A stretch of 49,918 nt of DNA from Chamaesiphon sp. 336R_metabinner_41. Its GTDB lineage: Bacteria; Cyanobacteriota; Cyanobacteriia; Cyanobacteriales; Chamaesiphonaceae. How positions within the stretch are numbered: the first letter of the stretch is position 1; each line of letters opens with the position of its first letter. Position numbers and translations under genes: made by a program. The notes beneath the pieces are model-generated. The model ran no database searches. It saw nothing but the letters and a program-made list of their open reading frames with translations, and was not told where the DNA came from. The stretch lies in assembly GCA_025359915.1 (NCBI GenBank), contig JANYDE010000086.1, positions 1-49,918 on the forward strand, read 5' to 3'. Positions 1-49,918 of the stretch are shown piece by piece.

Positions 1-1
1 G

Positions 2-112
2 CAACTACTTCCCAAAACCGCTGTCAACTTATTGCTAGTAGAAATAGAGAGTAAACGAGATCTGCTGGCTTCTCAGGGGCTGGCGTTAGAATTAGTTTCG
101 ATTCAATTCTAG
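2..112 (+). CDS. C-terminal fragment of an unidentified protein, cut by the window edge
   Basis: An open frame runs from the window edge to a TAG at 110-112 and gives a 36-residue C-terminal tail rich in Leu and Glu. No family is recognisable. It ends 10 nt before the TTG that opens the next, ThiF-like, frame in the same direction, so the two were probably co-transcribed. Whether this is the end of a functional gene or part of a decaying locus cannot be told without upstream sequence. Confidence 0.4.
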   Translation, partial: QLLPKTAVNLLLVEIESKRDLLASQGLALELVSIQF

Positions 113-122
113 TATCTATGCA

Positions 123-476
123 TTGGTGCAAGATGTGAGTCTATTTAAAGCAAATGCCGTCAAACAACTAGTCGAGTATACCTATTTTGAAGGCTATGCC
201 AAAGCTGCTGCCATTGTCGATAGCGTAACTAACTGGTCGAATACTGAGTTGAAAACTGCGGTCGAGAGTGCAGATTTAGTAATTGACGCGACAACCAAAC
301 TCACTGTACCGCGCGATTTAGCGATCGCTGACATCAAACGAGCCGCATCTGTATTTATAACTCCCTCTGGAGGTGGATCTGTTCTGCTGCTGGAAGATTC
401 TAGTCGCACAGTACGATTAGATGGGTTGGAAGCACAATATTATGGTGCAATTTTGAATAATAGACCTCTTGCGTGA
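123..476 (+). pseudogene. ThiF/E1-like adenylyltransferase fragment, truncated by an IS remnant
   Basis: The 117-residue frame resembles the middle of ThiF/E1-like proteins linked to bacterial ubiquitin-like systems. It has a basic segment followed by GYAKAAAI, then ADLVIDATTKLTVPRDLA, then a strand-rich stretch ending near LEAQYYGAILNN. The N-terminal glycine-rich ATP-binding loop is absent. At the 3' end the frame runs into the terminus of an IS5-type fragment: the last residues RPLA and the TGA stop lie within the presumed IS end at about 462-480. The only available start is TTG with no clear Shine-Dalgarno. I infer a non-functional remnant of an E1-like gene. The family call rests on pattern recognition only. 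Confidence 0.5.
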
Positions 477-745
477 ATCAGGATGGAGAAGCAAGTTCAA
501 AATTGAGAATAGCGGAAATGAGGTTGAATCTTAGACCAAAACGTTTGCGTCGATTGCGATAGCGTTCAGCCAAAATCCGAAATATTTTAAGCTTGCGGTT
601 AACATGTTCAACGACGATTCGCAGTCGTGCTAATGGGCGGTTATGTTGCCGTTCAGATTGGTCTAACTTGCCCTGGCGAAGATTTTTAGTGGGGAGACAA
701 CTATCAGGATGTAGTTTAGTCAACCCTCCGAGATTTTCCCCTAAA
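462..745 (-). mobile_element. IS5-family transposase remnant (3' part of a DDE transposase plus one IS end)
   Basis: The minus-strand frame 478-723, extendable to about 740, encodes the C-terminal part of a cyanobacterial IS5-like DDE transposase. Its ending RIVVEHVNRKLKIFRIL, then AERYRNRRKRFGLRFN, is typical of that group, including the catalytic Glu in the VVEH segment. The N-terminal two thirds of the transposase and the other IS end are missing, so this is a dead fragment. One end interrupts the ThiF-like gene at about 462. The other overlaps the 3' end of the DUF1997 gene, whose last codons and TAG stop (741-743) adjoin the remnant. Confidence 0.75.
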
Positions 746-1328
746 TCTCACTCATTGGTTTCCCATTCAACATCGATTGCGGATATTCGCTCTCAGTCCC
801 CGTATTTGCCCAGATGACATAATCAGCCAGTAATTGGTGCATTAATTTCTGCTTAAAAGCAATCAGAATGCTTTTGAGCAGACTGTTGCCAGCAGCTTCG
901 ACAATTGCTCTGGGTGTAAAGCTCAAGGGTGGTGGAAGGACGACTTGGACTGACAAATCAGCACGCCCGCTGAGGTAGGTTTGTCCCTGTTTTGGATAGG
1001 GTGACAATTTACCTACGAGTTCGAGACTAAAACGTTGGTTGATGTAATCAATTCCCCGAATTTCACAGTTAGTAGAAACGATCCGCACGGTGCCATCTGC
1101 TTCCGCCCAAACCCGCAAAAATACTGTCGGCTGAAGCTCGAATCCAAAGAAACTTAGCGTCCGCACTGTCAGGCAAAATTCATCATCACCAATCTGTTTG
1201 ATCCGATCTGGATCCCCTAGGGATCGAACCAGACGATGGGGCTGACGGAGATAGTGCTGAATGGGTACAGGCTGCTTGGGTACAGCAATGTCAACGGATC
1301 GATCTGCTGTAAATTTAACAGTTTGCAT
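741..1328 (-). CDS. DUF1997 family protein
   Basis: This 195-residue protein matches the DUF1997 family found in cyanobacteria and plants. Recognisable segments are HRLVRSLGDPDRIKQ, the central LQPTVFLRVWAEADGTVRI, and CEIRGIDYINQRFSLELVGKL. The function is unknown; homologues are soluble and about 180-220 residues long, so the length is normal. The ATG at 1326-1328 is the natural start. The last residues (about SMLNGKPMSEI) abut or derive from the IS5 remnant downstream, so the native C-terminus may have been replaced. No operon partner is visible; pheA lies divergently about 250 nt away. Confidence 0.75.
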   Translation of the reverse strand: MQTVKFTADRSVDIAVPKQPVPIQHYLRQPHRLVRSLGDPDRIKQIGDDEFCLTVRTLSFFGFELQPTVFLRVWAEADGTVRIVSTNCEIRGIDYINQRFSLELVGKLSPYPKQGQTYLSGRADLSVQVVLPPPLSFTPRAIVEAAGNSLLKSILIAFKQKLMHQLLADYVIWANTGTESEYPQSMLNGKPMSEI

Positions 1329-1576
1329 ATGTAAAGGCAGGAGTTGGAGACGAGGATTGCCGTCAGGAATTAGGGAGAATTGATCGGGACTAACTACCGA
1401 TTATGTCAGATCTTAAATATCGGAAACTTAGCGAAAAAATAAGTTTTGATTAGTTACTGTATAGCTGCGATAAAATGTATCTACCCTTAAATTTTATCGC
1501 ATCTGCGATCTATATTTATCGGCAAAATAACTAAAATCAGTATTTTTGCCTAATTAGTCCAATCATATCGATCTGA

Positions 1577-2422
1577 ATGCTAAAGATTGCCCATTTGGGG
1601 CCGACAGGTACCTATGCTGAAGCTGCTGCGTTGGCTTATGCTCAGATAGAACTCTCTGACACAGACTTCTGTTTGCAGCCTTATCCCAACATTGCTCAAA
1701 CCCTAATCGCGGTTGCTGGCGGGGACGTTGAGCTAGCCATCGTACCAGTGGAAAACTCGATCGAAGGTAGTGTCACAATGACAGCCGATACAATTTGGCA
1801 ACTAACTGCGACGCTCCAAATTCAACAGGCGATCGTGCTACCGATCCATCATGCCTTAATTTCGATCGCGACGAACTTAGATCTGATTGAAACAGTCTAC
1901 TCTCATCCCCAAGCTCTGAGTCAGTGCCAGGAATGGCTCCAACAGCATCTACCACAAGCTGGGCGGATTTCCGAAAATTCGACGACAGCAGCCTTAACAA
2001 CTCTGGCAACTCTACCTCACGCAGCGGCAATTTCTTCAGTCAGAGCGGCAAAATTATACAATTTGCCCGTCTTGGTGCAGCCGATTAATGATTATCCCGA
2101 TAATCAGACTAAATTTTGGGCAATTAGTTTACAACCATCAACTACCGGAAATTGTACCTCGATCGCCTTTAGTTTGAGCGAAAACGCTCCAGGTGGATTG
2201 ATGACAGCATTAGGGTTCTTTGCCAATCGGGGTTTGAATTTGAGCCGGATCGAATCTCGTCCGAGCAAACGTTCTTTGGGAGAATATTTATTTTTTATCG
2301 ACATCGAAACTGACGTTAATAATTGCCCCCAATTAAAATCAGCTCTAGCAGATTTAGATGCTTATGCAGAAACAGTTAAAAATTTTGGCAGCTACCATAC
2401 CATCGTCATCGAGCAAAATTAA
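1577..2422 (+). CDS. pheA: Prephenate dehydratase
   Basis: PheA converts prephenate to phenylpyruvate in the cytoplasm, the committed step of phenylalanine synthesis. The 281-residue protein has the monofunctional architecture: an N-terminal periplasmic-binding-like PDT domain starting AHLGPTGTYAEAAA, the VPVENSIEGSVT signature near residue 57, and a C-terminal ACT domain. The ACT region (from about residue 200) includes GFFANRGLNLSRIESRPSK, the phenylalanine-binding regulatory motif. Length is typical. ATG 1577 matches the conserved N-terminus. A membrane-protein gene follows after 24 nt and is probably co-transcribed. Feedback inhibition by phenylalanine is expected from the family. Confidence 0.95.
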   Translation: MLKIAHLGPTGTYAEAAALAYAQIELSDTDFCLQPYPNIAQTLIAVAGGDVELAIVPVENSIEGSVTMTADTIWQLTATLQIQQAIVLPIHHALISIATNLDLIETVYSHPQALSQCQEWLQQHLPQAGRISENSTTAALTTLATLPHAAAISSVRAAKLYNLPVLVQPINDYPDNQTKFWAISLQPSTTGNCTSIAFSLSENAPGGLMTALGFFANRGLNLSRIESRPSKRSLGEYLFFIDIETDVNNCPQLKSALADLDAYAETVKNFGSYHTIVIEQN

Positions 2423-2446
2423 GCAGTCCTAAATAGGAATTTATTT

Positions 2447-4003
2447 ATGCCCAAAATTATCATTCCAGACTTGCTATTACAAACTGGACAGATGAGCCAG
2501 ACAGGATTGCCAGATTTCACTCAACCGGAATATCTCGATCGAATCGCTAGTCAATTACCGCTGTCAATTGCCATCTTCGTCGTGCTAGCGATTGGCTTAA
2601 CTGCGGCAATGGCTTTATTTAACTTTTCCCTGCGAAATTCCGCAGTGGGTAATGTTGCCATCGGTGATTTGATGATGAATTCGACTCAATTAATCAGAGG
2701 ATTGCAAAAAATATTATTAGTTGCAACGTTGTTATTAGCTGGGTTTGAATTGTGTTCGACACTGGCAAATAATCAGCGAAATTGGGAACAAGCGCGACTA
2801 GTAAAAACCACTCCGCCAATCGCCACTGAACTCGTCCAACAATCTTCACCCCAGGTAAGTTACACCAGCCAAGAACCATATGTTTACACTACTCAGCTTG
2901 ATGGCAAATTAGTCAAAGTCGAAGACAAAAAAGAAGTCACTCGTCAGTCCTCAGTCAGCAGTTCAAATCTCCTCGTTTCAATCGCTCCAGCTCTAAATAA
3001 AGCTGGCGATGGCAAGAATTATCCGATCGATTTTAACGGTGATTATCAAATTACCAATTCGATCCAGACAACAGATAGATTTGTCTTCCAAATCAGTCCC
3101 CCAACTGGTTCTTTGCTACTCCAAAACTTTGGAGTCGAACAAGACGGCAAAAAGCTAACTAGAACCAACCCCAGTGATTATCGCTTTCCTATCCAAATTG
3201 CCCCTGGCAAAGTCAGTAAGATCCATGTCACCTATCGCGCCCAAGGTTCGCCCCAGTGGGTCTACAGTGCCAAGGATGGCTCGCTCGCGAACTTTCAGAT
3301 GGCGATCTCTACCAAGGTGCCTAGACTCAATTTTATCAATGGCATTGCACCGACGAAAGTTAGTACCAATGGAGATCGACAAGTATTTAGTTGGGCATTC
3401 GATAAAAATGCCTCAGTCCAAAAACCTTTTGGGGTGACAGTTTCCGCGCCTGTTGCCGCACAGACGGGACTATTGCCGATGCTATTACTGCTCGCGCCTG
3501 GGATTTTGTTGTGGTGGTTATTGCTGCTATGCTTCTCGATTCCCATGCGACTAAAAAATATCGCGATTGCTGGATTCGTATTTTTTGCCGGAATGTTTGC
3601 CCTGACTTATTTTAGTCGTTTCGCCGATCCGATCTATGCCTGGAGCGGGATTTCGGTGGGTTTACTGCTGTTAGTGTGGGGTTTAGGACGTAATAATTGG
3701 CGGATTTCTCTGGCGGCGATTATCTGTACGATTTTGGGCGCGATTTTACCTGTTTATGGCTTCCTGCTCGGTGCGCGGGGAGTGCTGTTGAGTATTGCGG
3801 CGGTGCTGTCGGTCATCTGGTTAGTCGCACGGAATTGGTATGATTGGTATCAGTTGGCACCGAGTGTCCATTCGATCGATCTAGATCGAAATCCCGCCCC
3901 TATCGATCGAGATTTAGCTACTTACAACCAACTCAATCCAGCCGCCTTAACTGCGGAAGAAATCGCCCAGCGACTGCGAGATGAAGGCACTAGGGAGAAT
4001 TAA
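2447..4003 (+). CDS. Multi-spanning membrane protein of unknown function
   Basis: The 518-residue protein is not assignable to a named family by eye. Two hydrophobic helices lie at about residues 37-60 and 87-104. A soluble, beta-rich domain (about 110-335), probably periplasmic, contains paired Pro/Gly strands such as FQISPPTGSLLLQNFGVEQ. Four or five further helices lie at about 342-462, followed by a charged tail ending AEEIAQRLRDEGTREN. This TM-domain-TM plan recalls envelope-stress or sensory membrane proteins, but no catalytic motif is visible. It starts 24 nt after pheA and is likely in its transcript. Conservation among cyanobacteria is suspected, not shown. Confidence 0.8.
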   Translation: MPKIIIPDLLLQTGQMSQTGLPDFTQPEYLDRIASQLPLSIAIFVVLAIGLTAAMALFNFSLRNSAVGNVAIGDLMMNSTQLIRGLQKILLVATLLLAGFELCSTLANNQRNWEQARLVKTTPPIATELVQQSSPQVSYTSQEPYVYTTQLDGKLVKVEDKKEVTRQSSVSSSNLLVSIAPALNKAGDGKNYPIDFNGDYQITNSIQTTDRFVFQISPPTGSLLLQNFGVEQDGKKLTRTNPSDYRFPIQIAPGKVSKIHVTYRAQGSPQWVYSAKDGSLANFQMAISTKVPRLNFINGIAPTKVSTNGDRQVFSWAFDKNASVQKPFGVTVSAPVAAQTGLLPMLLLLAPGILLWWLLLLCFSIPMRLKNIAIAGFVFFAGMFALTYFSRFADPIYAWSGISVGLLLLVWGLGRNNWRISLAAIICTILGAILPVYGFLLGARGVLLSIAAVLSVIWLVARNWYDWYQLAPSVHSIDLDRNPAPIDRDLATYNQLNPAALTAEEIAQRLRDEGTREN

Positions 4004-4069
4004 GTAAGTCGTAAGTCGTAAGCGGTTGTAATAACGGGGCTTTCAAACCCCCTCCTAACAACCCAATTA

Positions 4070-4882
4070 TTAATTATTAATTACTTTAATATCTTCAACA
4101 CCACAATCTTTGAGACTAAATACTCCAGTGGTCGAAGTCATATTAAACTGGAGTGGGACGATCGTAATAAAATTACGTTTAATCGCCTGCACATCGGTTT
4201 CGATCTCCGGTGGGAGATGGAGATGTTCGGGCTGATCTAGATCCTGCACCACTTCCCCAGATAGCCAGTAGTAAGTTTTACCACGCGGATCAATCCGCTT
4301 TTGAAACGTATCAAAATATCGCCTAATTCCTTGACGGGTAATTTTAACTCCCGCAATTTCGGCGGCGGGAAGCGGGGGAATATTGACATTTAATAATGTC
4401 GATTCGGCGAGGGGCTGATGCGCCAAATGAGCGATGAGATCTCGCGCAAAATTGGCTGCTGGTTGAAATTCTTGACAGGTAAAACTAGTCAGACTCAATG
4501 CAATACTTGGAATCCCCTCAATCGTCCCTTCCATCGCCGCAGACACCGTTCCAGAGTACAAAACGTCGGTACCCAAGTTCGCACCATGATTGATACCAGA
4601 GAGGACAAAATCAGGGAAGCTGTCAAGCAATGCTCCCAGAGCTAATTTGACACAATCTGCTGGCGTACCCGAACACGACCACGCTCTAACGGTATGATGA
4701 AAAATTCCCGTAACTTCTTCCGCGCGAATCGGATCGTGCAGCGTCAAACCATGTCCAGTTGCCGATCGTTCTCGATCTGGACAAACTACAATCACTTCAT
4801 GTCCGGCTACCGCCAGTGTATCAGCTAATGTCTTAATACCGAGCGCAAATACCCCGTCGTCGTTGCTAATTAATAATTTCAT
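4070..4882 (-). CDS. surE: 5'/3'-nucleotidase SurE
   Basis: SurE is a metal-dependent nucleoside-monophosphate phosphatase acting in the cytoplasm. The N-terminal [16 protein letters not shown] carries the acidic metal-binding pair (Asp8/Asp9), [15 protein letters not shown] provides the second conserved block, and [19 protein letters not shown] carries the Asn of the metal site. The 270-residue length is usual for cyanobacterial SurE. The ATG at 4880-4882 is fixed by the conserved [10 protein letters not shown] start. Immediately upstream of the ATG there is no Shine-Dalgarno, only three copies of a 9-nt repeat (4883-4911). Confidence 0.95.
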
Positions 4883-4911
4883 AGTGGTTTAGTGGTTTAG
4901 TGGTTTAGTGA
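4883..4911. repeat. Tandem 9-nt repeat touching the surE start codon
   Basis: TAGTGGTTT occurs three times in tandem, followed by partial copies TAGTGAATAGTGGATAG. It occupies the position where the surE ribosome-binding site should be. Confidence 0.85.
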
Positions 4912-4972
4912 ATAGTGGATAGTGAATCGACTAATTATTCTCCCCGTCGCCCCGTCTCCCCGTCCCCCTCTC

Positions 4973-5512
4973 TCAAATAATATAATTAGTCACCTCCCCC
5001 TGTGCCGCTTGCCAACTACGAGCATCGTAATATAGATCTGCCAGCGAAATACTTGCCAAGGCTGCTTGAAGTTTTTCGTTGAGCCTGCGCCACACCATCA
5101 GCGTCACCCAATCTGTGGCTAAATTAGCATTGAGAGCTTGAGCAGTATGAGCGCGATTGTCATCGGATCGTTGGCGGTAGCGGAGCGTTTGCTTTTGCAA
5201 TAGTCTTTCTGTTCGCGGAGCGTCTGCTTGAGCAGAAGGAAAATCGACTACCATTGATTCACCAACTGCGATTAAGATATCACTCAGAGAAATTTGAGTG
5301 GGTTTTTTGGCAAGTTTATAACCACCATTGACACCGCGAATTGATTTAACCAATCCAGCTCGTCGCAATTCGATTAGTAATTTCTCTAAGTATGGTGCCG
5401 GTAAAAATTGACGAGTAGCGATCGCACTTACGGAGGCTGGTCCATAATTTGGTTGTAAACTGAGATCTAACATCGCCTTAACGCTGTAATGTCCGCGAGT
5501 AGTCAGTTTCAT
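4973..5512 (-). CDS. Rrf2 family transcriptional regulator
   Basis: A winged-helix DNA-binding regulator of the Rrf2/IscR family. The ATG at 5510-5512 (MKLTTRGHYSVKAMLDL) is the conserved family start; an upstream in-frame ATG at 5558-5560 would add 16 unusual residues. The wing and recognition helix are seen in YLEKLLIELRRAGLVKSIRG followed by VNGGYKL. The C-terminal SISLADLYYDARSWQAAQGE is typical of the cyanobacterial subgroup. No CxxxxxxxCxxxxxC iron-sulphur ligand set is visible. Residues about 93-114 (APRTERLLQKQTLRYRQR) are encoded by a small dispersed repeat inserted in frame, so this loop is longer than in relatives. Family known; target genes unknown. Confidence 0.9.
   Translation of the reverse strand: MKLTTRGHYSVKAMLDLSLQPNYGPASVSAIATRQFLPAPYLEKLLIELRRAGLVKSIRGVNGGYKLAKKPTQISLSDILIAVGESMVVDFPSAQADAPRTERLLQKQTLRYRQRSDDNRAHTAQALNANLATDWVTLMVWRRLNEKLQAALASISLADLYYDARSWQAAQGEVTNYII
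5171..5236. repeat. Small dispersed repeat (family A) inside the Rrf2 gene
   Basis: The stretch includes GGCGGTAGCGGAGCGTTTGC, also found at 40454-40473 in pixL and, in the other orientation, near 31700 and 35260. It is translated in frame as ERLLxxQTLRYRQ, the same peptide as in PixL. Confidence 0.8.
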
Positions 5513-5934
5513 ATATCTTCTGGCCGTTGCATTCGATTGCTTTGCTTCCTTGACACTCAATCTTTGACGATCCTAACAGAATCTAGCCGCTCTAACTATC
5601 GAAATTATGGTGAATCTATCGATCGATTATTATTAATAACTCACATCTTGTACCAGATTCAAAATACCTCGTGCAAAATCACTATCGGTTAATTGGCGCA
5701 AGCGGTAAGTATCGTTACCAACAACTATTTACCATTTACCTGACATTTGAAGATAAGTTTCGTTTTGCCTCAAAAAAGACGATATTTTAGCTAGAGATAG
5801 TTAACAAAATCGATCTAATCAGTGTACTATGGAGATAAGAGCTAATAGCAACCTCCAATAACTAATTGCAGGTCTAGGTTAGCAAAACCGCAACGCCGGA
5901 TAGCGTTAGACCCTCTAGTTTGAAATCTAAGTTG
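5513..5934. other. Intergenic region between the Rrf2 gene and cyAbrB
   Basis: A 422-nt region separating divergent genes, so it should hold both promoters. The part next to cyAbrB (about 5874-5912) has inverted GGTCTA/TAGACC arms that could fold in the leader. No recognised riboswitch or small gene was found. Confidence 0.4.
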
Positions 5935-6321
5935 ATGAGTAATAAGAAAAATATTGAACCACTAGTTGGCGAAGAACTACTTCAAAAAGTCAAAGACCTC
6001 GGCAGTACCAGCAAAGAAGATAAAGCACGGGAATGCGGCTACTTCACCGAAACTAAGAACGGTGTCGAGCGCGTTAACATGATGAAGTTTTTGAACGCAA
6101 TGATCGACGCTGAAGGCATCGATCTCGATAGCAAATCAGTTGGTGGCGGTCGTGGCGGTCGTAGTGCCAGCTACAAAATCACCGTTCAATCTAACAAGAA
6201 TTTATTGATTGGTGCTGCTTACACCAAGCAAATGGGATTGAAAGAAGGCGACGTGTTTGAAATCACCCTCGGACGCAAGCACATTCATCTCAAACAAGTT
6301 GAAAAAGAAGGCGAGGAATAG
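5935..6321 (+). CDS. cyAbrB family transcriptional regulator (AbrB-like)
   Basis: A 128-residue cyanobacterial AbrB-like regulator. Members of this family (cyAbrB1/2, CalA/B) bind DNA and control carbon/nitrogen balance and other functions. The N-terminal half, EPLVGEELLQKVKDLG and AKEC-like ARECGYFTETKNGVERVNMM, is the family's conserved region. The C-terminal half is an AbrB swapped-hairpin DNA-binding domain (ITVQSNKNLLIGAAY, GLKEGDVFEITLGRKHIHL). I chose ATG 5935 (MSNKKNIEPLVG) because it matches the family start; a TTG at 5920 would add five residues. A glycine-rich linker (GGGRGGR) joins the two halves. Confidence 0.9.
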   Translation: MSNKKNIEPLVGEELLQKVKDLGSTSKEDKARECGYFTETKNGVERVNMMKFLNAMIDAEGIDLDSKSVGGGRGGRSASYKITVQSNKNLLIGAAYTKQMGLKEGDVFEITLGRKHIHLKQVEKEGEE

Positions 6322-6470
6322 ATCCAGTTGACAGTTGACAGTTCTCCTTATGGAGACTCTTTGTTCGACCACCCTCATTGCGAGCAGTTGACAACGAAGT
6401 TTTTAGAATGGGATCTAAATACCCCCAATCTGAAAACACCGCTGTCAACTGTCCACTGTTTAACTTATTC
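6322..6470. repeat. Direct and inverted AGTTGAC words between cyAbrB and trmB
   Basis: AGTTGACAGTTGACAGT starts near 6326, AGTTGACA recurs near 6384, and the inverse TGTCAACTGT lies near 6442-6451. The block could fold as an imperfect hairpin. It looks like a degenerate repeat rather than a gene. Confidence 0.6.
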
Positions 6471-6490
6471 CCTACATCATTGCTAGTTTC

Positions 6491-7123
6491 ATGTCTCGGA
6501 TCAAAGTCAGACAGCATGTTAATCCACTCAGCATTATCTACAAAGAGTCGCTGATTCCGCCTGATTGGTCGGTAGTTTATGCCAATTTAGCCGCACCAAT
6601 TCATCTCGATATTGGCTGTGCTTACGGGCGATTTTTGGTAGAATTAGGACAACAAAATCCAGATTGGAACTATCTAGGAATTGAAATTCGCGAAGCTCTA
6701 GTCACCCACGCCAATCAAAAGCGGGATGATGCGAATCTCAGCAATCTTCATTATGTATTCGGCAATATTAATACGTCCCTGGCGACGCTACTGGCATCTC
6801 TCCCCGCTGGAAAATTGCAGCGAATCAGTATTCAGTATCCCGATCCCTGTTTCAAAACCAGACATGCAAAAAGACGTGTCGTTCAACCCGAATTAGTCAA
6901 CGACATCGCGAACTATTTGCCTAGTGCTGGAGAAGTATTTCTCCAGTCAGATCTCGAATGGGTAGCACAAGAAATGTGCGACAGATTTAGCGAAAATCCC
7001 GCCTTCCACCGCACCCAATCCGATTGGATAGAACCAAATCCATTTGGCGTACCAACAGAACGCGAAGTAGCAACGTTGAATAAGGGTTTGCCAGTTCACC
7101 GAGCGATTTGGGTTAGGAATTAG
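6491..7123 (+). CDS. trmB: tRNA (guanine-N7-)-methyltransferase
   Basis: TrmB methylates G46 of tRNA using S-adenosylmethionine. The SAM site is seen in LDIGCAYGRFLVELGQQNPDWNYLGIEIR, given here as the segments LDIGCAYGRF and NYLGIEIR. The catalytic/tRNA-binding segment is IQYPDPCFKTRHAKRRVVQP, close to the family's PDPWxKxRHxKRR, with Cys in place of the usual Trp. The 210-residue length is normal. ATG 6491 gives MSRIKVRQHVNPLS, the expected N-terminus. The 170 nt upstream carry repeated and inverted AGTTGACA/TGTCAACT words. Confidence 0.93.
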   Translation: MSRIKVRQHVNPLSIIYKESLIPPDWSVVYANLAAPIHLDIGCAYGRFLVELGQQNPDWNYLGIEIREALVTHANQKRDDANLSNLHYVFGNINTSLATLLASLPAGKLQRISIQYPDPCFKTRHAKRRVVQPELVNDIANYLPSAGEVFLQSDLEWVAQEMCDRFSENPAFHRTQSDWIEPNPFGVPTEREVATLNKGLPVHRAIWVRN

Positions 7124-7219
7124 CAAATAGTGGTTTAGTTGTTAGTGGTTTAGCAAGTTCTATCGCCTGAAATCTATTTGGTGGTAACTTCCCACCCCTA
7201 TTCGCTAAAAACTAAACTA

Positions 7220-8131
7220 CTATTTGTGCTTGAGATTAATGCAGCTCCATTCCTGACGATTCCAAACAGTACCGACTACCCAGCCGTGTTTTTCCATCAC
7301 ATTAGAAACATCAGCGACTTGACTAGCTAAAATCCCACTCAAAACTGCCCAACCTTTTGGTTTAACTAATGCAGCCATCGAAGGTGCAAGCTGCATAATA
7401 ATATCTGCGAGAATGTTGCAAACAAAACCATCGACAGGTTCGGGAATCATCGCCTGAAGTTCTTCAATACTGCCCAAATCGACAATTAATTTTTCGGCTG
7501 GAATTAGATTCAACTCTCGATTTTCACCAGTTGCTTTGACAGCTAGAGGATCGTTATCAACTGCATAGACCTGTGCTGCACCCAACAGTAATGCCGCTGT
7601 AGAGAGAATACCAGATCCACAACCAATATCGGCAACAGTGAGGTTTGTCCCAGGTTGCAGGCGCATTTCGAGGGCTTCTAGACACAATTGAGTTGTGGCA
7701 TGAGTACCAGTTCCAAATGCCATCCCAGGATCGAGTTGCAGGATAATTCTGCTTGGTAGCGTCTCAGTCAGAGGATCTAAATCTGTTGTTAATTTTACCC
7801 AGGCTGGATTAATTAATAATCTGTCACCAATCTCTTGTGGTTGCCAATGTTGTTTCCAGCTACTAGACCAATCTTCTTCGTCAATTAGGTTGCATTTAGT
7901 AACTGGAATCGGACAACCAAATTGGGTCGCATCTTCCTCGAATTGGAATGAGAGATCGGTGACTTCTGATAGTTTAACCTGCACTCGTGCGATATAAGCA
8001 GAAATCAGAATTTCATCCTTTTGTTGTTGGACGGACATCCCTTTGCATCCGAATTCGGTCAGTCTCCAAAAGATACTGTCTTCGAGATCTGGTACACAAG
8101 TAACTTTAATTTCCCACCAGCTATTAGACAT
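7220..8131 (-). CDS. prmA: Ribosomal protein L11 methyltransferase
   Basis: PrmA trimethylates ribosomal protein L11 using SAM. The 303-residue protein has an N-terminal substrate-recognition domain beginning NSWWEIKVTCVPDLEDSIFW, the pre-methyltransferase segment LDPGMAFGTGTHATTQLCLE, motif I VADIGCGSGILSTAALLLGA, and the catalytic-side CNILADIIMQLAP motif. All hallmark segments are present and length is typical. ATG 8129-8131 is the start. It converges on nothing close; serA lies upstream in the same direction beyond a tandem duplication. Confidence 0.93.
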   Translation of the reverse strand: MSNSWWEIKVTCVPDLEDSIFWRLTEFGCKGMSVQQQKDEILISAYIARVQVKLSEVTDLSFQFEEDATQFGCPIPVTKCNLIDEEDWSSSWKQHWQPQEIGDRLLINPAWVKLTTDLDPLTETLPSRIILQLDPGMAFGTGTHATTQLCLEALEMRLQPGTNLTVADIGCGSGILSTAALLLGAAQVYAVDNDPLAVKATGENRELNLIPAEKLIVDLGSIEELQAMIPEPVDGFVCNILADIIMQLAPSMAALVKPKGWAVLSGILASQVADVSNVMEKHGWVVGTVWNRQEWSCINLKHK

Positions 8132-8203
8132 AATTTCAAGTATCTACGTATAAAAAAATTCTAATAACTATCTATATTTAACACCAATTTTTGAAGCAAA
8201 GTA

Positions 8204-8388
8204 ACAGATATTTACCCCACCCAACCTCCCCTTATAAAGGGGAGGAGCCAATCTGTCTACGCATTTATTAACTAGGTTAGGGTGACGGTATAAGCACAGA
8301 TATTTACCCCACCCAACCTCCCCTTATAAAGGGGGAGGAGCCAATCTGTCTACGCATTTATTAACTAAGTTAACGTCACAGTATAAGC
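8204..8388. repeat. Tandem 92/93-bp duplication covering the serA 3' end
   Basis: Copy 1 is 8204-8295 and copy 2 is 8296-8388. The non-coding 70 nt (AGATATTTACCCCACCC family C repeat) differ only by one inserted G. The last 23 nt encode the serA C-terminus AYTVTLT-stop on the minus strand in both copies, but with five synonymous differences. Copy 2 is the real serA end; copy 1 is an orphan tail. Confidence 0.9.
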
Positions 8389-9948
8389 ATCGCTAATTCC
8401 TGTTACCTGCTTGATTTCGGCGAGGATACCATCGGGTAAGGGATCGTCTAAACTCAATACCATGACAGCATCACCACGGACGATTTTGCGTCCGACTTGC
8501 ATACTAGCAATATTGACATTGAATTTACCTAGGAGTGAACCGATAATCCCGATGATACCAGGGACATCTTTATGCACGGTGAAGAGCATATTTTCAGTTG
8601 GTGCGACGTTGACGGGGAAATCATCGACGCTGGTAATCCGCAGATCTGAATCACCCAATAGTGCGCCAGTAACTGAGTGTTGACCTAAGGAACCTTTGGC
8701 AGTTAGCTTGAGTGTAGCTGCATAGTCACGGACGGAAGCATCGCGAGTTTCAGAGACATGAATACCGCGTTCTTTGGCTTCAATTCCGGCGTTGACATAG
8801 TTTACCCGTTCCCGCAGGGCTGGGGATAATAAACCTTTGAGCGCGGCGGTGACAATCGGTTTGGTTTGTTGTTCGGCGAGATCTCCATATAAACCGATTT
8901 GGAGATCGTTAATGCGTCCGCCAGCTAGTTGACTGACCATATTGCCGAGCGTTTCCGCAAGTTGCAGGTATGGCTTCAACTGTTTGAGCGCGTCGGGATG
9001 TAAGCCAGGAATATTTACCGCAGAGCGGGCTGGTAGCCCCATCAGTACGTCCCGAATCTGTTCGGCAACGTCGAGGGCTACATTTACCTGCGCCTCGGCG
9101 GTGGAGGCTCCTAGGTGGGGAGTGAGGACGAGTTGTTTGCCGATGTCACGTAGTTCTGATTCACCGAGTGGTTCGACTGCATAGACATCGATCGCAGCTC
9201 CGGCAATTGTACCATCACGGAGGGCTTGAGCTAAGGCTGATTCGTCGATGATGCCGCCTCGCGCACAGTTGATAATCCGCGCTTGGGGTTTCATTTTCGC
9301 CAATGTTTCGGCGTTAACTAGATTCGCAGTTTCTGGCGTTTTGGGAATGTGCAGGGTGATATAGTCGGATTGGCGGAAAATAGTGTCCAAATCGACTAAG
9401 GTACAACCCAATTGTTCGGCGCGTTCGGCGGAAATAAAGGGATCGTAAGCTAATAATTTCATTCCCATCGCTTTCGCTACAGTAGCGACGTGGGAACCAA
9501 TTTTACCTAGTCCAACCACACCAAGAGTTTTCTTATAAACTTCAGTTCCGACAAATTGTTTGCGGTTCCATTGTCCCGCTTTCATCGATTGATTGGCTTC
9601 GGGAATATACCTAGCCATCGACAACATCATTGCTAATGCGTGTTCGGCGGCGGCGATCGTGTTACCTTCAGGAGAGTTGACTACCACAATCCCTTTGCGG
9701 GTAGCGGCGGGGACATCGACATTATCTACCCCAACACCTGCGCGTCCGATAATCTTGAGATTGGTAGCAGCTTCAATAATTTCTTTGGTGACACGGGTTT
9801 CCGATCGAATCATAATCGCATCGTAGTCGCCAATAATCCCCGCCAATTCTGCTGGCGGTAAGCCAATTTTAACATCTACTTGTGCGACTTGTGCCAGGAT
9901 ATCAATCCCCGCTTGGTCGATCGGATCGGAAACAAGAACTTTAGACAC
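8365..9948 (-). CDS. serA: D-3-phosphoglycerate dehydrogenase
   Basis: SerA oxidises 3-phosphoglycerate to 3-phosphohydroxypyruvate with NAD+, the first step of phosphorylated serine synthesis. The 527-residue long form has the substrate domain ([12 protein letters not shown]), the NAD-binding loop [20 protein letters not shown] near residue 145, the catalytic Arg/Glu/His region ([30 protein letters not shown]), an intervening ASB domain, and a C-terminal ACT domain from about 450 ([20 protein letters not shown]). The start is GTG at 9946-9948. The gene tail is partly duplicated downstream. Serine feedback via ACT is possible but variable in the family. Confidence 0.96.
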
Positions 9949-10111
9949 GATATCAGTTAAGTTAAAGTAGAGGTCAATAGCACATTTTAACTGAATTAGC
10001 TGTCAATCGGGGGTGTTTAACCTTTGGTACTAATATTTATTAATGGAGATGGGAGATGGGAGAGCAATTAAGGACGCAAGCATCACAACTATTTCGCCCC
10101 CACACTCCCCT

Positions 10112-10996
10112 CTATTCAGCTACTGCGCTAGCTACCTTCTCGGAGCCTGCGGAGGATATCTCTAGTAGTTCGGGAACGGTGACAAATCTATATCCCTGTT
10201 CACGCAATTTAGCGATAATTTGAGGAACGGCTTTTGCGGTATTATCATGACTGCCACCGCCATCGTGCATCAGTACGATTCCACCTGGAGTCGCTTGAGC
10301 GAGGATAGTTTTGAGCATCGCTTCGGGTGATGGACGTTTGGGGTGACTATCGTTAGAATCCACTGACCACATATTGACAGATTGACCATGTTTGAATGCG
10401 TAGTCAACTAAGCCATTCGTTAATACACCACCAGGAGGTCTAAAGTATGCTGTTTCAACGTTTAGGACTTCTTTGATGATTTTGGCGGTATCTTCGATTT
10501 CCCGTTGAGCCACGAGCGGACTCATTTTGTGATACCAATGATGGAGGGTATGATTGGCGATCACATGACCGTCAGCGAGGACTTTTTTACCAATTTCGGG
10601 GAAAGATTTCAGCGGTTGACCGATCATGTAGAAGGTCGCTTTGATCTTTTCTTGCTTAAGAGTTGCTAAAATTTTCTCAGTAGTTTCTGGCCAAGGACCA
10701 TCATCAAAGGTAAGTGCGATTACCTTCTCACCAGCAGGTACGGGCGCGTCTTTGATCGTTTTCGCTTGGAAGCTGCTAGGGACATCGAAATTCATCGGGA
10801 TCCGGCTAGCAATCTCGGTAGTCGTATCCACCGATTTGTCGATACCTGACTTGGCGGTTAGTGCGTCAGCAGATACAGTACCAAAGAGAGTATGCAGCAA
10901 TGCAAATACGGCACAAGAAGCTACGGCGATCGCTACCCAGAATAGTTTACCTGGTAGTAGTCGCTTTGTGATATTTTGTCGATCGCCTTTGGCCAC
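10112..10996 (-). CDS. Polysaccharide deacetylase (NodB domain), membrane-anchored
   Basis: A carbohydrate esterase family 4-like protein expected to remove acetyl groups from peptidoglycan or another glycan outside the cytoplasm. A hydrophobic anchor/signal lies at residues about 18-38. The NodB domain has motif 1 TFDDGPWPETT (Asp98/Asp99), motif 2 HVIANHTLHH, motif 3 RPPGGV, and motif 5 GGIVLMHDGGG. GTG at 10994-10996 is chosen because an AGGAG lies just upstream on the minus strand. Length (294) suits the family. The final residues (about EISSAGSEKVASAVAE) overlap a CGGAGCCTGCGGAG repeat-like stretch. Exact substrate not inferable. Confidence 0.9.
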   Translation of the reverse strand: MAKGDRQNITKRLLPGKLFWVAIAVASCAVFALLHTLFGTVSADALTAKSGIDKSVDTTTEIASRIPMNFDVPSSFQAKTIKDAPVPAGEKVIALTFDDGPWPETTEKILATLKQEKIKATFYMIGQPLKSFPEIGKKVLADGHVIANHTLHHWYHKMSPLVAQREIEDTAKIIKEVLNVETAYFRPPGGVLTNGLVDYAFKHGQSVNMWSVDSNDSHPKRPSPEAMLKTILAQATPGGIVLMHDGGGSHDNTAKAVPQIIAKLREQGYRFVTVPELLEISSAGSEKVASAVAE

Positions 10997-11368
10997 TGTA
11001 GCAACTCCTGAAATTTAGCTGAGATTATTTAATGTCGTTTGATTATAGTTCCAAATCGCATCGCCTTTAAAGATTTTGCTATTTGTCGATCGGATCTACA
11101 GATCGCACAGGACGATCGAAACACTTTTCGGATCGCATTATAGCAAAATATTTAAGAAAACTTGACTATTCGGCTTGGCAATCCAGCTTCCAGTAGAAAA
11201 ACCTCAGTATTATGTAAAAATTAGAACTTAACTACGGATCTAGATCGGCTTTAGACGACTGAGGGGAAATAGTTCACTCGATCGCGGGTACCATAGATAC
11301 AGTATCGAAGATACTAGCTATTGTTGGAACTCTTATTTCCGACACCCTATCACCTACCCTCTAATTTA
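10997..11368. other. Intergenic region upstream of the S1-domain gene
   Basis: A 372-nt region between divergent genes. It holds a perfect 6-3-6 inverted repeat AGTATC-GAA-GATACT at 11301-11315, 53 nt before the S1-protein ATG. No gene or RNA was recognised in the rest. Confidence 0.5.
11301..11315. promoter_or_regulatory. Inverted repeat AGTATC-GAA-GATACT, possible operator
   Basis: Perfect 6-bp arms around a 3-nt spacer in the leader/promoter area of the S1-domain gene. It could be a dimeric regulator site; the regulator is unknown. Confidence 0.35.
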
Positions 11369-12262
11369 ATGAATAAGACTAAAAGTACCTCAGCCGAAAT
11401 CTTTTCGATGGATGACTTTGCTAAAGCTCTAGATGCGGAAGTAGTCGCCTTTGAGAAAGACCAATTAGTGCGGGGTAAAATTCATAGTTATGATAGCGAT
11501 GGTGTCTATGTAGATATCAACGGTAAATCCCTCGCATTTGTTCCTGGTGAGGAAATCGCCGCAGATGAGTCAGCAGATTTGTCGGTATTATTACCAATCG
11601 GTGACGAGCAAGAATTTCTGATCATTCGCGAACAAAATGCGGATGGACAAGTTACTTTATCCAAACTCCAACTGCAGGCAAAATATGCTTGGAATCAAGT
11701 TGATGATATCCAGAGCAATAAAGAATCAGTCCAGTTGCGCGTAACTGGTGTAAATAAAGGTGGTGTCACCGTTAATTTCCAAGGTATTCGTGGATTTGTG
11801 CCTCGATCTCAATTAGTCGAAAAAGATCTAGAATCATTAGTTGGTACTAGTATACCAGGTGTCATCATTGAAGCTGATAAAGACAAAAATAAATTAGTCT
11901 TCTCCCAACGCAAAGCTACTCGCACGGCTAACTTTAGTCAACTAGAACGCGGACAATTAGTTACTGGTATCGTTGTCGGGATCAAACAATTTGGTGCTTT
12001 CGTTGAATTCAATGGAAATACTGGTTTAATTTATATCAAACAAATCAGTGAAAATCGCGTAGAAGCTTGTGAAAAAGTGTTCACTGTTGGACAATCAATC
12101 AAAGCAATGATTCTCGATCTTGATGAAGGTACTGGCAAAATCTCCCTTTCTACCAGAGTCCTCGAAAATCACCCTGGCGAAATGTTGGAAAACATGAATG
12201 ATGTGATGGAATCAGCCGAAGCCAGAAGCGAACGTGCTGCTAAAAAGTTATTCGGTAACTAA
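11369..12262 (+). CDS. S1 RNA-binding domain protein (Rps1b-like)
   Basis: A 297-residue protein with three S1 (OB-fold) repeats. The first starts KDQLVRGKIHSYDSDGVYVD; the second is a divergent repeat around VTGVNKGGVTVNFQGIRGFVPRSQ; the third is a canonical repeat GQLVTGIVVGIKQFGAFVEF with STRVLENHPGEML following. This fits the shorter cyanobacterial S1 homologues (Rps1a/Rps1b type) that bind mRNA at initiation; I favour Rps1b because the N-terminus differs from Rps1a. ATG 11369 is preferred over the TTG at 11321, which would add 16 non-conserved residues. A terminator-type hairpin follows. Confidence 0.88.
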   Translation: MNKTKSTSAEIFSMDDFAKALDAEVVAFEKDQLVRGKIHSYDSDGVYVDINGKSLAFVPGEEIAADESADLSVLLPIGDEQEFLIIREQNADGQVTLSKLQLQAKYAWNQVDDIQSNKESVQLRVTGVNKGGVTVNFQGIRGFVPRSQLVEKDLESLVGTSIPGVIIEADKDKNKLVFSQRKATRTANFSQLERGQLVTGIVVGIKQFGAFVEFNGNTGLIYIKQISENRVEACEKVFTVGQSIKAMILDLDEGTGKISLSTRVLENHPGEMLENMNDVMESAEARSERAAKKLFGN

Positions 12263-12360
12263 AATTATTTGGGGTGGGCAACAAGTATTAATCGATAATG
12301 AGATCGATCTTTCTCAGTTTGCCCACCCTAAAATATTTCAATGCTCAGACAAGACACTAC

Positions 12361-12393
12361 AGAAACCCGACTTTTTGGAAAAGTCGGGTTTCT
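12361..12393. terminator. Hairpin terminator, AGAAACCCGACTTTT family
   Basis: Perfect 15-bp arms with a 3-nt loop lie between the converging S1 and histidine-phosphatase genes. The arms are identical to those at 36656-36688. The stem ends in T/A runs, so it could terminate both strands. A second inverted pair, GGGTGGGCAA/TTGCCCACCC, lies just upstream (about 12272-12330). Confidence 0.75.
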
Positions 12394-12422
12394 TGCAGTA
12401 ATGGTCTAAATCTTCTGAATCT

Positions 12423-13769
12423 CTAGAGTGCGCCAGCGGCGGTTTTGTCGAGAATGCCGCCAGCGGAGAGATGACTAGTTAGATTCAGAGCTTGAATTAC
12501 AGGCTGTCCCTCAATTCCATCAGGATAGTCAATCACAGTCACCGCGCCATTACCCTGCTTGATCTTCCAGATATCGGCTAAACCTAATCCTAGTAGATTG
12601 CACAGCAATACCTTGTTCGTTGCATCATGGGCGACGACGATCCCTGTTTGGGTTTGATTTCCTACCAGAGCGATGATTTTTTGCCATGCAGCAGTCGCCC
12701 GCGTCCAGACATCATGGAGATTCTCGCCTTCGGGCATTTGGACGGATTCGGGGTGACTTTGCCACCTTTCTAGTTCACCTGGATATTCAGCCTTAATTTC
12801 GGCTTCAAATTTGCCTTCCCACAGTCCATGTCCGATCTCGCGGAGATCGGCATCTTCATTTAAGGTTAATTCAGATCGATCCTTGAGAATAATTTGAGCA
12901 GTCTCTTTTGGACGTAACATCGGACTAGTAAATCCAAAGTCAATTTTGATGGTTCTTAAAAATTCTGCGGCTAGACTGGCTTGATTGCGTCCATTATCGT
13001 TGAGGGGGACATCAATTTGACCTTGAAATTTGCCTGCGCGATTCCAGTCGGTTTCGCCATGTCGGACGAGTAAAAAACGCGGACCTTGATTTGGGGGACG
13101 GAATGTGGGTAATTTTTGACCGAGATGACTAGTTTGATTGAGGGATTCTAGTTGAACGTTTTCACCCCAACCGCCGCTAAAATTGAGGACTGTGACACCG
13201 CAATTTGACTGCTGGATGCTGTGGTAGAGGTGAGCAGGTATCCCCAATGCTGTACTAATGAGAGCGCGGTTAATGCCATTGTGGGCGACGATCAGGATTG
13301 TTTGTCCTTGGTGTTGGGGGATGATTCTTTGCCAGAATGTTGTCGCTTGGGCGTATAAGGCTAAGACTGGAAAAAATTCTTGCGTGCCCCCATCCGCTTG
13401 GGGGAGCAACATTTTCAATTCGTGGGGACGTTGTTTCCAGGCTTGATACTGCTCGGCGTATTTTTCCCGCACTTCCTGATTGAGCATAGTTTCCCACAAG
13501 GGGAGATCGATTTCTAGTAATCGATCGTCTGTCTGCAAACAATCCTGTTGATTCAATCCAGTCAAGACGGTTGTGGCTGTCTGATGCGCTCGTTGGAGCG
13601 GACTACAGTAAGCAGCACTAAATTTTAAGTCTTGAAATGCTGTGCTCGTCATCTTAGCATCCGCTTGACCTCGATCGGTCAACACTGACAAATCGCTTCG
13701 CCCTTGGATCCGTCCTTGACTGTTATAACTGCTCTGTCCGTGCCGTAAAATGATAACTCGCGTACTCAA
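12423..13769 (-). CDS. Two-domain histidine phosphatase (phosphoglycerate mutase-like)
   Basis: A 448-residue protein made of two histidine-phosphatase domains in tandem. Domain 1 (about 1-200) begins VIILRHGQSSYNSQGRIQG; domain 2 (about 228-435) begins FLLVRHGETDWNRAGKFQG. Both keep the RHG catalytic motif and a later His in VAHNGIN and VAHDATN. This two-domain form is known in cyanobacteria, annotated as phosphoglycerate mutase or phosphatase; the real substrate is uncertain (phosphoserine, sugar phosphate or phosphoglycerate). The start is TTG at 13767-13769, supported by TTGGAGG 9 nt upstream. Confidence 0.88.
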   Translation of the reverse strand: MSTRVIILRHGQSSYNSQGRIQGRSDLSVLTDRGQADAKMTSTAFQDLKFSAAYCSPLQRAHQTATTVLTGLNQQDCLQTDDRLLEIDLPLWETMLNQEVREKYAEQYQAWKQRPHELKMLLPQADGGTQEFFPVLALYAQATTFWQRIIPQHQGQTILIVAHNGINRALISTALGIPAHLYHSIQQSNCGVTVLNFSGGWGENVQLESLNQTSHLGQKLPTFRPPNQGPRFLLVRHGETDWNRAGKFQGQIDVPLNDNGRNQASLAAEFLRTIKIDFGFTSPMLRPKETAQIILKDRSELTLNEDADLREIGHGLWEGKFEAEIKAEYPGELERWQSHPESVQMPEGENLHDVWTRATAAWQKIIALVGNQTQTGIVVAHDATNKVLLCNLLGLGLADIWKIKQGNGAVTVIDYPDGIEGQPVIQALNLTSHLSAGGILDKTAAGAL

Positions 13770-14106
13770 GGGTCTTGTCCTCCAATGGCTGTCTCATTTT
13801 ATCAGAATAGTGGATGGTGAATAATTTAGAGATCTCTTTAAATCGCACCGTATTAACCCTAGCTACTCATTCACTATCCACTATCCACTATCCACCATCA
13901 ATACTGATGTAAACATGTGTATTGTTTGAAAGCAATGTCAGTCAGATTAGACTAATGGATAGTGAAGGGCTATTAGGCGATCGAAAGTTATCGCAAAGTA
14001 GCTGCATCTGCCGATCAATTTCAGCTAATATTTCGATCGTAGATGGGCAGTGCGCCTAGAGTATTTTGCTTCGATTGATTCTTTGTCTGTATCCTCAGCT
14101 TTCCCA
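13770..14106. other. Intergenic region upstream of the GAF histidine kinase
   Basis: A 337-nt region. It carries GTGGATGGTGAAT near 13811 and inverse copies ATTCACTATCCAC plus tandem ACTATCC heptamers near 13868-13895, together able to fold as a long imperfect hairpin. An in-frame GTG at 14050 could extend the kinase by 19 residues. Nothing else recognised. Confidence 0.5.
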
Positions 14107-16038
14107 ATGTCTAATTCACTATCCAAAGATAAGCCATGCGCTAGTGAGCCGATTAGCGATTCTTTTTCTGCTGAAGGTAAGACAGATGCTATGAAAATCG
14201 AACAACTAAGTCAACGAGAAATTAATTTACAGCAGCAGCTCGCTCAAGCAGAATTACTAAATTATATTAGTACTCAAATTCATCGATCATTAGATTTACC
14301 TGTCATTCTCCAAGCTACTGTCGAGCAGGTACAGACATTTTTACACGCAGATCGATTAATTATTTATCAGCTTGAGTTTGCAAAGGTTGAAGGCAAGATC
14401 GGTGATAAAAGCTTCGATGATTATACTAGTAGAGGTCGAGTTGCTTATGAAGCAACTGGAGTTGCCGATTTTCAGTCGGTTTTAGATATTGCTGAGTATC
14501 AAGATTGTTTTGACGATCGACAGTTGTGGGAAAAGTATCAATGTGGGATGACTCGATCAATCGATCGAGTCGATCTGGAGTATGCTCAAAATCATTGTAT
14601 GTTAGAGTTGATGGATCGATATCAAGTTCGATCTAAACTGGTCATCCCGATCGTTGTTAATACCGAATTATGGGGCTTACTAATCGCACATCAATGCCAA
14701 GCTCCACGGAGTTGGGAAGTTAGAGAAACTAAATTTCTCCAACAGATTGCTGAACATTTAGCCTTTGCAATCAATCAGTCTGAGCTGTACACAGCTAGTT
14801 TATCTAATACTCAAAACCTCGAACAGCGAGTCAATGAACGAACGAGAGAATTGCGGGATGCCGTAATTGTCGCTCAAACAGCAAATCAGTCTAAGACTGA
14901 ATTTCTAGCACTATTAAGTCATGAATTAAGAACGCCGTTGACTAGTATTTTAGGTTTGTCGGCGACACTGCTCAGATTGCCATTACTCAATTTAACCGAT
15001 CGACAACAGAAGTATTTACAAATCATTCATAATAGTGGCGAACATCTATCCGAGTTAGTTGATGATATTTTAGATTTCTACAAGTTGGAAGTCGGTAAGA
15101 CTTTCCTAAAAGTTAGTGATTTTTCACTTTCAAAGCTAATTAAGCAAGTAGTTGGCAGTGTGAGAGTAAAGGCGGAGCACGGCAAAATCGATCTCCAGAT
15201 TCAGATCATTAATAATGGGAATGATGTCTCGGAAGTTAGCGGTCGAGATTTACGATTCCGTGGTGATAACAAGCGGATTCATCAAATTTTATGGAATATC
15301 CTCAATAATGCAATTAAGTTTACACCAGAAAATGGAACCGTAATCATCCGCACGTGGTTGGAAGATTCTGATGCGGTGTTTGAGATTGAAGATAGTGGTA
15401 TTGGGATTGAAGAATCCCAAATTCCACGACTATTTAAAAAATTTCATCAACTCAATCGTAACTTCGATCGGGATTATGAGGGCATGGGGCTAGGATTGGC
15501 AATTACCCAGCAATTAGTTGAGTTGCATGGTGGATCGATAGAGGTTGATTCTATCATTGGTTCTGGTTCTACTTTTACAGTCCGTATCGCTAATCAACCA
15601 CTGCAATTAGCTGAACGCAATGATTGGGTAGAAATGGATCGTAAATTAGTTTTTCAAGATCCAGAACTCAATCCAGTTTCCAACCGAATTGTTTTAATCG
15701 AACAAGATGAAGATTTAGCGAGTTTTATGTGTGATATTCTCACTGCGGCAAGATATCAAGTAACTTGGTTGCTATCGGCCGAATCCTCATTTAGACAGAT
15801 ATCCATGTTTGAGCCAGATGTTTTAATTATCGATCTGACTCTCAATACCGAAGTAATCGATCGATTAATCGGCAATATTAGGAGATCTAATAAAATTAGT
15901 GATGTCAAGATTCTCGCAGTTGCCAATCAAGAGGATACTATTAGTCCAATTAGCTCACAGTATGTCGATGACTATCTCTGGAAGTCAGTTAGTCCCGAAC
16001 AGTTGCTGAGGAAAATTACTAAATTGTTGAGTAATTAG
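14107..16038 (+). CDS. GAF-domain histidine kinase with C-terminal receiver-like domain; possible cyanobacteriochrome
   Basis: A 643-residue sensor kinase. An N-terminal GAF domain (about 45-215) is followed by a coiled linker, HisKA with phospho-accepting His272 in LLSHELRTPLTSILG, HATPase_c (NNAIKFTPENG, DSGIGIEESQIPRLFKKF, GMGLGLAITQQLVELHGGS), and a receiver-like domain (about 520-640) with an acidic cluster, LIIDLTLN and a distal Lys. The GAF resembles bilin-binding cyanobacteriochromes: Cys164 in NHCMLELMDRYQVRSKLVIP sits where the canonical Cys-His lies, with Met replacing His, and Cys134 in QDCF lies 30 residues before, at the DXCF position. Bilin binding is inference. ATG 14107 chosen over GTG 14050. 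Confidence 0.88.
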   Translation: MSNSLSKDKPCASEPISDSFSAEGKTDAMKIEQLSQREINLQQQLAQAELLNYISTQIHRSLDLPVILQATVEQVQTFLHADRLIIYQLEFAKVEGKIGDKSFDDYTSRGRVAYEATGVADFQSVLDIAEYQDCFDDRQLWEKYQCGMTRSIDRVDLEYAQNHCMLELMDRYQVRSKLVIPIVVNTELWGLLIAHQCQAPRSWEVRETKFLQQIAEHLAFAINQSELYTASLSNTQNLEQRVNERTRELRDAVIVAQTANQSKTEFLALLSHELRTPLTSILGLSATLLRLPLLNLTDRQQKYLQIIHNSGEHLSELVDDILDFYKLEVGKTFLKVSDFSLSKLIKQVVGSVRVKAEHGKIDLQIQIINNGNDVSEVSGRDLRFRGDNKRIHQILWNILNNAIKFTPENGTVIIRTWLEDSDAVFEIEDSGIGIEESQIPRLFKKFHQLNRNFDRDYEGMGLGLAITQQLVELHGGSIEVDSIIGSGSTFTVRIANQPLQLAERNDWVEMDRKLVFQDPELNPVSNRIVLIEQDEDLASFMCDILTAARYQVTWLLSAESSFRQISMFEPDVLIIDLTLNTEVIDRLIGNIRRSNKISDVKILAVANQEDTISPISSQYVDDYLWKSVSPEQLLRKITKLLSN

Positions 16039-16137
16039 GGAAGATTTTTGATTAAGTAATAAGTAACGAGTTAATTTTGAGACAGGATTTGAATCCCCAT
16101 CTCAAAAAAAGTTGCACTTTTAGGCACTTGCTCTAAA

Positions 16138-16671
16138 TTAATTGAGTGATGAAATCGATGCAATTCTGGTAGCTTTGGTGCCAATTACCTGGAGACGGGG
16201 ATTGTGAAAGAAACCACGCGTGGGGTTGGGAAATTGCCACTGATAGCCGTCAGGATCGGGGTATGATTTCATCAATTTTGACCAATCAGACAGATGATGA
16301 GCTGCTGTTGATAATTTTGTGAATTTATCTATCCCCAATCGCGGTGCTAATTCAGCTAATGATAATTTCAGACAAATAGCCATTTCACCTTGACTATCGA
16401 TCGTCAGATTTTGAGCATCTTTAGCTTGGGTGAGCGTATTAAGAATACTATAGACTTGAGTATTCGCTTGTTGTTGTCGATCGAGTGATGCAGTCAACCG
16501 TTCGATCGCACTAATACAATGTTGATCTAAACTAGAGTTAACACAAGCATTTAATAGCTGTGTTAGTGATTTCATTTGCTCTTGCTGAACCTGAAGTTGT
16601 TGATGTTGAGTCGTTAGCGTCTGATTGACAGATTGCGCCAATTGCTCCAATTCTTGAGTGATAGTTGTCAT
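16138..16671 (-). CDS. Hypothetical coiled-coil protein
   Basis: A 177-residue protein with no recognised family. Residues about 1-90 are Gln-rich with heptad-like leucines (LEQLAQSVNQTLTTQHQQLQ) and are probably a coiled coil. The C-terminal part contains a compact motif SDWSKLMKSYPDPDGYQWQF then NPTRGFFHNPRLQVIG. No signal peptide or membrane segment. The ATG at 16669-16671 is the only good start. It stands alone between the kinase and carB; function unknown. Confidence 0.7.
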   Translation of the reverse strand: MTTITQELEQLAQSVNQTLTTQHQQLQVQQEQMKSLTQLLNACVNSSLDQHCISAIERLTASLDRQQQANTQVYSILNTLTQAKDAQNLTIDSQGEMAICLKLSLAELAPRLGIDKFTKLSTAAHHLSDWSKLMKSYPDPDGYQWQFPNPTRGFFHNPRLQVIGTKATRIASISSLN

Positions 16672-16979
16672 CTTGATTTGAGTAATCTATTTAGTTGAAG
16701 TGTCCGTAGAATCCGCAATCTCTAGTAACTAGGTGAGCCTGCAAGGTGTAGTGTTTCGGCTGATATTGCTGCTATCCCCTGATATAGTTCCCTCTTTAGA
16801 GCTTGATTACAACAATTTAGGCTTGATAGCTTTAGGGATTGATTTGTTAGCAAAATTCCCCCGAAGTGGCCTAAACGCCTTAAGATGGATCGGAATTCAT
16901 AATTTTTCGATCGTCTCAATCCAAAGTTTAAATTCTTCCTTCCCACACTCCCCACACTCCCCTCTCCCCCCAAATCTAT
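16672..16979. other. Intergenic region upstream of carB
   Basis: A 308-nt region with no recognisable gene. The last 40 nt before the carB ATG are almost pure pyrimidine with a repeated CCCACACTC word, and there is no Shine-Dalgarno. Confidence 0.5.
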
Positions 16980-19900
16980 ATGCCTCGCCGGACTGACATA
17001 CACAAAATCTTACTCTTAGGTTCTGGACCGATTGTGATCGGACAAGGGTGTGAATTTGACTACTCTGGTACCCAGGCTTGTAAAGCACTGCGGGAGGAAG
17101 GTTATTATGTGATCTTGGTCAATTCTAATCCTGCAACGATTATGACCGATCCTGACACGGCGGATCGGACTTATATCGAGCCGCTGACACCTGAATTAGT
17201 CGAAAAAGTCATTGCGAAGGAACGCCCAGATGCACTGTTACCAACGATGGGAGGACAGACAGCACTGAATCTGGCTGTAGCTCTGTCGAAGAGCGGAGTA
17301 TTGGAGAAATATGGGGTCGAACTAATTGGCGCGAAGTTAGATGCGATCGAAATGGCTGAGGATCGGCTATTGTTCAAGGAGGCGATGGGGCGGATTAACG
17401 TTCCAGTTTGTCCTTCAGGCATCGCTACAACGCTCGTAGAGGCGCGGGAAGTCGGAAAAGAGATTGGGACATATCCGCTGATTATTCGTCCCGCCTTCAC
17501 CCTGGGAGGTGCCGGAGGAGGGATTGCCTACAATCAGGAAGAGTTTGAGGCGATTGTGCAGACTGGTTTGGATGCTTCGCCGGTGGATCAGATTTTGGTG
17601 GAGAAATCGCTCCTAGGCTGGAAGGAGTATGAGCTAGAGGTAATGCGGGATCTAGCTGACAATGTGGTGATCGTTTGTTCGATCGAGAATATCGATCCGA
17701 TGGGGATTCATACTGGTGATTCGATTACTGTTGCTCCGGCGCAAACTTTGACGGATAAGGAGTATCAGCGGTTACGGGATGCGTCGATTAAGATCATCCG
17801 TGAGATTGGGGTGGAGACTGGGGGTTCTAATATTCAGTTTGCGGTACATCCTGATACTGGGGAATATATCGTGATTGAGATGAATCCCCGTGTGAGTCGG
17901 AGTTCGGCGTTAGCTTCTAAGGCGACGGGATTCCCGATCGCTAAATTTGCCGCGAAGTTATCGGTGGGTTATACTTTGGATGAAATATCTAATGATATTA
18001 CTAAGAAAACTCCGGCTTGCTTTGAACCAACGATCGATTATGTAGTTACGAAAATCCCTCGGTTTGCATTTGAGAAATTCGCTGGTTCTTCCCATACTTT
18101 GACTACTCAAATGAAGTCAGTTGGGGAAGCAATGGCGATCGGTCGGACTTTCCAAGAGTCATTTCAAAAAGCATTGCGTTCGCTCGAAATCGGTCGGTTT
18201 GGCTGGGGTTGCGATCGAGATGAATCCTTACCATCGATCGAGCAGGTGCGTTCCCAACTGCGGACTCCAACACCCGATCGCATCTTTAGTATTCGCCATG
18301 CGATGCAACTAAAAGTCTCACTCGAAGATATCTACGATCTCACCGGAGTCGATCCGTGGTTCCTCGATAAATTCCAAGGTATATTAACAACTGAATCATT
18401 CCTAAAAACTCAACAATTAACATCTCTAACTAAAGAGCAACTATGGGATGTCAAACGGCAAGGATTTAGCGATCGCCAAATTGCTTATGCAACCAAAACT
18501 ACCGAAGATATTGTCCGCACCTATCGCAAATCTCTAGGTGTAATTCCCGCTTATAAATTAGTCGATACCTGCGCCGCCGAATTTGAAGCCGAAACACCTT
18601 ACTATTACTCCACCTACGAAGAAGAAACCGAAGTCATCCCCTCCACCCGTCGTAAAGTAATGATCCTCGGCGGCGGCCCAAATCGGATCGGACAGGGGAT
18701 AGAATTTGACTACTGCTGCTGTCACGCATCCTACGCACTCAGCAAACAGGGCTTCGAGACAATTATGGTTAACTCCAACCCCGAAACCGTCTCCACCGAC
18801 TACGATACCAGCGATCGATTATACTTCGAGCCGCTCACCAAAGAAGATGTCCTGAATATCATCGAAGCCGAGCAACCAGAAGGAATCATCATCCAATTCG
18901 GCGGACAAACTCCCCTCAAACTAGCCGTACCATTACAAGAATACCTAGACGCGCAAGGCGAAAACACTAATACCAAAATTTGGGGCACTAGCCCAGACTC
19001 GATCGATATGGCAGAAAATCGGGAACGGTTTGAGTTAGTATTACGCCAATTGGGAATCCGACAGCCAGAAAATGGCATGGCGCGAGACTACAACGACGCG
19101 CTCCACGTCGCCAATCGGATTGGCTACCCTGTAGTGGTACGTCCGTCCTATGTATTGGGTGGACGCGCGATGGAAATCGTTTATTCCGATAGCGAACTCG
19201 AACGCTATATGACCTATGCAGTGCAAGTAGAACCCGATCACCCCATTCTGATCGATAAGTTCCTAGAGAACGCCATCGAGGTCGATGTAGACGCAATTGC
19301 TGACGCATCTGGGCAAGTGGTCATCGGCGGAATTATGGAACATATCGAACAAGCAGGGATTCACTCCGGCGATTCCGCCTGCTCCCTCCCCTATGTCTCC
19401 CTCTCCGATGCCACCGTCGCCACCATCCGCGAATGGACGGTACAATTAGCTCAAGCTCTCAAAGTGATCGGCTTGATGAATATCCAATTCGCAGTACGTG
19501 GCGAACAGGTATACATTATCGAAGCCAACCCCCGCGCCTCCCGCACAGTACCATTTGTAGCCAAAGCCACAGGCGTACCCTTAGCCGGATATGCAGCCCG
19601 AATTATGTCAGGCGAAACCCTAGTCGGTTTGGATTATACCGAGGAAGTCATCCCCACCCACATCGCCGTCAAAGAAGCCGTCTTACCCTTCGATAAATTT
19701 CCAGGTACTGATACGATTTTAGGCCCTGAAATGCGATCGACAGGCGAAGTCATGGGTATCGATGTCGGATTTGGACGCGCCTACGCCAAAGCTGAACTCG
19801 CCGCAGGACAGAAATTACCCCTAACAGGGAAAGTATTTGTTTCGACCAGCGATCGCGATAAACTAGCAGTAGTTCCAGTTGTTCGCGATTTGATCGATTT

Positions 19901-20228
19901 AGGCTTCAAAATTATCGCCACATCCGGTACCCAAAAAGTATTAGAAGAACATGGCTTAGTCGTCGAGTCAGTCCTCAAACTCCATGAAGGTCGCCCAAAT
20001 GTGGTAGATATTATCAAGAATGGTCAAATCCAACTGATTATCAATACCCCCTCTGGTGAGGAAGCGCAAGCCGACGGTAAATTAATTCGCCGCACAGCTC
20101 TAGTTTATAAGATTGGCATCGTCACCACAATCGCCGGAGCAAAAGCCACCGCAGCAGCGATTAAATCGCTCCAATCTCAACCGCTAGAAGTCAAAGCCTT
20201 ACAGGATTACATCGGTTTAGGTCGTTAG
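16980..20228 (+). CDS. carB: Carbamoyl-phosphate synthase large subunit
   Basis: CarB makes carbamoyl phosphate from bicarbonate, ATP and glutamine-derived ammonia for arginine and pyrimidine synthesis, together with CarA (not in this window). The 1082-residue protein shows the duplicated synthetase halves: N-half start [20 protein letters not shown] and C-half start [19 protein letters not shown], each with ATP-grasp segments ([34 protein letters not shown]). The C-terminal MGS-type allosteric domain begins about residue 950 ([20 protein letters not shown]). Full length and intact. ATG 16980 gives the conserved [12 protein letters not shown]. Confidence 0.97.
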
Positions 20229-20480
20229 ATAGTTGTTGGCGGAGCCTCTGCATCGGAGAATAGTTGGCAGTCACCAAGTCATGAATCTTCAATGCATGTT
20301 TTGACTGGTAGTTATAGTTACCATTTACAAAAATTATCTTTGTTAGGATAGAGCTAAGGTCTTTCTTTTAGCTCCAGATCGTCGTCTAGATTTTTACCGA
20401 GCTAAATCGTCGGTGTGAAGACGACATTCGGTAATCGAGCAACAGAGAGATCCCCCAGTTCAACTCAGGAGGACACTAAA
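20229..20480. other. Leader region of the small protein gene at 20481
   Basis: It contains a repeat-like GGCGGAGCCTCTGCATCGGAG just after carB and an inverted pair GTCGTCT (20381-20387)/AGACGAC (20419-20425), which could form a leader stem before the strong CAGGAGG Shine-Dalgarno at 20466-20472. Confidence 0.4.
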
Positions 20481-20741
20481 ATGACTGGACAACTATGCTG
20501 GATTCCTACGTTTGCATCAAAGGGAAAACTAACTCTACATCTTAGATTAGATCCTTTCCACCCCTGGACAACCTATGCGGCTTTTCCATATCTGTGCGTT
20601 CCTGACTATCCAGTGCCGGGTGGCTCGAAAGGCTGGGCAACTAGTCAGCGACTACTCCAAGCTGGTTGGGAAATCGTTCCTACCGCAAAAATAAAAGTAT
20701 CTTTTAGGGAGGATTTTGAAGATAATTCTTTAGCTGCTTAG
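20481..20741 (+). CDS. Small protein of unknown function
   Basis: An 86-residue protein starting MTGQLCWIPTFASKGKLTL. A CAGGAGG Shine-Dalgarno at 20466-20472 decides this ATG over an upstream in-frame start at 20415. The sequence is rich in aromatic residues and prolines (FHPWTTYAAFPYLCVPDYPV) and has no membrane segment. No family recognised. The long structured leader and strong ribosome-binding site suggest it is expressed. Confidence 0.7.
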   Translation: MTGQLCWIPTFASKGKLTLHLRLDPFHPWTTYAAFPYLCVPDYPVPGGSKGWATSQRLLQAGWEIVPTAKIKVSFREDFEDNSLAA

Positions 20742-20989
20742 GAATTTAATCCCTAAGCTGAATCCTGAAATGAGCAGCAATACTTAAATCAATATTATTG
20801 CTGCTCAAGCAACGGCAAAAAAGTTACTCAATGGTGTTGTTGTAGTAAATGATGAGTGAATTAACCTGTTGAGAGTCAGCAATTCCAAATTCAACCTTGT
20901 TCAGATAGCTCGTAGGGGCAGGTGTCTTGTCCCGCTAACTGGGCGATAATTAATTACCGAATAATTGATTGCAGATCTCAGCTCCTACC

Positions 20990-22960
20990 ATGTCAGAAAC
21001 ATCAATCGAATCTACGCTCCACGAAGAGCGACTATTTAGCCCCTCAGCAGAATTTTCCCAAGCCGCGCAGATCAAAAGCTTGCAGGAATACGAAGATATT
21101 TACGCCCGCGCTCAAGCTAATCCCGAACAGTTTTGGGCAGAACTGGCGACAAGCGAACTGCATTGGTTCAAAAAATGGGACAAAGTTTTGGATTGGCAGC
21201 CCCCATTTGCCAAGTGGTTTACAGGCGGTAAGATTAATATCTCCTATAATTGTCTCGATCGACATCTCACCACCTGGCGTAAGAATAAAGCCGCGCTAAT
21301 TTGGGAAGGCGAACCGGGCGACTCCCGCACCCTGACTTACGCTCAACTGCATCGGGAAGTTTGTCAGATGGCGAATGCGCTCAAACAGATGGGTGTAGTC
21401 AAAGGTGATTTAGTTGGGATTTACATGCCGATGATTCCTGAAGCCGCGATCGCGATGCTGGCTTGTGCGAGAATTGGGGCGGTACATACTGTTGTCTTTG
21501 GTGGCTTTAGTGCCGATGCTTTGCGGGATAGACTAGCTAATGGTAAGGCTAAAGCTGTAATTACCGCTGATGGTGGCTGGCGGAAAGATGCGATTGTACC
21601 TTTGAAAATTCAGGTCGATAAAGCCTTAGAAAATGATGCTTGTCCCACCGTTCAAAGTGTTCTGGTAGTCCAACGTACCAAGCAAGAAATCCCGATGATC
21701 GCAGGGCGCGATATCTGGTGGCATGAAATTCAGTCTACTGTCTCCGCCGACTGTCCCGCCGTCGAAATGGATGCTGAGGACATGCTATTCGTCCTCTACA
21801 CCTCCGGTAGTACAGGTAAACCCAAAGGCGTAGTCCACACCACAGGCGGCTATAACCTCTACAGCCACATCACCACCAAATGGGTTTTCGACCTTAATGA
21901 TACCGATGTCTACTGGTGTACAGCCGATGTCGGTTGGATTACTGGACATAGCTACATCGTCTACGGGCCATTATCCAACGGCGCGACCACAGTTATGTAT
22001 GAAGGTGTCACCCGCCCTTCCAAACCTGGTTGTACCTGGGACATCATCGAAAAATATGGCGTAACCATCTTCTACACCGCCCCCACTGCCATTCGCGTCT
22101 TCATGAAAATGGGCGAAGAACTTCCCAACGCCCGTAACCTCTCCTCCCTCCGCCTCCTGGGTACAGTCGGCGAACCGATCAACCCCGAAGCCTGGATGTG
22201 GTACCACCGCGTCATCGGTACAGAAAAATGTCCGATCGTTGATACCTGGTGGCAAACTGAAACTGGGGGAATTATGATTACCTCCCTCCCTGGCGCAATT
22301 CCTACCAAACCAGGCTCCGCCACTCGCCCCTTCCCTGGTATCATCGCCGAGATCGTCGATCTCGATGGCGCAACCCTCCCCGCCAATAGTGGCGGCTACT
22401 TAACCGTACAATATCCTTGGCCAGGGATGATGCGCACAGTCTACGGCGACGATGAACGTTTCCGTAAAACCTACTGGGAACATATTGCGCCCAAAGATGG
22501 CAAATATATGTATTTTGCGGGGGATGGAGCGCGTCAGGATGCAGATGGATACTTCTGGATTATGGGACGCACCGACGACGTGCTCAACGTCTCTGGGCAT
22601 CGTCTGGGGACGATGGAACTCGAATCCGCGCTCGTCTCTCACCCCGCTGTCGCCGAAGCCGCAGTTGTTGGCAAACCCGATGAAATTAAGGGCGAAGAAA
22701 TCGTTGCTTTTGTGACTTTAAATAGTAACTTTATCGGCGATCCGAGTTTAGTTAAAGAGTTGCAAAAACATGTCGGTGTCGAAATCGGGGCGATCGCACG
22801 TCCTGGTGAAATTCGCTTTACCGACGCATTACCCAAAACTCGATCGGGTAAAATCATGCGGCGATTATTACGCGATTTAGCTGCAGGTAAGGAAGTTTCT
22901 GGAGATACTTCTACACTCGAAGATCGCAGCGTGCTGGATAAATTGAGAGGCAATGATTAG
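20990..22960 (+). CDS. acs: Acetyl-coenzyme A synthetase
   Basis: Acs activates acetate to acetyl-CoA via acetyl-AMP in the cytoplasm. The 656-residue protein has the acetyl-CoA synthetase N-terminus, the ATP/AMP-binding signature [19 protein letters not shown], the [20 protein letters not shown] block, [10 protein letters not shown], and the C-terminal swing domain with [15 protein letters not shown] and [17 protein letters not shown], whose Lys is the usual acetylation-regulated residue. Length is normal. ATG 20990 (MSETSIEST) is preferred to the TTG at 20969. Confidence 0.97.
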
Positions 22961-22998
22961 ATCGCAATTTTGATTGATATATTCTGAATGCTGTACTA

Positions 22999-23021
22999 AA
23001 CTCCCCATCAAATGGGGAGTT
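22999..23021 (+). terminator. Hairpin downstream of acs
   Basis: Perfect 10-bp arms AACTCCCCAT/ATGGGGAGTT around CAA, 38 nt after the acs stop. No strong T-tract follows, so it may act as an mRNA 3' stabiliser or a weak terminator. Confidence 0.5.
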
Positions 23022-23240
23022 GGAATATTATGATTAGATTGATAAATAGCACAATCAGCGCCATCAATAGAACTATGATAGTATCTTCATGATATCTATT
23101 GCTTACTAATTTTTGCCCATGCTCAGTATTCTATCGATAAATATGCCTGCACTTTTGACCAAATTATTCATTAATACAAAGGCATCAAAAATATTAAACA
23201 ATAGTGAATCTTTTGGATAGATTCGATCTAACAATACTTG

Positions 23241-24236
23241 TTAAATGGGGTATTCATGTCGAACGAAAGGAAGACTAATAATTTCCCCATCCACATCACC
23301 CACCATCACCTTTAAACCCACCCCGCCAGCTTTCGATCGAACATAGCCCAATCCGCGTATTTCTCCATCGATCTCACTGCAACTAGTCAAAACACCAACC
23401 TTTTCCCCATCGACAGTCATCATCGTACCCACTGCCACAGCTCCAGCTAATTTAACGCCCCACAGATACTGTTTGACACCCTTATAAGTATTTAGCCGCG
23501 CGATCGTTTCTTGACCGATGTAGCAGCCCTTGCTAAACGAAATTGTCTGCCACAAACCCACCTCTAAGGGGTTATAATCCTCCGTTAACTCCGCATCGGG
23601 TTTTGGTCTGCCTTGAGCGATGCGCAGGCATTCCCAGGCATCCTCGCCCAGAATTACAGCACCTAAATTAGTTAGAGCTTGTTGTAATGCTGCTGAGTCA
23701 GATCGATTGACGATTAAACGATATCCAGGTAAGCCCAATTCAGTCCCGATCGCGATGCGGACTTCAATTCCATCGACGTGATATAATTTATGACTAGACT
23801 GGGTTAACTCTGTCAAGTTTGGACATCCCCATCGTTCTAAGATAGCGGAACTCTCGTCACCCATCAAAGTAAAACTAGCTAGACTAGCAGTGACATCCTT
23901 TAACGTCACTCGATCGGCAAAAAAGATATATTTATCGAGCCAATTAAATAAATATTCCCGACGATTGGGCGAGACAATTAATAACACCTCATTATCTAAA
24001 ATTAGACCTGTTGCTAGATCGATCGTTCTTGCGGTCGAAGTCACAAATACCGTATCACAACCTTCCCCCGCCTGACGTTTCTCAAAATCTGCCGTGCTTT
24101 GATTGTGCAAGAAACGTAAGCGGTCTCGATCTCCAACAAGAATTTTACCCCAATCAGAACTATCATAAATAGCAGCACCAGTTTTGGCAGCTTGCAGTGT
24201 TGTCTGTAGATTATTCAAAGTACTATTATCTTCCAT
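23241..24236 (-). CDS. ygfZ: YgfZ/GcvT-like folate-binding protein
   Basis: A 331-residue protein of the YgfZ (COG0354) family, tetrahydrofolate-dependent factors that help iron-sulphur enzymes such as MiaB. The N-terminal domain carries GKILVGDRDRLRFLHNQST, and the family signature SKGCYIGQETIARL includes Cys238. The C-terminal beta-barrel (LWGVKLAG, GLGYVRSKAG) is present. ATG 24234-24236 (MEDNSTLNN) is chosen because sequence further upstream, which would add 17 residues, comes from a dispersed repeat (24247-24292). Confidence 0.88.
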   Translation of the reverse strand: MEDNSTLNNLQTTLQAAKTGAAIYDSSDWGKILVGDRDRLRFLHNQSTADFEKRQAGEGCDTVFVTSTARTIDLATGLILDNEVLLIVSPNRREYLFNWLDKYIFFADRVTLKDVTASLASFTLMGDESSAILERWGCPNLTELTQSSHKLYHVDGIEVRIAIGTELGLPGYRLIVNRSDSAALQQALTNLGAVILGEDAWECLRIAQGRPKPDAELTEDYNPLEVGLWQTISFSKGCYIGQETIARLNTYKGVKQYLWGVKLAGAVAVGTMMTVDGEKVGVLTSCSEIDGEIRGLGYVRSKAGGVGLKVMVGDVDGEIISLPFVRHEYPI

Positions 24237-24246
24237 ATATTTATTA

Positions 24247-24292
24247 GTCTGCGTAGGCAGACTTTGCACCATGAGCGGCGGTTTCAACCGCC
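24247..24292. repeat. Small dispersed repeat (family B)
   Basis: A GTCTGCGTAGGCAGAC stem followed by a GCGGCGGTTTCAACCGCC-type stem. A second copy is at 28139-28186, downstream of the P450 gene. Confidence 0.8.
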
Positions 24293-24299
24293 AACCATC

Positions 24300-24683
24300 T
24301 TACGAAGGCAAATTCTCAAAGACACGAACAATCACATCCTTAGCCTTCTGATCCAATCGAGTCCAATCGGGAATCTGTGCAGCCATGTCAATCAGACTAG
24401 CATCCACCTCCACAATTTGACTCCCAATCTCGCTGTGACTGCCATGATAATTGAGAAAACATACCTGATAACATAAATCCCAAATATCAAACTTTAACAG
24501 CCCATTTGGAGACTTCAGACAGAGATAATTCGTCGGCTGCGGCTCCTTCACCTCCTCATAACTCACCTCCCATGTCGAAACCTCCGCCTGTTGACGGATT
24601 CGATCGATAATCCGAATATATATCGGTTGCATCAGAAACTCCGCTTGTTGCCAAGCTAATTCAGTCGCAAATTTGGGCTGCAT
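24300..24683 (-). CDS. Conserved-looking hypothetical protein
   Basis: A 127-residue soluble protein: a basic, Gln-rich N-terminal helix (IRIIDRIRQQAEVSTWEVSY), a central strand region FDIWDLCYQVCFLNYHG, and an acidic C-terminus with VDASLIDMAAQIPDWTRLDQ. No family recognised. Its ATG is at 24681-24683, and it lies just upstream of ygfZ in the same direction, separated by a dispersed repeat. Confidence 0.7.
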   Translation of the reverse strand: MQPKFATELAWQQAEFLMQPIYIRIIDRIRQQAEVSTWEVSYEEVKEPQPTNYLCLKSPNGLLKFDIWDLCYQVCFLNYHGSHSEIGSQIVEVDASLIDMAAQIPDWTRLDQKAKDVIVRVFENLPS

Positions 24684-24709
24684 AAAGATAAAACTAAGAA
24701 TTTTATTTG

Positions 24710-24805
24710 ATTTGATGCGTAGATATTTACCCCACCCCAGCCATCCCCTTTATAAGGGGATGGAGTAGATCCACCCTTTACAAGTGGGTTGGGGGTAAGC
24801 GCGAA
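24710..24805. repeat. Dispersed repeat (family C, AGATATTTACCCCACCC)
   Basis: It starts GATGCGTAGATATTTACCCC and contains internal hairpins (CATCCCCTTTATAAGGGGATG; the arms are 9 nt each). Related copies are at 8204-8388, 45739-45832 and 49589-49645. Confidence 0.75.
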
Positions 24806-24863
24806 CGCCTGATGTTGAATTCGGTTATAATGATTGCTGGCAGCTAGTATAATCAAAAGTGTA

Positions 24864-25073
24864 ATGTTTGGTGATTTTTTTGATAACGTAGGACGATACG
24901 GAAGTTACTTTATTACGATTATCCTCGGTATCTTCATTTCAGCGTTTGGCTGGGTAGCACCGTTGTGGAAACGTCCAATTACAGCCATCGCGCTGGTGGG
25001 CTTTTTGGTGGGAACCGTCATGACAACAATCTTGACGTTCAGAGCAATGTTAGGGTTTACACCGATCTCCTAA
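24864..25073 (+). CDS. DUF751 (Ycf33-like) small membrane protein
   Basis: A 69-residue protein starting MFGDFFDNVGRYGSYFITII with two predicted transmembrane helices (about 14-34 and 40-62). It fits the DUF751/Ycf33 family of cyanobacteria and plastids, of unknown function. The ATG at 24864 is chosen over an upstream alternative start at 24834 because it matches the family N-terminus. rbfA follows 38 nt later, a neighbourhood I recall as common in cyanobacteria. Confidence 0.85.
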   Translation: MFGDFFDNVGRYGSYFITIILGIFISAFGWVAPLWKRPITAIALVGFLVGTVMTTILTFRAMLGFTPIS

Positions 25074-25111
25074 AGTTGAGTCGATCGCAATAGCAAGATA
25101 TAATAAAAATT

Positions 25112-25540
25112 ATGACTAATACTCGTCGCGTGTCGCGTGTCGCCGAACTAATCAAGCGCGAAGTCAGTCAGATGATCCTCTTTGATATCAAAGACGACAG
25201 GGTTGGTGCTGGCATGGTCAGTGTCACTGGTGTCGATGTTGCTGGCGATCTTCAGCATACCAAAGTTTTTGTCAGTATTTACGGTAGTGATGAAGCTCGC
25301 GCCGAGACAATGGAAGGACTCAAAGCCGTCACTGGATACGTTCGCAGGGAAATCGGTAAACGTGTCCAACTCAGACGTACTCCTACGGTGGTCTTTGTTG
25401 AAGATACATCATTCGATCGAGCAACCAGTGTCCTATCACTCATCAACCAGCTTAGTTTAAAACGGGCTGAATCTGTAGATCCAGATCCAGAAATAGATTC
25501 AGCAGTAGACAGTGAATCTACTGTTCTAGCTACAGAATAA
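25112..25540 (+). CDS. rbfA: Ribosome-binding factor A
   Basis: RbfA is a 30S subunit maturation factor with a KH-like fold that helps process the 16S rRNA 5' end and supports cold growth. The 142-residue protein has the conserved start [19 protein letters not shown], the strand [12 protein letters not shown], and the C-terminal signature [19 protein letters not shown]. An acidic tail rich in Asp/Glu/Ser follows, as in other cyanobacteria. Downstream lies a 56-bp perfect palindrome shared with the convergent TetR-like gene. Confidence 0.95.
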
Positions 25541-25564
25541 ACCAATCAAACCAAAGTAGGGGTA

Positions 25565-25620
25565 ATTCAAACCGACAGGTAGGGGTAATTCATGAATTAC
25601 CCCTACCTGTCGGTTTGAAT
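25565..25620. terminator. 56-bp perfect palindrome, probable bidirectional terminator
   Basis: The left arm 25565-25592 is exactly reverse-complementary to 25593-25620 with no spacer. It lies between the converging rbfA and TetR-InsA genes and includes the last codons (NIQTDR) and TAG stop of the latter. An extra direct copy of GTAGGGGTAATTC starts at 25557. Confidence 0.75.
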
Positions 25621-26529
25621 ATTTCTGACCCAATTAATCACCGTATTGTGGGAGACTCCAGTACTGCGCTCGATTTCTCGAAAACTGATTCCCTGCGCGT
25701 GGAGATCGAGACATTTTTGCCTAATCTGTAGAGGATATCCTCTTTCGACATAGCGATCGACAAATTGCCGCCCACATCCTCTACATATATAACGTTGCTT
25801 GTCCTGCTGTCGTCCATTTTTCGCCACTCGATCGCTCTGACAATCTGGACAAATCATCAACTGATTGTGCATGACGAGTAAATGGTCGCCGATGTGTGGA
25901 TTAAGATAACCATAGAGGACATCCTTAATTTCAGCATAGATCTCCTGCCGATATTTTTCATCATTTTTGAGGGCGTTCGGCACTAAACCCTGGACGATGT
26001 TATGAGCAACTTCTGACAATAATTCACTTTTGGCTATACTCAAATTAGGATTGCGTTGGCGATAAAAATTGGCATGTCTTTTGTATGAGATCGACTGAAG
26101 AGTAGGAATATCAGCCATCATACTCTCCAGTCCCCCGATCGGCTGTAAGTAATACTGCAAAACGATACAGCGAGGAATCGGCTGCTCGAAATATACCGCA
26201 TGGGCATCGATATATTCGCTAATACCTCGATCGAGTGGAAAGTTAATATCCTGAGCAAAAAAGTTTGCCTCGATCATCTCTGTCAGCCGCATATACTCGG
26301 CAAATATAGCGTTAAAAATGGTTAATTTGTCTGGAAAAAACTGATAAATAGAACCAACTGCTGTGTCAGATCGATCGGCTATTTGTTGGATTGTCGCCGC
26401 TGCAAATCCTGCCTCGGCAAAAACTTCCGCAGCCGCGATGATAATCTTCTCTACCCGCTGTTTCCCACGTTTTTGCTGGGGTTGGCGACGGAGATTTTTG
26501 TCGCTTGACAAAGATGAGGAGTTGCTCAT
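25603..26529 (-). CDS. TetR-family regulator fused to an InsA-like zinc ribbon/HTH
   Basis: A 308-residue chimera. Residues 1-about 215 form a TetR repressor: helix-turn-helix AEAGFAAATIQQIADRSDTA then VGSIYQFFPDK, followed by an all-helical ligand/dimer domain. From about Met220 the sequence becomes the N-terminal part of an IS1-type transposase (InsA): a zinc ribbon with CPDC (Cys227, Cys230) and CRGC (Cys249, Cys252), GRQF, then an HTH (FREIERSTGVSHNTVINWV). No DDE catalytic domain follows. One open frame, no stop between. It is divergent from the P450 gene across 38 nt, which hold a palindrome. I infer an autorepressor that also controls the P450; the added domain may be a second DNA-binding unit. 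Confidence 0.88.
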   Translation of the reverse strand: MSNSSSLSSDKNLRRQPQQKRGKQRVEKIIIAAAEVFAEAGFAAATIQQIADRSDTAVGSIYQFFPDKLTIFNAIFAEYMRLTEMIEANFFAQDINFPLDRGISEYIDAHAVYFEQPIPRCIVLQYYLQPIGGLESMMADIPTLQSISYKRHANFYRQRNPNLSIAKSELLSEVAHNIVQGLVPNALKNDEKYRQEIYAEIKDVLYGYLNPHIGDHLLVMHNQLMICPDCQSDRVAKNGRQQDKQRYICRGCGRQFVDRYVERGYPLQIRQKCLDLHAQGISFREIERSTGVSHNTVINWVRNIQTDR

Positions 26530-26534
26530 AAACT

Positions 26535-26549
26535 AATTGTGTCACAATT
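26535..26549. promoter_or_regulatory. Palindromic operator candidate between tetR-like and P450 genes
   Basis: AATTGTG-T-CACAATT, perfect 7-bp arms, within the 38-nt divergent intergenic region. Its position and symmetry fit a TetR-family operator controlling both genes. Confidence 0.6.
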
Positions 26550-26567
26550 TGGAACTAAATTGTTGTT

Positions 26568-27920
26568 ATGGCTAATAAACTCAAACCCGCTGATTTGATG
26601 CCTGGTAGTTTTGGATTACCGTTCATCGGGCAAACGATCGGCATCCTCGCTAAACAAGAACTATTTTATTGGCAACAGTACCAACGGTACGGCAATATTT
26701 TCAAAATATCACTACCAGAGGCGATCGGCTTTGGTAAATGTGCTTGTTTAATTGGCCCAGAGGCTAACCAATTGGTGTTAAAAGATGCCGCCGAGAAGTT
26801 ATCATCACGATTGGGGAATCGATCGCTAGAACCGATCCTCAGTAAAGATATGGTGTTGTTACAAGATGGGGCAGAGCATCGAGCTAGTCGTAAGCTAATC
26901 TTGCCGATATTTCACCACCAAGCGATCGCGGCTTACTTTGATACGATTCAGGCAGTGGCGACGGAAACAGTGGCAACTTGGGGCAATCAGGGCACGATTA
27001 ACCTAGAAACTGAGATGCGGAAACTGACACTGGCGATCGCAGTCAGGACTTTTTTAGGTAGTAATAAGACTGAGGAGATTGATCGAGTATCCCAGTGGTA
27101 TGTCACTTTAGTTAATAGTCTGAACGGGATGGTGAAGTGGGATAATTCGCTCACTTTTTACGGACGCGGACAAGCGGCGCGGCGCAAAATTAGCGAGTAT
27201 ATTCGGCAGATTATTAAAGATCGAATCGAGCTTGGCGATTTAGAAAAGTCCAAAGATGTTATCGGTTTCTTGATGAGTATTGTCGATGAAGATGGGAATA
27301 AGTTTACCGAAACCCAAATTATCAATCAAGCGATTGGCTTCCTCTTTGCCGCCCATGAAACCACATCGAGCCTGATGAGTTGGTTGATGTTTGAATTGGG
27401 CAATCGTCCCGAATGGCAGCAGAAATTACGCGCCGAACTGCAACAAGTGGTAGGTAATGAGCCGTTAAAGCTGCAACATCTTCGCCAACTTCCCCAACTG
27501 AGTAATGTCCTCAAAGAAGGTGAACGTCTTTATCCACCAGTTCACGCACTGAGCCGAGCGGTGGTAGAAGATATTGAATATGCAGGATACACAATTCCGG
27601 CGGGTTGGTATGCAATTATTTTCCCCAGTATGACACATCGAATGCCCGAAATTTACCAAGATCCCGATGCCTTCGATCCCGATAGATTTGCGCCACCGCG
27701 TGAGGAAGATAAGAAATATCCTTATTCCTTGATTGGGTTTGGTGGCGGTGCTCATAGTTGCATCGGCGTGGAATTTGCCAATATGGAAATGAAGATAATT
27801 CTTGCTACGTTGCTGCAAAATTACGATTGGACAGTGACACCGACAACTGCGGAAATTGCCCCAGTGCGCCGCCCATTTACGATGCAGAAGCAGCTAAGAG
27901 CAACATTTGTAAAAATATAG
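26568..27920 (+). CDS. Cytochrome P450, CYP120-like
   Basis: A 450-residue soluble P450. The haem-binding loop FGGGAHSCIGVEFANMEMK places the axial Cys at residue 398; the I-helix motif is AAHETTSS, the ExxR motif lies in LKEGERLYPPVHALSRAV, and PERF-like DPDRFAPPREED follows. The N-terminus (MPGSFGLPFIGQTIGIL) and overall pattern resemble cyanobacterial CYP120, which hydroxylates retinoids. The actual substrate is unknown. ATG 26568 is the natural start. Control by the adjacent divergent TetR-type protein is inferred. Confidence 0.92.
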   Translation: MANKLKPADLMPGSFGLPFIGQTIGILAKQELFYWQQYQRYGNIFKISLPEAIGFGKCACLIGPEANQLVLKDAAEKLSSRLGNRSLEPILSKDMVLLQDGAEHRASRKLILPIFHHQAIAAYFDTIQAVATETVATWGNQGTINLETEMRKLTLAIAVRTFLGSNKTEEIDRVSQWYVTLVNSLNGMVKWDNSLTFYGRGQAARRKISEYIRQIIKDRIELGDLEKSKDVIGFLMSIVDEDGNKFTETQIINQAIGFLFAAHETTSSLMSWLMFELGNRPEWQQKLRAELQQVVGNEPLKLQHLRQLPQLSNVLKEGERLYPPVHALSRAVVEDIEYAGYTIPAGWYAIIFPSMTHRMPEIYQDPDAFDPDRFAPPREEDKKYPYSLIGFGGGAHSCIGVEFANMEMKIILATLLQNYDWTVTPTTAEIAPVRRPFTMQKQLRATFVKI

Positions 27921-28138
27921 AAATCTGTAGGGGCAGGTTTATGCAACTAATTTAAAATCGAACATTCTCGACATCGCTCTCCTGTTAATTGCTTTGTCAA
28001 CATTCTCTGTGGGTTGATCGCTTATTGCCATCAACCCAAGAAGCCGGGAATCGCTATGCAGAACAATTTAATCTGTTCTGCTTAACCCCAACTCACGTTA
28101 AATAGGTTGTTAGAAGCGGTTAGGGCACTCTAGATCTC

Positions 28139-28186
28139 AGTCCGCGTAGGCGGACTTTGCAGCATTAGCGGCGATTTTAATCGCTG
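28139..28186. repeat. Small dispersed repeat (family B)
   Basis: AGTCCGCGTAGGCGGACT stem followed by GCGGCGATTTTAATCGCT stem; partner of 24247-24292. Confidence 0.8.
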
Positions 28187-28216
28187 TCCTAAACGTTTTG
28201 GCAGTTGTTATAATAC

Positions 28217-28247
28217 AAAAACTCCTGCCGAATTGACAGGAGTTTTT
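28217..28247 (-). terminator. Intrinsic terminator of psbC
   Basis: AAAAACTCCTG and CAGGAGTTTTT form an 11-bp stem with a 9-nt loop, 28 nt beyond the psbC stop. On the minus strand it ends in a T-run. Confidence 0.8.
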
Positions 28248-28274
28248 GAGAATTTACCTAATCAATCGAATCGA

Positions 28275-29663
28275 TTAAGCGATATCATTCAAGGATAGAG
28301 TCGCTTCATTATCACGATCGATTCCTTTCTCGAACCCAGCAGCAGCAGCGCGAGCGCGTCCTGCGTGCCATAGGTGACCGACAAAGAAGAAGAATCCTAA
28401 TACGAAGTGAGAACAAGCCAACCACGCACGAGGTGAAACGTAGTTGAATGCGTTGGTTTCAGTGATTACACCACCAACAGAGTTCAAGGAACCCAGCGGT
28501 GCGTGAGTCATGTACTCAGCCGCACGGCGTGCTTGCCAAGGTTGAATATCATTCTTCACCTTGCTCAAGTCCAAACCGTTAGGACCACGTAATGGCTCTA
28601 ACCAAGGACCTTGGAAATCCCAGAAGCGCATGGTTTCACCACCAAAGATGATTTCGCCCGAAGGAGAACGCATCAGGTATTTACCCAAACCAGTAGGACC
28701 TTGTGCAGTGGCAATGTTCGCACCCAGACGTTGGTCACGGATCAGGAAGGTTAATGCTTGTGCTTGAGAAGCTTCAGGACCAGTAGGACCGAAGAATTCA
28801 CTAGGATAAACAGTGTTGTTGTACCAAACCATGATCGACGCTACAAACGCCATCAAAGCAACTGCACCTAAACTGTAAGATAGATAAGCTTCACCAGACC
28901 AGACGAGTGCGCGACGTGCCCAACCAAAAGGTTTGGTGAGAATATGCCATACACCACCAGCGATACAGATTAAGCCAACCCAGATATGTCCGCCGACAAC
29001 ATCTTCTAAGTTATTGACGCTGATAATCCAACCTTCGCCACCGAAGGGAGCTTTCAACAGATAACCAAAGATAATTGCAGGGTTGAGAGTAGGATTGGTA
29101 ACGATGCGAACATCTCCACCACCTGGGGCCCAGGTATCATACAAACCACCAACGAACATCGCTTTGATGACCAACAATAATGCACCACAACCTAAAATAA
29201 TTAGGTGGAAGCCCAAGATTGAAGTCATTTTGTCCTTGTCTCTCCAGTCGTAACCGAAGAAAGAAGAATACTGTTCTAGTGTGTCAGGACCGCGCAATGC
29301 GTGATACAAACCACCAACACCCAGTACCGCAGAAGAAATAATGTGTAGAACACCAACGACGAAGTAAGGGAATGTATCCACTACTTCACCACCAGGACCA
29401 ACACCCCAACCTTGTGCAGCCAAGTGAGAAAGTAAGATAATACCTTGCTCATACATTGGCTTTTCGGGAATGAAGTGAGCGACTTCAAATAAGCACATCG
29501 CTCCAGCCCAGAACACAATCAAACCAGCGTGGGCAACATGTGCGCCCAACAGCTTACCAGACAAGTTGATCAGACGTGCGTTACCAGACCACCAGGCGAA
29601 ACCTGATGATTCGATGTCGCGTCCGCCACTCGAAACCATTGTAGTATTAAAGGGCGTTTCCAC
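28275..29663 (-). CDS. psbC: Photosystem II CP43 chlorophyll apoprotein
   Basis: CP43 is an inner antenna of photosystem II in the thylakoid membrane and supplies ligands to the Mn4CaO5 cluster. The 462-residue protein has the canonical segments [40 protein letters not shown] and the lumenal-loop [10 protein letters not shown] with the Glu and Arg near the Mn cluster. The start is GTG (29661-29663), as in the usual psbD-psbC overlap, and its first codons still read GNAL-stop in the overlapping frame. However psbD ends 95 nt upstream, behind a hairpin with a T-tract. Confidence 0.98.
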
Positions 29664-29712
29664 TCTTGCAGTACCTCGATCGATGAATATAAATAACGGA
29701 ATTTAAAAAAAC

Positions 29713-29746
29713 CGGAAGATAAATATAATTGTACATTTATCTTCCG
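29713..29746 (-). terminator. Terminator-like hairpin between psbD and psbC
   Basis: CGGAAGATAAAT (29713-29724) and ATTTATCTTCCG (29735-29746) form a perfect 12-bp stem, 12 nt after the psbD stop. On the minus strand it is followed by GG and seven T. This would at least partly terminate psbD transcripts before psbC. Confidence 0.75.
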
Positions 29747-29758
29747 ACCTTTCAAAGC

Positions 29759-30817
29759 TTAGAGTGCGTTACCACGAGGTAATACTTCTTCTGGGAAGAT
29801 GAATTGTTCGTGTGGTTGGTCCTGAGGAGCCATCCAAGCACGGATACCTTCATTGAGCAGAATGTTCTTGGTGTAGAACGTTTCAAACTCAGGATCTTCA
29901 GCAGCTCTCAATTCTTGAGAAACGAAGTCATAAGCGCGAAGGTTTAGTGCTAAACCAACGATACCGACGGAGCTAAACCAAAGTCCAGCTACAGGTACGA
30001 ACAGCATGAAGAAGTGCAACCAACGTTTGTTGGAGAACGCTACGCCGAAGATCTGCGACCAGAAACGGTTTGCAGTTACCATCGAGTAAGTTTCTTCAGC
30101 TTGGGTTGGGTCGAACGCCCGGAATGTGTTAGAAGAATCGCTATCTTCATACAAGGTGTTTTCGACAGTCGCACCGTGAATTGCACACAGGAGCGCACCA
30201 CCGAGAATCCCTGCAACGCCCATCATGTGGAAGGGGTTGAGAGTCCAGTTGTGGAAACCTTGAAGGAATAGGATAAAACGGAAGATTGCAGCTACACCAA
30301 AAGAAGGAGCGAAGAACCAGCCAGATTGACCCAATGGGTAAATCAAGAAGACGCTAACGAACACTGCGATTGGACCAGAGAAAGCGAGGGCGTTGTAAGG
30401 ACGGATCCCAACTAGACGAGCGATTTCAAACTGGCGGAGCATGAAGCCAATCAAACCAAACGCGCCATGTAGAGCAACGAATGCCCACAGACCGCCGAGT
30501 TGACACCAGCGAGTGAAGTCGCCTTGTGCTTCAGGACCCCAAAGCAGCATTAAGGAGTGACCCACGCTGTTTGGAGGAGTGGAAAGTGCTGCGGTGAGGA
30601 AGTTACAACCTTCGAGGTAACTAGATGCCAAACCGTGACTATACCAAGAAGTAACGAATGTGGTGCCCGTAAACCAGCCACCGAAGGCTAGGAACGCGCA
30701 AGGAAATAGTAAGATACCAGACCAGCCGACGAATACGAACCGATCTTTTTTTAACCAGTCGTCTAAGACATCAAAGATGCCTCTTTCGGATTGCTGGTTG
30801 CCAACTGCAATAGTCAT
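29759..30817 (-). CDS. psbD: Photosystem II D2 protein
   Basis: D2 is one of the two reaction-centre subunits of photosystem II and binds P680, the pheophytin branch and plastoquinone QA. The 352-residue protein is standard: [20 protein letters not shown] start, five transmembrane helices, [19 protein letters not shown] with the His ligands, and the canonical C-terminus [13 protein letters not shown]. It is not fused into the next gene: TAA at 29759-29761 precedes a terminator-like hairpin. ATG 30815-30817. A TATAAT hexamer lies at 30838-30843 on the minus strand, probably too close to the ATG to be the only promoter. Confidence 0.98.
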
Positions 30818-31169
30818 TGTGCAGCAATACTCCAGATATTATAGGGACATTATTGTACGCGATCGACTAATATAAGTTAATTACATGGTCAGCCCGCGAG
30901 AACTTAGCCGATTTATTAAATCAGTTTACGTTTCTTCACTAAGTTTAATGTAATTGTGTCTGGATGGGCAGGGTCTGAGGCGACTTTTAGAGAAAATTTA
31001 ACATTTTGAATAGAAAGTATTCGGTTTTCTCTCATTTGAGAGAGTTTAGTAAGTATAAATACTCATTGATAATTAAGCTGTAGCGATTAAGTGGGCGATC
31101 GACACTAGCCACGAAATTATCCTTAGACTTACAATAAAGGTTGGCTCAAAAATTTCCCCACCACATACT
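30818..31169. other. Divergent promoter region of psbD and the UPF0367-like gene
   Basis: A 352-nt AT-rich region. It has a minus-strand TATAAT (30838-30843) and a TCTCTCA-TT-TGAGAGA inverted repeat at 31028-31043 that could be an operator. No gene recognised. Confidence 0.5.
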
Positions 31170-31439
31170 ATGTACGTTATCGAAATCCTGATCAAACAGA
31201 CAGCCATGCCCATGTCAGTCCAACGGAAGACTGTTGAGGAAGCGACTACCGTTTACGAACAGGTATTGGCAGCAATGAAATCGAGCGATCTCAATCTGCT
31301 AGAATTATCATGCGATCGTCAGCCAGAAAAGAAAATCGCTGTGATCACCGATTCGATCATTGCTGCTCAAATGTACGAAAAATCCGGTGCTGCGGCTTCT
31401 GGTAAAACACCTGGATTTGTCGCTTTTGCTGCTTCTTGA
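31170..31439 (+). CDS. UPF0367-like small cyanobacterial protein
   Basis: An 89-residue protein starting MYVIEILIKQTAMPMSVQRK. The pattern of an N-terminal beta strand, SVQRKT, a helix with YEQVLAAMKS, then KKIAVITDSIIAAQMYEKSG and a GKTPGF end fits the UPF0367 family of small cyanobacterial proteins of unknown function. Length is right. ATG 31170. It is divergent from psbD. Confidence 0.75.
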   Translation: MYVIEILIKQTAMPMSVQRKTVEEATTVYEQVLAAMKSSDLNLLELSCDRQPEKKIAVITDSIIAAQMYEKSGAAASGKTPGFVAFAAS

Positions 31440-31765
31440 TATTTTTGTCGATTGAGCTATAAAATTCTTAATATACGCGCACGGGTGTGTTAGGCGTTAG
31501 CCGTAACGCACCATCATTTCTAGTGGGTTTGGGCGGGTTCAAACGAAATTTTCGCCTTCGTTTTAGTTAATTGTATAAACCCGCCCCTACAAGTTCCGTA
31601 CCCATCTCCCACACTTCTCCTGACGGAGACGCTACGCTATGGCTACGCTCTGCTGTTGGCGTTAGCCTGCCGTAGGCACGGCAGACGCTATTGCTAAGGC
31701 AAATGCTCCGCTACCGCGAACAGTGCAAGTCTCCCATCTCCCATCTCCCATCTCCGAACTGGTGC
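31440..31765. repeat. Repeat-filled intergenic region upstream of the ECF ATPase gene
   Basis: A 326-nt region made largely of repeats: a GGGCGGGTT/AACCCGCCC inverted pair (about 31528-31585), a family A dispersed repeat with GTTAGCCTGCCGTAGGCACG and GCTCCGCTACCGC (about 31620-31720), then CTCCCAT heptamers (31731-31756) ending 9 nt before the start codon. Confidence 0.75.
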
Positions 31766-32455
31766 ATGACTGAATCATTACCACTATCATTACCCGCAAT
31801 CGAAGTCAAGGATCTATCCTTTGCTTGGGCATCTGGTAAAACTGTACTCGACAATTGCTCGCTTTCAGTTCCACGCGGCGAATTTTGGATGCTGTTGGGT
31901 ACCAATGGTAGCGGTAAATCTACCCTCCTCCGCTTAATCGCTGGATTATTGGCTCCCCAAGTGGGATCGATCGATATTCATGGCGGTTTAGGCATCGTCT
32001 TCCAAAACCCCGATACTCAATTAGTCATGCCCACTGTCGGTGCTGATGTTGCATTCGGTTTAGTAGCCGAAAAACTCACACCCAGCCAAGTCCGCCACCG
32101 CGTCACCGAAGCCTTATCCGCCGTAAACCTAGTCGATCTAATTCGTCGCCCAATTTACGCTCTCAGCGGTGGACAGAAACAGCGTGTAGCCATTGCTGGA
32201 GCGATCGCCAGACAAATCGACGTAATTTTATTTGACGAGCCTACCGCCTTACTAGACCCCGATGCCCAACTAGATCTCGTCGCCCAAGTCCGCGAACTAG
32301 TCAAAAGTCGCGGTTTAACCGCTCTCTGGGTGACACATCGACTTGAAGAGTTAGACTATTGTGACGGTGCCTTCTTATTAGAACATGGGAAGTTAGTCGA
32401 TCGCGGTCATCCAGAACGGATGCGTCAACGATTGATGAAAGAAATTGAGTCTTAG
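31766..32455 (+). CDS. ECF/CbiO-type ABC transporter ATP-binding protein
   Basis: A 229-residue ATPase resembling energy-coupling-factor/CbiO subunits for vitamin or metal uptake. Walker A LLGTNGSGKSTLLRLIAGLL, Q-loop GIVFQNPDTQLVMPTVGADV (a CbiO-type signature), ABC signature ALSGGQKQRVAIAGAIA, Walker B VILFDEPTALLDPD, and switch His in WVTHRLEELD are all present. The transmembrane T and S components are not adjacent, so it probably assembles with subunits encoded elsewhere. ATG 31766 (MTESLPLSL) is chosen; the longer frame would translate repeat sequence. Confidence 0.88.
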   Translation: MTESLPLSLPAIEVKDLSFAWASGKTVLDNCSLSVPRGEFWMLLGTNGSGKSTLLRLIAGLLAPQVGSIDIHGGLGIVFQNPDTQLVMPTVGADVAFGLVAEKLTPSQVRHRVTEALSAVNLVDLIRRPIYALSGGQKQRVAIAGAIARQIDVILFDEPTALLDPDAQLDLVAQVRELVKSRGLTALWVTHRLEELDYCDGAFLLEHGKLVDRGHPERMRQRLMKEIES

Positions 32456-32467
32456 AAATAGGATTAA

Positions 32468-32489
32468 TTGACAAGGATATCCTTGTCAA
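32468..32489. terminator. 22-bp perfect palindrome after the ECF ATPase gene
   Basis: TTGACAAGGAT and its exact reverse complement ATCCTTGTCAA are adjacent, 12 nt past the stop codon. It could be a terminator or a regulator site; no T-run follows. Confidence 0.5.
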
Positions 32490-32608
32490 CAAAACACCCC
32501 CCTATCCACATATCCCACAACTTGTTAATATTATAAGGAGCTAATATAAAAATTTATTAAGAAGACTGTTATTCTACGAACACATAGGGATTATTGCTCT
32601 AATTAGCT

Positions 32609-32659
32609 GTCAACTATCAACTATCAACTATCAACTATCAACTATCAACTATCAACTAA
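32609..32659. repeat. CAACTAT heptamer array upstream of the NYN gene
   Basis: Six perfect CAACTAT units and one degenerate copy end 6-7 nt before the ATG at 32666. The same heptamer precedes the TldD/PmbA gene. Confidence 0.95.
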
Positions 32660-32665
32660 CTTGAC

Positions 32666-33253
32666 ATGCCTCCCTCACGTAAACAAGCTGTACTGCTCGT
32701 TGACGGCTACAACGTGATTGGAGCCTGGACAGACTTACACGAAAAAAACAAAAAGCGTAACCCACTTCAGTCAGGATCGAGGGAAGATCTCGAAGCATCA
32801 AGGTCGAAACTAATCGAAGCACTAATTAACTATAGTGCCTATGAAGACTACGAAACCAAAGTCGTTTTCGACGCATATAGTAGGGATGCTCCAGCTTACA
32901 CCGAAGTCATCACGCCTAATCTTTCCGTTCATTACACCGACTTTCTCGAAACCGCCGATACATACATCGAGAAATTCTGTGCCGCATTCCGCCACGACTT
33001 ACATTATTCAGGCTCCAGACTAATTGTAGCAACATCCGATCGAGCGCAACAACTCACCGCCATCGGTTTTGGCGCAGAATGGATCTCCTCACCCCAATTA
33101 ATATCTGACATTGATTTTAGTGCTAAACGATCGAGTCGCCAACACCGATCTCAAAAGCAATCCTCCAAACGTTTTCTGTTTAATTCCCTCGACTCCAAAG
33201 CCCAAGCCAAACTATCCGCGCTCAGGTACGGCTTACCCATCGACGACAAATGA
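32666..33253 (+). CDS. NYN-domain (YacP-like) predicted endoribonuclease
   Basis: A 195-residue protein of the YacP/Rae1-like NYN (PIN-like) family. The N-terminal VLLVDGYNVIGAW carries the first catalytic Asp; the second acidic patch is in KVVFDAYSRDAP; HYTDFLETADTYIEKFC and LIVATSDRAQQLTAIGFGAEW complete the fold. Related proteins act as ribosome-associated RNases, but the cyanobacterial role is not known. ATG 32666 is fixed by the motif. Its last 21 nt overlap the 3' end of the convergent histidine-phosphatase gene. Confidence 0.85.
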   Translation: MPPSRKQAVLLVDGYNVIGAWTDLHEKNKKRNPLQSGSREDLEASRSKLIEALINYSAYEDYETKVVFDAYSRDAPAYTEVITPNLSVHYTDFLETADTYIEKFCAAFRHDLHYSGSRLIVATSDRAQQLTAIGFGAEWISSPQLISDIDFSAKRSSRQHRSQKQSSKRFLFNSLDSKAQAKLSALRYGLPIDDK

Positions 33254-33826
33254 CAGCCCGTCGTGGCAAACTAATTTAATCACCCCGCCACAAGCTAAAT
33301 CGTAATTCCTCCAAGCATCATCACCAGTTAGAGCCGCCACCATTCCAAGTACCGAACCCTTGTGAGCGATCGCCAAAATATTTTCACCATTGCCTTGGAC
33401 TAACTTACCTGCTATAATAGCGATTCGTGCATCTAGTTCCTCAGCAGTTTCAGGGTAGCAGGGTAAAACTAGAGATTGATAAGTCGCATCAATATTTGGG
33501 TAACATCGCATCAAATCTTCTACCGGAGTAGTTTCGGGGAAACCCGAAGTCCAGTCTTGACACAACCACTCACATAGACCCCATTCTAACCGAATCGGTA
33601 ATTGAAGTAATCGTGCTAAGGGATCTACCGTTTGAATTGTGCGGAGGAAAGGAGAAGTATAGATTCGATCTATCCTAACTTGACTAAACTCAGTAGCTAA
33701 TGATCTCGATCGATCTAATCCCTGATCCGAAACTGGTGGATCGTAACGATAAACCGCCGTATCAAACCATTCTGGCTGAATAAAATCTAATCGATGTGCA
33801 TGGCGAACCAGCCAAAGTGTTTGCAT
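33233..33826 (-). CDS. Histidine phosphatase family protein
   Basis: A 197-residue single-domain histidine phosphatase: LWLVRHAHRLDF gives the RHxxR-type motif, IYTSPFLRTIQT a conserved Arg block, and ILAIAHKGSVLGMVAAL the second His. The pattern with an RHAHR motif resembles the UBASH3/eukaryote-like branch of the family. Substrate unknown. Start ATG 33824-33826. The 3' end overlaps the convergent NYN gene by 21 nt, so its transcript is antisense to that gene's end. Confidence 0.85.
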   Translation of the reverse strand: MQTLWLVRHAHRLDFIQPEWFDTAVYRYDPPVSDQGLDRSRSLATEFSQVRIDRIYTSPFLRTIQTVDPLARLLQLPIRLEWGLCEWLCQDWTSGFPETTPVEDLMRCYPNIDATYQSLVLPCYPETAEELDARIAIIAGKLVQGNGENILAIAHKGSVLGMVAALTGDDAWRNYDLACGGVIKLVCHDGLSFVVDG

Positions 33827-34182
33827 TGAATCCTTTGTATCTCCAAATGTAACTAAATCTTAATAATTATGAGAGTGGCAAAATATCTATCTAGACGGTT
33901 ATTAGCAACGAGTTGGGTGTAAATACCGATCTAGTCCGACCCTAAAATGTTTGATTTCCTTACTCTTGCGCCAATTAGCTGAGTATAAAAAAAGATCGCC
34001 AGTGATTGTATAGAAATGTTAAAATTGTTAGAACCAAAGTAAACGTAAACTGTAGAGCCAAGCGCAAATGACGCTTCCCGATGCAACAGACATCGGCATT
34101 TAACAGTTAACTGTGAATGAGAAAGCGATCCCAGCCACCGAGATTTTGCATCTAAATTCCCCCTTACATTTTAGCCAGAGTC
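33827..34182. other. Intergenic region upstream of the sigma factor gene
   Basis: A 356-nt region between divergent genes. It includes a CGATG/CATCG small stem (about 34080-34095) and a 12-bp palindrome ACAGTTAACTGT at 34103-34114, about 70 nt before the sigma ATG. No gene recognised. Confidence 0.5.
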
Positions 34183-35139
34183 ATGAAAACTGCTCAAGCA
34201 TCAACTGATACTGTTCGTACCTACCTCCGCGAAATTGGACGCGTCCCCCTGCTCACCCACGAGCAGGAAATCTTGTTTGGTAAACAGGTACAGCAGTTGA
34301 CGATCCTGATGGCGGTCAAAAATACTCTCATTGAAGAACTAGGGCGCGATCCTAGTTTAACTGAATGGGCAACTGCTGCCAACGTCGATCCACTCCAACT
34401 GCAAAAAACTGTTTCTGCGGGTGAAAACGCCAAACGGCGGATGGTAGAAGCCAATCTTCGATTGGTAGTATCCGTCGCCAAGAAATATATCAAGCGAAAC
34501 ATCGACCTTTTGGACTTGATTCAAGAAGGTACAATCGGTATGCAGCGCGGAGTCGAGAAATTCGATCCCAGCAAAGGCTATCGGTTTTCGACTTATGCTT
34601 ACTGGTGGATTCGCCAAGCGATTACCCGTGCTATTGCGGAGAAAGCACGCGCAATTCGCCTCCCCATCCACATCACCGAAAAGCTTAATAAGATCAAGAA
34701 AGCTCAACGCGCTCTTGCTCAACAATATGGACGAGCAGCGACAATTAATGAGCTAGCCGCCGAACTCGAATTGTCTTCCAAACAAGTACGGGAGTACTTA
34801 GAACGAGCGCGTCAACCATTGTCCCTCGATCTGCGTGTCGGGGATAATCAAGACACTGAGTTAGGTGATTTGCTCGAAGATCCAGGTATCTCTCCAGAGG
34901 AGTACGTCACCAATTCATCACTCCAACAGGACTTAGAGCGGATGATGTCCGAACTAACTCCCCAACAACAGCAAGTACTCACCCTCCGGTTTGGCTTGAA
35001 AGACACTCAACCGCTCACCCTGGCTAAAATTGGCGAGTTGTTGAATATCAGCCGCGAGCGGGTGCGTCAAATCGAACGGGAAGCAATTGCCAAACTCCGC
35101 AAACGCAAAGCCGATATCGGTGAATATCTAGCTTCATAA
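34183..35139 (+). CDS. Group 2 RNA polymerase sigma factor (SigB/SigD-like)
   Basis: A 318-residue sigma-70 family factor lacking the long N-terminal extension of the housekeeping factor. Region 1.2 ([20 protein letters not shown]), region 2 ([35 protein letters not shown]), region 3, and region 4 ([36 protein letters not shown]) are all intact. The N-terminus is closest by eye to SigB/SigD of other cyanobacteria; the exact subgroup needs phylogeny. Such factors control stress, dark and nitrogen responses. An intrinsic terminator follows at 35149. Confidence 0.92.
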
Positions 35140-35148
35140 ATATTTCAA

Positions 35149-35171
35149 GTCCGCACCAGCGGGCTTTTTTT
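35149..35171 (+). terminator. Intrinsic terminator after the sigma factor gene
   Basis: GTCCGC and GCGGGC pair (one G-T) around ACCA, followed by seven T. Confidence 0.85.
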
Positions 35172-35206
35172 AGAGGTAGGAAGATTTGACAACTATCAAC
35201 TATTTT

Positions 35207-35297
35207 CCTCCGGAAAGGCTATTGCTTTTGGCGTTAGCCTGCCTTAGGCACAGGCAAACGCTCCGCTACCGCCAACAACTATCAACTATCAACTAAT
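35207..35297. repeat. Family A dispersed repeat plus CAACTAT heptamers before the TldD/PmbA gene
   Basis: GGCGTTAGCCTGCCTTAGGC and AAACGCTCCGCTACCGCC match the repeat at 31620-31720 and, inverted, those in the Rrf2 and pixL genes. CAACTAT units (35276-35297) end a few nt before the ATG at 35304. Confidence 0.8.
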
Positions 35298-35303
35298 CTA
35301 CCC

Positions 35304-36647
35304 ATGTCACTCAATATTCAAACAGTTTCTGATTCTGCTCGTCAAATTGCTACCAAATTAGGTATTTCCAAATTCGATTTATCTGGTTCGACAGTCGATG
35401 AAACCAGCGTACAGGTAGATAAAGGCGAACCCAAACAAGTTAAAGCTTCCAACCGCTCTGGAATTACCGTGCGAGTATGGAATAATGAAAATACTGTCGG
35501 CATTACTAGTACCACTGATGTCGATGATATCGGATTGGAACTTGCGTTGAAAACTGCTTATGAAGCTAGCTTTTTTGGGATTAAAGAACACGCACCAGAT
35601 TTTAGTCCAGAGGCTACTGCACCGATTTCTGCAATTAAGATAGAATCAGGTGAAGCTGCGACAGTCCCACAATTAATTGAGAGCTTGGTCAATGCGGAGC
35701 AAAAATTATTAGATGCCCATGAAGCGATCGAGAGTGTACCTTATAATGGGTTAGCCCAAAGATCGATTGACCAATTTTATCTCAATAGTGATGGTGCAAT
35801 TCGGAGTGATTCACATTCTTTTACATCGCTGTATCTCTATACCAAAACTGAACAGGAAGGCAAAAAACCCCGCAGTGCGGGCGCATTTGAAATCAGCCAT
35901 AGCTTTGCCAAATTAGATGTCCAAAAATGCATCGATGAAGCCGCCGAAAAAACTATCAGTCATCTCAACTATGAGAAGGTAGCTTCTGGTAAATATACAA
36001 TCGTTTTTTCTCCAGATGCATTCTTGAGTTTACTCGGCGCATTCTCCAATCTATTTAATGCCCAAAGTATTCTCGATAATCAAAGTTTGTCTACGACTGA
36101 ATCTTTGGGTACTCAGATTGCGTCTCCATTATTATCTGTCGCCGATGATGCATTGCATCCGAGTAATATTGGGATTGAAACATTCGATGGAGAAGGAACT
36201 CCAACACGCCGCATCGATCTGATTGACAAAGGTATTTTATCATCCTTCATCCACAGTGCTGGAACTGCCAAACGGATGAATGCTCAACCGACAGGACATG
36301 CAAATATGGGATCAAAAATTACGGTTTCTCCTCATTTTTATCATGTCTCTGGTGGCGCAACAGCAGATGATAAATATAATCTCGATACGGCGGAGAATGT
36401 GATCTTAATTGATGACCTCCAAGCTCTCCATGCGGGCGTACAATCTCTACAAGGCTCTTTCTCTTTGCCTTTTGATGGTTGGGTGATAAATCGTGGTGTC
36501 AAGACTAGTGTGGAGTCAGCTACTGTTGCCGGAGATTTCCGCGAATTGTTGAATTCGATCGTCCATATCGAACCGAAAGAAGAACTAACAAATGGTGGCG
36601 TTTGCCCGCGTATTTGGGTTGAGGGATTGTCTGTGACTGGGGAATAG
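35304..36647 (+). CDS. TldD/PmbA family metalloprotease-like protein
   Basis: A 447-residue protein of the TldD/PmbA family (PmbA/TldE-like branch). Family features include VKASNRSGITVRVWNNENTV near the N-terminus, the central repeated strand-helix units, and GGVCPRIWVEGLSVTGE at the C-terminus. In bacteria TldD and TldE form a heterodimeric zinc protease that unfolds and cleaves peptides; the catalytic HExxxH lies in TldD, and none is seen here, which fits the TldE/PmbA partner. A TldD partner is not adjacent. ATG 35304. A strong terminator follows. Confidence 0.88.
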   Translation: MSLNIQTVSDSARQIATKLGISKFDLSGSTVDETSVQVDKGEPKQVKASNRSGITVRVWNNENTVGITSTTDVDDIGLELALKTAYEASFFGIKEHAPDFSPEATAPISAIKIESGEAATVPQLIESLVNAEQKLLDAHEAIESVPYNGLAQRSIDQFYLNSDGAIRSDSHSFTSLYLYTKTEQEGKKPRSAGAFEISHSFAKLDVQKCIDEAAEKTISHLNYEKVASGKYTIVFSPDAFLSLLGAFSNLFNAQSILDNQSLSTTESLGTQIASPLLSVADDALHPSNIGIETFDGEGTPTRRIDLIDKGILSSFIHSAGTAKRMNAQPTGHANMGSKITVSPHFYHVSGGATADDKYNLDTAENVILIDDLQALHAGVQSLQGSFSLPFDGWVINRGVKTSVESATVAGDFRELLNSIVHIEPKEELTNGGVCPRIWVEGLSVTGE

Positions 36648-36655
36648 TGATAGAC

Positions 36656-36688
36656 AGAAACCCGACTTTTCTAAAAAGTCGGGTTTCT
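36656..36688. terminator. Hairpin terminator, AGAAACCCGACTTTT family
   Basis: Perfect 15-bp arms identical to the hairpin at 12361-12393, loop CTA, between the convergent TldD/PmbA and cheW genes. Both copies are followed by AGTAATGGT a few nt later. Confidence 0.8.
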
Positions 36689-36712
36689 GATAGTAATGGT
36701 AGTCAAAAATTA

Positions 36713-37138
36713 TTAACTATCCAAAATAAAGATAGTTAATTCGCGATCGAAGATCGACGGCATGGCAATATGACTGGCGATACCGAGTGGGCTATTAGTG
36801 CGTAATTCGCTAGGTAAAATCCGAATGCGATCGAGAGGGACAATGGTAAGTGTGGGAGCTGTCTCGATCGGAATAGCGTATAGTTTATCGCTACTGAAGA
36901 TCGCTATCGTCGTCGGATTGGAGATAGAACTTCCAAACAATCGCTGATGCAGATCGAAAATTTCGACATTTTGTCCGATCTTCAAATCTTCGTCCAGTTG
37001 ACTATTCTTGATGACTCGATCGATCTTGGAAATCGGAATGCCAAAAGTAACTTCACCAATGTTGAATACCATTAATTCAACACTAAGTTCGATCAGCTCG
37101 GTGATTTCGCTCCATTTATTCGAGATAGTGTTTGTCAT
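36713..37138 (-). CDS. CheW-like coupling protein (second of the pix cluster)
   Basis: A 141-residue CheW domain protein: ELMVFNIGEVTFGIPISKID is the family start, with VEIFDLHQRLFG and a C-terminal strand block IAMPSIFDRELTIFILDS. CheW links receptors to the CheA kinase. It is the last gene of the minus-strand pix cluster, 81 nt beyond pixL, and is not part of the Synechocystis pixGHIJL order I recall. ATG 37136-37138 directly follows a GGATAGT/CCACTAT heptamer run (37139-37170). Confidence 0.8.
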   Translation of the reverse strand: MTNTISNKWSEITELIELSVELMVFNIGEVTFGIPISKIDRVIKNSQLDEDLKIGQNVEIFDLHQRLFGSSISNPTTIAIFSSDKLYAIPIETAPTLTIVPLDRIRILPSELRTNSPLGIASHIAMPSIFDRELTIFILDS

Positions 37139-37170
37139 GGGGATAGTGGATAGTGGATGGTGGATGGTTG
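37139..37170. repeat. GGATAGT-type heptamers touching the cheW start
   Basis: GGATAGTGGATAGTGGATGG and one further degenerate copy lie immediately before the cheW ATG on the minus strand, in place of a Shine-Dalgarno. Confidence 0.85.
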
Positions 37171-37218
37171 TTAGAAAGCTTCGGTGTTTTTGGTTGGGAA
37201 TATTAATGTGTTTGGTTC

Positions 37219-40200
37219 CTATCCCCTATCCCCTTGATTAATTATTTTCCCAATTGCGGTTATGAAATCCTGCTCGACATATGGTTTGATGAAATAATCA
37301 ACTGCACCTAAATGCGCGGCAAATTGACGGTGTTTGGCATTGCTGCGAGAGGTGAGCATGACGACGGGAATATGGGTGAGGGTTGCGTCTTGACGATAGA
37401 CATTGAGAAATTCAAAGCCATTCATATTCGGCATTTCGACATCACAAACTACCAATTTAATCTCGCCAGTTTTCTGGCGGAGAGTTTGGATTGCTTCTTG
37501 TCCATCCTTGGCTTGGAACGTGCGGTAGCCGAATTTTTCGAGCGAGAGACAGAGACTTTGACGGGTGGTAATCGAGTCATCGACAACCAGGATTCGCGGT
37601 GCCAAAGAATCGATCGAATTAATGGCTGGAGCGGCTGAAATTGCGGCAATGAGGGGAGAATGGGAACGATCGATTAATACTTGAATCAGGGTGTGAGGAT
37701 CTAGTACTGGGAGGACTGCACCATCCCCGAGAATGGTGCAGCCATAGCTATAACTAGGCGGAGTAATAGCTTTGCCAAAGGGTTTGATGGTTAGCTCTTG
37801 CTCGGTAATCAACCTGTCTATCTCAAATGCGACAATCCGATCTCGCGTCCGAATGAGTAATAGAGGTGACAGCCAGTCTTCAGGATTGGTAGCACTACTT
37901 TTGAGCGTATGGGAAACAGTTCGTTCGGGGACGGGAATGGAGTAAGTGAGGAGATCTGCGAGATTGTAAATGGGGATTGTCAGATCGCGCCAATGGAAGA
38001 TCCGCTGGGAGTCTTGGCTAGCGATCTGGGTAAGGGTGGGGACGACGATTTTTTGGATACTAGCAGCCGGAAAAGCATAGAGCGCGTTACCGACTTGACA
38101 CACCATTAATTGGGCGACGGTGAGGGTGAGGGGAATACGGAGGGTGAAAATGGTACCTCGTCCCAATTTCGAGTCGATCGAGATCGTCCCTTTGATCGAT
38201 TGAATCTGTTCTTTGACGATATCCAAACCCATCCCGCGTCCCGATAATTTGGTGATCCGATCTGCGGTGGAAAATCCAGGCGTAAAGATCAGATCTAAAA
38301 GTTGCTCAGTGGTGGCTCTGGCTACCTGTATAGGGGTTAAAAGTTTCAGGGCGATGGCTTTGGACTTAATCCGATCGATATCCATGCCACGTCCATCGTC
38401 AGCGATCTCGATGACCGTATGACTACCTTGATGGTAGGCGGTAATGTCGATCGAGCCGCGTTCGGGTTTATTCATCGCTTTTCGGGCAGCCAAAAGATCA
38501 ATGCCGTGGTCAAAAGCATTGCGGATGATGTGGATCAGCGGATCGAGAAGTTTGTCGATGACAGCTCGATCTACCAAGACTCCAGCTCCAGTAATTCTGA
38601 GATCGACAGGTTTGTTAAATTCGATCGACAGATCGTGAATAGTGCGAGGGAAGCGATTGAGAATTTCGCCTAAGGGGAGCATTCGTGCCCACATCAGATC
38701 CTCGCGAAGATGGGAAAGGAGTTGTTTTTGGCGATCGATCTGATGATGAGACTGACTTGTAAATAGGGCGAGATCTTCGATCTGTTCTTCGATTTGGGCG
38801 AGTTGCTCGATCGTCGCTTGGGCGATATGATGAACTTCACTATAGCGATCAAGTTCGAGAATATCGAATTGTTCATCAAGATCTTCTCCTGGTGACAACT
38901 CTGGTAGATTGCGACCAAATAAAGGCGGCTGAGTATGAATGGATAAAGCCTCCGCAATCTCTTGTAATCTATCGCCAATTGTCTGAAAATTCGCACATTT
39001 CGATCGCAATTGATCTAATGTATCTGTAACTTGTTCGCTCGATACAGCCAATCCATTTCCTTCAATGGCGAGTTCTCCCATCAGATTATTCATCCGCTCT
39101 AATCTATCAAGTGTGACTCTGACAGATAATTGAGGTGTCGAGTTCGGCGTAATTTTGCGAGATTTTTTAGCCCGAATTGGTTTGATCGCTTTTGATGGCT
39201 GCGCGAATGTTGCAGGAGTAATTGATGCGAATTTGTCGAAATTGCTGGTGATGTTGGCGATTAATAGTTTGAAGGGGGGAGCGGAAAGTGCGATCTTGGG
39301 GTTTCCAGCGAGGTGCTCCCTTGGGGAAACCCCAAGACCGCACTCTCCCCAAGTAGAGCACCTTTTCAAGACAGGGGAAAGGGGAAAGGAGGAGGGAGAT
39401 GGGAGATCGAAAATATCTTCTAAGTCAAAACGCAGACTAGTAAGCACGTCTCTTTCTGGGAAGCAAACAGCCCTCGGGGTGGACAGATCAAAAATATCCT
39501 CTAAGTCAAAACTCAGACTTCGTGAATCGGCAATTTTGGGCGTGAAAATTTCTGGATAGGGCAGATCGAAAATATCTTCTAAGTCAAAATGCAGGCTCAG
39601 TGAATCGGCAATTTTGGGCGTGAGAATTTCTGGATAGGGCAGATCGAAAATATCTTCTAAGTCAAAATGCAGGCTCAGTGAATCGGCAATTTTGGGCGTG
39701 AAAATTTCTGAATCAGGCAGATCGAAAATATCTTCTAAGTCAAAAATAATGCTGAATGGAACGGTAATTTCAGCAGAATGTTGAATTAATGGATGACTTT
39801 CTGCACATCGCCGATCTATTACCTCTCCCTTATCAGTGAGAATCGTTTCTAGAGCCGCATAAAAATTGACTAGGGCAAAACAACAAATTTCGTAACCACG
39901 GTCGGGATCGAGGTCTAAAGCCTCAATGGTGTTCCGAGCAACTATGCCAAAATTGAGTGTATTAGTTAGTAACGCAATTCCGGTAAATACCTCAGCCTGG
40001 GCGCGAAACTCGCCGATCGAGATCCGATCGAAGTCTGGATCGAGTAGGATATCTTTGAGTCTGACCAAACTTTCGGCAACATCTACCTCAAAAATCGATC
40101 GAACTAAATCGAGACCATTAATGTCATCTTCTGGTGTTTGTCGTCCCTCAATCACAAAATGACCAATCTTTTCATCCAGAACTACCAAGATACTTTGAGT

Positions 40201-40608
40201 ACTGGCATGAAAGCTAGGGGATAATATTTCGCCTTTAATCTGGGCTGTTATCAGTTGTTCTAATCGATCGAACAGCTCAAATAAAAGTAGTTCTAATTCT
40301 CGATCGAATGGTAATTCTGGTCGATCTAGTACTCGGAAAATATCTTCGAGCTGATGTGCAAGACTCTCAATCTCCTCTAAACCCAAACTTGCCGCACAAC
40401 CCTTAATCGAATGAGCGGCACGTAATAAATTATGTACCTTGGGCGTAATGCCTTGGCGGTAGCGGAGCGTTTGCCCTAGCAATAGCCTCTCCTGTGGAGA
40501 ATCGAGACGCAGATTCACAAGTTCTGTTTCGATCGTTTGCAACATCTTGAAGACTTCCAAGCTGAATACTTGATAGACTCGATCTCGTAATTCAGGGTCG
40601 ATGTACAT
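37219..40608 (-). CDS. pixL: Hybrid CheA histidine kinase with C-terminal receiver (PixL-like)
   Basis: An 1129-residue CheA/CheY hybrid, the predicted kinase of the phototaxis system. Domains: HPt with phospho-His66 in [15 protein letters not shown]; an intermediate helical region (about 150-270); a repeat linker (289-402) with five FDLEDIFDL copies; dimerisation P3 (about 500-560, [16 protein letters not shown]); HATPase (about 640-790, [26 protein letters not shown]); a CheW-like domain; and a receiver with DDS, Asp1056 and Lys in FIKPY. Two repeats are inserted in frame: family A at residues about 37-53 and a palindromic element at about 416-441. The ATG follows a heptamer array. Confidence 0.92.
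39287..39363. repeat. Palindromic repeat inserted in frame in pixL
   Basis: AGTGCGATCTTGGGGTTTCC (39287-39306) pairs with 39325-39344 with one mismatch; AGGTGCTC (39311-39318) pairs with GAGCACCT (39356-39363). Translated as part of the linker between the FDLEDIFDL repeats and P3. Confidence 0.75.
39404..39744 (-). repeat. 78-bp tandem coding repeat (26 residues) in pixL
   Basis: AGATCGAAAATATCTTCTAA or near-identical words start at 39404, 39485, 39563, 39641 and 39719, a period of 78 nt (81 once). Each encodes FDLEDIFDL. Confidence 0.9.
40452..40500. repeat. Family A dispersed repeat inside pixL
   Basis: GGCGGTAGCGGAGCGTTTGC followed by a variable tail, as at 5171 in the Rrf2 gene, encoding [13 protein letters not shown] just before the HPt active helix. 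Confidence 0.8.
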
Positions 40609-40777
40609 GGGAAAGGGGAAAGGGGAAAGGGGAAAGGGGAAAGGGGAAAGGGGAAAGGGGAAAGGGGAAAGGAGAAAGGAGAAAGGGGAAAGGAGAAAGG
40701 AGAAAGGGGAAAGGGGAAAGGGGAAAGGAGAAAGGGGAAAGGGGAAAGGAGAAAGGGGAAAGGGGAAAGGGGAAAGG
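40609..40777. repeat. GGGGAAA heptamer array upstream of pixL
   Basis: About 24 tandem heptamers GGGGAAA with GGAGAAA variants fill the pixJ-pixL interval and touch the pixL ATG. CCCATCT heptamers follow at about 40800-40830. Confidence 0.95.
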
Positions 40778-40830
40778 ACGCTTGCGTCCTAACTCCGAAT
40801 CTCCCATCTCCCATCTCCCATCTCCCATCT

Positions 40831-43800
40831 CTAAATCTTAAACTGACCAATATTCACCTGTAACTCCTGAGCGAGTTTGAGGAGATCTTGGAAGGAGGCT
40901 TGGACATTATCTGCCCGTGTGGAGGTTTTGGTGGAAATATTGGCGACTCGATCGATACTTTGAGTTACTTGTGCAGAGCTTTCGGCTTGGAGGAGAGCAG
41001 CTTGGGCGATAGCTTCGACAAGTTGACCGATTTTGGCACCGATGGCAGTAATTCGATCGAGACTCAATCGGGTTTCATCGACGAGCCTGGTACCGATGAC
41101 TACTTGTTCGGTACCAGCTTCCATCGCTACTACCACCTCACTTGTCTGCAATTGAATACTGGCAACTAGGATCTCAATTTCACCTGTCGCAGCGGCAGAT
41201 TGACGTGCCAGAGAACGAACTTCTTCGGCAACTACCGCAAACCCGCGTCCTTCTTCACCCGCTCGCGCCGCCTCGATACTGGCATTGAGCGCGAGCAAAT
41301 TGGTTTGGGCGGCGAAGTTGCTAATCAGGTTGACAACTTTAGAGATTTTTTGGGAAGATTCGCCCAATCGCTTAACTTTTTTAGCTGTTTCGGCTACTGT
41401 ACTCCGAATTGTCAAAATCCCTTCTACCGCGAGGTTCATCGCTGCATCGCCAGCTTGGACTAATTGGGCAGATTCCATCACCGCCGATTCAGCAATTAGC
41501 GCGTTGTTGACGACTAATTGGATCGAGCTAGACATATCCCGAAGTCGATGGAGGGCACCGCCGATGTCCTCAGATTGCTGAAGAGCATCGATCGACAGTT
41601 CGGCAACTGAAATCTCATTGAGGGTACTAGTGCTGACTACCTCCTGAGAGACAGTGCGGACATTCCCGACCAATCGTCGCAACCGTTCGACGGTAGAATT
41701 ATAAGAGTCAGCGATCGTCCCGATTTCATCTTCAGTCACATGAGCGCGAATTGTCAGATCTCCGTCACTGATTCGATCAATTTGGATTAGTAGTTCCCAA
41801 GCATTTTTTTGAAGTATTTCTCTCGCCGCTTCTTGACTGGCAGCATACTGCGATTGTTGCAAATTGGCGGCTTCCAATTGACGGACTAGCTGCGCTTGTG
41901 TCAAAGCTACGCCGAGTTGTACAGCAAGTTGGAGCAGGAGATTGATATCTGATGCTTCCCAATCCCGACTCTGCCGACACATCGTGCCACTAAATAGTCC
42001 AAAAAATTTATTATTAACAAAAATCGGCGTGGTGATAATCGATTTGATGTGAATTTTTTGGAAATGCGCAATCAGATCCGCACTAAAATCTGACTCTTGC
42101 AGATCTTTAATCTTGATAAACGAACCCTCTGCATAACCTCTGTCGAGAACTTCAAACATATGTTCAGCCGAAACAGTCGCACCGACGATCGATAATTCTG
42201 GTGATTCGATCGATTCAGCAATAATTGTTGCGGTTCCTTCCCCATGAGTATCTATAACCAACATACTAGTTCGATCGAGTCCCAATGCCGCTCGAATTTC
42301 TGGGAGAGCAATATTGAGGATCTCGCTTTCATCGGTTGATTGACGCAGTTTGAGCGTAATTTCTGACAGCAATTGGGATCTTTTTGCGGCTGTTGCCTGT
42401 TCCTCGATCAGTGTTGCCTGATTGATCGAGATCGCCAGTTGAGTCGCTAATTGATTGAATAAATTAATTTCATCAGGTTGCCATGCACGAGTTTCTTGGC
42501 ATTCATGGGCGATGAATAATCCAAATAATTGACCATCGAGCGCAATCGGGACGACCAAATTTGCCCGTACTTGCATCTGTTCCAACATCTGAAGATGACA
42601 GTCTGTCAAACCAGCCTGATAAATATCAGAAAACACCGTAATTTTTCCTTGTTCGTACCCAGCATCTTTGAGACAACAATCATCAATTTGGTTGCCAATA
42701 ATCGATAGTGTCTCCGTTGCCACTGATTCGGCAGTGATTTTGCCTTTTAGATCTGAATCTAACTCAAAAATAATCGCTCGATCGATATCCAAGGCATTGC
42801 GGACGAGTTCGACAGCCGTAGTGAGTATCTCTTGAAGTTTCAATGATTGTCGCAATTGTAGGGTAAAGTGAGAAATAATCTGCGATCTACGAGCCTCATT
42901 TTCGCGTTGTGTAAATAGTTGTGCCTGATCCAGGACTAGCTCAATTTGAAAGGCAATTTGGGAGATCGACTCAGTGATGGCTGAAGTCCAAATCCTTGGT
43001 GCATGACACATGTCTCCGATGATTAAACCGATCGATTTACCATGAACAAAGATCGGAATATGGATACTTGCTTTGACCTGAAGCTGTCTAATCTGCTCGA
43101 TCTGAGTATCATCAAATCCTGCTCGATCGATATCCTCGATCGTGGTAATCTGACCTTTTTTGTAACCTAAAATTCGCGCTTTTTCGACCAAAGCATCATC
43201 AACTGTGCGACCTAAAAGCGACAGGATACCTGGCGCAAGTGATTCTGCGGCGACTGTCGTGTGCGAGTTATCGTTGAAGCTGAGAAAGACTGTTCGATCG
43301 AGTTCAAAAGCCTGTCTCATCATCGTCAGTGCCGTGGCAATAATCTCCGCTCGATCAAGCGAAGCCCTTAGTCTGAGGGTAATCTCCGAGATCAGGCTCT
43401 CATAATGAGTCTTGGCTGCTCGTTGCTCGATCCATTTGTGTCGATCGATTACCAATCCAATTCGATCGGCAACAGTGGCAAATTTGTCAACCTCCGATCG
43501 TTTCCAATCTCGTTCCTCGGTACACATATGCCCGAACAGCAACCCTACGCGTTCGCCCTCAACCAAGATCGGTGCTACCAATCGCGCGCGGATATGGGAA
43601 TCTTCCAATAGGGTGATATCCTCGGCTTTGAGTCCACCACTATCATCAAGGTTATAAATACTCGAAATCTGTGCGTCGCAATCAGTATCTCCTCTCAGCT
43701 CATAAGCGAGATACTCATTCATCGCGTCCTCTTCTAGCAACGAGCAACCCGGCTTAACCGCCGCAGCAACCACTTGTCCCGACGCATGGAGCTGTTCTCC

Positions 43801-45075
43801 TACAGCATAATTTAAGCTAAACACCATTGCCCGATCAAGATTAAATTCTTGGCGAATATTTTCCAATGCTCGATCGAGTAAATCTGTCAACTTTTCTGGT
43901 TCGTGCAATTGCAGTGCTTGTGACAGCATATTCATCCGTTGCAATTCCACCGATTGGGTAGTCCAAGTCCCAATCTGTTCGACAGCCAAACCCATCCGCT
44001 GTGCCGCTTGAGTACCAAAAGATTCTTCCCAATCATGCCACGATCTCACCTGACTACATTGCTGAATCGATAGCAATCCTACCAATTGTTTGTCAGCTAA
44101 GATCGGGAACAGCATCATCGATTTCAACTGCATGGTGGCAAACAGCTTGCGGCGATGGGGACTGAGCTTGAGCTGTTGGAGATCGTCGATCTTGCCGCTC
44201 TTGCCTTGCTGATACCGCAACAATTCCGCTGGCGACTCGGCAAAATACATTTGTCCGACAGCAGTCCCCAACGTTGGTTGACAGCCAGATGCTAATGATT
44301 CGGCAATAACGACAGCAGTGCCATCGAGATTGCACCGATATAGCGCAACTCGATCGACTTTGAGAATTTCGGCAACCCCCATCACTCCAGCATTGTATAC
44401 TTGTAATCGATCGACTGATTCCTGGGCGATCAGAGCGATTTTACCAAATAATTTATTTGCCTGTGCTGCTAGTTGCTGTTGTTGTAACGTTCGATCGAAA
44501 TTAGCAACTAATTGATTGAAACTGTCTGCTAGCTCCTGAAATTCAGCCGTATCACCTGAATGGAGTTGAGCCGAGAGATTGCCATTCGCCGCTTCAGTGA
44601 GTTTTGCAGTTACTTGCTTAAAAGAATTGGAAAGTCGGCGTGTCACCCAGACAGCCGCACCGACATTGATAACGCCAATTGACAACAAAATCAGCACATT
44701 TGTCCACAAATGTTCGTCAGAGTCCGCCGATTGTGACTGAGAAATTTGCTCTGGTTGTGGCAGACTCGGCTTGACGAATTTACCGATTGATATCCACCCA
44801 ATTAATGCCACTGGCAATAGTGCAAATGGGAAAATTGTCAAGAAAATTTGTCGCTGTAATGTTTGCTGCAAAGGTTTTTGCAACTCAATTGCCCGATAAT
44901 TGGTTGGGACAATGAACCGCTTCCTGCGCGGCTCAATCGGATCAAGGGGATCTACGGGATTCATTGCTGGTGCGGTAGCGACTGAGATCGATCCATCTAC
45001 TGATACATCGTTGAGAATTGGCGTTGTGATCGGAGTGGTGATTTGCTCCTTTTTCTGACTATCGATCGTATTCAT
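40831..45075 (-). CDS. pixJ: Methyl-accepting protein with five GAF domains, one cyanobacteriochrome-type (PixJ-like)
   Basis: A 1414-residue membrane receptor, the predicted light sensor of the cluster. Two transmembrane helices (about 78-100, 122-143), a HAMP (about 145-200), five GAF domains (about 210-370, 385-560, 575-730, 750-905, 920-1075), a second HAMP-like segment and an MCP signalling domain with the hairpin tip [29 protein letters not shown], given here as [19 protein letters not shown]. Only GAF4 has the bilin site: Cys826-His827 in [19 protein letters not shown] and Cys800 in DDCC, the DXCF position, with Cys for Phe. The other GAFs lack the canonical Cys. Photochemistry is inference. 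Confidence 0.93.
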
Positions 45076-45190
45076 CAGTTTATTTTTATATATAAAAAGT
45101 TAATTTAAACTCAATAAAAGGGGTGAGGGCGGAGGGGGAGGAAGAATAGCTTTACTAACGAAATGGGATCCCAACTTCTGCCACTTAGTA

Positions 45191-45670
45191 TTAGAGAGTC
45201 GCGTGAACATCGGATTGACGGAAGATTGATTTTCCATCCAATACTAAAAAGTTTTCACCTGTAGCCGATACCAACAAACCACTCACACAACTTGAAACTT
45301 CTGGGTAAATATTAGTCGGTACTGGTGATTGGATCAGATCTAGATCGAACCATTCAATTTCCGCAATCTCATCGACAACTAAACCGATGATTTTTTGATC
45401 TCGATCTCCATTCTTCATCCCATTAGTGAGCATAATCGTCGGCTGAAGACTACGCATCTGCTGGAGAGCTGCTTTCACACCCAATAACCTTGCCAAATCG
45501 ACGATCCAGAGAATCTCACCCCGCCAATTGTAAACACCCATCACGGCAGGTGGTAGATGAGGCATCGGTACCACTCGATCGATCGGAATATTCACTAGCT
45601 CTGTAACTAGATCGATCTCCATCAGTGCCATCAGATTTGGCTGAAGTTGAAATCTCAAAAATTGCTGCAT
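45191..45670 (-). CDS. pixI: CheW-like coupling protein (PixI-like)
   Basis: A 159-residue CheW domain protein: LMALMEIDLVTELVNIPIDRVVPMPHLPP is represented by DLVTELVNIPIDRVVPMPHL, followed by MGVYNWRGEILWIVDLARLLG, the CheW signature. It should couple PixJ to PixL. It lies between pixJ and pixH in the pixGHIJL order. ATG 45668-45670 is preceded on the minus strand by a pure pyrimidine tract and no Shine-Dalgarno. Confidence 0.88.
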   Translation of the reverse strand: MQQFLRFQLQPNLMALMEIDLVTELVNIPIDRVVPMPHLPPAVMGVYNWRGEILWIVDLARLLGVKAALQQMRSLQPTIMLTNGMKNGDRDQKIIGLVVDEIAEIEWFDLDLIQSPVPTNIYPEVSSCVSGLLVSATGENFLVLDGKSIFRQSDVHATL

Positions 45671-45738
45671 GGGAAGGGGGAGGGTGGAGGGGTGAGCAGG
45701 CTACATGCGCAAGTCGGCTGGACTTCGTTTTAGATGGG

Positions 45739-45832
45739 CTTACCCCCCCAACCCTCCTTGTAAAGGTTGGCTTTTGTCCCCTCCCCGCATCCTTGGGGAG
45801 GGCTAGGGTGGGGTAAATATCTCCGCATCATC
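45739..45832. repeat. Dispersed repeat (family C) between pixI and pixH
   Basis: It ends GGGTGGGGTAAATATCTCCGC, inverse of the AGATATTTACCCCACCC core, with internal GGGGAGG/CCTCCCC-type pairing. Confidence 0.7.
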
Positions 45833-45853
45833 TCAAATTAATTATTAATTAAT

Positions 45854-46216
45854 TTAACGGACTAATTTCTCCAATACTTCGAGAAAATCATCCCGATTCA
45901 CTGGCTTTGCCAGATAGAAATCAGCACCTTGCTTCAAACCCCAAAATCGATCCATATCGGTATTTTTAGTCGAACACATCACTACTGGAATCTTCTTGGT
46001 ATCAGCTTGAGATTTGATCGTACGGCAGATTTCAAATCCGCTACGTCCTGGTAAAACAACATCCAAAAATACAATATCTGGCTTATTTGTATTTAGATAA
46101 CTCAGTGCATCTTCTCCATTGATTGCAACAATTACACGCCAACCGATGTTTTCTAAATAATTAGTAAAAATCATCCGATCGGTTTGGATATCTTCGACAA
46201 TTAGTGCTGTAGACAT
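45854..46216 (-). CDS. pixH: CheY-like response regulator (PixH-like)
   Basis: A 120-residue single receiver domain: acidic pair in LIVEDIQTD, phospho-accepting Asp52 in IVFLDVVLPGRSG, and Lys104 in FYLAKPVNRDD. It is the diffusible output of the PixL kinase, expected to act on type IV pili. ATG 46214-46216 (MSTALIVEDI) is chosen; the longer frame would translate the heptamer repeat. The ATG follows a GGGGAAA array (46220-46277) and no Shine-Dalgarno. Confidence 0.92.
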   Translation of the reverse strand: MSTALIVEDIQTDRMIFTNYLENIGWRVIVAINGEDALSYLNTNKPDIVFLDVVLPGRSGFEICRTIKSQADTKKIPVVMCSTKNTDMDRFWGLKQGADFYLAKPVNRDDFLEVLEKLVR

Positions 46217-46219
46217 AGT

Positions 46220-46277
46220 GGGGAAAGGGGAAAGGGGATGGGGGAAAGGGGAAAGGGGAAAGGGGAAAGGGGAAAGG
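46220..46277. repeat. GGGGAAA heptamer array upstream of pixH
   Basis: About eight GGGGAAA units with one GGGGATG variant fill the pixG-pixH interval and end a few nt from the pixH start. Confidence 0.95.
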
Positions 46278-46302
46278 GTGTCTATCCCATCTCCCATCAA
46301 AA

Positions 46303-47466
46303 TCACTTTACGGATAGATTATTTAGATATTTTTCAGCAATATTTAGAACCGTTTCTGATTGGACTGGTTTAGTCAAAAAGTCGGTTGCGCCGACAACTT
46401 TGGCACGTACTCGATCGATCGTGCCATCATTACCTGTCAAAATCAAAATTGGTGTATGTTTAAAAGTGCTAATTTTTCGGAGCCGACTACAAATTTCATA
46501 ACCATTTGCATTTGGCATCACCAAATCTAAAAAGATTAACTGTGGCTTTTTGGCAACGACGATCGGAATTGCCTTGAGGGAGTCCATCACACTAATAAAT
46601 TGATAACCTGCTTGCTGAAAAATTTGCTCCAATCGATCGCACACAAATGGACTATCATCGATACAAATAACCAATGGCGCGACGAATCCATTCTTATCTG
46701 GATCGATCGGACTCAGATGATCGGGTAAATCGACTAGCCGCAGCATTTCAGACTGAAGATGCGCTCGAAAAGATTTGCCGATGATCGCTGGAGCTTTATT
46801 CGTCGTTGCGGCAATTTCTCGAATACTTTGTTTTCCATTCAAGGTGAATCGCAGTGCTTGATATGTAGCTGGCGAAACTATCCGTTGAAACGCTGATGCA
46901 TCGACAATTTCGATCGATCGATCGGGTGAAATATCTTCTAGTCCCGCCTGTTGCCATTGCTGTTGTTGTTGGACTGCCAAATCCAATGCTCGATCAATAT
47001 CGATCAGCGTTAATTGAGGGCTAAGTTGCTGTTGAGCAATCTGTTCGTAACTAACTTTTTCAGCTCGAACGATATCAAACAGCACTTCCACAATCGTCGC
47101 TTGAATCTGCTTAATCAATCCATTGCGACTAATTCGACTTTGATGCGCCCAATTAACCAATAGATAATATTCCCAGCAGCTATCTATCTCTGCGGGAGTC
47201 AATGCCGAAATATTTGTCAGTGCCTTAATGCGGACTTGAAGATCCTCCGCCGTACTCACATCTACACCTGAGATCGTTGAATTTCTCACCCAACGGCGAA
47301 TTGGATGACTACCACCCGTCGCATAAAGGATGCGACCCAGATAGAGATAGAGACACCACTCTTGTCCCAATGAACTTTTTAGTAAAATACGTCCACTGAA
47401 ATGTTGGTGCTTGATCTCACTCAACTGAGCAGCCAAAAGATCGAGCGTTATATATTCAGCAACCAT
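46303..47466 (-). CDS. pixG: PatA-like response regulator (PixG-like)
   Basis: A 387-residue protein with an N-terminal PATAN/DUF4388-type domain (LDLLAAQLSEIKHQHFSGRI, ending about residue 110), a helical middle region, and a C-terminal receiver (about 265-385) with CIDDSPF, LIFLDLVMPNANGYEI and TDFLTKPV. PatA-type regulators act at type IV pili and in heterocyst patterning; here the context says phototaxis. First gene of the cluster; ATG 47464-47466. The gene ends 86 nt before pixH. Confidence 0.9.
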   Translation of the reverse strand: MVAEYITLDLLAAQLSEIKHQHFSGRILLKSSLGQEWCLYLYLGRILYATGGSHPIRRWVRNSTISGVDVSTAEDLQVRIKALTNISALTPAEIDSCWEYYLLVNWAHQSRISRNGLIKQIQATIVEVLFDIVRAEKVSYEQIAQQQLSPQLTLIDIDRALDLAVQQQQQWQQAGLEDISPDRSIEIVDASAFQRIVSPATYQALRFTLNGKQSIREIAATTNKAPAIIGKSFRAHLQSEMLRLVDLPDHLSPIDPDKNGFVAPLVICIDDSPFVCDRLEQIFQQAGYQFISVMDSLKAIPIVVAKKPQLIFLDLVMPNANGYEICSRLRKISTFKHTPILILTGNDGTIDRVRAKVVGATDFLTKPVQSETVLNIAEKYLNNLSVK

Positions 47467-47906
47467 TTGATTTCTCTCTTGTCAGCAGTTACCATCGCGA
47501 TTCAGATCGGGCTAAATTGTATCGATCCTGTATCGTTATTATTCCCAGCATCGATCTGTTTTGCTCACACTTGGAAAAATTGGGGTGTGGAGGTGTGCGT
47601 GTTTCTTACTTCCCAACTCACATACCCCCTCCCAAAGAATTATCAAGATATCTTGACAAAACTTGAATTTTGTTCATTTTGAGCATTTTAGATCGAACCA
47701 ATTTGATAAAAATGAAATTAGCCTCTGTTTGGAACCTCATCGCGATTAATTGTCGTCTATGGGTACAATCTAAAATGACAATTTAGTATTTTTGTCAAAT
47801 AACTGTTATACTTCTTAATAGTAATGAGGCAAAGCTAAATTTCTATCGACAACCGACTGTCTCACAGTAGAGTTATTTTGCTCACAATCAATAGTAGGAG
47901 TGAATT
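47467..47906. promoter_or_regulatory. Divergent promoter region of the pix cluster and nblA
   Basis: A 440-nt AT-rich region, expected to hold both promoters. A weak -35/-10-like pair for nblA is TTGTCA (47792-47797) and TAATAG (47816-47821), spacing 18. No clear NtcA box (GTA-N8-TAC) and no small gene was found. Confidence 0.4.
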
Positions 47907-48107
47907 ATGTCTAAATCCTTCGACCTATCCCTAGAACAACAATTCAACATTCGATCGTTCGAGCACCAAGTTAGCGGAATGAGTCACCAACAGGCTCAGG
48001 AATTTCTAGTTAACTTATATAGACAAATGGTTCTACAGGAAAATAGCTACAAAAACTTGCTGAAACATCAGTGGGGAATGGACGCACCTGAACAACAAGC
48101 AGCTTAG
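47907..48107 (+). CDS. nblA: Phycobilisome degradation protein NblA
   Basis: NblA is a small adaptor that binds phycobiliproteins and directs Clp-mediated phycobilisome breakdown under nutrient stress. The 66-residue protein matches the family: FDLSLEQQFNIRSFEHQVS, MSHQQAQEFLVNLYRQMVLQ and YKNLLKHQWG. ATG 47907 with TAGGAG 10 nt upstream. Expression is expected to rise on nitrogen or sulphur starvation; the sequence itself shows no certain NtcA site. Confidence 0.95.
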   Translation: MSKSFDLSLEQQFNIRSFEHQVSGMSHQQAQEFLVNLYRQMVLQENSYKNLLKHQWGMDAPEQQAA

Positions 48108-48377
48108 TCTGTAGTTGATAGTGGATAGCTACAACTGTTACTGAGCGGCATAAATTAAGCCACAAGGTAGATCCTTTCATCTCTTCCCAGAAATGTCTTA
48201 CACCAGCGATCTCGTTTTCTGTCTGAACCTATAGATAAAGGTGGAGATTGGGGCGCAAGCTGTACAGACAGATAAGATTAGGTATAATCAACGTGGTGTC
48301 ATTGCTATTGCTAGCGTTACAATGGTCAAAATTGTGGCTGAAAAGAGCCATTGCCAAAGTATCTAAATAGCTGTTTT

Positions 48378-49502
48378 ATGTTTGATTGTATTATTGTCGG
48401 GGCAGGTCCCGCTGGGGGCAGTGCAGCCTACCATTTAGCCAAGCAAGGTCGATCGGTATTAATTTTAGAGAAATATGATCTACCTCGGTATAAACCCTGC
48501 TGTGGGGGCGTATCCCCTGCGATCGCGCAGTGGTTTGATTTTGATTTTAGTCCGGCAATTTCAGCACGGGTTAATACCTTGCAATATACCTGGAATTTAG
48601 AAGATCCAGTTGATGTGACGCTCGAAGATCAAGAACCAATTTGGATGGTGCGACGAGATGTTTTCGATCATTTCCTCGTCCAACAAGCTCAAAAACAAGG
48701 AGCAGAACTCCGTGATAATACGGAAGTCACTAGTATAGAATTTAAAGTCGATCGCTGGCAAGTAAATACTTCAAATGGCAGTGTCGAAGGAAAATATTTG
48801 ATCGCTGCTGATGGTGCCAAAGGCAACATGGCAAAATGGTTGGGCTTCAAAGATTTCAAACATCGTTTAGCTGGTACACTAGAAATAGCAGCTCCGACTG
48901 AGAGCATTAAAAATACCATTAATTTTGAATTTGGGCTAGTCAAAAACGGTTATGTGTGGAACTTCCCCAAAGCCGATGGCTACTCAGTTGGTATTGCTAC
49001 CTTCCGAGGCGGTGAATCCCAAGACTTCAACAAAATCCTCGATGTCTATGGCAAAGGTGCCTTGGGCATCGATGCTAAAAACTTCAAACTAGCCGAACAC
49101 CCCTTGTGTCTCTGGGATGGCGATCGAAAACTACATACCCAAAACGCTCTCCTAGCTGGAGAAGCCGCTGCTGTCGTCGATCCGATGACAGCAGAAGGCA
49201 TCCGCCCATCAATTTTCTCTGGCATTAAAGCCGCTGAAGCCATTCATGCGGCACTCAGTGGTACCAGCAACGCCCTAGAGAAGTATACTGAAATCATGAC
49301 CACTGAATGGGGCGCGGACATGAAATGGGCGCAACGTTTGTCTGGTGCTTTTTATCAATTTCCCAAGGTTGGTTACAAAGCCGGAATTAAACGTCCTTCC
49401 GCTAGTCTGACGATGGCAAAAATCTTGACTGGCGAATTAAGCTACTCGGAGATTGCTGGAAAAGCAATTAAGCGACTTAGTGGTAGTTTATTTGGGAAAT
49501 AA
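48378..49502 (+). CDS. Geranylgeranyl-reductase-family FAD-dependent oxidoreductase
   Basis: A 374-residue flavoprotein. The N-terminal FAD-binding loop is FDCIIVGAGPAGGSAAYHLA, followed by LPRYKPCCGGVSPA (the family's Cys-rich segment), and a GD-type motif in ALLAGEAAAVVDPMTAEGIR. It belongs to the geranylgeranyl reductase/digeranylgeranyl-phospholipid reductase family but is shorter than ChlP and lacks its usual N-terminus, so the substrate (prenyl chain or other) is open. ATG 48378 is chosen over TTG 48351. It lies downstream of nblA with 270 nt between. Confidence 0.88.
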   Translation: MFDCIIVGAGPAGGSAAYHLAKQGRSVLILEKYDLPRYKPCCGGVSPAIAQWFDFDFSPAISARVNTLQYTWNLEDPVDVTLEDQEPIWMVRRDVFDHFLVQQAQKQGAELRDNTEVTSIEFKVDRWQVNTSNGSVEGKYLIAADGAKGNMAKWLGFKDFKHRLAGTLEIAAPTESIKNTINFEFGLVKNGYVWNFPKADGYSVGIATFRGGESQDFNKILDVYGKGALGIDAKNFKLAEHPLCLWDGDRKLHTQNALLAGEAAAVVDPMTAEGIRPSIFSGIKAAEAIHAALSGTSNALEKYTEIMTTEWGADMKWAQRLSGAFYQFPKVGYKAGIKRPSASLTMAKILTGELSYSEIAGKAIKRLSGSLFGK

Positions 49503-49532
49503 TTAATAATTAATAATTAATAATTAAAGCAT

Positions 49533-49561
49533 ATCCCCGACTTCTTCAAGAAGTCGGGGAT
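49533..49561. terminator. Terminator-like hairpin after the flavoprotein gene
   Basis: ATCCCCGACTTCTT and AAGAAGTCGGGGAT are exact reverse complements with a one-nt spacer. Confidence 0.6.
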
Positions 49562-49726
49562 GTAACCTAACACAAATTCTTTTGAGTTGATGCGGAGATC
49601 TTTACCCCCCAACCCCCCTTAGAAAGACCAGGGCAGGGTGGTTTCATACACCGTCAGCCTCAATCGCTTAGTCCACTTCAGTGGACTTTCGCTCTTAGCC
49701 CCTGCTTGGTGCGCTGTCTTGTCGTT

Positions 49727-49757
49727 TTTTTATTCGGGGGTTCCCCCCGAATAAAAA
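49727..49757. terminator. Bidirectional terminator-like hairpin
   Basis: TTTTTATTCGGGGG and CCCCCGAATAAAAA form a perfect 14-bp stem with loop TTC, with A/T runs on both sides. Confidence 0.7.
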
Positions 49758-49877
49758 CGCCGCTAAACCGTCGGGAAACCCGATTCGTGACAAGTTAAGA
49801 AAACCAGAGGTTTGTCAAGGGGAGAAAGATTTGATGTCAAACTCAGACTAGCACAGAGTTAGAACCAAGTTTGACAC

Positions 49878-49918
49878 ATGCCTAAAAAGCGGACAACAAA
49901 TCGCGACCACGCCAAGCG
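49878..49918 (+). CDS. Start of an ORF cut by the window end
   Basis: ATG 49878 opens a frame reading MPKKRTTNRDHAKR to the window end, very basic. Too short to identify. An inverted repeat (TGTCAAACT/AGTTTGACA) ends two nt before the ATG. Confidence 0.3.
   Translation, partial: MPKKRTTNRDHAK

Follow-up and report, generated by a model that had tools for sequence, protein, structure and literature searches.

How does a TetR-type repressor come to end in the DNA-binding half of a transposase, and what might such a protein do? The question arises in a 49,918-nucleotide stretch of DNA from Chamaesiphon sp. 336R_metabinner_41, hereafter the window, in which a preliminary description had noted a TetR regulator continuing into an InsA-like zinc ribbon and helix-turn-helix (HTH), without a DDE domain and in one uninterrupted frame. 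The open reading frame and its Pfam and NCBIfam matches confirm this organization (Table 1). Residues 1–215 form the TetR unit, and an InsA-type module follows in frame.

The TetR_N match scores 48.8 bits against a Pfam gathering score of 24, and it is the only TetR_N stretch that Pfam finds in the fusion protein, so a second TetR unit is absent. Within the module, the Pfam matches to Zn_ribbon_InsA (residues 227–252, 23.7 bits) and HTH_23 (residues 268–304, 24.3 bits) fall below their cut-offs of 26.1 and 24.6; the IS1/IS1595 zinc domain NF050000 lies above its own (46.7 against 28) and marks a CxxC...CxxC ribbon, whose four cysteines are invariant across 29 aligned ribbon-bearing members. 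The NCBIfam IS1 transposase model matches residues 227–306 (E 3.7e-23; 82.5 bits, below the cut-off of 100) at model positions 1–81 of 199 only, and the DDE half is therefore absent. The module had been described as starting at Met220; this methionine exists, but in our alignment the InsA homology begins five residues later, at Met225, the position at which stand-alone InsA has its initiator Met.

The AlphaFold2 model of the fusion protein (mean pLDDT 81.7, pTM 0.62) has TetR helices over residues 18–213, a three-strand ribbon with strands over 235–257 and a three-helix HTH over 267–307; the linker at 221–223 has a pLDDT below 50. The TetR fold finds 129 PDB matches at E≤0.001, and the best 50 of these 129 are all TetR-type regulators. 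Modelled alone, the InsA-type module reaches a pLDDT of 79.8 and has no Foldseek match at E≤0.001; its weak matches are to Pax paired domains and the Tc3 transposase for the HTH and to RNA polymerase subunits for the ribbon.

Table 1. Features of the tetR-insA locus and its divergent neighbour (window positions).
Feature	Position	Strand	Basis or remark
56-bp perfect palindrome at tetR 3′ end	25565–25620	no strand	repeated 28-bp core provides tetR stop codon
tetR-insA fusion ORF	25603–26529	−	308 aa, single uninterrupted frame
InsA-type HTH, residues 266–305	25615–25734	−	NF033558 to residue 306; HTH_23 slightly under cut-off; three helices
InsA-type zinc ribbon, residues 225–258 (C227, C230, C249, C252)	25756–25857	−	NF050000 above cut-off; Cys invariance
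ATGCACAAT, codons 220–222, probable IS1 left terminal repeat remnant	25864–25872	−	12 nt before first Cys codon
TetR ligand-binding/dimerisation part, residues 76–213	25891–26304	−	TetR_C_15 149–209; helices to 213
TetR N-terminal HTH, residues 29–75	26305–26445	−	PF00440, E 6.1e-13; helices in model
−35-like TTGACA of divergent P450	26505–26510	+	inside tetR 5′ coding region
−10-like TAAACT of P450	26529–26534	+	touches tetR start codon; spacer 18
15-bp palindrome AATTGTGTCACAATT, 7-nt arms, probable TetR operator (predicted) near P450 transcription start	26535–26549	no strand	
Divergent cytochrome P450, probable target gene	26568–27920	+	nearest solved structure CYP120 (2ve3); synteny

The 3′ end of the gene coincides with a repeat. 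Its core palindrome, GTAGGGG(Y)AATTCATGAATT(R)CCCCTAC, occurs in 40 exact copies in the same genome (51 with up to two mismatches) and provides the tetR stop codon in the window, in G002 and in G005, where the arms differ from those in the window and still pair. The arms are prolonged by inverted flank copies that are specific to each locus: at 13 of 18 sites (16 of the 40 exact ones and 2 in other genomes) they extend perfectly by 4–14 nt, with differing letters.

Relatives bear out the fusion, and the same domain order is kept in other cyanobacterial genera. Full-length homologues in Chamaesiphon and its family are 56–83% identical, which shows that the fusion is not a chance product, and those in Mastigocoleus and Tolypothrix are 41–42% identical; the fusion also occurs in four other genomes of the order (G524, G620, G642, G664). 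It is present in six of the nine genomes of the genus, the three others being 77–89% complete, and in eight of the eleven of the family (G000–G010). With a profile of the TetR part alone, the subfamily was found in 83 of 387 genomes of the order and in 15 of 386 sampled from the phylum, counting the window's own genome in each, and it is set off from other TetR proteins by a gap in score (E about 1e-100 against 1e-56).

Deduplication on the last 170 residues left 99 distinct members and 5 outgroup sequences, a collected set and not a census; the broken copies L202 and L203 stand outside the 99. Behind the TetR unit, 4 members have no tail (class A), 59 have the ribbon only (class B), 18 have ribbon and HTH (class C, to which the window copy belongs) and 18 have a winged-helix-like tail (class D). 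Because 59 of the 99 carry a ribbon without the HTH, many lineages can dispense with the HTH, and the common function does not require it. Neither Pfam (above cut-off) nor the PDB has a match to the class D tail, and one such sequence weakly matches HxlR and ArsR-type models; we therefore call it only ‘winged-helix-like’. This unrelated tail (SRRTLQRD; for example, L082 3966–4847) is found in two separate clades, and ACTTGCGA lies upstream of 11 of the 18 class D genes. One ribbon-only relative, plasmid-borne and beside a Rieske gene, carries just the annotation of a TetR regulator. Apart from the window copy, no intact member was found in the window's own genome. There, a Rieske-linked paralogue (L004 1411–1596) is left as two pieces of 96 and 87 bp around a deletion, and a fragment with a stop in its HTH (L006) is probably a third copy.

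If the fusion were a recent accidental read-through, its tail should be decaying. Over nine Chamaesiphonaceae pairs, dN/dS was 0.05–0.10 for the TetR HTH, 0.08–0.34 for the ligand part, 0.07–0.12 for the ribbon and 0.03–0.24 for the InsA-type HTH; three saturated cells were excluded, and with many dS values approaching or exceeding 1 the ratios are rough. Judged by these comparisons, the module is under purifying selection and the tail is not decaying. We found no support for a recent read-through, and with the fusion retained across many genera under such selection we give this explanation, which the preliminary description had named as the outcome that would overturn its own reading, next to no chance of being correct.

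The linker appears to record where the module came from. Ends starting GGCGTTGC or GGCATTGC are found at 10 of 16 cyanobacterial IS1-type loci, with the consensus GGCGTTGCACAATTAAGGG. The consensus of inverted-repeat-supported IS1 ends, computed beforehand, equals TTGCACAAT, and ATGCACAAT in the window's linker matches it at eight of nine positions; no position of the gene more than 35 nt away is equally good. In a scan of all 18 class C and 59 class B genes, 11 of the class C genes match TTGCACAAT at at least 7/9, and 7 of the 18 at at least 8/9, always 12 or 21 nt before the first Cys codon, against 0.36% and 0.018%, respectively, of 55,452 other positions in class B and C genes; the rows are related, so these match rates are not probabilities. 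One class B gene of the 59 reaches 7/9, and among the seven class C genes below it is L040, whose linker holds an insertion. Directly before the module, the fused proteins read LHNKVM, MHNQLM, LHNDMM and similar. The linker of the fused genes looks like the scar of an IS1 left terminal repeat, a trace that strengthens the earlier proposal that a regulator had captured a transposon module. The 9-nt linker trace is all that was seen of IS1 terminal inverted repeats around the fusion gene; a position weight matrix of IS1 ends finds nothing in the window that scores above 12 bits.

IS1 copies with a matching right end carry TTGCAYAAT at a comparable place, 12 nt (L050, L056, L058) or 15 nt (L052) before the first Cys codon. 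In the first three, GGCGTTGCATAAT encodes Leu-His-Asn in frame with InsA, and a stop codon comes next; in L052, which has two ends, GGCGTTGCACAAT reads Ala-Leu-His-Asn and the frame is open up to the InsA Met, the only such case among IS1 copies with a supported left end. Four stand-alone InsA-type genes (L042, L043, L046 and L049, near 4001) have an open LHN-like leader; they are not shown to be IS1 because they have no matching right end, and they may be decayed IS1 copies or domesticated InsA repressors. In Microseira wollei, an ECF sigma factor (L047 3242–4267) has a C-terminal InsA module, before which the trace recurs at 12 nt as GCTTTGCACAATCGAGGGATG (ALHNRGM). The trace is missing before the InsA modules of a SWIM-type protein (L033) and of a Pseudanabaena plasmid Dcm methyltransferase (L204).

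IS1-type parts also occur in other settings. The plasmid-borne DNA cytosine methyltransferase just named (L204 511–1740, NC_019690.1) ends in an IS1-type ribbon and HTH, perhaps a second DNA-binding unit. An IS1-type ribbon is found in an O-methyltransferase of the window's own genome (L005), with an HTH in the SWIM-type protein, and in L208–L212, which comprise four related long proteins (L208–L210, L212) and one unidentified 489-aa protein. Two short elements with IS1-type ends, of 123 and 168 bp (G000:C6 5906–6028 and C18 10323–10490), are too short for a transposase gene.

A broader scheme can be offered tentatively, as something possible more than expected. Cyanobacterial IS1 elements would be donors of DNA-binding domains: with their left repeat translated in frame (Leu-His-Asn) on into InsA, an in-frame insertion near a gene's 3′ end would provide a DNA-binding tail, either directly or after the loss of one stop codon. 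The TetR-InsA and ECF sigma factor-InsA proteins would be separate outcomes of this process that share a scar, and the former would be a ligand-gated repressor whose two unlike DNA-binding units bridge the operator and a second site.

Whether the module was captured once or several times is a matter for the trees. The deepest split in the TetR-domain tree has members of classes B, C and D on either side, and the least numbers of label changes are 7 for B, 7 for C, 2 for D and 4 for A, counts that cannot separate loss of the HTH from gain. A tree of the HTH alone places the 18 fused HTHs and 21 stand-alone InsA HTHs on opposite sides (support 85/90, and 84% of 200 bootstrap trees); it took 21 of 24 stand-alone InsA sequences, three without a complete ribbon having been dropped, and at least 4 of the 21 have no matching right end. 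In a tree of the whole module including the ribbon, support for a single capture is weak (68/0). As the fused HTHs do not sit among different stand-alone InsA proteins, these trees are better read as one old capture after which the HTH was lost several times, a best fit and not a proof. The rival reading, in which new IS1 insertions behind TetR genes supplied the HTH on several separate occasions, draws on the scatter of class C in the TetR tree, where seven changes suit gains as well as losses, on the near absence of the scar from class B and on the Microseira wollei sigma factor, which shows that such fusions can recur with the same scar. However, besides the separation of fused from stand-alone HTHs, a V-M-K-V-M-like junction is common to class B and several class C members, and we regard repeated gain as unlikely. 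Past the stop codon, no convincing HTH remnant was seen in 20 class B genes, one class A gene or one class D gene, a result that for the 20 class B genes is neutral between the two readings. There are also signs of module exchange within the genus: relative to G005, the window is 85% identical in the HTH and 55% in the ligand part, relative to G003 it is 72% and 84% identical, respectively, and synonymous distances agree with this pattern.

The gene neighbourhood points to a target. Upstream of and divergent from the regulator, 85 of the 99 members have a Rieske oxygenase gene and 10 a P450 gene, and in 4 none was seen (two of these at contig ends). Among solved structures the window's P450 is closest to CYP120 (E 5.2e-60), and the Rieske protein weakly matches 3-ketosteroid hydroxylases. 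All seven class C copies of the window's clade have a P450 upstream. In G006 it is split by an apparent transposase gene; in G010 the intact regulator lies 1050 bp from the P450, a kind of distance that is affected by the start codon chosen, which varies among rows, and an N-terminal remnant of a second regulator lies beside the P450.

Promoter-like sites (at least 9/12 to TTGACA and TATAAT, spacer 16–18, up to 140 bp before the conserved Arg-Arg codons) are present on the oxygenase strand in 83 of 85 regions, against 15.3 expected from mononucleotide shuffles; the scan covered 85 of the 99 regions, 14 having no anchor motif, and the rows are related. The window's region taken alone is at chance level, with 3 sites found and 3.3 expected. 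Conserved DNA at the tetR start was considered as a second operator, and the divergent promoter accounts for it better. The short palindrome AATTGTGTCACAATT, which a palindrome listing with a minimum arm of 10 omits, differs by a single change in G003, G006 and G002, is eroded in G005 and was not seen in G009 and G010. It occurs exactly twice in the 4.2-Mb genome. As candidate further targets, the second copy (C104) and the best copy with one mismatch (C72) were set aside, both lying inside ORFs. Within 400 bp upstream and on either strand, AAATTGTGA is found at 42 of 59 class B, 4 of 18 class C, 0 of 18 class D and 1 of 4 class A genes. The matrix of IS1 ends, built from 18 ends, gives no clear enrichment over shuffles in the upstream regions of any of the four classes.

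Taken together, we think it probable that the protein is a TetR-type repressor of its divergent oxygenase that bears the InsA half of an IS1 captured long ago, probably once, and that it represses the CYP120-like P450, is released by a ligand and gains an additional DNA contact from the InsA unit. From the scar and the HTH tree, we infer that an IS1 would have inserted near the 3′ end of a tetR gene with its left terminal repeat in frame (TTG-CAC-AAT, Leu-His-Asn). Translation would then have run on through the repeat into InsA, the DDE half having since gone. Later, most lineages would have lost the HTH and a few the whole tail, and an unrelated winged-helix-like tail would have come to occupy the same place in two clades. 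The palindrome, which lies just behind the −10-like element of the P450 and beside the tetR start, suggests that the window protein represses both the P450, by steric block, and itself; we predict that it binds there as a dimer and leaves on binding a ligand, which the family and the type of target suggest would be hydrophobic. The InsA unit would make a second contact with DNA, by which binding is strengthened or positioned.

What the captured part contributes is the point on which other readings differ. According to the available part of one article (PMC12428005), E. coli IS1 InsA is a repressor whose zinc finger and HTH are both required for binding to the terminal repeat; by this measure the binding unit is complete in class C but not in class B. 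It is possible, if rather doubtful, that the captured part no longer binds DNA, the TetR unit alone regulating while the ribbon (and HTH) serves folding, dimerization or contact with a partner protein. The 59 ribbon-only members, cut at a similar point, fit such a role, as do this two-part requirement and the HTH-less ribbons of other cyanobacterial proteins such as the O-methyltransferase and the long L208–L210 and L212. Yet class C has kept its HTH at the low dN/dS given above, and several HTH residues (I70, E71, T80 and W84 in A5 numbering) are invariant across 11 fused and 12 stand-alone modules. Of still lower probability, and in our view improbable, is that the fusion binds IS1 or MITE ends genome-wide and thereby silences IS1, like InsA itself, or links scattered sites to the TetR signal. 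The own genome has 33 IS1-end-like sites, compared with 3 when the pattern is reversed, a single control and no distribution; two pairs of the 33 make up 123- and 168-bp elements with 8-bp target duplications, and the fused HTH is close to that of stand-alone InsA. However, across 29 genomes such sites are equally common where the regulator has the B or D form, a search of the own genome with the fused protein brings up few IS1-like places, and the P450 promoter has no IS1-end-like site, its best score of 8.0 bits, against 15–28 for real ends, being within noise. A ligand-released repressor of the P450 with an added InsA contact remains the reading that we prefer.

The significance of the locus lies in a bacterial capture of a transposon module that appears to be old and under selection and to occur widely in cyanobacteria, and whose linker seems still to show a legible trace of the terminal repeat. 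This legibility makes the proposed route (insert, read through, keep the binding half) testable. The same place behind the TetR unit can, within one regulator subfamily, hold nothing, a ribbon, a ribbon and HTH, or an unrelated tail. TetR proteins, InsA and the capture of transposases by eukaryotes are known; the TetR-InsA fusion may be new and its route of origin general. In the open-access literature, subscription journals being outside the scope, we found no report of a TetR protein fused to an IS1 module or of this gene pair.

The fusion protein shares with TetR/AcrR repressors (PF00440) the N-terminal HTH, the all-helical ligand part, the divergent neighbour and a palindrome by the promoter, but it has in addition a C-terminal zinc ribbon and HTH of transposon type. 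With InsA of IS1 it has in common the ribbon, the HTH, the initiator Met and the terminal-repeat trace in front; it differs in having neither the DDE half nor flanking terminal repeats, and in standing behind a TetR unit. Mce3R of Mycobacterium, a double TetR protein, likewise combines two unlike HTHs in one TetR-type polypeptide, although, as far as the accessible portion of its description goes (PMC11667970), both of its units are TetR-like and none is from a transposon. In animals and plants, host genes with the DNA-binding parts of transposases have become transcription factors, as excerpts of two articles relate (PMC10027918, PMC13306707). SETMAR-type eukaryotic fusions, in the section available (PMC9062482), join a host protein to a transposase that keeps its DNA-binding part; compared with these, the TetR-InsA protein is bacterial, has the DNA-binding half alone and apparently arose with the terminal repeat read in frame.
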